From a virus, in IMG/VR virus record IMGVR_UViG_3300028925_008836, positions 1 to 23,492 of that record: a stretch of 23,492 nucleotides of DNA. One strand, written 5' to 3'. A program made the position numbers and the translations under genes. Positions 1 through 23,492 of this stretch are shown in pieces. The notes beneath the pieces were generated by a model that saw nothing but the letters and a program-made list of their open reading frames with translations, had not been told where the DNA came from and searched no databases. Positions within the stretch are counted from its first letter, which is position 1; every line of letters begins with the position of its first letter.

Positions 1-1760
1 GGTATTCCGATCAGTTCCATCATCTGCCTGTGCAGTAATGGGAGGTCATACATATTTGGAGCCTGCTGTGCTAGTTGCAAGGCAGCTTGATACTGCATAA
101 TCCGTTGAGCCATAGATGAGGCGTTGGGATCCGACACAGGTACTATGTCAATACGATCATCGAAGTCTTCCGCCTTGATACCCTCACCAGCATCTGTTTC
201 GTATGGATAGTCAGGGGTTGTATAGTCAGCAATGATCCTTGCAAGAATTTTATATTCCTGTTTTAAGCTGGCATGTATCCTTGCCTGTATAGCAGACTGC
301 ACCTTCATGGCACGTTCCATGATTGCAAGAGTGGTCCCAACAGGAGCATCTTGGTTCATGTCTGCTACTTTGAAATCAGCCATTGACGCAAAGCGTCTAC
401 CTTCTTCTACAATGTTTTGAAGTAACTGATACAAGACCTGAGAAGGTTCCTTATACGGAAGGAAAGTGATATTGTCACGGATGACACCACCCGGCACATC
501 CACGTCCCGAAATTCTCCGGGCATGATTGGGGTGTCGTCTCCTTTGATTCTGAGTCCACGAGTCTTTAAGCCTCCGGGTAGGTTGGATAGTGTACCTGCA
601 TCAACCAGTTGTCTGAGCAAACTAGTGGCAGACTTGGCTAGTCCTCCAACCATATGGATCAAGCCAAGGTTGTAGAATCCTATACCGGGAACGTAGCCAT
701 AGTGTACGAAGTGTTGTTTCTTGGTCCTATGTTCGTCCTCTTCGTCCCAGTTTCTGTAGATAGACAGAATTGTATCACTAGATTTATCTATCGTGATAAC
801 ATAAGGCAGTGCAACGCCATCGTCGTCTTCAAATCCCACCAAGTCTGCATCAACATGCATCTCAAGTAGTTGATGACGATCTTCTTTGTCATATGACGGT
901 TTCACCCCACCAATATCATTAAACTTATCAGTGATAGGATTATCTTGGATAAATCCCGTTTGCAACTCTATATCACGGTAAAATCCACTGACTTGTAGTT
1001 TTTTAATCTGATTTGTACTGCGATTCATCACATGGGTATAACGCTCTGCCTGTTCTAAGTCCGCTTCGTTATATGCAACCACAAAATCTTCTGCGGGTAC
1101 AAACATGGAAGTCGGTCTGCCCAAGGATGGGTCATAGTAGATCTTTCTGAATGCACTACCGGCTAATGGTAGGCTGAACAACAGTTTTTCTGTTTCTGAT
1201 CTGTATTCAGTCATAACTTCAAGAAGCTGGTAGTTCATGTATTCTTGAACACGTTTCGCTTGGTCCATGCGCTCTTGAGTCTGTAAGCCCCAGCATTGAG
1301 TCTTTACCGGACCCTTAGCTGGCATAATCTCCTGAATCGTTTGACTCTGGAATCTGACTACAGCTTCAGATAGCATAGGGTGGAATACACCACAAGCTCC
1401 CGACCAAGGAGTTGTGCGCTCTTCAATCGTCAAGCCTAGCTGGTCTAGTCCTTCTTCGTAGGTTTGCTCCCAGTCGCCTCTGCTATTTTTATCAGAGTCG
1501 AACTTTCCAACGAGGTCTACTGCAAGAGTACGGAGTTCATCATCATCCATGATCTCCGCTAGATTGCTTTCAAAATTAACCTCTGGCATTCCTTCATCGG
1601 AGGTGGGATCGAAATCAATTTCAATACCGCCATCTTCGAGTTCGGTAACCAGTGAGTCTTCTGGCACCATCCCCTCTTCTTCGACGACTACGAGTCCTTC
1701 TGGACCCATATCAAAATCATCTTGGTTGAGGAGACTGCCTAGGGGTTTATCTACCGCCAT
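1..1760 (-). CDS. Portal protein, C-terminus beyond the left edge
   Basis: An open frame of 586 codons starts at ATG 1760 and is still open at base 1. The portal forms the dodecameric ring at the capsid vertex through which DNA is packaged and ejected. The first ~70 residues are very acidic and low in complexity. They are followed by a typical portal core: TPWSGACGVFHPMLSEAVVR and FQSQTIQEIMPAKGPVKTQ, then SLPLAGSAFRKIYYDPSLGR, PAEDFVVAY, and a later FVHYGYVPGIGFYNLGLIHM followed by GGLAKSATSLLRQLVDAGTL. These match portals of P22-like and many marine podovirus-type phages as I recall them (family recognition, not a search). It lies 57 bp downstream of terL on the same strand, the usual terL-portal order. 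The frame was read by hand because it has no stop inside the window. Confidence 0.9.
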   Translation of the reverse strand, partial: MAVDKPLGSLLNQDDFDMGPEGLVVVEEEGMVPEDSLVTELEDGGIEIDFDPTSDEGMPEVNFESNLAEIMDDDELRTLAVDLVGKFDSDKNSRGDWEQTYEEGLDQLGLTIEERTTPWSGACGVFHPMLSEAVVRFQSQTIQEIMPAKGPVKTQCWGLQTQERMDQAKRVQEYMNYQLLEVMTEYRSETEKLLFSLPLAGSAFRKIYYDPSLGRPTSMFVPAEDFVVAYNEADLEQAERYTHVMNRSTNQIKKLQVSGFYRDIELQTGFIQDNPITDKFNDIGGVKPSYDKEDRHQLLEMHVDADLVGFEDDDGVALPYVITIDKSSDTILSIYRNWDEEDEHRTKKQHFVHYGYVPGIGFYNLGLIHMVGGLAKSATSLLRQLVDAGTLSNLPGGLKTRGLRIKGDDTPIMPGEFRDVDVPGGVIRDNITFLPYKEPSQVLYQLLQNIVEEGRRFASMADFKVADMNQDAPVGTTLAIMERAMKVQSAIQARIHASLKQEYKILARIIADYTTPDYPYETDAGEGIKAEDFDDRIDIVPVSDPNASSMAQRIMQYQAALQLAQQAPNMYDLPLLHRQMMELIGI

Positions 1761-1816
1761 CTACACCTTCTTTGATTTAAGCGCCTTAAACACTATGCCA
1801 GCATAACACCTTATAG

Positions 1817-3283
1817 TCAATAATAGTCAGCTTTTCTCATCGGCAATAAATCATCCCAAGGCTCATCACTGTCTAGATTTATGAAGCCACCTTGCCGAAA
1901 TCTGAGCAATGCCTGTGTAGATGAATCTACTAGATCATCATGATCTCCGGTAGGAAACGCAGCAAATTGCTCCACTACTTCTTCTGCCCACCTTTTCTTG
2001 GGTGCCCACACACGACCACTGTGAAAGAGGTCTGATACAGCATTTACTCTAGCGATCTTATCCTTACCCCTGCCGGGCGTATATTCTGCCACTGGTATAC
2101 CTATTCTTCTTAGTTCAAAGATCAATGGGCTTCCAGCAGCCTTTGCTTCGACAATACACGCGTCAGGTTCGTACTCTTTGTACATCTCATAGGCGCGTTG
2201 CTTTAGATCTGGAAATTCTAACCGTTCCTGCAATGCATCCAATAAAATTATGTTCGCTTCTTTGTCTTCTGTATAGAACACACCCCAAGTTGTGCAAGCA
2301 CTGTAGTCAGCAGTTTCTTTCGCCAAGAAAGCTGTGTCCCATGATTGAATAATAAACTCACAGTCAGGGGGATCTTTTTTCTCCCAGTCCTTCCACCACT
2401 CACGTTTGATGATGGCACCCTCTTCAGACGTAGGATCCTGCTGATACTGGGCACTCCACTTACCAAGGGGTAGCTCTGCTCTCAATGCTTCGAGTTGATC
2501 TAACGGCCAGAAGCCCGGCCATAACGGTTTTCCACTAGGAAGGATGGCAGGCAGTTCAATTATTTCCCACTCGTCACTACCACCCCTTTCTACAGATGCT
2601 TTCAAAATGCTTCCCGTTAAATCTTTCTTTGACCAACGAGTCATCACCAAGCAGATCGCACCACCGGGCTGTAATCTCTGACGTGGACCTGACGTATACC
2701 ATTCATAGGTCTTGTTATAAACAGAGGGATCGTTTTGTGCGGCTTCCTGTTCAGAATGTGGGTCATCCACGATCAGGATGTCTGCGCCCTTACCTGTTAC
2801 AGCACCACCTACACCAATAGCAAAGTAATCACCACCCTTGTTCGTGTTCCAACGACCAGCCGCTTTCGAGTCCGCACTCAGCTTCACCCCTGAAAATATC
2901 TTTTCATAGTCTTGGGATCCAACCAAGTTACGAACCTTACGACCGAAACCCACTGCAAGCTCTGCTGTATGCGCTGTCTGGATCACCTTCTTATCTGGAA
3001 ACTTTCCCAAGTACCAAGCAGGAAACAAATGCGAAGCAAATTCTGACTTGGTGTGTCGTGGGGGCATGTTGATGATCAGTCTCTTCAGTTCACCCTTGGC
3101 AATACGATTAAACGCATCTGCCATCACTCTATGGTGATCCCCTTCAATAAAGGCAGGCCATACTTCCTTAACAAATGCAAGGAAATCATCATGCGAATCC
3201 TCGCGAACCTTAGCTTCGTTCAGTTCCTCAATCAGTTGAAGGATCTGACGTTGCTTCTCAAGCGGAAGTGCTTCAAGGTTCAT
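1817..3283 (-). CDS. terL: Terminase large subunit
   Basis: This is the 488-aa motor and nuclease that packages phage DNA into the procapsid. The ATPase half shows a Walker A-like loop PPRHTKS (74-80), a Walker B ILIVDD (169-174) and the coupling-type motif VMTRW (213-217). QQDP (281-284) is typical of the linker region. The RNase H-like nuclease half shows SWDTA (Asp316), VEAK (Glu379) and DHDD (447-450), the expected acidic triad. Length is normal for the family and the frame is intact. The ATG at 3283 has AGGA eight bases upstream and overlaps the preceding 37-aa frame by 11 bp, suggesting coupling. The probable small subunit is not next to it but about 7 kb away at 10112-10549. Confidence 0.96.
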   Translation of the reverse strand: MNLEALPLEKQRQILQLIEELNEAKVREDSHDDFLAFVKEVWPAFIEGDHHRVMADAFNRIAKGELKRLIINMPPRHTKSEFASHLFPAWYLGKFPDKKVIQTAHTAELAVGFGRKVRNLVGSQDYEKIFSGVKLSADSKAAGRWNTNKGGDYFAIGVGGAVTGKGADILIVDDPHSEQEAAQNDPSVYNKTYEWYTSGPRQRLQPGGAICLVMTRWSKKDLTGSILKASVERGGSDEWEIIELPAILPSGKPLWPGFWPLDQLEALRAELPLGKWSAQYQQDPTSEEGAIIKREWWKDWEKKDPPDCEFIIQSWDTAFLAKETADYSACTTWGVFYTEDKEANIILLDALQERLEFPDLKQRAYEMYKEYEPDACIVEAKAAGSPLIFELRRIGIPVAEYTPGRGKDKIARVNAVSDLFHSGRVWAPKKRWAEEVVEQFAAFPTGDHDDLVDSSTQALLRFRQGGFINLDSDEPWDDLLPMRKADYY

Positions 3284-3386
3284 TCACGCATTCCTGATTA
3301 TATGATTGATTGCCCCACCAGCATTGATGGATACTCCCGACACAGGACATAGATGCAAGAACTACCAACAAAACAAACAACTTCAT
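3273..3386 (-). CDS. 37-aa secreted or lipoprotein-like peptide
   Basis: This short frame lies between two overlapping genes. Its ATG (3386-3384) overlaps the TGA of the 73-aa gene in an ATGA junction, and its end overlaps the terL start by 11 bp, so it fits the coupled late operon exactly. The product starts MKLFVLLVVLASMSC: a Lys, then a hydrophobic core, then a Cys at 15. This resembles a bacterial signal peptide or a loose lipobox, although the residues before Cys do not match the canonical pattern. The rest is short, polar and has two more Cys. Function is unknown. An o-spanin-like or superinfection-exclusion lipopeptide would be a guess only. Confidence 0.6.
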   Translation of the reverse strand: MKLFVLLVVLASMSCVGSIHQCWWGNQSYNQECVNEP

Positions 3387-3604
3387 CCCAGAACAACATC
3401 CTCATATTGAGCCTCTATCCATACTTTCGCACCACAAGACAACGGTTTATCCGGAGAATAGACCACCCTTGAAGGACCACCGATAGTAACATGCGTCGCA
3501 TACTCATTGCTTTTATATGTCTTCACTGTAATTACGGGCTCCCGTTCTCCAGTCTTTGCATTACTGCGTACCTTATGCTGGTTAATATGGATCTTAGCTT
3601 TCAT
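3383..3604 (-). CDS. Conserved phage protein of unknown function (73 aa)
   Basis: A small, beta-rich looking protein with a basic N-terminus (KAKIHINQHKVRSN). It carries the stretches EPVITVKTYKSN and PSRVVYSPDKPLSCGAKVWI, which I recall from many environmental tailed-phage genomes next to the terminase, always as an uncharacterised protein. The ATG at 3604 overlaps the stop of the 91-aa gene (ATGA), and its own TGA overlaps the start of the 37-aa gene. It is therefore part of the terminase operon and is probably expressed late. No catalytic motif, signal peptide or membrane segment is visible. One Cys (in LSCGA) is present. Confidence 0.75.
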   Translation of the reverse strand: MKAKIHINQHKVRSNAKTGEREPVITVKTYKSNEYATHVTIGGPSRVVYSPDKPLSCGAKVWIEAQYEDVVLG

Positions 3605-3876
3605 TCCGCTTCAGACATTTTAATCAGAAAGGCAGGAGTCTTTTCACCATGCCAACCACCAAGTTGGTTGTAATAATAATGATCCAACGCCTCCTCATGC
3701 GTTAACCCGTCCTCACTTATCAGTTTCGCGATTACTTTTTCGCGATCATACACCACAATTGGCTCGTCTATGCCAAATCGTTCCAATATTCCCAAGATAC
3801 AATCATCGAACCCGTCCATAATTAGAGCGTCTTCTGCGCCTAGGTCGGTCAAAGTCTCTGTCAACGTCCGATTCAT
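3601..3876 (-). CDS. Conserved phage protein of unknown function (91 aa)
   Basis: The protein contains DGFDDCILGILERFG, PIVVYDREKVIAKL, THEEALDHYYYNQLGGWHGE and TPAFL in order. I recognise this pattern as a widespread small phage protein of unknown function with an acidic FDDC motif and a GAW/GGW-GE-TP ending. The start at 3876 is preceded by AGAGGGGA, a strong ribosome binding site. An internal Met at residue 20 would reduce the 74-bp overlap with the gene before it but has no good binding site, so the upstream ATG is preferred. It is coupled by ATGA to the 73-aa gene downstream. The role is unknown; its place beside terL suggests packaging or late regulation (inference). Confidence 0.75.
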   Translation of the reverse strand: MNRTLTETLTDLGAEDALIMDGFDDCILGILERFGIDEPIVVYDREKVIAKLISEDGLTHEEALDHYYYNQLGGWHGEKTPAFLIKMSEAE

Positions 3877-4168
3877 ATTCCCCTCTCTCTATTACAATGT
3901 GAGCCAAACTATACCACAAATCACTATTACCCGGATACCCCAGTTTCGCAAGGTACTCCTCCAGTATTACATCAGAACTCTTTCCGATTACCCTGATTTT
4001 TGTGGGACTACCCCAGCGAACAAAATAATCCGGATATTTATCAACCAGTTCGTCTGCACTAAAAGAAATATCTTTAGGATGCCGCTGTAGGGCACTCCTC
4101 TTCTTTGCTATTAGGTAAACCCTAACAGCCTCGTCTAGCACAGTTTCAAGATCCGGTAAGTCATCCAC
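3803..4168 (-). CDS. Unknown basic-tailed protein, first gene of the terminase operon
   Basis: An open frame of 121 codons from GTG 4168. It has an acidic, helical N-terminus (DDLPDLETVLDEAVRVYLIA), a middle with SADELVDKYPDYFVRWGSP, and an Arg-rich tail (DRPRRRRRSN) that overlaps the next gene by 74 bp. The N-terminal two thirds look like real protein. The tail may be partly dictated by the overlap. The start is uncertain: GTG 4168 has no ribosome binding site and lies only 5 bp from a possible -10 hexamer, so translation could begin at GTG 4141 or from a leaderless message. No family is recognised. The basic tail could bind nucleic acid (inference). Confidence 0.55.
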   Translation of the reverse strand: MDDLPDLETVLDEAVRVYLIAKKRSALQRHPKDISFSADELVDKYPDYFVRWGSPTKIRVIGKSSDVILEEYLAKLGYPGNSDLWYSLAHIVIERGEYESDVDRDFDRPRRRRRSNYGRVR

Positions 4169-4173
4169 GATCT

Positions 4174-4203
4174 AATATACCCTATATAGCCCAAAATTTG
4201 CAA
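4174..4203 (-). promoter_or_regulatory. Possible late promoter for the portal/terminase operon
   Basis: On the minus strand TTGCAA (4203-4198) and TATATT (4179-4174) are separated by 18 bp at the head of the leftward block. The stretch 4169-4400 between the two divergent gene sets is otherwise gene-free and rich in A/T tracts, with two similar TGGGCTAT words on the minus strand. At 4321-4337 lies a direct repeat of GACATCGT after TTGACA on the plus strand, without a good -10. It may belong to the promoter of the plus genes. The call is weak. Confidence 0.35.
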
Positions 4204-4400
4204 AAAAATTTTCAAGATAAAAGGCATAGCCCATTTTTTAGTGATATAACGAGCAAAACAATGTTTTTGGGTTAGGGAAAAAAAATTCGCGAAAAAGGGG
4301 TGGTCCCCCCTACTACCCTGTTGACATCGTGACATCGTTAATGGAGCTTTAGGACATGAGGGAAACACAACGTTTTCCATACTATTCTAGGAGCAACATC

Positions 4401-4625
4401 ATGGACTACTTGCAACATATCATTCAAGCCTTTCATTCAGAGTTAGTTGTTAACATTGTTTATCATAACAAGGTAAGCAAGTCAGGGCGTCAGGATCAAC
4501 GCAGGAAAGTTGAGTGTAGGGTTACAGGTTTTGATTCTACTAAAGACTTCTTTCGTATCACAACAACAGACGGAAAATATCGGACCTTGCGATATGAAGG
4601 AGTAAGATCAGTAACATTTAAATAG
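4401..4625 (+). CDS. Small unknown protein (74 aa)
   Basis: The start at ATG 4401 is preceded by AGGAGC seven bases upstream. An in-frame ATG at 4356 would add 15 residues and also has a weak GGA nearby, so the longer form is possible. The protein begins MDYLQHIIQAFHSELVVNI and ends FRITTTDGKYRTLRYEGVRS, a short beta-rich end resembling small WYL-like or Sm-like folds. That is only an impression. It has many Lys/Arg around SGRQDQRRKVECR, which could bind nucleic acid. It is the first of three plus-strand genes separated by conserved hairpins and is likely early, because it diverges from the packaging genes. Confidence 0.65.
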   Translation: MDYLQHIIQAFHSELVVNIVYHNKVSKSGRQDQRRKVECRVTGFDSTKDFFRITTTDGKYRTLRYEGVRSVTFK

Positions 4626-4631
4626 GCAACC

Positions 4632-4658
4632 TAGGGGCTGGCACTTCGCCAGCCCCTA
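4632..4658 (+). promoter_or_regulatory. Intergenic hairpin A (covarying pair with 4968-4994)
   Basis: A perfect 11-bp stem, TAGGGGCTGGC / GCCAGCCCCTA, with a 5-nt ACTTC loop. It lies just after the stop of the first plus gene. No T-run follows, so it is not a standard terminator. It could stabilise or cut the mRNA, or be a factor-dependent stop. The second copy differs by a C:G to G:C swap that keeps the stem. Confidence 0.7.
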
Positions 4659-4685
4659 CCATGCAGGACAACAGGAGCGAGTAAG

Positions 4686-4961
4686 ATGAGTAACTACCCC
4701 GACGGATGTAACGGACCAGAGGAACACACGTGGTCATGGAATAACGAACATGACGTTGAGCAGTGGGACGACGAAGCTAACGCAATCGTAATGAAGAATC
4801 TTCCCAATGCTTCGGAAGAGCTTCAGCAGGAATACAAAGAATCCTTCTACGATGCTGGGCCAGAGGATGGCGAGGGGATTGCTGAAGAGGAGCTTGAGAA
4901 GCATTGGATGCACTACAAGCTCACCCCTCTCATGAAGGAGTCCATTGGCTTCGGGAAGTAA
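4686..4961 (+). CDS. Acidic unknown protein (91 aa)
   Basis: A strongly acidic protein with a Trp-rich start (EEHTWSWNNEHDVEQWDDEA) and a helical, Glu-rich centre (ASEELQQEYKESFYDAG, GIAEEELEKHW). The ATG at 4686 follows AGGAGCGAGTAAG, a good ribosome binding site. The same AGTAAGATGA start context occurs at the next gene. It is flanked on both sides by the two matched hairpins. No family, signal peptide or membrane segment is recognised. The high negative charge would suit a DNA-mimic or inhibitor protein of the type phages use early against host enzymes, but nothing in the sequence proves this. Confidence 0.65.
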   Translation: MSNYPDGCNGPEEHTWSWNNEHDVEQWDDEANAIVMKNLPNASEELQQEYKESFYDAGPEDGEGIAEEELEKHWMHYKLTPLMKESIGFGK

Positions 4962-4967
4962 GTAACC

Positions 4968-4994
4968 TAGGGGGTGGCACTTCGCCACCCCCTA
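4968..4994 (+). promoter_or_regulatory. Intergenic hairpin B (covarying pair with 4632-4658)
   Basis: An 11-bp perfect stem, TAGGGGGTGGC / GCCACCCCCTA, with the same ACTTC loop as hairpin A. It differs from A only by one compensatory base pair, and it is likewise followed by TACCATG and then a ribosome binding site. No T-run follows. Confidence 0.7.
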
Positions 4995-5021
4995 CCATGA
5001 AGTACTAGGGAGACAAGTAAG

Positions 5022-5252
5022 ATGATTGATTCAGAGATACGCCGTATCAAAAAAGGCATAGCAGATATGGAAAAATTCTACACCGAAGAGTTGGATGAAG
5101 TTGTGGTCAACTTGAAAGCTGTGAAGGTATCGTTGGAAGAGTGTCGGGCTGACCATCAAGAAGCATTGAGGTTGCTCGCACAGTGCGAGAGTGAGAGAAG
5201 GATAGCAGTGGCACAAGTTGCACACTTCAAAGAAGTACTCGCTAGGAAGTAA
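5022..5252 (+). CDS. Coiled-coil protein (76 aa)
   Basis: Nearly the whole protein has a heptad-like pattern of hydrophobic residues in a charged helix: IRRIKKGIADMEKFYTEEL, VVVNLKAVKVSLEECRADH, ALRLLAQCESERRIAVAQV. It is therefore probably a dimeric or trimeric coiled coil. The ATG at 5022 follows AGGGAGACAAGTAAG, a good binding site. It is the last gene of the three-gene plus cassette and is followed by a strong UUCG terminator. There is no recognised family and no membrane segment. Possible roles range from structural adapter to regulator; none can be chosen from sequence alone. Confidence 0.65.
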   Translation: MIDSEIRRIKKGIADMEKFYTEELDEVVVNLKAVKVSLEECRADHQEALRLLAQCESERRIAVAQVAHFKEVLARK

Positions 5253-5270
5253 GTATCGCTAGTAAACAGA

Positions 5271-5303
5271 GGGAGGGTAGCTTCGGCTACTCTCCCTTTT
5301 TTT
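5271..5303 (+). terminator. Rho-independent terminator with UUCG loop
   Basis: Stem GGGAGGGTAGC / GCTACTCTCCC (11 bp, one G-T pair) around TTCG, then seven T. It closes the plus-strand cassette 4401-5252. Confidence 0.92.
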
Positions 5304-5393
5304 GTGCCCATCCCACAGATTACTCTAATTCTAAGCCATCCTAAGACACTTCGTCTACCTTCCTAATGCCATAGCATCACTAGCTTTTATACC

Positions 5394-5422
5394 TTGAATG
5401 CCTTGTGCCATTGTGCTATCTT
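5394..5422 (+). promoter_or_regulatory. Sigma-70-like promoter of the candidate small RNA
   Basis: TTGAAT (5394-5399), a 17-bp spacer and TATCTT (5417-5422), with TGTGC directly before the -10 (TGn-like extension). A start near 5429 is predicted. No protein-coding frame of convincing quality follows, only the folded RNA at 5429-5519. The 90 bp before it (5304-5393) hold nothing I can recognise. Confidence 0.65.
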
Positions 5423-5428
5423 ATGTGG

Positions 5429-5519
5429 TCAGACCTCCCGGCTAGACTGGGTTGGATGCTAGTTAACTTGGTAAGCGAAGACCTAAGTGCTAGTGTTCAA
5501 CCCACTCTAGTTTTTTTTT
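5429..5519 (+). ncRNA. Candidate phage small RNA, about 90 nt, ending in a T9 terminator
   Basis: The 5' end is single-stranded looking and contains ACCTCCC. An outer stem follows: CTAGA (5442-5446) with TCTAG (5506-5510), a C-C mismatch, then TGGGTTG (5448-5454) with CAACCCA (5498-5504). Inside, ACTTGGT (5465-5471) can pair with ACCTAAGT (5481-5488) around an AAGCGAAG loop, and CTAG pairs with CTAG outside that. The outer stem is directly followed by nine T (5511-5519), so the fold is also the terminator. With its own promoter just upstream this is a complete transcription unit without an ORF. It is not a tRNA: no acceptor/T-arm geometry fits. Function unknown; an antisense or ribosome-binding-site-pairing RNA is one idea. 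Confidence 0.6.
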
Positions 5520-5591
5520 GTCTTGGATCCAGCGGCTGCTGCCGGATAAGCTGGCCGAAATTTTTAGGGAGGCGCGAGCGTTAGCGAGCGA

Positions 5592-5643
5592 GGTACGGGC
5601 GCGGGCGCTGGCGGCGGCGAGGTACGGGCGCTAGGTACGGGCG
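5592..5643 (+). repeat. Cluster 1 of GGTACGGGCG repeats (3 copies)
   Basis: Copies at 5592-5601, 5621-5630 and 5634-5643, preceded by GCGA, GCGA and GCTA; the last two are 13 bp apart. They sit in a GC-rich gene-free stretch (5520-5688) that also has the near-palindrome CGCGAGCGTTAGCGAGCG at 5573-5590. The cluster lies beyond the terminator of the minus-strand DUF932-like gene. Confidence 0.85.
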
Positions 5644-5688
5644 CAAGAGGCAGGCCGATTCGGTTTCTCTTCGGTCTAATTTATGGGC

Positions 5689-5720
5689 AAAAAAAAGAGG
5701 CTGACCCGAAGGCCAGCCCC
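5689..5720 (-). terminator. Terminator of the DUF932-like gene, UUCG loop
   Basis: On the minus strand GGGGCTGGCC-TTCG-GGTCAGCCTC forms a 10-bp stem with two G-T pairs, followed by eight T (plus-strand A at 5689-5696). It is 13 bp past the stop of the 270-aa gene. Confidence 0.92.
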
Positions 5721-5732
5721 TGATTTTCTCAG

Positions 5733-6545
5733 CTAGGCTCTGATCTCTAGCTGGTCGGGATCCAGCCAACTGCCCGACTCAAAAGCTAGTTCCTTTCCTA
5801 GCTGGTGGAATTTTGACATCGAGGTCGGAAGGTCTCTGATATTTCTATCCTTTAAGATTTCCGTGGTGGCATTGTTGAAGCCCCAAAGAGTGCGCTGTTC
5901 AAATTCTTCGTGCCTAGGGTTACGGTACTCACCTAAAACTTTAGGCGCGTAACTCCAAGGCATCACGTTAGCGTCACACATCTTCACTAGAAAATCATGG
6001 GCTACCGTGTCGGATAAATCAGTAGCCTTATAAGACTCGATCACTTTCTGGTGATCGGTGTGTGCTTCCTCAATCTCACCAGCTAAACGATTAAGGCGAT
6101 CAGGTAGGACACTTTTAATATTCGTGGTGTGCATGTGACCTGTTGCGAAGTCACCCATGAAATCCATGTTGGTACAGACCATGACCACAATTCCACCAAT
6201 GATACCAGCCGACATTGATTTGTCGTGGCTGTTGCGAAGCCCGATAGATAAGTTGTAATCCTCACCTGTTGCGACATCATCACGGTCTATATTCATGACC
6301 CCGAAAAGTCTAGCCGTATCAAACATCACGTCCTCGCCTTCAACGTCAACCTTCCCACCTTCCAATGAGAATCTTTCTTGACCCACGTTCCAACCCCAAT
6401 GGTTCAAGGTCTTATACAACATGTCCAAAAATTCTCCATGTGGTAGAGGGTTATGGGTGCGTGTTGCTGGAGGTGTTGGAGTATCCCGAACCTCTTCCTC
6501 TGTGACCTTCGCCCCTCCGATAAGTGTCTGTCTTACTGTTGCCAT
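5733..6545 (-). CDS. DUF932-like phage/plasmid protein
   Basis: 270 aa; ATG 6545 follows GGGAG. The order of segments resembles the DUF932 (phage/plasmid-related, TIGR03299-like) family: a central LSIGLRNSHDKSMSAGIIGG with a following VMVCTNMDFM, then KMCDANVMPWSYAPKVLGEY, and near the end TLWGFNNATTEILKDRN. Many phages and plasmids carry such a protein. Its biochemical role is not settled and links to anti-restriction or replication are suggestions only. It is a one-gene unit with its own promoter (6616-6588) and its own UUCG terminator, divergent from the 55-aa gene. Confidence in the family is moderate; the gene itself is clear. Confidence 0.8.
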   Translation of the reverse strand: MATVRQTLIGGAKVTEEEVRDTPTPPATRTHNPLPHGEFLDMLYKTLNHWGWNVGQERFSLEGGKVDVEGEDVMFDTARLFGVMNIDRDDVATGEDYNLSIGLRNSHDKSMSAGIIGGIVVMVCTNMDFMGDFATGHMHTTNIKSVLPDRLNRLAGEIEEAHTDHQKVIESYKATDLSDTVAHDFLVKMCDANVMPWSYAPKVLGEYRNPRHEEFEQRTLWGFNNATTEILKDRNIRDLPTSMSKFHQLGKELAFESGSWLDPDQLEIRA

Positions 6546-6587
6546 CTGTTATCTCCCAGTAGGAGGCCATTCATTTGACCTGCTATA

Positions 6588-6616
6588 AATCTACTGACAA
6601 CTTATCAATTTGTCAA
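6588..6616 (-). promoter_or_regulatory. Promoter of the DUF932-like gene
   Basis: On the minus strand TTGACA (6616-6611), 17 bp, TAGATT (6593-6588), with AGCCC directly before the -35. The start would lie near 6581, giving a leader of about 35 nt with GGGAG before ATG 6545. Confidence 0.6.
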
Positions 6617-6653
6617 GGGCTAACTTATATATTTTTAAATTAAGATATAGGGC

Positions 6654-6681
6654 TTGACAAATCTATATAATGCGCTATATT
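6654..6681 (+). promoter_or_regulatory. Promoter of the 55-aa gene
   Basis: TTGACA (6654-6659), 16 bp, TATATT (6676-6681), again with GGGC just before the -35. It is back-to-back with the promoter of the DUF932-like gene, so the two genes share a 169-bp control region (6546-6714). Confidence 0.7.
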
Positions 6682-6714
6682 AATATAGTTAGTTAAGACA
6701 CTTACACGGGAGAC

Positions 6715-6882
6715 ATGATGCACGAAACAGAATTTGATCAGAAAGGATGGGAAGAAAGTATCTGGGAGCAAGTCCTAGAAGAGTTTGGATGTGATATGGA
6801 CTCTGAAAAGATGGCTCTTGCACCCTCTTGGCCTGTGATGAGAAAACGTTTTGAACAATTGAAGGAGGAGCTATCCTCATAA
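6715..6882 (+). CDS. 55-aa acidic unknown protein
   Basis: A short plus-strand gene with every expected signal: a sigma-70 promoter at 6654-6681, CGGGAGAC before two consecutive ATG codons (6715 and 6718), and a GC-rich UUCG hairpin eight bases after the TAA. The product begins MMHETEFDQKGWEESIWEQV and continues as a charged helix rich in Glu and Trp, ending MRKRFEQLKEELSS. No family, Cys motif or membrane segment is seen. As a small monocistronic gene under a strong early-type promoter, it may be a host-takeover peptide (inference). Confidence 0.7.
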   Translation: MMHETEFDQKGWEESIWEQVLEEFGCDMDSEKMALAPSWPVMRKRFEQLKEELSS

Positions 6883-6889
6883 AAAATTG

Positions 6890-6913
6890 GGGTCAGCCCT
6901 TCGGGGCTGGCCC
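6890..6913 (+). terminator. UUCG hairpin after the 55-aa gene
   Basis: Stem GGGTCAGCCC / GGGCTGGCCC around TTCG. On the plus strand the T-run is imperfect and late (TTTTT at 6925-6929). On the minus strand the stem is followed by CAATTTTTT, so it may work in both directions. Confidence 0.7.
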
Positions 6914-6966
6914 TGTCCTATCGGTTTTTGTTCGGGTGGCCTCCCCCGGATCCCGCAGCGCACCGG

Positions 6967-7009
6967 AGCCCTCCGGCTACATCCCAAAGCCCTCCGGCTG
7001 CATCCCAAA
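6967..7009 (+). repeat. Two tandem 21-bp repeats
   Basis: AGCCCTCCGGCTRCATCCCAA occurs at 6967 and 6988 with period 21, differing at one base. It is followed by a run of ten A and by AATCTAAAAAAACGCGAGG, a word also found near 9738. It is intergenic and next to GGTACGGGCG cluster 2. Confidence 0.8.
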
Positions 7010-7031
7010 AAAAAAATCTAAAAAAACGCGA

Positions 7032-7067
7032 GGTACGGGCGCTAGGTACGGGCGCTAGGTACGGGCG
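7032..7067 (+). repeat. Cluster 2 of GGTACGGGCG repeats (3 copies, 13-bp period)
   Basis: Copies at 7032-7041, 7045-7054 and 7058-7067 form three adjacent 13-bp units (AGGTACGGGCGCT and variants). The cluster lies directly past the terminator of the seam-joined minus operon. Confidence 0.9.
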
Positions 7068-7069
7068 TA

Positions 7070-7099
7070 AAGAAAGGGGCCGACCCGAAGGCCGACCCC
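7070..7099 (-). terminator. Terminator of the seam-joined small-gene operon
   Basis: Minus strand GGGGTCGGCC-TTCG-GGTCGGCCCC (10 bp with two G-T pairs), followed by TTTCTT. It is about 20 bp past the last stop of the operon at 7121. Confidence 0.88.
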
Positions 7100-7120
7100 G
7101 ACTGGGTGGGAGAGTCCCAG

Positions 7121-7384
7121 TCACTTCTTAGAATCGTACCCACATACACACTGATCTTCCTCTAGCATAGACTCAGTCAACTCCATTATTTCATTCTTTG
7201 GAAGATCATTTAAGACTGGACCCATCAATTCCAAATACTTTTTGTGACTACCACTACGCTCACACATCAGATCATTCAGAAGTTCCTGTGGTAGCTTCTC
7301 TAAGATGGGCCAGATTATATTGTAAACCCATTCGTCCATATAACCTACGGCAAACCCATCCACTCGCATCTCTAGTTCTATCAT
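7121..7384 (-). CDS. Unknown protein, last gene of the seam-joined operon (87 aa)
   Basis: Translation most likely begins at ATG 7384, because AGGTGGCATC before it is the repeated ribosome-binding seam of this operon and the ATG overlaps the TGA of the zinc-ribbon gene. The nine residues upstream in frame are then not used. The protein has a helical centre (DEWVYNIIWPILEKLPQELL), the charged stretch CERSGSHKKYLELM, an acidic end (NEIMELTESMLEEDQ) and a closing CVCGYDSKK with two Cys. No family is recognised. The terminator follows immediately. Confidence 0.7.
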   Translation of the reverse strand: MIELEMRVDGFAVGYMDEWVYNIIWPILEKLPQELLNDLMCERSGSHKKYLELMGPVLNDLPKNEIMELTESMLEEDQCVCGYDSKK

Positions 7385-7788
7385 GATGCCACCTTCTCGT
7401 CTGCTTGCCATCCCTCTTCTTCACTTGTCTTCATCTCCCAAGTATCGTCGTGGTATTCAGCCCCCTCACTATCAATAAGGAAGTCATTGAACAAGGTATT
7501 AGTTGACTGACATATGCCACACTTCCACGCTTCAGGCTCTTCAGAGATTCCCTTGGGCGATATGAAATCAAAAAGACCCATATGATGTAGGGGGTCATCT
7601 ATCCCCTGTCCTTCCATCATTCCACAGTCATTGCACTTCACTGCGATATCCCTTCTCATCTCGTTTATCTCAGCTTTTTTCTTGCAAGTCTTACAGGTGA
7701 ATGTGCTCACGAATCTATTGTCATCAACGCAGATAACAGCATGGGAATCGCAAGCAGGACAGTAGATCGTATGGGTAGGCTCTCTCAT
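7381..7788 (-). CDS. Double zinc-ribbon protein (135 aa)
   Basis: Four CxxC pairs are visible: Cys10/13 (YCPAC), 32/35 (CKTC), 52/55 (CNDC) and 90/93 (CGIC). They fit two zinc ribbons, the first made by pairs one and two, the second by pairs three and four. Between the last two pairs lies an acidic, His-containing loop (DDPLHHMGLFDF), and after Cys93 comes a long acidic tail ending DEKVAS. Zinc ribbons in phage small proteins often bind nucleic acid or RNA polymerase, but the partner here is unknown. It starts at ATG 7788 right after a seam copy and ends in another seam copy shared with the next gene. Confidence 0.75.
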   Translation of the reverse strand: MREPTHTIYCPACDSHAVICVDDNRFVSTFTCKTCKKKAEINEMRRDIAVKCNDCGMMEGQGIDDPLHHMGLFDFISPKGISEEPEAWKCGICQSTNTLFNDFLIDSEGAEYHDDTWEMKTSEEEGWQADEKVAS

Positions 7789-7982
7789 GATGCCACCTCT
7801 CTGAAAAGTTCTTTTAAATCAAAATTAAAATCTCCCTCACTATCGACAACCTGAACAAGATCGTGGAGTAGATCCGAAACGTATTCCCTAGCCAGTGGAG
7901 AGTCTTTAATTTCCTCTGGATCTAAGCCCACATCCAACAAGGTTTTCCAGTGTGCCAGTAACATTCTGATAGGCTCTATCAT
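7785..7982 (-). CDS. Small helical unknown protein (65 aa)
   Basis: Begins MIEPIRMLLAHWKTLLDVGL and continues with charged helices (EYVSDLLHDLVQVV), ending FREVAS, where the EVAS* residues are encoded by the seam repeat. It starts at ATG 7982 behind GAGGTGGCATC and overlaps both neighbours in ATGA junctions. It may have two or three helices. No family is recognised and no membrane segment is evident. Confidence 0.7.
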   Translation of the reverse strand: MIEPIRMLLAHWKTLLDVGLDPEEIKDSPLAREYVSDLLHDLVQVVDSEGDFNFDLKELFREVAS

Positions 7983-8158
7983 GATGCCACCTCTTCAACT
8001 TTTACTTCCTGATCAGAGAGACTTTCGCAATGATCATATGCAAGCACACCCTGACTTTGCTGTTTATCAAATTCCTTTCTGGCTTCCTCTTTAGTTTCAG
8101 CTTCCACCCTTAGCTCGTAATAGGTAGCCTGCGTCCAGAAAAACTTATAGTTTCTCAT
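7979..8158 (-). CDS. Small paralogue A with a VEAET-EEA motif (59 aa)
   Basis: A 59-aa frame starting at ATG 8158 behind the seam ribosome binding site. It begins MRNYKFFWTQATYYELRVEA and continues ETKEEARKEFDKQQSQ. It aligns without gaps over its first ~35 residues with the gene before it (MKDYEFLWSRTDTFGLTVRA, ETEEEARKIFDKGEQ), so the two arose by tandem duplication. The YxLxVxAETxEEA pattern is that of small one-domain proteins such as the DpnD/PcfM-like group (moderate recognition). Function unknown. It ends VEEVAS in the seam. Confidence 0.75.
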   Translation of the reverse strand: MRNYKFFWTQATYYELRVEAETKEEARKEFDKQQSQGVLAYDHCESLSDQEVKVEEVAS

Positions 8159-8337
8159 GATGCCACCTCTCTTTCGTCGATCAATTCTAAACCAAAGTCA
8201 TCGCCACAATTTATATCAACGTCCACATCATACTGCTCACCCTTATCGAATATCTTTCTAGCTTCCTCTTCAGTCTCAGCCCTTACTGTCAAGCCGAATG
8301 TATCAGTTCTAGACCAAAGGAATTCGTAGTCCTTCAT
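8155..8337 (-). CDS. Small paralogue B with a VRAET-EEA motif (60 aa)
   Basis: Partner of the 59-aa gene just downstream. The first ~35 residues match closely, while the C-terminal halves differ (acidic DVDVDINCGDDFGLELIDE here), which suggests an old duplication followed by divergence, or C-terminal replacement. The ATG at 8337 follows a slightly changed seam (one base different). It ends DEREVAS within the seam. It probably forms a small beta-alpha-beta-type domain as in DpnD/PcfM-like proteins; function unknown. Confidence 0.78.
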   Translation of the reverse strand: MKDYEFLWSRTDTFGLTVRAETEEEARKIFDKGEQYDVDVDINCGDDFGLELIDEREVAS

Positions 8338-8507
8338 GATGGCACCTCTATCATCTTTTCAAAATCTTTTTGAAGTGCATTCCTTACAGCTTCTAATCCG
8401 TTGATCGCATCGCATATGTCAATGTGATACCCAACGTCCTTCTGCAATTGGTGTACTAGTTGCAACACCCACACTGGCGTTGACCTATCTTCGAGTAGCT
8501 CTTCCAT
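8334..8507 (-). CDS. First gene of the seam-joined operon, unknown (57 aa)
   Basis: The ATG at 8507 is preferred over the in-frame ATG at 8519 because GGGGGGAAGT lies directly before it, while the upstream ATG has no binding site. The protein has an acidic start (MEELLEDRSTPVWVLQLVHQ), then helices with two Cys-free segments and one Cys (IDICDAINGLEAVRN), ending MIEVPS. The promoter at 8580-8553 gives a leader of about 40 nt. No family recognised. Confidence 0.7.
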   Translation of the reverse strand: MEELLEDRSTPVWVLQLVHQLQKDVGYHIDICDAINGLEAVRNALQKDFEKMIEVPS

Positions 8508-8552
8508 ACTTCCCCCCATAAGTAAAGAAACAATCCATCTATTAATACTATT

Positions 8553-8580
8553 AATATAACATTATCACGCAGTAAGTCAA
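8553..8580 (-). promoter_or_regulatory. Promoter of the seam-joined operon
   Basis: Minus strand TTGACT (8580-8575), 16 bp, TATATT (8558-8553), with CAGCCC before the -35. It has the same spacing and -10 as the promoters at 6654 and 10618. The start would lie near 8546. Confidence 0.7.
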
Positions 8581-8603
8581 GGGCTGATGGTAATTAAATC
8601 TAT

Positions 8604-8726
8604 TCAGATATGCCTAGCCTTTTTTTTATATCGTCCTGTTAGGTCCGCGAATTTTTGCCACACTTCCCTACGCGTCAGACTACTCCAATCACCTTCCAAT
8701 ACTATTGGCTTGACTAATTTTTTCAT
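8604..8726 (-). CDS. 40-aa basic peptide
   Basis: A short frame with a very strong ribosome binding site (GGAGGAGTT directly before ATG 8726) that ends just upstream of the promoter of the next operon. The peptide begins MKKLVKPIVLEGDWSSLTRR and ends with a Lys/Arg cluster (GRYKKKARHI). The RREVWQKF segment looks like a short amphipathic helix, so nucleic-acid binding is conceivable. Cluster 3 of the GGTACGGGCG repeats lies 11 bp upstream of its ATG and thus in its leader or promoter. No family is recognised. Confidence 0.6.
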   Translation of the reverse strand: MKKLVKPIVLEGDWSSLTRREVWQKFADLTGRYKKKARHI

Positions 8727-8736
8727 AACTCCTCCG

Positions 8737-8759
8737 GGTACGGGCGCTAGGTACGGGCG
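8737..8759 (+). repeat. Cluster 3 of GGTACGGGCG repeats (2 copies, 13-bp period)
   Basis: Copies at 8737-8746 and 8750-8759. The last five bases of the second copy form part of the hairpin at 8755-8782. Confidence 0.88.
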
Positions 8760-8782
8760 CCGGTCCTCCTAACCCGGCGCCC
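8755..8782 (-). promoter_or_regulatory. 9-bp perfect GC hairpin with GGAGG in its loop
   Basis: GGGCGCCGG / CCGGCGCCC with a 10-nt loop reading GTTAGGAGGA on the minus strand. It follows the 31-aa gene by 14 bp and precedes the 40-aa gene. The T-run is only TTT on the plus strand and absent on the minus strand, so it may be a pause, processing site or weak terminator. Confidence 0.5.
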
Positions 8783-8796
8783 TTTCAGTGACCTCA

Positions 8797-8892
8797 CTAA
8801 ATCATTTGCAACCCTAGTAATAAAAAATATAAAAATACTATGAAGGTTAATGCTCCCCCTAGCTTATCTCCGATTGTTTCTTTTCTCTTCAT
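8797..8892 (-). CDS. 31-aa single-pass membrane peptide
   Basis: The ATG at 8892 overlaps the TGA of the Gp88-like gene (ATGA), so it is translationally coupled to it. The peptide has a basic start (MKRKETIGDKLGG) followed by one hydrophobic segment (ALTFIVFLYFLLLGLQMI) that reaches the C-terminus: a positive-inside, single-span layout. Such micro-proteins are easily missed. A role as a small holin-like, pinholin-like or membrane-modulating peptide is possible but unproven. Confidence 0.65.
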   Translation of the reverse strand: MKRKETIGDKLGGALTFIVFLYFLLLGLQMI

Positions 8893-9563
8893 GCCCACAC
8901 CACAAATCCAGATGTATCTTTCTTTCCCTTGCTACCCTTAGCAGTAAGCCCGACTATGCAGGGCTTAGGATCCCTGAATCTCCAATCATTTTCGGTGCCA
9001 TCAATCACTTGCAAACCGTGCCAAGTCTCAGGCAATTCTTTTCCAAACACTACGGATACATTCATTCCATTATCTAGGGCAGTATCTATATCTTTAGTTG
9101 TGGACTCTTCCGACCTAGAGAAAGTGAGGTCATAATTTTCTGGAATATTTTTTCTATTCTTATGCTTGGTGTAATCATAAAATTGTATGTTTGGGAAATC
9201 TTCCATGAACCCAAACCTTTCCCACCTTAGGTCACTAGTCCCATCTAATCTAATGACTGGCTGTAGATTCTTTTTAATTGCGCGACGCTCTACACTTGCA
9301 ATGTCTTTCACTAATAAGTCTAGAAATTTATCGCGTTCCTCAAAAAACATTATTGTCTTTTGGATCCTTGCCTCTTGTGTTCTTGTCATCTGACCTCGAC
9401 CTGAGAAGTAAAGACAAGCGTTCCTGCATCCTTCAGTAGATGAAGCACAAGCGTTGTGACCTGACTGTTCAGCAGGTGCTAGGTAAAGGATCGCGCCCTC
9501 TATCCCATGTTCTGGTGCGTTGGCTTGCTTAGGTGAGCTTGTTGCATGTCCTAGTAAGTGCAT
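8889..9563 (-). CDS. Gp88-like phage protein with a Cys cluster
   Basis: 224 aa from ATG 9563, which has AGGAGAAAGT before it; the 31 codons upstream in frame lie in the promoter region and are not used. The N-terminal third contains LLGHATSSPKQANA, ILYLAPAEQSGHNAC and SSTEGCRNACLYFSGRG, with Cys39, Cys46 and Cys50 (C-x6-C-x3-C). A middle IRLDGTSDLRWE follows. This order resembles the phage Gene-product-88-like family as I recall it (laP..SG...C.....C...CL..sGRG). The three Cys could hold a metal or cluster, reminiscent of, but not equal to, a radical-SAM CxxxCxxC. Function unknown. It is coupled to the 31-aa membrane peptide. Confidence 0.7.
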   Translation of the reverse strand: MHLLGHATSSPKQANAPEHGIEGAILYLAPAEQSGHNACASSTEGCRNACLYFSGRGQMTRTQEARIQKTIMFFEERDKFLDLLVKDIASVERRAIKKNLQPVIRLDGTSDLRWERFGFMEDFPNIQFYDYTKHKNRKNIPENYDLTFSRSEESTTKDIDTALDNGMNVSVVFGKELPETWHGLQVIDGTENDWRFRDPKPCIVGLTAKGSKGKKDTSGFVVWA

Positions 9564-9594
9564 ACTTTCTCCTATGAGAAGTTTAACATGAATA

Positions 9595-9622
9595 AACTTA
9601 ACATTATATAGAGTAATGTCAA
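9595..9622 (-). promoter_or_regulatory. Promoter of the Gp88-like gene
   Basis: Minus strand TTGACA (9622-9617), 16 bp, TAAGTT (9600-9595), with CAGCCC before the -35. A TATAAT lies only 8 bp past the -35, too close to pair with it. The start would lie near 9588 and the leader would be about 25 nt with AGGAG. Confidence 0.55.
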
Positions 9623-9806
9623 GGGCTGTAGATAAATTAACGGCCAGACCTAGCAAATAAATCTATTTAGTTATGCGGCGACACTGTAGCGGGCTGCCTA
9701 GTGAGTGAGTGAGTAAGTGATCGCGCCATCTAGCAGAAAAATCTAAAAAAATATGCGAGGCCAGCACAAATTTGCACGAAGGGCAGAAAAATCTATAGAA
9801 ATGCTA

Positions 9807-9868
9807 GGTACGGGCGTCAGACCGGCGAGGTACGGGCGTGAGATCTATTAATTTGCTAGGTACGGGCG
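9807..9868 (+). repeat. Cluster 4 of GGTACGGGCG repeats (3 copies)
   Basis: Copies at 9807-9816, 9829-9838 and 9859-9868, spaced 22 and 30 bp. Upstream, 9657-9806 holds GCAGAAAAATCTA twice (9733 and 9783) and a GTGA/GTAA tetranucleotide tract near 9700-9720, but no gene I can support. Confidence 0.88.
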
Positions 9869-9883
9869 TGAGACCCGTCCCTT

Positions 9884-10034
9884 AGTTTAATAGGTAATCT
9901 ATTTAACACTGATAATCTACTTAACTACCAACTAACTAGATTAACTGGTAGAAATAATAAGTTCTATCTACTAGTATACTAGTTTAATCTAGCTGTCAAG
10001 GGGGGGTTGACAAATTAGTGGGTTAACCTAGTAA
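9884..10034 (+). promoter_or_regulatory. AT-rich control region with palindromes; possible origin or operator
   Basis: Gene-free. It contains an inverted pair CTACCA/TGGTAG around 9926-9952, a perfect 14-bp palindrome ACTAGTATACTAGT (9970-9983), and TGTCAA-G7-TTGACA (9994-10012), where two divergent -35-like hexamers mirror each other. On the minus side TATACT (9978-9973) lies 15 bp from its -35 and overlaps the palindrome; on the plus side TAGTAA (10029-10034) lies 16 bp from its -35. Both are imperfect promoters. The 77 bp from 10035 to 10111 show nothing more. Confidence 0.45.
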
Positions 10035-10111
10035 AAACAGCCCTGCTTTAACCAGAAATTGGTGCGAGAAAGAGCCTGTGCGCTAGTTCTTGCTACTGCC
10101 TACCGGGTATA

Positions 10112-10549
10112 TCAGTTCATCTCTAGGTCGAAACCATTCAATGCTTCTTGTAGTTCCTTATAGATTTCATCGCTACTTCTATGCACAATATTTACTGACG
10201 TGCTATCGTCAAATAATTTTTCAGTCTTAGCTAAGATTTCCAGTGCCCGAACTCTCACGGATGGAGCATTACTTTCATCGCTTGCTTCTGCTCGTAAGCT
10301 ATCTATGATCCATGCTTTGGAGAGTTTGTCTTGTTCCTTTCTGCCTACAGAATTTTCTTCTTTTATTTCTTGGATCCGGTGTTTAATCTTATCCATCTTG
10401 CACAGCTTGGTCGCCTCATTGGATGCGCTCTTGCGATTGGATCCAGAGGTTTCGTAGGCTTTGATATACGCATCAGTCTGGGTCTCTCCTCGTGCTACAA
10501 ACGCACAGAAAGCCGACTGCTTAGGTGTCAGGGTGATGCCCTTGGTCAT
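10112..10549 (-). CDS. terS: Probable terminase small subunit
   Basis: 145 aa from ATG 10549, which has GGAGAACAT before it. The frame runs further upstream but without a binding site. It shows the terS-like start LTPKQSAFCAFVARGETQTD (7-26), then AYIKAYETSG and SNRKSASNEATKLCKMDKIK, i.e. a helix-turn-helix-containing DNA-recognition region, then a charged helical linker (RIQEIKEEN) and an acidic C-terminal part with KAWIIDSLRAEA and RVRALEILAKTEKLF. This is the usual build of terS proteins that read the packaging site and dock on terL. It lies about 7 kb from terL with its own unit. A different phage HTH protein cannot be excluded. Confidence 0.75.
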   Translation of the reverse strand: MTKGITLTPKQSAFCAFVARGETQTDAYIKAYETSGSNRKSASNEATKLCKMDKIKHRIQEIKEENSVGRKEQDKLSKAWIIDSLRAEASDESNAPSVRVRALEILAKTEKLFDDSTSVNIVHRSSDEIYKELQEALNGFDLEMN

Positions 10550-10576
10550 ATGTTCTCCGGTGAGAGGTTCATACCT

Positions 10577-10605
10577 AGTGTAAACAGGGCTCCATTTAAG
10601 TGCAA
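10577..10605 (-). promoter_or_regulatory. Possible promoter of terS
   Basis: Minus strand TTGCAC (10605-10600), 17 bp, TACACT (10582-10577). The start would lie near 10570, giving a 20-nt leader with GGAG. Confidence 0.4.
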
Positions 10606-10617
10606 GGATATTACCCC

Positions 10618-10645
10618 TTGACATGTTACTATCTTTATCTATATT
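10618..10645 (+). promoter_or_regulatory. Promoter of the plus operon 10772-12620
   Basis: TTGACA (10618-10623), 16 bp, TATATT (10640-10645), preceded by ACCCC. Spacing and -10 match those at 6654 and 8580. The leader of about 120 nt to ATG 10772 shows no clear fold. The promoter overlaps the terS control region, so the two units are divergent. Confidence 0.7.
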
Positions 10646-10771
10646 ACATGTGTCGGTACTCTGGACTGTGCGCCTTGCGAGGTGATAACCGGAGCTAAGT
10701 AAGACCTGAAACATTTGTCTGCCAAGGTCGAGAGCCACTAACATTCACCCTCATATAGAGGAGTACGAAAG

Positions 10772-11092
10772 ATGAACAGAGTAGCAAGATGGAGAAAATT
10801 AGACAGAAGTACTACACACCAAGCCTTCAGAGATCAACTGGCCTCAGTTGTTCGCGATCTCAAGCGTGACAACCCCCGAATAGATCCTCGCGATCTCGAC
10901 TATGTCGGGCACGATGGCATGAACAGCGCAGACATTGCATGTGAACTGGGATACATCGGAGCAATGCTCTACTCAATAGAGGTAGAGGTAGCCAACACTA
11001 TGGCCTATGGATACGAGCATGACCACCTCAGGAAAGATGTTCAACAGTGCAAGGATCTCGTTGATCATTTGAATGAGAGGTTACCAGTATGA
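10772..11092 (+). CDS. Unknown protein (106 aa), first gene of the plus operon
   Basis: The ATG at 10772 follows GAGGAGTACGAAAG. The N-terminus is very basic (MNRVARWRKLDRSTTHQAFR), followed by RDLKRDNPRIDPRDLDYVGH, then a more hydrophobic helical part (IACELGYIGAMLYSIEVEVA) and a charged helical end. The basic first third could contact nucleic acid. No family recognised. It is coupled by ATGA to the next gene. Confidence 0.75.
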   Translation: MNRVARWRKLDRSTTHQAFRDQLASVVRDLKRDNPRIDPRDLDYVGHDGMNSADIACELGYIGAMLYSIEVEVANTMAYGYEHDHLRKDVQQCKDLVDHLNERLPV

Positions 11093-11376
11093 GTGATGAT
11101 TACAAACCAGCCCAAGTCACGATGAACAATGAGGAAGATCCATTTATCAGAAACCTAAACGAGTTGATAGAGGTACTCCAAGACTTGGTTGCAGAACATC
11201 CCAAGGCAGGGAATGTGGGAGTACAGGTAGAGGAAGATTGGGAGCCTTGCAATGAGTGCAGTGACGCAAAGTTAGTGAACCACTGTGTGGATTTCAAAAC
11301 ACAGATTGAGTACCACCCAACTGGTAGCAGTGGGTACGAGCGAAGTGGTTGCATCATCATTAAAGGGGGTGAGTAA
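11089..11376 (+). CDS. Unknown protein (95 aa)
   Basis: Starts at ATG 11089 overlapping the previous stop. It has a helical segment FIRNLNELIEVLQDLVAEHP, then GNVGVQVEEDWEPCNECSDA and CVDFKTQIEYHPTGSSGYER. Cys residues occur as CNEC plus two more single Cys, too irregular for a confident zinc site. The end GCIIIKGGE looks like a beta strand. The pattern helix, then G-x-V-x-V, resembles small domains that display a short beta sheet; no named family. Its TAA overlaps the next ATG (TAATG). Confidence 0.72.
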   Translation: MSDDYKPAQVTMNNEEDPFIRNLNELIEVLQDLVAEHPKAGNVGVQVEEDWEPCNECSDAKLVNHCVDFKTQIEYHPTGSSGYERSGCIIIKGGE

Positions 11377-11843
11377 TGAAAGATATCACTGAACGCACCT
11401 ATTTAGTCTTGAACACAGACCCAGACACTGGAGCAGTAGAAAATACACAGCAATGGACTATCGATGAGATCTTAACTGAGATCAATCGTGACAGAGGTGT
11501 TGACTGGACAGATTATGATGAGTCTGACTGGCAAGAGGGATGGCTAGAATTTGTGGAAGGCAAGCCGTGCTATGGTGGGGGCTACCATGCTATCCCAGAA
11601 TTATGGAAGTCGGTTTGCGTAGCTGAAACTCCCGGACTCATACGAAAACAACGCAGAAAAGCAAAGATTCGCGAGGCACTGAAAGATGCCAGCATCTCAA
11701 TCGCCACTGCCCAAGATGATATGAAGGATGGAGTTCTCAAGATGCTCGATCTGGAAGACATCCAAGATCATATCACACGGTTAGAGAACCTGATTGACCC
11801 GGTACCCTTCACTAATGGCCGTAACCAAGGAGTAACATCATGA
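11376..11843 (+). CDS. Unknown acidic protein (155 aa)
   Basis: The ATG at 11376 is behind AAAGGGGGTGAGTA. The first half is acidic with Trp (WTIDEILTEINRDRG, DWTDYDESDWQEGWLEFVEG). The middle GGYHAIPELWKSVCVAETPG is followed by a basic RKQRRKAKIREA and a long helix (LKMLDLEDIQDHITRLENLI). No catalytic motif or family is recognised. It is tied to neighbours by a TAATG and an ATGA overlap. Confidence 0.72.
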   Translation: MKDITERTYLVLNTDPDTGAVENTQQWTIDEILTEINRDRGVDWTDYDESDWQEGWLEFVEGKPCYGGGYHAIPELWKSVCVAETPGLIRKQRRKAKIREALKDASISIATAQDDMKDGVLKMLDLEDIQDHITRLENLIDPVPFTNGRNQGVTS

Positions 11844-12064
11844 CCAGACATGAGCATGAGACGTGGATCAGTACCTTGATGTCTAAGATCCGGGTCTATT
11901 CACAGCTTGAAAGATTGAAACAATATGGCGAAGGGGTTAACGATTCCAGATCCATCGAGAAACATGAACAGTATATCGAAGAATCAACCAAGACATTGGC
12001 CGACATTGAGAACAGCCTATACCTTAAACTTGATGAGGTGGGGGACCGACATGATCACAGCTAA
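11840..12064 (+). CDS. Small helical protein (74 aa)
   Basis: ATG 11840 in an ATGA overlap with the 155-aa gene and behind AAGGAGTAACATC. It is almost wholly helical and charged (HETWISTLMSKIRVYSQLER, EKHEQYIEESTKTLADIENS), so a coiled coil is likely. Unknown function. It overlaps the next gene by 14 bp. Confidence 0.7.
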   Translation: MTRHEHETWISTLMSKIRVYSQLERLKQYGEGVNDSRSIEKHEQYIEESTKTLADIENSLYLKLDEVGDRHDHS

Positions 12065-12281
12065 ACACATAGATAAATTAACAGAATGCTATACCATATT
12101 GGTTGACCTAGCGAATGAGCTTGATAGTAAGAAAATACCTTGCGAATGTTGCGAGAGGGACTCATGGCAGAACCTCACAGAAGGCAGGATAGTACAAGAG
12201 GTTCAGGCGATGGCGCGCAAATCCCGAAAGTGTATATCATTAATTCAGAACGAACTGGTCTACATGGAGAACATGAAATGA
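12051..12281 (+). CDS. Small helical protein with CECC motif (76 aa)
   Basis: The ATG at 12051, with GGGGGACCGAC before it, is chosen; 42 codons upstream in frame only shadow the preceding gene. The product starts MITAKHIDKLTECYTILVDL, contains PCECCERDSW and then two helices (RIVQEVQAMARKSRKCISL, IQNELVYMENMK). The Cys cluster could bind a metal but has too few ligands alone. It overlaps the next ATG in ATGA. Confidence 0.7.
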   Translation: MITAKHIDKLTECYTILVDLANELDSKKIPCECCERDSWQNLTEGRIVQEVQAMARKSRKCISLIQNELVYMENMK

Positions 12282-12532
12282 GAACAAAGAGAGCTAGACA
12301 CCTGCTAAGGAAAGGGCTACTCGTTGCTAGGTTGCGAGGGCACAGACCTAAGATGGTATCACATTCCGGAGCACTCAAGCTATACGGTTGCCTGCAAGGA
12401 AAGAAGTGTAGAGCTATCATGGAATGCTGGGATAACCCGGACAACATGGCCGGCCCAATGCTCCACGCAGACTGCGTTGACTCTGAAGTAGGATGGATCC
12501 GTAAGCTTATTTTAAAATTCATTTCTTTCTAA
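12278..12532 (+). CDS. Basic small protein (84 aa)
   Basis: The ATG at 12278 overlaps the previous TGA and follows GGAGAACATGA. It starts with a strongly basic stretch (MRTKRARHLLRKGLLVARLR), then GHRPKMVSHSGALKLYGCLQ, a Cys/acidic middle (CRAIMECWDNPDNMAG, ADCVDSE) and a hydrophobic tail (WIRKLILKFISF). RNA or DNA binding by the basic start is plausible. No family recognised. Confidence 0.65.
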   Translation: MRTKRARHLLRKGLLVARLRGHRPKMVSHSGALKLYGCLQGKKCRAIMECWDNPDNMAGPMLHADCVDSEVGWIRKLILKFISF

Positions 12533-12542
12533 GGAGTAGCAT

Positions 12543-12620
12543 ATGTTAGCGAAAGGATTGCTCATATTTTTTATAGGTATGATCATCGCATGGTGCTGTC
12601 TTACCACATCGCGTAAATAA
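12543..12620 (+). CDS. 25-aa membrane micropeptide
   Basis: The ATG at 12543 is preceded by AAGGAGTAGCAT, one of the best binding sites in the window, 10 bp after the previous stop. The peptide MLAKGLLIFFIGMIIAWCCL plus TTSRK has one hydrophobic span with a short basic tail. It is the last gene of the plus operon. Function unknown; its size is within the range of phage pinholin-like or host-membrane-targeting peptides. Confidence 0.55.
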   Translation: MLAKGLLIFFIGMIIAWCCLTTSRK

Positions 12621-12672
12621 AAAAACCCCTAGGGTGTGGTGGGGAGAGGAAGTCCCAGACACAGCCTAGGGG
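12619..12672 (-). terminator. Long hairpin terminator between convergent operons
   Basis: CCCCTAGG (12626-12633) pairs with CCTAGGGG (12665-12672), with inner TGTG/CACA and GGGA/TCCC pairs. On the minus strand it is followed by seven T, so it should stop the leftward recombination operon. A weaker GCGC/GCGC hairpin with TTTTT at 12702-12706 may serve the plus operon. Confidence 0.75.
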
Positions 12673-12743
12673 GACGCGCAAAGGAAGGGGAAACGCGCCT
12701 GTTTTTAAGTAAGCTACTGCCCCCCCACTCTTCCGGTCAATCT

Positions 12744-12986
12744 TTACTTCTCCATGACCACGGTTAATCCCTTAGTAATCATGAACGATTGACACATCGC
12801 CAAGCTATCCAGTCCGGGGTTAGCACTCAGGTCTAACTCAATCGACTGGGGCTCATGCATTGGGATCACCATCTCTGCCAACTCAGTACGCACTGCCCTC
12901 ATAGTCATCTGGTGGGAGAGGAACATCGCAAACCATATCCCTGCAAAGATGCAGACCCAACTGATTACTTTCTCTATGTCAATCAT
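12744..12986 (-). CDS. Single-pass membrane protein (80 aa)
   Basis: Short N-terminus MIDIEKV, one transmembrane segment (ISWVCIFAGIWFAMFLSH, residues 8-25), then a soluble, partly acidic C-terminal part (AVRTELAEMVIPMHEPQSIE). The ATG at 12986 overlaps the stop of the 168-aa gene in ATGA. It is the last gene of the leftward recombination operon and is followed by the long terminator hairpin. Function unknown. Confidence 0.7.
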   Translation of the reverse strand: MIDIEKVISWVCIFAGIWFAMFLSHQMTMRAVRTELAEMVIPMHEPQSIELDLSANPGLDSLAMCQSFMITKGLTVVMEK

Positions 12987-13489
12987 TGTGCTAACGTGGG
13001 AATAGCTTGCTCTGCCATCAGGCCACTGTAATTGAAGCCCTTTAGTATATCGCTAGGGGTAACGAGGTCACCATCCATCCCATAAGACTTATCGTTGTAA
13101 GTAAGTGCATACTTTTCAACTACTAATTCACCCCTCAAAAAAGCACCGGCCTTATACGTTGGCCTCCATACACCTGATTCTTTTGTAAGTGGGTTATCGC
13201 TATTTTCTTTATGATCTAAAAATCCCCAGTGCTTGAGAGTGCTGTACTGCTTAGTGTGATCATATGTGCCCTGAGCTTTTCGGGCTTCGTGAGGAACATC
13301 TACCCACCTACGGCCCCGATCAGACAACTGCCAAAGCCACATCAATGTGCGTACCATTGTTGCGTTAAGAGGTCGCTTGTACACCTTGCCCCAACGCTCG
13401 CACACTGGGCAACACGCACCGTAAGATTTTAACACTGCATGGTACATTCTTTTCAGTTCTGCTAAATGCCTTATTCGACTAAATGTCAT
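12983..13489 (-). CDS. Conserved phage protein with CPVC knuckle, possible winged helix (168 aa)
   Basis: The ATG at 13489 is behind AGGATTTTAGT. Near the start lies YGACCPVCERWGKVYKRPLN, a half zinc knuckle followed by basic residues, then a helical part (NATMVRTLMWLWQLSDRG) and HTKQYSTLKHWGFLDHKENS, which reads like the recognition helix and wing of a winged-helix domain. The later strands WRPTYKAGAFLRGELVVEKY support a small mixed fold. I recall similar uncharacterised proteins in environmental phages. DNA binding in replication or regulation is an inference from fold and neighbours. Confidence 0.72.
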   Translation of the reverse strand: MTFSRIRHLAELKRMYHAVLKSYGACCPVCERWGKVYKRPLNATMVRTLMWLWQLSDRGRRWVDVPHEARKAQGTYDHTKQYSTLKHWGFLDHKENSDNPLTKESGVWRPTYKAGAFLRGELVVEKYALTYNDKSYGMDGDLVTPSDILKGFNYSGLMAEQAIPTLAQ

Positions 13490-13503
13490 ACTAAAATCCT
13501 CCC

Positions 13504-13908
13504 CTATAACAGTGTGAATTTATTTGTGTCCCAGTGTACCATTGGTTCTTGGTCTGCCGGATCCGATCTATCTTTCCTGCCACCCATAGCTATGTACTCA
13601 TATGGTGTGTTGAAATTCAGATAGCCAACGCTATCATTCCAAGCGACAAGCCAGACGCATGGTAACTCCAGCGCCTTAGCCGACATCAACTTATGCTGTG
13701 CCACAAAGATAGTTGGGTACTGCTCCCTATCATTGTGCCTTCTCTTCACCTCAGCATAGCCAACGATTTCATTTTCTTTTGAGAGTGCATAGTCGAGGCC
13801 GTAACTGATCGGAAGTTTGTGTGCCTTACATCCCCACCTATCACAAGCAAAGTTTACAATCTTCTGTTCGTTGTCCCGATCCTTACCACTCTCATACCTT
13901 TGCCTCAT
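13504..13908 (-). CDS. Small PD-(D/E)xK-type nuclease-like protein (134 aa)
   Basis: The frame extends to a TTG at 13932, but the ATG at 13908 is preferred. An early Glu lies in DRDNEQKIVNFACDRWG (Glu14). Asp39 is in YGLDYAL, and Glu53-Val-Lys55 is in VGYAEVKRR. This is the E...D...ExK arrangement of PD-(D/E)xK nucleases, followed by a helix AQHKLMSAKAL, as in the core fold. Its size fits small VRR-NUC-like, resolvase-like or restriction-like nucleases. It sits in the recombination operon, so a branch- or end-processing role is likely. No specific family is assigned. Confidence 0.65.
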   Translation of the reverse strand: MRQRYESGKDRDNEQKIVNFACDRWGCKAHKLPISYGLDYALSKENEIVGYAEVKRRHNDREQYPTIFVAQHKLMSAKALELPCVWLVAWNDSVGYLNFNTPYEYIAMGGRKDRSDPADQEPMVHWDTNKFTLL

Positions 13909-14006
13909 GACAGAGGGCACCAACGCCAGCAAGGGACACTCTTAACGGAATAACCCTGTGCGAAGCGAGGAGATTGTTGTGGTCGTTTAAGGTTTTCCGT
14001 AGTCAT
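13905..14006 (-). CDS. Possible 33-aa frame upstream of the nuclease
   Basis: The frame ends in a TGA overlapping ATG 13908, the same ATGA coupling seen between other genes here. The product MTTENLKRPQQSPRFAQGYS then VKSVPCWRWCPLS has no recognisable feature, and a ribosome binding site (GAGGGGG) is too far from the ATG. The 150-bp gap 13933-14082 has no other candidate. This may be a real leader frame or chance. Confidence 0.25.
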   Translation of the reverse strand: MTTENLKRPQQSPRFAQGYSVKSVPCWRWCPLS

Positions 14007-14082
14007 GACGCTACCGGCAAACCCCCTCTGTACAGCCCCCAAGGGAAACCTTTTGCGAGAGAACCCTTGAGGACTGGTGCTA

Positions 14083-14562
14083 TCAATGTAGGGTGTCACT
14101 TTGTTTCCCAAAGTGTGGAGTCTCTTGGGCACTGGTATCGCCTACCCTCTTACTAAAGAGAGGCTTCATTGCATCCAGCAGTGGATGGGATCCGGTATCC
14201 ACTGTAAGTTCTAGAAATTCTTTAGTCTGATCTTGGTCATCAAGCCAAGGATGCTTTCGCTTTGCATCACTCAACGGAAAGGTGACAAGCAAGGTCTCGC
14301 CATCACCCTTCTCAAAGGTGGTCTCTATGCTGGTGTCACAGTTGCATGAGTAAAGATGTTGACGTGCCTCTTCTGATATAGCACCGTGTTCGTTGATCGT
14401 ATCATTGGTAATCGACCTCTCTTCCATCGCATCATGTATGTGACAATCTTCTGCATGTATAGTTTCGATTGTCACCTGTGAATGATTGTCCCTAGCCAAG
14501 CTGTCTACCATCAGTACGATACATGATATCGCATCACCATTGTTATCTTCTAAAGCCACCAC
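14083..14562 (-). CDS. Unknown acidic protein (159 aa)
   Basis: GTG 14562 with AGAGGACCA before it is the likely start; it overlaps the end of the ribbon-helix-helix gene by 13 bp. The protein is rich in Asp, Glu and His (TIETIHAEDCHIHDAMEERS), has YSCNCDTSIETTFEKGDGET in the centre and AKRKHPWLDDQDQTKEFLEL later, with a basic end (KPLFSKRVGD). CNC and the several His could bind metal, but no family motif is clear. It sits between DNA-binding and nuclease genes of the recombination operon. Confidence 0.65.
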   Translation of the reverse strand: MVALEDNNGDAISCIVLMVDSLARDNHSQVTIETIHAEDCHIHDAMEERSITNDTINEHGAISEEARQHLYSCNCDTSIETTFEKGDGETLLVTFPLSDAKRKHPWLDDQDQTKEFLELTVDTGSHPLLDAMKPLFSKRVGDTSAQETPHFGKQSDTLH

Positions 14563-14750
14563 TGGTCCTCTCTTTTTTTTACAGGATTGGGAGCCCTTTC
14601 AGTTCTTATCTCTTTCACATAATCACTTAGGATCTCACGCAGTAGCTGAGACAAGCTAACCCCCCTTGTCTCAGCCATGTTGCGTAAGGAATCCAGTGTA
14701 TCTTTCTCTACCCTAAGCAGAAACTTTACTTTGTCAGAAGGGGAGACCAT
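14550..14750 (-). CDS. Ribbon-helix-helix (Arc/CopG-like) DNA-binding protein
   Basis: 66 aa from ATG 14750, behind AAGGAAGACG; the 12 codons upstream only shadow the SSB-like gene. The strand KVKFLLRVEKDTLDSLRNMA is followed by a turn ETRGVSLSQLLREILSDYVK: one beta strand and two helices, the Arc/CopG/MetJ-type layout, with basic residues on the strand. Such proteins dimerise and usually bind operators as repressors. Its place in the recombination operon suggests autoregulation or control of the divergent promoters near 17056-17120 (inference). Confidence 0.75.
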   Translation of the reverse strand: MVSPSDKVKFLLRVEKDTLDSLRNMAETRGVSLSQLLREILSDYVKEIRTERAPNPVKKREDQWWL

Positions 14751-15054
14751 CGTCTTCCTTCTCAACGGTCTCAGGCTCAGGCCCATCTGCTAATACCTTT
14801 ACCGGACCGGACCCAGTCTTTAGGTCTATCTCCAGTCTGGCATTCTCATACTGTATACCACCCTTGGATGTACGATCCCAGATGGCTACCTTGAGCTTAG
14901 GCATTGCTCCTTCCTTAGCCTTGTCCACCATTGCCCGGAGAAACTCTTCGGTAAATTCTATGGTCCCAGTCTTTAGTGGGTGACGGTCACTCGCTCTAAA
15001 TTTATTACTGAAGATTGCGAAGTCTAGCTTTGGTTGGTCTTTGTAATCATGCAT
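14734..15054 (-). CDS. Probable single-stranded DNA-binding protein
   Basis: 106 aa from ATG 15054 (a TTG just before it is also possible). Start PKLDFAIFSNKFRASDRHPL, then FTEEFLRAMVDKAKEG, then beta-strand-like KLKVAIWDRTSKGGIQYENA and LEIDLKTGSGPVKV, and an acidic tail ending KEDDGLPF. The terminal DDGLPF strongly recalls the acidic phenylalanine tip of bacterial SSB (DDDIPF), used to recruit partner proteins. The body is not a clear SSB OB fold by eye, so it may be a distinct phage SSB. Directly downstream of the annealing protein, a role in protecting or handing over ssDNA is likely. Confidence 0.6.
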   Translation of the reverse strand: MHDYKDQPKLDFAIFSNKFRASDRHPLKTGTIEFTEEFLRAMVDKAKEGAMPKLKVAIWDRTSKGGIQYENARLEIDLKTGSGPVKVLADGPEPETVEKEDDGLPF

Positions 15055-15733
15055 CAATCAATTCCCCTTGTTCTCTTTCATCGTTGATTTGTAGTGCTAC
15101 ATCGGAAACCTTGTGTATCTGTATCATTAGTTTTGCTATTGTTTTCTCATCGCGACCTGCGATAGCAGACTTAATGCCTGCCTTAAGGGTATCATCCGGT
15201 ACCCAACCTGCTTCAAAGACCTCATTGCAAAGATCCTTCAGTGCCTGCACTGTCTCTTCGGTATGGTCCTGCACTACCCCATTGCTCTGGGCCTTGGCCT
15301 TGATAGGCTTCTTGACTGGAGCCTTGGTAACACCGTTAGCTTCTTCCATTGGTAGACCATCGCCTGAGTAGCCATAGTTAAACAATCCATACAAGCTAAA
15401 TGCCTTTGTCATACAGCGCATTTTAGCATCAGAAATATCTCTACTGGAAGGATGCGCGATGCTCTTCATCCGGTAATCCATAACCGGTAGCCACATCTCT
15501 TTCCCTACCTCACCTATGACTACAGTACAAGACACCATAGCAGTGCCCCCCTCGTAGTAGGTAACATCATCCCACACAATTTCCATCTCTGGATAGTTCT
15601 CCATCATGATACGATACGCATGACTCCAACTCAGGTAGGTTAGCCCACCCTTGTCCTCTGTGTATTCGTTCACGTTGACCTTACTTAATGTACCCCAAAT
15701 ACTACCTGCTGTACTAGATTTCTTAGCTGGCAT
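15047..15733 (-). CDS. Single-strand annealing protein, DUF1071/Sak3-like
   Basis: 228 aa from ATG 15733, with GGAGATAAAGGAA before it. The N-terminal half carries the typical run IWGTLSKVNVNEYTEDKGGL followed by TYLSWSHAYRIMMENYP, then VTYYEGGTAMVSCTVVIGEV and MDYRMKSIAHPSSRDISDAK plus MRCMTKAFSLYGLFNYGYSG, which I recognise as the DUF1071 (Sak3-type, Rad52-like) phage recombinase domain. The Lys/Ala linker after it leads to a helical C-terminal part. These proteins coat and anneal ssDNA made by the partner exonuclease. The gene overlaps the exonuclease gene by 11 bp and precedes the SSB-like gene: a classic phage recombination set. Confidence 0.85.
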   Translation of the reverse strand: MPAKKSSTAGSIWGTLSKVNVNEYTEDKGGLTYLSWSHAYRIMMENYPEMEIVWDDVTYYEGGTAMVSCTVVIGEVGKEMWLPVMDYRMKSIAHPSSRDISDAKMRCMTKAFSLYGLFNYGYSGDGLPMEEANGVTKAPVKKPIKAKAQSNGVVQDHTEETVQALKDLCNEVFEAGWVPDDTLKAGIKSAIAGRDEKTIAKLMIQIHKVSDVALQINDEREQGELIDA

Positions 15734-16550
15734 TTCCTTTATCTCCTCTCCATTGTGGACAAAAATCTGCGACCTCACACCAATCCTCACACCTGATGTA
15801 CTTCGCCTTCCCATCTACTATCGAGAAGGATCCTGTCTTTTGCTTATTGATATACTCAACTGCTTCCTGTCTTATATCGAATGACCGTGGTTTACCCCCA
15901 CCATTTACTTGATAAGCGCCACGAGCCCAACGCTCTTCCGGTGTACAAGGGATTGTCTTCTCTTGTGTGTGAAGCTTTACCCTCTGAGCTATGTAAGCAT
16001 CCTGTCTTTCATCTCTCCACATGGGGACAGACAGTACCACAACAGGCGACTCCGGGTAGTTATACTTGCCGGTACGAGACCTCATCCAATCCCGGCAGAT
16101 GCATACGATGTTTAACTTGGTAGCCGTCAATCCATTCTGACGAATCAACCATGCATACATGTTCAACTGTTTCTCCCAGTCTTCCTTGAGTCCACGTTGA
16201 ACACTGTAGGTTGATGTAACCTTATAATCCATAAGGGATCCATCGTCACCCATCAAGTCAATGGCGCCACTGATTGTAGTTCCGTCATGTTCTGCATGGA
16301 ACCTACGCTCTTTGGTGCCCTCACTGTCAGCTTGTTCAATGACATTGTGTACGCCCTTGCCAAGCAACTTCCACACTTCCTCTCTTACATCTCCACTTAT
16401 CTCATCCTCATGAGCATGCCACAGCCGGCGAATTTGTGGTGGTTTGATTAACTCTGTCACGCTAAAATCTGCCCCATCCTTTGTGTATGGGTCATTCCGG
16501 ATAGCGTCTACGATAGAGTCTGGTGCGCCGTAACGATTGGTAAGTTTCAA
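15723..16550 (-). CDS. RecB/Cas4-like PD-(D/E)xK exonuclease with a Cys cluster
   Basis: 275 aa. No ATG fits; the TTG at 16550 is chosen because GGAG lies six bases before it and it overlaps the previous stop as TTGA (a TTG four codons earlier is possible). Motifs: a His in GVHNVIEQ (His68), GAIDLMGDDG (Asp98), LMDYKVTS (Asp108, Lys110) and QLNMYAWL (Gln128), the core of RecB/Cas4/lambda-exo-type nucleases. Cys202 and the C-terminal C-x3-C-x5-C (254, 258, 264) fit the four Cys of a Cas4/AddB-like 4Fe-4S cluster. It likely resects duplex ends for the annealing protein encoded next. Confidence 0.85.
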   Translation of the reverse strand: MKLTNRYGAPDSIVDAIRNDPYTKDGADFSVTELIKPPQIRRLWHAHEDEISGDVREEVWKLLGKGVHNVIEQADSEGTKERRFHAEHDGTTISGAIDLMGDDGSLMDYKVTSTYSVQRGLKEDWEKQLNMYAWLIRQNGLTATKLNIVCICRDWMRSRTGKYNYPESPVVVLSVPMWRDERQDAYIAQRVKLHTQEKTIPCTPEERWARGAYQVNGGGKPRSFDIRQEAVEYINKQKTGSFSIVDGKAKYIRCEDWCEVADFCPQWRGDKGNAS

Positions 16551-16795
16551 GAGATTCTCCAAACTCCAACCGTTTGCTCAGTGTCAGGCATACGTCTGAC
16601 AATATACTTGCGTCCGTCAACGTTGTACCTCGTAGCAGAAGAGCGAACACTGCTCTCATGCTTCATGTCATCACACTCTACTATGAAACACTCATCCACT
16701 TCCAATTCTCTGAATGGGTACGAGTTTCTCTCTGCTCTGTTAGGGATTGGTACACCCCTCAGAATTTCCAATCCACCCTCTACTTGATCGCTCAT
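16547..16795 (-). CDS. Small phage protein, paralogue of the next gene (82 aa)
   Basis: Begins MSDQVEGGLEILRGVPIPNR, then NSYPFRELEVDECFIVECDD, SSVRSSATRYNVDGRKYIVR and GVWRIS at the end. This Y-P-F-x-x-x-E-V-x-x, then R-S-S-A-x-R-Y, R-K, G-V-W-R pattern is common in small phage proteins of unknown function (DUF7303-like as I recall). The neighbouring 87-aa gene has the same layout (YLPMERIEVNDMIEL ... KKFSIRV ... GIGIWR), so the two are paralogues. ATG 16795 overlaps the previous stop (ATGA). A replication or DNA-binding accessory role is guessed from position. Confidence 0.78.
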   Translation of the reverse strand: MSDQVEGGLEILRGVPIPNRAERNSYPFRELEVDECFIVECDDMKHESSVRSSATRYNVDGRKYIVRRMPDTEQTVGVWRIS

Positions 16796-17055
16796 TTAGT
16801 TCTCCATATGCCTATGCCATAGTCAGTAACTCTAATCGAAAACTTCTTACCGGTACTCCTTGTCATCCTGCCTGCGTAACTCCTGATCGCATTGATCTTT
16901 CCTTTGACCTCTTCCTCTGTCATTGTCAACTCAATCATGTCGTTGACTTCGATCCTCTCCATCGGCAGATATCCCCACTTTGTAGGGGGGCCAGAGGTTT
17001 TTGGAGGAGGTCCGGCATCCTCGTAAACCCTGAATCGGGTAGCTGTTTCAGTCAC
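16792..17055 (-). CDS. Small phage protein, first gene of the recombination operon (87 aa)
   Basis: GTG start at 17055 with AAGGAGTTGTAA before it; no ATG is available. The Pro-rich start (AGPPPKTSGPPTKWG) is followed by YLPMERIEVNDMIELTMTEE, SYAGRMTRSTGKKFSIRVTD and YGIGIWRTK, the same layout as the 82-aa protein encoded next. The operon promoter must lie in the 65-bp gap shared with the rusA-like gene; on the minus strand I see only weak hexamers there. Function unknown. Confidence 0.78.
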   Translation of the reverse strand: MTETATRFRVYEDAGPPPKTSGPPTKWGYLPMERIEVNDMIELTMTEEEVKGKINAIRSYAGRMTRSTGKKFSIRVTDYGIGIWRTK

Positions 17056-17069
17056 TTACAACTCCTTTC

Positions 17070-17098
17070 TTGCCATTAAGATGTGATACTGTTATTGT
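17070..17098 (+). promoter_or_regulatory. Promoter of the resolvase/primase unit
   Basis: TTGCCA (17070-17075), 17 bp, TATTGT (17093-17098). The start would be near 17105, close to the AAGGAG before ATG 17121. It lies within a 65-bp divergent gap and so could be co-regulated with the leftward operon. Confidence 0.45.
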
Positions 17099-17120
17099 CT
17101 CTGTCCAAGGAGACGAAATA

Positions 17121-17552
17121 ATGGTAACCATTCAACAGATATCACGCAAGGGCTCCGACAATAACCTCATAGTTCTTACGATCATGGGAGAGCCAGCATC
17201 AAAAGCTAACTCTAGACGGTTAGTTTCAATAGGTGGAAAGCCTAGGTTTATCAAGTCGAAGAAGGCGTTGTCGTACAGTAAAGATTTTGAATTACAGTGC
17301 CCAGTCATAGATGAATTACTTGAAGGAGATCTGGCTGTAGGTATGAAGATCTTTTATAAAAGTAGAAGACCTGATTTAGATGAGAGTTTAATACTAGATC
17401 TACTACAAAATAAAATATACAAGAATGATAGATCAGTTAAAATAAAATATATTAAACATGGTCTAGATAAAGAAAACAGTAGAACTGTTATACTAGTAGG
17501 ACCAGTAGAAAAAATAGATGAGATTATAAGTACTCTTAATCTACTAGTTTAA
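17121..17552 (+). CDS. RusA-like Holliday-junction resolvase
   Basis: 143 aa from ATG 17121 (AAGGAGACGAAATA before it); an in-frame upstream start lies inside the promoter. The start MGEPASKANSRR with GKPRFIKSKKALSYSKDFEL is the RusA-family N-terminus. The catalytic part RRPDLDESLILDLLQNKIYK then NDRSVK gives Asp85, Asp87 and Asp103 in the places of the RusA Asp70/72/91. It would cut four-way junctions left by replication and recombination before packaging. The 3' two thirds are strikingly AT-rich, with mostly AGA, ATA and TTA codons, unlike the genes around it, which suggests separate acquisition. Confidence 0.8.
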   Translation: MVTIQQISRKGSDNNLIVLTIMGEPASKANSRRLVSIGGKPRFIKSKKALSYSKDFELQCPVIDELLEGDLAVGMKIFYKSRRPDLDESLILDLLQNKIYKNDRSVKIKYIKHGLDKENSRTVILVGPVEKIDEIISTLNLLV

Positions 17553-17576
17553 AATAAAAGATATAAGGTGGGGGGG

Positions 17577-19322
17577 ATGCAAGCAGAGTCTGTACCAACT
17601 AATATAAAAAATCTGGGAGACAGACTTGCAGTAGGACAGCACAAAAGAAAATGTCCTCAATGCCACCACGATAGATCCAAGCACAAGCACGACAAATCGT
17701 TGTCGCTTAACATAGACTCAGACGGTGTGCGATACCACTGTCATCACTGTGGTATTAATGGAGGATGGATGCACAAGAACGAAACGTATACACCATTTTA
17801 TCGAGACCCAATAACTTTTCCCAAAGAATTTGCACCGAATGAAACAGCAAAGAATTATTTATTAGAACGAAATATTACTGAGCAAGTAATGGAAGAACAC
17901 ACTGTTCAGGGCACCTATACATTCAACGGTAAGTCTGTCCCGGCGATAGGGTTTTTATATAAAGATGCAGAAGGAGTGTCGGCAATTAAGTGGCGCAGTG
18001 CTGGCCCAAAAAAATACTACAGTCAACAAAATGTATGTGAAGATTTTTATAACCTACACAACTATAAGAAAGGCAACGACATACTGTTAGTAGAGGGAGA
18101 GATGGATGCACTGTCTTGGATGTCTTGTGATCTACCGGAAAACCTTACGGTAATGAGTATACCGAATGGGGCACCTGCTAAGGTTAAAGATGGTAAGTCG
18201 GATCCCAGAGAGGACAAGAAGTTTCAGTATGTCTGGAGAGCCAAGGATCAACTCGAAAGCGCAGAGAGAATCATACTATGTTTCGACAACGATGAGGCAG
18301 GTGGTGCGTTGCAGGAAGAAATCAAAAGACGTATCGGCACGAGCAAGCTGTGGACCTTAGAGTTAGAAGGATGCAAGGATACCTCAGAGGCACTGGACAA
18401 GAAGGGAGCGAGCTATCTACTAGGACAGCTAGAGGTTTGTGACCCTTACCCTACTGTAGGATTGTATAGGGCACGAGACTTTAAAAAAGATTACGATACA
18501 CTGTATGAAGATGGACAACTCAGTGGATCCTCTACTGGTTTAAAATCGTTAGACAAACTAATACAAATCATACCCGGCATGATGACGGTAGTCACTGGCT
18601 TTCCTTCCTCTGGTAAGAGTGATTTGATTGATCAGATATGTCTTAACCTAGCTAGGTCTGAAGGTATCAAAACAGTGTACTGTTCCTTCGAGAAGCCACC
18701 GGCTTTACACATGGCACAGTTGGCCCAGAAGCTAATGGATAGACCATTCTTTGAAGGCATCTCTACTAGGATGGAGCATGAAAAAAAGGACTATGCATAC
18801 GAGTGGATGGATGAACACTTCTTGTTTATGGATCATACATTAGATGGACCTTCTACCATAGAAGGGATCCTAGATACAGCATCAGCGGCAGTCATGCAAA
18901 TAGGTTGCCGGGTGTTGGTGATAGATCCCTACAATTTTATAGAGCTACCAAAAGCTGACCGTGAAACAGATTCGATTAGCAGGATGCTTACCAAGATACA
19001 GAAGTGGGCTAAGTCTCATGATGTGCATGTCTTCTTTATTGCTCACCCAACCAAGCTGTCTCCAGATCGTAGGTCTGATAAGAAGGTAGTGATTACTGGG
19101 CACGACATTGCAGGTAGCGCGGCTTGGTTTGCTAAGGCTGACCTAGGCATCACTGCTTGGAGACATCCACGAGATGAGGAGCCACCGGAGTGTCATGTCT
19201 GGAAAGTTAGATGGGGATGGATTGGTACAAATGGATACTGTCAGTTAGACTTTGATCGTGCTACAGGAAGATGGACTGATCACATCAGAGAAGAGGTTGA
19301 TGATGCACGTTGGGATTTTTAG
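17577..19322 (+). CDS. T7 gp4-type primase-helicase
   Basis: 581 aa from ATG 17577, with AAGGTGGGGGG before it (an in-frame GTG lies at 17568). A zinc-binding domain has Cys26/29 (CPQC) and Cys55/58 (CHHC). TOPRIM: VEGEMDAL (Glu173) and CFDNDEAG (Asp237, Asp239), which with the zinc domain makes RNA primers. A RecA/DnaB-like helicase follows with Walker A GFPSSGKS (341-348), FEKP (371-374), Walker B VLVID (446-450) and AHPTK (489-493). Layout and length fit the T7 bifunctional protein that unwinds and primes at the phage fork. It follows the resolvase gene by 24 bp. No DNA polymerase is in the window. Confidence 0.95.
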   Translation: MQAESVPTNIKNLGDRLAVGQHKRKCPQCHHDRSKHKHDKSLSLNIDSDGVRYHCHHCGINGGWMHKNETYTPFYRDPITFPKEFAPNETAKNYLLERNITEQVMEEHTVQGTYTFNGKSVPAIGFLYKDAEGVSAIKWRSAGPKKYYSQQNVCEDFYNLHNYKKGNDILLVEGEMDALSWMSCDLPENLTVMSIPNGAPAKVKDGKSDPREDKKFQYVWRAKDQLESAERIILCFDNDEAGGALQEEIKRRIGTSKLWTLELEGCKDTSEALDKKGASYLLGQLEVCDPYPTVGLYRARDFKKDYDTLYEDGQLSGSSTGLKSLDKLIQIIPGMMTVVTGFPSSGKSDLIDQICLNLARSEGIKTVYCSFEKPPALHMAQLAQKLMDRPFFEGISTRMEHEKKDYAYEWMDEHFLFMDHTLDGPSTIEGILDTASAAVMQIGCRVLVIDPYNFIELPKADRETDSISRMLTKIQKWAKSHDVHVFFIAHPTKLSPDRRSDKKVVITGHDIAGSAAWFAKADLGITAWRHPRDEEPPECHVWKVRWGWIGTNGYCQLDFDRATGRWTDHIREEVDDARWDF

Positions 19323-19327
19323 GGGGG

Positions 19328-19356
19328 TTGACAAAACATTAGGGTTGTATTAAGTT
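19328..19356 (+). promoter_or_regulatory. Promoter of the 145-aa gene
   Basis: TTGACA (19328-19333), 17 bp, TAAGTT (19351-19356), with GGGGGG before the -35; it starts five bases after the primase stop. The start would be near 19363. Confidence 0.6.
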
Positions 19357-19360
19357 GATA

Positions 19361-19391
19361 TGTCAGCATCGGATAAGCCGATAGTCTGACA
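19361..19391 (+). promoter_or_regulatory. Dyad at the transcription start of the 145-aa gene
   Basis: TGTCAG (19361-19366) pairs with CTGACA (19386-19391), and TCGG (19369-19372) with CCGA (19378-19381). It covers the predicted start point, so it could be an operator or a 5' leader hairpin. Confidence 0.5.
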
Positions 19392-19413
19392 GTTAATTTA
19401 GACGGGAGTTTTG

Positions 19414-19851
19414 ATGACCAAACCACGGTCAGCAGGAAACGGAAAGGTAACATTCACTCAATCTTTCGGCGGAAGGGAAAAATATTACTCCGTCAAGTAT
19501 AAGAAAGACTGGATAGGAGATTGTGCTATCAGGGCACTCGCACACGGAACTGGAGAGGACTATATCGTGGTCTATAAAGAGCTATTTGAGATGGCCATGA
19601 AGATCGGTGACATGCCTAATGCCGATAAAGTTACCGATGCTTACTTGCGTCAGCGTGGATGGACTAAGAATGCCACGATGAAGAAAATGGGCAAGAGGGT
19701 ACGCCTTCGGGACTGGCCAACCCATGGGACTTACATCATCAGAATGAACTACCATGTAACCTGTATCAAAGATGGTGTTCATCTCGACATGGGTGATTGG
19801 AGAAGTCGGTGTGGTAACACCTACTGGACTCCACCATTATCTGAGAAGTAG
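19414..19851 (+). CDS. Papain-like cysteine-protease-fold candidate (145 aa)
   Basis: ATG 19414 behind CGGGAGTTTTG (a TTG just before is also in frame). The segment DWIGDCAIRALAHGTGEDYI followed by VVYKELFEMAM places Cys37 at the start of a helix. Later GTYIIRMNYHVTCIKDGVHL puts His114 on a strand, followed by Asp125, the order C...H...D of papain-like peptidases and transglutaminases. I recall many phage proteins with GDCVVRAL..ATG..Y..VY, all uncharacterised. It has its own promoter and operator-like dyad, and its end overlaps the opposite-strand gene by 15 bp. Proteolysis is an inference. Confidence 0.65.
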   Translation: MTKPRSAGNGKVTFTQSFGGREKYYSVKYKKDWIGDCAIRALAHGTGEDYIVVYKELFEMAMKIGDMPNADKVTDAYLRQRGWTKNATMKKMGKRVRLRDWPTHGTYIIRMNYHVTCIKDGVHLDMGDWRSRCGNTYWTPPLSEK

Positions 19852-20451
19852 TACTGCTCCGGCTCCTACTACGATGTAGGGGACAGCGCCTCGTAGGCGC
19901 TTGAACACGCCGGGATTTGCCGCTCTCTTCCAAGCATCACTAGCTTGGTTGAGGGCGGTGACTTCTTTCCGCAATGCCTCATTAACTCTTTGGTCTCTCG
20001 ACCATATTGAATCCAGTGAACCTATCCTTGTCAGTAAAATCTGCTTATCCCATACCAGACTAGCCACTTGAACCTCGTATGATTCGACCACTTTAAGGTG
20101 ATTCGATTCTAAGGTATCTAAGACAGCCGCTAAGGAGCTTCGATCCTCTAGGCTATCACGTAGTATAGTGAGGTTCTCCTCGAAGCTTAGAGAGGACGTG
20201 AGGACGTCGTTTTCTGCCTGCTCTCGAACTTCAGCTAGAGAATCCTGAACTTGGTCTAAGCTATCCTTAAGTGACTCATAATTCTGGACGGCTTCCTCAA
20301 CTTCCTGCTCCAACTCTTCTCGCTCTGCTTCCAACACCTCTACCCTGCCCTCTGCAACCAGTGCATCCATCCGGGCTGAGTCCATGTAATCGAATCCGAA
20401 GAACAAAAGGAAGACTACTCCGACTGCTATCCCAACACTACTAGATTTCAT
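19837..20451 (-). CDS. Membrane-anchored coiled-coil protein, possible spanin-like lysis protein
   Basis: 204 aa from ATG 20451, with AAGGATCGT before it. An N-terminal hydrophobic segment (GIAVGVVFLLFFGF, ~7-20), a long highly charged coiled coil (about 28-170, e.g. EAEREELEQEVEEAVQNYES) and a second hydrophobic segment at the very end (PYIVVGAGAVLLL). An Rz-type i-spanin has the first two features, while the C-terminal span would fit a u-spanin-like or bridge protein. It overlaps the winged-helix gene by 11 bp and is the last gene of the rightmost late block, consistent with a lysis-related role, but no lysin or holin lies next to it. Confidence 0.6.
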   Translation of the reverse strand: MKSSSVGIAVGVVFLLFFGFDYMDSARMDALVAEGRVEVLEAEREELEQEVEEAVQNYESLKDSLDQVQDSLAEVREQAENDVLTSSLSFEENLTILRDSLEDRSSLAAVLDTLESNHLKVVESYEVQVASLVWDKQILLTRIGSLDSIWSRDQRVNEALRKEVTALNQASDAWKRAANPGVFKRLRGAVPYIVVGAGAVLLLR

Positions 20452-20713
20452 ACGATCCTTCTTCCGTTGGATTCTTCAATCTGTAACAAAGTCTTTTTGA
20501 TACCACTCCGGTCATACCTCTCTTGGGAACCTTTACTACCTCGACTCGATCATCCCTGATCAACGCCTTCAGACGAGAGCGTATCGCTTGGGCTGGTGAA
20601 TCAAGATGTTCGGCCAACTCAAGTACTGTCCTTGCTCCATCGTCTGGCTCCATGCCAGTATTGCTTAGAGACTTTACTAGCTCTTCTAATAATTCTGTTT
20701 CCGTGATACTCAC
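20441..20713 (-). CDS. Winged-helix DNA-binding protein (90 aa)
   Basis: GTG start at 20713 with GGAGGTATC before it and GTGA overlap with the preceding stop. Helices SITETELLEELVKSLSNTGM and GARTVLELAEHLDSPAQAIR then SRLKALIRDDRVEVVKVPKR with a beta wing (MTGVVSKRLCYRLKN) are the order of a MarR/ArsR-like winged helix. It could regulate the late block. No ligand motif is visible. Confidence 0.72.
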   Translation of the reverse strand: MSITETELLEELVKSLSNTGMEPDDGARTVLELAEHLDSPAQAIRSRLKALIRDDRVEVVKVPKRGMTGVVSKRLCYRLKNPTEEGSYEI

Positions 20714-21555
20714 GATACCTCCACAGTTGTGGGTCGTTCAGGTTTGAATAATATCTTCTTCATATTATAATCATCATCGTCATCAATTTCAAACCAAACA
20801 AGTCCAATGTCTGCCAAGCTTTCTGCAACCCGGTGTACATATTCCGTTGCAAGTTGCCATGCTGGTAGTGCAACCAACCGTGTTTTTACTTTGTGTATTC
20901 TTCCGCTGTCTGCGAACTGATGGAAGTGACTGCGGATTGCTATGTCAGGTGGATCTTCTTCGTCCATCATGTAATTAAAAAAGATATCCTGTGCATACCA
21001 TCTCATGTATGGGCCTTTGGTGTGTGCTCTTCTTCCCATTCTACCGTGGTGCTTTATATCAAATCTAAGGTTCCCAAACTTAATCATTCTCTGGTAGGAT
21101 GATGTCGTTCCAGTATCCGGATCCTCTATGACATTCCATCGTTGAGCTTTCAACGCCTTAGCCATACCCTCTTCAAGTCCACCTGCCCTGCCAACGTGAG
21201 CGGGCGTACCTCTGGTGATGTGTATGCTGTCAGGCTTGAGTGCCAACGGAACCCTTAAAGTTTCCAGCGCGCAGTTCACATGCCCACCTTCATGGGCTGT
21301 AAAGATTTGCGTAGTACGGTGATGATCACCATCAACGGCATCTCCATTACAGACTAGATGTAGCTTGGCGTCTCTGTTCTTTCGCTTCACTGATTTTATC
21401 TTATCCCAAGATTCTTCCCAGTTATCCCACAGCCATTCCTGTGCCTTGCTAGGCATGTACAGTCCACCATCATCAAGCTCTACACCTTCGGGTGGGCATA
21501 GCCCTACGGTAGAACCACAGTGCAAATCTCCGAAGCACACGACTATGTGTTTCAT
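20710..21555 (-). CDS. Calcineurin-like metallophosphoesterase
   Basis: 281 aa from ATG 21555 (GAGGAGCTATAAA before it; 24 codons upstream are not used). Motifs in order: CFGDLHCGS (Asp10, His12), VCNGDAVDG (Asp72, Asp75), TRGTPAHVG in place of the usual GNHD/E (His120), KHHGRMG (His169/170) and RSHFHQF (His210, His212). These are the two-metal ligands of the family, with Thr117 where Asn is normal. Stand-alone phage members may act on nucleic-acid ends, cyclic nucleotides or RNA; the substrate is unknown. It sits between a zinc ribbon and a winged helix in the late block. Confidence 0.88.
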   Translation of the reverse strand: MKHIVVCFGDLHCGSTVGLCPPEGVELDDGGLYMPSKAQEWLWDNWEESWDKIKSVKRKNRDAKLHLVCNGDAVDGDHHRTTQIFTAHEGGHVNCALETLRVPLALKPDSIHITRGTPAHVGRAGGLEEGMAKALKAQRWNVIEDPDTGTTSSYQRMIKFGNLRFDIKHHGRMGRRAHTKGPYMRWYAQDIFFNYMMDEEDPPDIAIRSHFHQFADSGRIHKVKTRLVALPAWQLATEYVHRVAESLADIGLVWFEIDDDDDYNMKKILFKPERPTTVEVS

Positions 21556-21556
21556 T

Positions 21557-21745
21557 TTATAGCTCCTCTGGGTCATCGAAGAGGTCAGCCACAGTATTCG
21601 TACAGGACTGGCACCCCTCTGAGTCATCCTTGATTGTTAAGTTACAAGATTTACAGATACTCCAACCTCCACTAAAATCCCATTGACAATACAGGCAGAA
21701 TTTAGAACCACTTTCGTGATGCGTTCCACAGCGTGGACAATCCAT
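21557..21745 (-). CDS. Double zinc-ribbon protein (62 aa)
   Basis: Four CxxC pairs in 62 residues: Cys3/6 (CPRC), 17/20 (CLYC), 31/34 (CKSC) and 45/48 (CQSC), each pair of pairs making one zinc ribbon (DZANK-like spacing), followed by an acidic tail (ADLFDDPEEL). ATG 21745 shares a base with the stop of the ADP-ribosyltransferase-like gene (TAATG), and it ends one base before the phosphoesterase start, so these genes are co-translated. A function as adapter or RNA/DNA binder is inferred. Confidence 0.8.
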   Translation of the reverse strand: MDCPRCGTHHESGSKFCLYCQWDFSGGWSICKSCNLTIKDDSEGCQSCTNTVADLFDDPEEL

Positions 21746-22899
21746 TATCTATTTTTTCTATTATGTAATGAAACTATACCACCATCCCTGTAGCGTTCCA
21801 CATAGTTTTCCCTGTCCCTGGTAGCCCTGGCGGCCACACCAGCACCTAGGATTCCTGGTCCAACCCAGTTAGCCAACATATCCTTACTTCCCATGTCTTT
21901 GAACTGGGCATGCGGGGACCTCATATTTTTCGGGTCCCAAACTACCGTAACGTCGCCTCTACTGAATCCTTCGTATCCCAATTCTTTTAGCATCTTAGCT
22001 CTTGACTCATTTAAATGTATATCATCCCAGTTTGTGTTCAGATCACCATAGCCCATTGATGTCATGTGTTCAGACATTGCTCCCTCCCAACCAAGTTCAC
22101 GAGCCCTCTTACTGTCAATTTTATTAATGGCTTCGTCTTGTATCTTTTGAAATTTGTCCCAATCAAATATCTTCTCACTCCTAACCATCATAGGATACGT
22201 TCTGGGTTGTCCTATCTCGAAGTCGGCGGCTCGTATTGGTGTGTTTCCAGTGCCTACACCTGGTCCAAACCCTGAATATATGTTAGCCTTATCAGGATCT
22301 CCCAGATATATGCCTTCCCCCCAAACATCGTAACCCTCGCCCGAACCAGGCTTCAAGTGTTTCCATGGGTCGTCGGGGTCCATTGGCTTATAAGTCCCGT
22401 GATATAGAGTAGTGTCAAAGCCCTCTTCTGCCATTCGTGCTAACCGTGCGTTTTCCATCTTTCTTCCCCACCAAGAGGTCGCTCTGTCTGGGGGGATTTC
22501 GTCCATTTCTTTAAGTACTTCTTGTATTTGAGGTCTTCGTACGAGCCCTTTAGTCTTGAACTTGCGAGCTTTAAGGGCAGCCCGTAATAAATCGAAAGGC
22601 TTACCCACGACTGGTATAGCAGACAGCCCTGCTATTGTCGCCAGCCCTCCATGACCCACTTTACCCCAAGCTGTCGGTGCGTTCCACATATCCCTAATTG
22701 ATCTGGGCATATCATACATTAACGCCTTTATGTCTCCCACCACTGGCGTAAGGTCTACACCTAACTCAGCAGCAAGTTTAGCGTCATCTACGGACAGGTC
22801 CAGATCCATACCACCTGACCAGAACTCTGGGTCCAACTCGCCCTCATCGTCCACGGGACTCCACCAGGGAGTGTCAGGATTCGATGATCCGTTAGCCAT
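21745..22899 (-). CDS. Putative ADP-ribosyltransferase with pretoxin-like N-terminus
   Basis: 384 aa. The N-terminal part has ELGVDLTPVVGDIKALMYDM and later IAGLSAIPVVGKPFDLLRAA, the PVVGD / IPVVGK pattern seen in polymorphic-toxin pretoxin regions and in some phage virion proteins. From 161 on comes an ART-like domain: TTLYHGTYKPMDP (Tyr166, His167), VWGEGIYLGDPDKANIYSG (Tyr198), LKELGYEGFSRGDVTVV, and WDPKNMRSPHAQF, matching the YHGT, G.G.YL and FDP.nIRS..A.F signatures of PolyVal-type phage/toxin ADP-ribosyltransferases. A hydrophobic segment follows (344-359). Possibly carried in the virion and injected, as T4 Alt is. Activity is inferred. Confidence 0.75.
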   Translation of the reverse strand: MANGSSNPDTPWWSPVDDEGELDPEFWSGGMDLDLSVDDAKLAAELGVDLTPVVGDIKALMYDMPRSIRDMWNAPTAWGKVGHGGLATIAGLSAIPVVGKPFDLLRAALKARKFKTKGLVRRPQIQEVLKEMDEIPPDRATSWWGRKMENARLARMAEEGFDTTLYHGTYKPMDPDDPWKHLKPGSGEGYDVWGEGIYLGDPDKANIYSGFGPGVGTGNTPIRAADFEIGQPRTYPMMVRSEKIFDWDKFQKIQDEAINKIDSKRARELGWEGAMSEHMTSMGYGDLNTNWDDIHLNESRAKMLKELGYEGFSRGDVTVVWDPKNMRSPHAQFKDMGSKDMLANWVGPGILGAGVAARATRDRENYVERYRDGGIVSLHNRKNR

Positions 22900-23456
22900 T
22901 ACCTGATCCCCAGAACATCCAGCATAGGTGTACCTGGCTCAGGTTTGTCTTCAAAAAATCTATCAAAGTCTATGTTCGGGTCGGACAGAGGACTCTCTTG
23001 GTTCATCAAGTTTTCGTAATACTGCATCTTCCGTTCATTGGGCAAGTCTTCTAGTTCAGGCATTTCTGATGCACCCATTAGTCCTGGATTTAGCAGATTA
23101 TCTACAACACCTCCCGTTAGAGCCAATCCAGCCGCTGCAAGCGGTCCCACACCAGTTGCCAATGCACCCCCGGCAAGCAATCCTGCACCTATTTTTACCC
23201 CATGTCTTTTGATAATGTCACTAATAGCATCCCGTACAACAGTGGGCCTTATCCGACCTCGTCCTACATTATTTTTTAAGAACTTATACCAATCATTAAG
23301 TTTTGTTTTAATAGGTAGATCGGGGGTTTCGTCAAATAAATAACCAGGCATATGGTATCCTGACTTCGGATCGCCACCATTTTTTTTTATTTCTGTTGCA
23401 ACATCTTTCATCACAGGAAAAAATCTGATCTCTAGTCCTTTCAGTATTTTTTCCAT
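22899..23456 (-). CDS. Probable virion protein with hydrophobic centre (may extend past the right edge)
   Basis: 185 aa from ATG 23456, which has AAGGA ten bases upstream. The frame stays open to base 23492 (adding LQLRGAAKDATL), so this could instead be the C-terminal part of a longer gene. After a charged first half (LKGLEIRFFPVMKDVATEIK and the LPIKTKLNDWYKFLKN region) comes a Gly/Ala-rich hydrophobic stretch GAGLLAGGALATGVGPLAAA with GLALTGGVVDNLL, then an acidic Pro-rich end (DKPEPGTPMLDVLGIR). Such Gly/Ala spans occur in phage internal or ejection proteins. The TAA overlaps the next ATG (TAATG), tying it to the ADP-ribosyltransferase-like gene. Confidence 0.6.
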   Translation of the reverse strand: MEKILKGLEIRFFPVMKDVATEIKKNGGDPKSGYHMPGYLFDETPDLPIKTKLNDWYKFLKNNVGRGRIRPTVVRDAISDIIKRHGVKIGAGLLAGGALATGVGPLAAAGLALTGGVVDNLLNPGLMGASEMPELEDLPNERKMQYYENLMNQESPLSDPNIDFDRFFEDKPEPGTPMLDVLGIR

Positions 23457-23492
23457 TAGAGTTGCATCCTTAGCCGCACCCCTTAGTTGTAG

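Follow-up and report, generated by a model that had tools for sequence, protein, structure and literature searches.

Positions 5428–5519 of the window, that is, of the 23,492-base viral record from a marine phage analysed here, may encode a discrete ~90-nt small RNA with the potential to block ribosome-binding sites. We put this reading forward tentatively, at somewhat short of an even chance. The candidate lies on the + strand between two already terminated genes (Table 1), and its hairpin, T-run and free leader are properties of the sequence or of its predicted fold. We favour it slightly over a back-up terminator, chiefly because the clade's terminators look so different from this hairpin, which is accompanied by an open leader resembling the anti-Shine-Dalgarno (anti-SD) sequence; the evidence on the promoter weighs against a separate RNA.

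Table 1 Features at the candidate RNA locus and its flanks. L009 is the diverged copy on contig 3300031623_000566.
Feature	Position	Strand	Remarks
Intrinsic terminator of gene 5022–5252 (terminator 1)	5268–5303	+	14-bp stem, TTCG loop, T7; −22.6 kcal/mol
Non-coding stretch beyond terminator 1	5303–5404	+	~85 nt of the stretch missing in L009
−35-like hexamer TTGAAT, 4/6	5394–5399	+	direct reading; not in L009
Extended −10-like TGC-TATCTT	5414–5422	+	CGC-TATACT in L009
Predicted single-stranded 5′ leader GUCAGACCUCCC, anti-SD-like core	5428–5439	+	putative start site
Long imperfect hairpin	5440–5512	+	30 pairs including 6 G-U; predicted fold
T9 tail abutting the hairpin (intrinsic terminator tail)	5511–5519	+	direct reading
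Terminator of the convergent gene 5733–6545	5721–5696	−	

Transcription would begin at a weak host-type promoter with an extended −10 and would end at the T9 of the RNA itself. The 3′ four-fifths would form a long, partly G-U-paired hairpin, protecting the RNA and leaving a U tail, and the 5′ dozen bases would stay single-stranded and carry ACCUCCC. By masking G-rich ribosome-binding sites, this leader could lower the translation of phage or host messages. We infer the separate transcription unit, its start site, any part played by Hfq or another chaperone, and the blocking of SD sequences.

The upstream + strand operon spans 4356–5252, and the convergent gene 5733–6545, on the minus strand, has a DUF932 domain. 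The first-pass annotation had held that both flanking genes are already terminated, which was borne out by a terminator on either side, and that the segment has no credible open reading frame. The latter was borne out too: the sole notable frame, a mechanical one of 59 aa at 5405–5584, is broken by an in-frame TAG in L009.

When folding starts at 5428, the RNA makes a single continuous imperfect hairpin of 7 + 16 + 7 pairs, with a predicted energy of −37.6 kcal/mol (z −4.75). None of 200 dinucleotide shuffles was equally stable, and for the entire interval first annotated, 5394–5519, one of 200 was. By this folding model, the stability of the hairpin is beyond chance. The fold of ~90 nt described in the first-pass annotation was thus recovered as a single hairpin, stronger than claimed, and the nine T at its end were confirmed. 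The reverse complement of the hairpin RNA folds less well (−28.4 versus −37.6 on the + strand), because six of the pairs are G-U, and the L009 RNA has the same asymmetry (−34.4 versus −24.4). This suggests that the palindrome, if at all, was shaped as a + strand RNA, which fits both a small RNA and a terminator. The window has 32 T6+ contexts, counting both strands, and in this set the hairpin was by far the most stable (−37.0; next, −25.1). In relatives totalling 787 kb, a survey of T7+ contexts (207 distinct) gave ten long hairpins above the cut-off. Of these, the L009 homologue alone was comparable in being long and near-continuous; the remaining nine were short GC-rich terminators with A/T tails, or composite or heavily interrupted folds, the composite one being formed by the GGTACGG repeats of L096 (−34.8).

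The first 12 nt of the RNA from 5428 are unpaired in the predicted fold and carry ACCUCCC, and the leader is identical across all four known copies. We take its ACCUCC to match the 3′ tail of 16S rRNA. Complements of at least 5 nt to the leader were sought in the 20 nt upstream of 41 starts picked from the list of open reading frames. They were present at 13 of the 41 starts, compared to 4.35 for shuffled leaders (13 was reached by 19 of 1000, or 1.9%) and 15 of 41 for the true anti-SD, which supports, as a property of the sequence, a generic SD binder. The candidate has the accessible C-rich core of anti-SD-type small RNAs, in a predicted unpaired leader that matches 13 of 41 upstream regions; a specific target was not found, no single one being prominent. 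Duplex energies between the leader and the start regions were not better than those of shuffled leaders, 31% of which reached the mean, and start regions were not better than gene interiors. The best duplex (−19.0, gene 19411) was reached by 24% of the shuffled leaders. Pairing with ribosome-binding sites had been proposed earlier, with the loop at 8755–8782, which exposes GGAGG, as a possible partner. The general complementarity to SD sequences held up in the 41-start test, whereas the named partner did not stand out: its binding to the leader was equalled or surpassed at 952 of 46,964 ten-base sites. That the RNA is a phage-made general anti-SD, with a hairpin-protected leader mimicking the 16S rRNA tail, seems unlikely. 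If true, it would mean broad competition for ribosome-binding sites and a shift in host or early phage translation, with no single message as target.

The elements of the proposed promoter are all present where they had been placed: both hexamers, the 17-bp spacer between TTGAAT and TATCTT (5417–5422), and the extended −10 with its TG at 5414–5415. Its strength did not hold up, with 8/12 consensus matches, under the scan threshold of 9. At ≥9/12 the scan of the window itself gave 34 sites, versus 34.6 expected by chance. The extended −10 makes the site rarer: ten equally good extended −10 sites occur in the window on both strands, and in a post hoc test the chance of such a site is 0.4% per 20-nt zone on this strand. 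In L009 three bases are changed at or next to the −10 (TGCTATCTT to CGCTATACT), which reads TATACT and has lost the TG. The −35 region is lost together with ~85 nt, and no hexamer with at least 3/6 matches to TTGACA is located 16–18 nt upstream of TATACT. Judged by its sequence, the promoter is hardly more than chance would give.

Copies of the RNA were found in the window and in three other viral contigs. In the near relatives 3300028925_009785 and 3300028925_010511 the RNA is unchanged and identical over 145 nt. When the viral contig collection was scanned with the apical core, only these two were retrieved; scans with both stem arms (with wildcards) and with the leader added L009. There were no copies in the genome contig collection and none in the phage collection. 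L009 and the window agree exactly in the leader, 23 outer pairs and the T9. The 25-nt apical part is replaced in L009 by a different 10-nt sequence, and the hairpin closes nonetheless.

The four copies differ only in the apical part and share one outer stem sequence. The pairs of this stem are invariant and offer no changes in which covariation could show, so that in these sequences the stem appears to be kept by identity, not by covariation. A covariance model built from two sequences was run over the window and 96 of 124 loci; the 28 loci left out were 21 crops (L001–L007, L087–L090, L094, L095, L097–L100, L104, L107, L110, L111) and seven fragments (L113, L117–L122). Its matches were confined to the window and L009, apart from their reverse strands and two at chance level, and over 28 whole records there were two matches, the window and the record of L009. 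The covariance search named as a check in the first-pass annotation thus matched only the window and L009, whose invariant outer pairs leave no room for compensatory changes to appear. Because nearly all of the non-coding stretch 5404–5763 is kept almost identical in L009, conservation fails to single out the RNA. Elsewhere in L009 the terminase region is ~93% identical at the DNA level and the aligned small + strand genes 72–81%. L021 is 76% identical to the window over 5292–5404, the stretch before the promoter.

No family of Rfam release 15 (4227 families) reached its gathering score in the window, and in 5300–5700 there was no match at E up to 5. ARAGORN found no tRNA or tmRNA genes in the window. 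In two of the phage contigs the Mu-gpT-DE RNA (RF03012) was above its gathering score (L028:15822–15873 and L040:16954–17005). The window terminase is 53–59% identical to those of phage DSL-LC04, whose host is given as Gammaproteobacteria, and of the pelagiphages HTVC027P and HTVC023P; with IMG/VR contig terminases identity reached 100%, among the best 80 of 563 matches. A host search for terminase relatives in the genome contig collection gave none.

The slot between terminator 1 and the convergent gene appears, from the sequences compared, to be a non-coding zone between convergent operons with turnover of content, because L021 and five sister phages carry other content there. A scan of this slot in 14 relatives revealed no comparable second hairpin with a T-run; CTAG-ended hairpins were flagged in three, with sequences unmatched to the window. 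The slot hairpin of L021 (CTGGGTAGGTAG...CTACCTACCCAG) was rejected as a distant homologue, its local alignment over the RNA region being at chance level (reached by 20% of shuffled sequences and by 22% of chunks of real sequence), and as evidence of covariation, its best model match being weak and on the opposite strand. The five sisters share a conserved non-coding block of ~200 nt (L091:4980–5176, L017:478–655, L026:4976–5153, L018:4301–4496 and L040:5155–5333), which is not similar to the RNA of the window. Nor was this block counted as an RNA: 2 of 39 pairs were changed on both sides and 42 of 500 shuffles reached its score. Upstream of gp35, HTVC027P (L128) has a gap with no annotated genes, in which, at ~9540–9650, a long hairpin (about 9616, −33 kcal/mol) precedes one resembling a terminator. 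The long hairpin was dismissed as a counterpart, as the adjoining gene is not a relative of 5733–6545 by BLASTP and the strand relative to the terminase is opposite.

The segment could also be a second, back-up intrinsic terminator catching read-through of the operon 4356–5252, without a separate RNA, and we regard this as a serious possibility, below even but close behind the separate RNA. It corresponds to a refuting case of the first-pass annotation, a stem that only terminates a longer transcript from upstream. The segment shares its strand with terminator 1, which it follows at 140–220 nt, and it faces the convergent minus-strand operon; in L009 it is even nearer to terminator 1, because the ~85 intervening nt are missing. 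The promoter is weak and unconserved. A stable hairpin followed directly by a T-run is what a terminator requires, and is what 5440–5512 and 5511–5519 offer. The likeness to intrinsic terminators ends with this order of hairpin and nine T: the hairpin has 73 nt and 30 pairs, compared to mostly 24–32 nt for the other terminators of the clade, and is neither GC-rich like these nor capped by a TTCG or GAAA loop. The pairs adjoining the T-run are A-U-rich and include a C-C mismatch, and a comparable second hairpin with T-run was absent from the slot of the 14 relatives scanned.

Two further readings are less probable. The segment might work as DNA, marking a site of replication, packaging or recombination, the hairpin being incidental to RNA. 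The strong conservation of 5404–5763 with its GGTACGGGCG repeats between the window and L009, and the other conserved non-coding blocks in the slot of sister phages, would agree with such a role. We consider it rather improbable, given that the minus strand has an imperfect palindrome, which only G-U pairing on the + strand makes complete, and that the repeats, in four intergenic clusters, are not particular to the hairpin. A 3′-UTR-derived RNA, freed by cleavage after read-through of terminator 1, would account for the same strand, the close spacing behind the operon and the weak −10; it requires that transcription pass a strong terminator (−22.6 kcal/mol, T7) and then a stretch unconserved in L009, and is quite improbable. 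A phi29 pRNA, a type III antitoxin, a retron and a CRISPR-repeat mimic were considered and set aside, as no partner gene and no Rfam match was seen. As a free-standing small RNA gene, which the first-pass annotation had claimed, the segment has on its side the strand-specific fold, the T9, the free leader, the lack of a conserved open reading frame and the terminated flanks; against it stand the weak promoter, the unconserved −35 and extended −10, and the very narrow distribution.

If it is a separate small RNA, we file it as a candidate of an already known kind, phage small RNAs and small RNAs with anti-SD motifs, because PreS, VpdS and the anti-SD RNAs of Rhizobiales are known. PreS (lambda) and VpdS (VP882) are presented, in the part of PMC12197685 drawn on here, as phage-encoded, trans-acting and Hfq-dependent, with named effects. 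The candidate is likewise short and phage-encoded, and its presumed action on messages is similar; unlike these two it is known from its sequence alone, and the likeness is one of description. SmelA075 and SmelA099 are small RNAs of Rhizobiales with anti-SD motifs in CCUCCUCCC loops, according to the section of PMC3927594 considered. As in the candidate, their anti-SD-like core is C-rich and single-stranded, but they present it in repeated hairpin loops, whereas the candidate has one short core in its 5′ leader, so that the likeness is by motif only. In Hfq-binding small RNAs, following an excerpt of PMC5558911, T-runs are ≥7 and function is tied to a moderate hairpin strength. The candidate shares the T-run of at least 7 after the hairpin; its hairpin is very stable rather than moderate.

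Small RNAs of related marine phages seem hardly described. A literature search on pelagiphages and small RNA surfaced, in the extracts covered, only general work on viruses and evolution, and the main text of a 2025 pelagiphage transcriptome paper contains none of six related terms. If expressed, the candidate would be a compact, testable example of a marine-phage small RNA; if it is a terminator only, it warns that a hairpin, a T-run and a weak −10 are insufficient for a small RNA call.

Other elements were recognized around the locus. Hairpins without a T-run (TAGGGG...CTTCG...CCCCTA) stand at 4632–4658 and 4968–4994 between consecutive + strand genes, and similar ones separate the small genes of relatives. 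Directly after the operon terminator, TTTTTTTGTGCCYACC (5297–5318) is conserved in many relatives past the expected stop point. CCATTTTTTAGTGATATAACGAGCAAAAC, at 4231–4259 between divergent operons, occurs in a degenerate form in L008–L012, L019, L021 and L096 and is a candidate control element. The eleven exact copies of the repeat GGTACGGGCG all lie on the + strand and form four intergenic clusters (5592–5643, 7032–7067, 8737–8759 and 9807–9868); with up to one mismatch there are 14 matches, versus 0.8 expected. Many relatives have intergenic zones filled with this repeat, but the stretches of HTVC027P and DSL-LC04 lack it; it is possibly a phage-specific binding site or part of a promoter.

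Follow-up and report, generated by a model that had tools for sequence, protein, structure and literature searches.

Why should one short sequence stand at every border in an operon of otherwise unrelated small genes? This question is raised by a complete IMG/VR virus record of 23,492 bases (the whole stretch analysed here, hereafter the window), which belongs to marine phages (viruses of bacteria). On the minus strand between 8507 and 7121, six small genes (g1–g6) form an operon, in which each gene overlaps its neighbour by 4 nt at all five junctions (Table 1). When near-exact copies are counted, the 16-nt sequence AGAGGTGGCATCATGA is found at all five junctions. This sequence, the seam (A)GAGGTGGCATCATGA, is exact at three of them, carries one change at another and carries two changes at the remaining one. 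The preliminary description had already given five copies, three of them exact, with one change in each of the others, although it left the strand unmentioned; the last copy (seam 5), however, has two mismatches over 16 nt, and one over the 15-nt part that encodes EVAS-stop. It was also found, in agreement with that description, that every copy encodes the end of the upstream protein (mostly EVAS-stop), provides the ribosome binding site (RBS) and contains the next start codon: all five copies contain ATGA, in which the TGA stop of the upstream gene overlaps the ATG of the downstream gene, and the Shine–Dalgarno (SD) sequence GAGGTG, or AAGGTG in the last copy, is located 5 nt before the next ATG. 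Between seams 2 and 4, the identity extends to 20 nt.

Table 1. Positions of the operon, its seams and other features in the window
Feature	Position	Strand	Remarks
GP88 (PF17338)	8889–9656	-	conserved flank of variable interval
Putative sigma-70-like promoter of the operon, TTGACT-16-TATATT	8553–8580	-	ahead of g1; read from the sequence
g1, 57 aa (MEELLED...IEVPS)	8334–8507	-	homologues in L068 (65%) and L149 (47%)
Seam 1 (g1/g2), AGAGGTGCCATCATGA	8334–8349	-	1 mismatch; tail EVPS
g2, 60 aa, ends REVAS	8155–8337	-	homologue in L068 (57%)
Seam 2 (g2/g3)	8155–8170	-	exact; tail EVAS
g3, 59 aa, ends EEVAS	7979–8158	-	g2 paralogue
Seam 3 (g3/g4)	7979–7994	-	exact; tail EVAS
g4, 65 aa, ends REVAS	7785–7982	-	
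Seam 4 (g4/g5)	7785–7800	-	exact; tail EVAS
g5, 135 aa, ends EKVAS	7381–7788	-	probable zinc-ribbon protein; sub-threshold hits
Seam 5 (g5/g6), GAAGGTGGCATCATGA	7381–7396	-	tail EKVAS
g6, 87 aa, last gene, without seam tail	7121–7384	-	homologues in L068 (after seam) and L066 (own RBS)
DUF932 protein	5733–6545	-	conserved flank of variable interval
Second seam type, copy 1 (70-nt repeat that includes a hairpin, an RBS and a start codon)	4620–4689	+	
70-nt hairpin repeat, copy 2	4956–5025	+	hybrid of relatives' copies 2 and 5
Sak-type single-strand annealing protein (PF06378)	15047–15814	-	E = 1.2e-28
PD-(D/E)XK nuclease, likely partner exonuclease	15723–16562	-	E = 6e-7; frame overlaps Sak

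The statement that the encoded proteins are unrelated except for one pair was confirmed: BLASTP among g1–g6 detected g2 and g3 (38% identity, E = 6e-11) as the single related pair, and no relatedness was found by BLASTP for g1, g4, g5 and g6. No confident family match was obtained for g1–g6 in Pfam, PHROG or NCBIfam, and none of these collections gave a match indicating nin-gene homology of the cassettes. The g5 protein carries cysteine pairs and shows weak matches to the DpnI, Lar and zinc-ribbon families, all of which are below the cut-offs; judging from these features, it may be a nucleic-acid-binding protein of the zinc-ribbon kind. A defence role, or any other known function, was considered for the cassettes and rejected, the sub-threshold zinc-ribbon hits being the sole indication. 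The cassettes would have accessory functions, perhaps in host takeover.

The recurrence of the seam was compared with two kinds of expectation. One is that none of 100 dinucleotide shuffles reached the observed number of seam matches within 3 mismatches. Another is a junction control, in which overlapping junctions were compared pairwise within one strand of one locus, and a pair was counted if the 11 or more nt immediately before the ATG were identical. Such pairs account for 12 of 640 in 15 seam-clade loci, which include near-duplicates, so that the 12 pairs are non-independent, versus 2 of 6,567 in 159 other loci. The control counts were 0/1179 for four isolate records (three relatives and the lambda nin region), 0/1113 for 69 other terminase relatives, 0/1826 for 37 bacterial contigs with DUF932 and 2/2449 for 49 other viral contigs, both of the latter pairs being in the phage contig L027. 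The distinct repeats behind the 12 pairs are the EVAS seam (the window group and L149), a second seam ending in EVTG (L083, the same contig as L151) and one 35-nt repeat in L074. No repeated junctions were found in the first 50 kb of the isolates HTVC027P, HTVC023P and DSL-LC04, whose terminases are related (53–59% identity), and repeated seams were absent from the bacterial genomes scanned with the DUF932 alignment, where the homologues are distant (28–35%).

Two of these contigs deserve a separate description. On the minus strand of L027, an unrelated phage contig, two distinct 19-nt ATGA seams, AAAGGAGTTAGCAAAATGA and ATTGGAGTATTTAAAATGA, are each repeated (6628/6762 and 9780/10013), and the bordering genes have no evident resemblance. 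In L074, adjacent genes on the minus strand (3695 and 3967) have 35 nt in common, GGAGGAGTACTAATGGAACACATTAGCGGAATCAT, covering the RBS, the stop/start and the first codons.

The occurrence of the seam in other viruses bears on a simpler explanation. The exact 16-mer was found in 34 unrelated viral contigs, several of which are related to each other, and in 30 of the 34 it is placed where two open frames truly overlap as ATGA. The hits are mostly single ordinary junctions, and for this reason the 16-mer was rejected as a marker of the system. A single copy is an ordinary, favoured solution that unites SD and overlap and yields the EVAS tail as a by-product; the remarkable features are the repetition of the seam and the change of gene content at it. 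If the seams are translation signals only, the SD and the ATGA overlap were reached repeatedly by selection and have no role in recombination. The count of 30/34 agrees with this explanation, as do the fit of GAGGTG and AAGGAGGTGA to the anti-Shine–Dalgarno and the dispensability of RNA structure, five 56-nt folds at the seams being no stabler than shuffles (z-scores −0.16 to −0.92). We nevertheless regard it as unlikely, because the few junctions of unrelated phages that bear an SD have varied spacers, whereas GCATC is invariant across all five window junctions, because other loci show hardly any recurrence within a genome, and because the seam tracks the lineage while the gene content changes at it.

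The last point can be examined in relatives of the window. Searches with single cassette proteins recovered two near-identical contigs as the sole relatives, and the GP88 search gave mainly distant ones; the terminase search and the DUF932 alignment were the productive routes. The two nearest contigs, 3300028925_009785 and 3300028925_010511, match the window over the operon at more than 99% identity, with unchanged genes and seams. Part of g2 in 009785, a short segment at window 8211–8227, is replaced by GAGGATCCTAAAATTTATTGTGG, the sequence of the L068 lineage, which is a sign of short-tract recombination between lineages. A further difference lies outside the operon: a 95-aa gene of the window (11089–11376) is missing from 009785, with one breakpoint at an ATGA junction without a long seam and with the 5′ part of the next gene diverged. 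Homology is therefore not required for a difference of this kind.

Among more distant relatives, the terminase and DUF932 alignment yielded about a dozen distinct genomes with the GP88 and DUF932 flanks, and the gene content of the interval between these flanks varies widely. L068 and L150, which are separate assemblies, have the order g1-seam-g2-seam-g6, g3–g5 being absent; their g1/g2 seam has the same C variant as seam 1 of the window, and the module difference between L068 and the window has its breakpoint at the EVAS seam. L066 has g6 only, with a different RBS and an upstream context that differs from that of L068, and the alignment of the two starts 6 nt before the g6 ATG. In L149, the order is a g2/g3-like gene, a seam, a fused gene, a seam and a new gene. 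The last 36 nt of this g2/g3-like gene are 89% identical to the 3′ end of g5, the rest being different from g5, and the C-terminal half of the fused gene corresponds to g4 (84% over 63 aa), its N-terminal part being different; the g1 homologue is relocated further down and has no seam tail. The terminase identity of the relatives that are without g3–g5, or that have the g5-like tail on another gene, is about 91%. Cassettes of this kind are absent from L147 and L152. No tRNA genes, looked for as a hotspot, were found in seven sources.

A sister clade has its own repeated seam, GGAGGTGACAGGTTAATG, which is 18 bp long and encodes EVTG; a scan for it gave matches in L083, L148 and L153 only. L083 has the order EKIF-seam-KTF-seam-ADL with GGAGGTGACAGGTTAATG occurring twice, and L148 and L153 have EKIF-seam-ADL. 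When L083 is aligned with the other two, they differ by one cassette, both ends of which are inside the 18-bp seam, and the flanks are closely similar except for a divergent stretch in EKIF. The ADL proteins are about 85–97% identical across contexts, and the ADL start is preceded by the seam and KTF, by the seam and EKIF, or by a promoter leader (TTGACAYRGTGATAG...), the last arrangement being that of L082, L145 and L074. Likewise, the KTF tail GGAGGTGACAG continues into GTTAATG (the next gene) or, in L082 and L074, into CTTGACA, where the stop codon TGA is within the −35 box of the next promoter. The same sister-clade genes are joined in several ways, and the switch is at the seam or the start codon.

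The promoter leader itself was seen more widely. A sigma-70-type leader, TTGACAYRGTGATAG..TATATTGG, stands before several small genes per genome in L082 (2540–3441), L074, L083, L148 and L145; it is present in four copies in L082 and resembles mobile regulatory cassettes.

The seam is thus repeated and specific to the lineage, and differences in gene content fall at it. Relatives with an unchanged gene order and diverged seams, which the preliminary description had named as evidence against its idea, were not what the comparison showed. Its proposal that cassettes could be cleanly added, lost or shuffled is borne out as far as single-gene presence or absence and rearrangement at the seams are concerned; that homology is the cause is what we infer, and the EVAS seams are unchanged in the two closest relatives. 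A relic of tandem duplication would offer another origin for these junctions: a gene would have been duplicated repeatedly together with its junction, and the genes would have diverged past recognition, leaving the seam. The g2/g3 paralogues, the related small proteins that recur in L149 and L083, and the common start of the two L074 genes, which resembles a partial duplication, are consistent with it. Yet g1, g4, g5 and g6, like EKIF and ADL, show no relatedness by BLASTP, and whole unrelated genes are involved in the presence/absence differences; the duplication origin is accordingly given only a small chance.

A second seam type in the window, the 70-nt hairpin repeat, shows an exchange at higher resolution. 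Its two copies are 80% identical and form the strong hairpin GGGGSTGGCACTTCGCCASCCCC, versus five copies in 009785 and 010511, where the region is about 750 bp longer and additionally contains a short frame, identified by eye, and a frame of 110 aa, or 101 aa if the better-placed ATG is used. In copy 2 of the window, the crossover falls within CCCCTACCATGAAGTA, a stretch of 16 bp that the relatives' copies 2 and 5 have in common. No other event in the window's own lineage is resolved as clearly, and it lies away from the EVAS seams. The two near relatives (equivalents in L144 and L064) are the only contigs of the viral collection in which the hairpin repeat was found. Two events are resolved within a repeat, one of 18 bp in the sister clade and one of 16 bp here; independent resolved events are few, and each may be a gain or a loss. 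Moreover, a deletion cleanly between overlapping genes falls at the junction under any mechanism. In the standard model of phage mosaicism (PMC3233612, PMC3029335), illegitimate (random) recombination is followed by selection for intact genes, and the seam would be a passive outcome of the overlaps. The event at 11089–11376, which lacks a long seam, fits this model, but the model does not explain why identical seams occur at different genes of one genome, nor why the resolved events end in 16- and 18-bp repeats, and we consider it improbable here.

We think it probable that the locus is a cassette island whose lineage-specific, copied seams enable clean homology-based exchange, likely by way of Sak and the nuclease. 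The GP88–DUF932 interval would be an accessory-gene island in the marine phage group, and its small genes would be transcribed as one operon with coupled translation, each junction being formed by an SD within the last codons of one gene that overlaps the next start. Recombination may have copied one junction sequence to several borders in some lineages, and the seam tracks the lineage (GAGGTGGCATCATGA in one, GGAGGTGACAGGTTAATG in another) more than the gene. With a border of identical sequence and frame, exchange anywhere inside a seam would give two intact, coupled genes, and cassettes could be cleanly lost, gained or replaced. Seam homology is likely to drive the exchange, and Sak is its likely agent: Sak and the PD-(D/E)XK nuclease, as judged from their domains, are the pair expected for annealing recombination, and they would use short stretches of homology shared by co-infecting genomes or by genomes in replication. 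Rad52-like phage recombinases work on short, diverged homologies. The minimum for efficient pairing is 23–27 bp for Red-beta and 31–34 bp for RecA (PMC3945230), and the seam, at 15–18 bp, is shorter; exchange at the seam is therefore taken to be rare but selected, or to be helped by neighbouring similarity such as the 20 nt of seams 2 and 4. A further-reaching possibility, which we hold tentatively, is a self-propagating architecture in which, per lineage, one seam spreads to every border of the accessory operon. Seam-bearing cassettes would then move by phage annealing recombination with frames and translation unharmed, and the lineages would have evolved different seams (EVAS, EVTG, the hairpin repeat and possibly the two in L027).

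The preliminary description knew of no named phage system of this kind, which was too strong, since the ninR chain, boundary sequences, T4 cassettes and Start-Associated Sequences (SAS) precede it. The boundary-sequence hypothesis is said to go back to Susskind and Botstein in 1978 and to Clark et al. in 2001 (HK620), and T4 reportedly has mobile regulatory cassettes (Arbiol et al., 2010), in which an intergenic regulatory repeat is thought to mediate shuffling. Judging from this description, the T4 cassettes resemble the hairpin repeat at 4620–5025 and the sister clade's promoter leaders; they are non-coding, whereas the EVAS seam is coding. The lambda ninR region, the 'chain of interlinked genes' of Kroger and Hobom (1982) as quoted in PMC8022706, is similar to the seam operon in its small unrelated genes, ATGA overlaps, RBS inside the preceding gene and variability among relatives. 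The nin junctions (J02459), however, have no identical repeat, the best pair differing at 4 of 17 positions. The short conserved boundary sequences of the lambdoid phages HK620 and P22 are presented in PMC3233612 and PMC3029335 as hypothetical targets of between-gene recombination with limited evidence. Two of their traits, the same short sequence at several gene borders and the gain, loss or exchange of modules with breakpoints in that sequence, were found here; unlike the boundary sequences as described, the seam is coding, carries the RBS, stop and start, is multicopy in one operon and is lineage-specific.

SAS are known from Cluster K mycobacteriophages (PMC3203893) and Cluster EF Microbacterium phages (PMC7302621). 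As far as these accounts go, they are RBS repeats, mostly at non-overlapping genes with an upstream gap of more than 50 bp and spread over half the genome; in Cluster K, a 13-bp GGGATAGGAGCCC-type repeat is located 3–7 bp before start codons. The likeness is that a repeat conserved beyond the needs of the RBS takes the RBS position of varied non-structural genes. The seam differs in its sequence and in its place, covering the stop and the start of genes that overlap within one operon, and the sections of PMC3203893 and PMC7302621 that deal with SAS report no role as an exchange point. If the seam were a SAS-like regulatory site, it would be bound by a factor of the phage or the host that controls the translation of all cassettes jointly, as is suspected for the SAS repeats of both phage groups; its clustering in one operon and its conservation beyond the SD would suit such a site. 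This is very improbable, because a conserved RNA structure is absent and because, in sister lineages, homologous genes are preceded by a different sequence or by promoter leaders. Integron cassettes are likewise single genes with a repeated border, but the seam overlaps coding sequence and has no stable structure; no site-specific integrase was found among the window proteins scanned (part of the ORFs), and no stable RNA fold at the seams.

The seam operon combines features of the ninR chain, boundary sequences and SAS. In the long-standing dispute on mosaic breaks at gene edges, as outlined in PMC3233612 and PMC3029335, targeted boundary sequences are set against random joining with selection. 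This phage group offers natural cases of a repeated boundary sequence that differs by lineage and falls where genes were gained or lost, together with an annealing protein encoded by the phage, so that the boundary-sequence model becomes directly testable. The seams also suggest a design rule for cassettes: stop, RBS, start and homology arm within 15–18 bp.

Another repeat of the window, GTACGGGCG, was found in eleven copies, all on the plus strand, in short intergenic arrays, often of 13-nt units (5593–5643, 7033–7067, 8738–8759 and 9808–9868). This element (CGCCCGTAC / CCGTACCT) is present in all the relatives checked.
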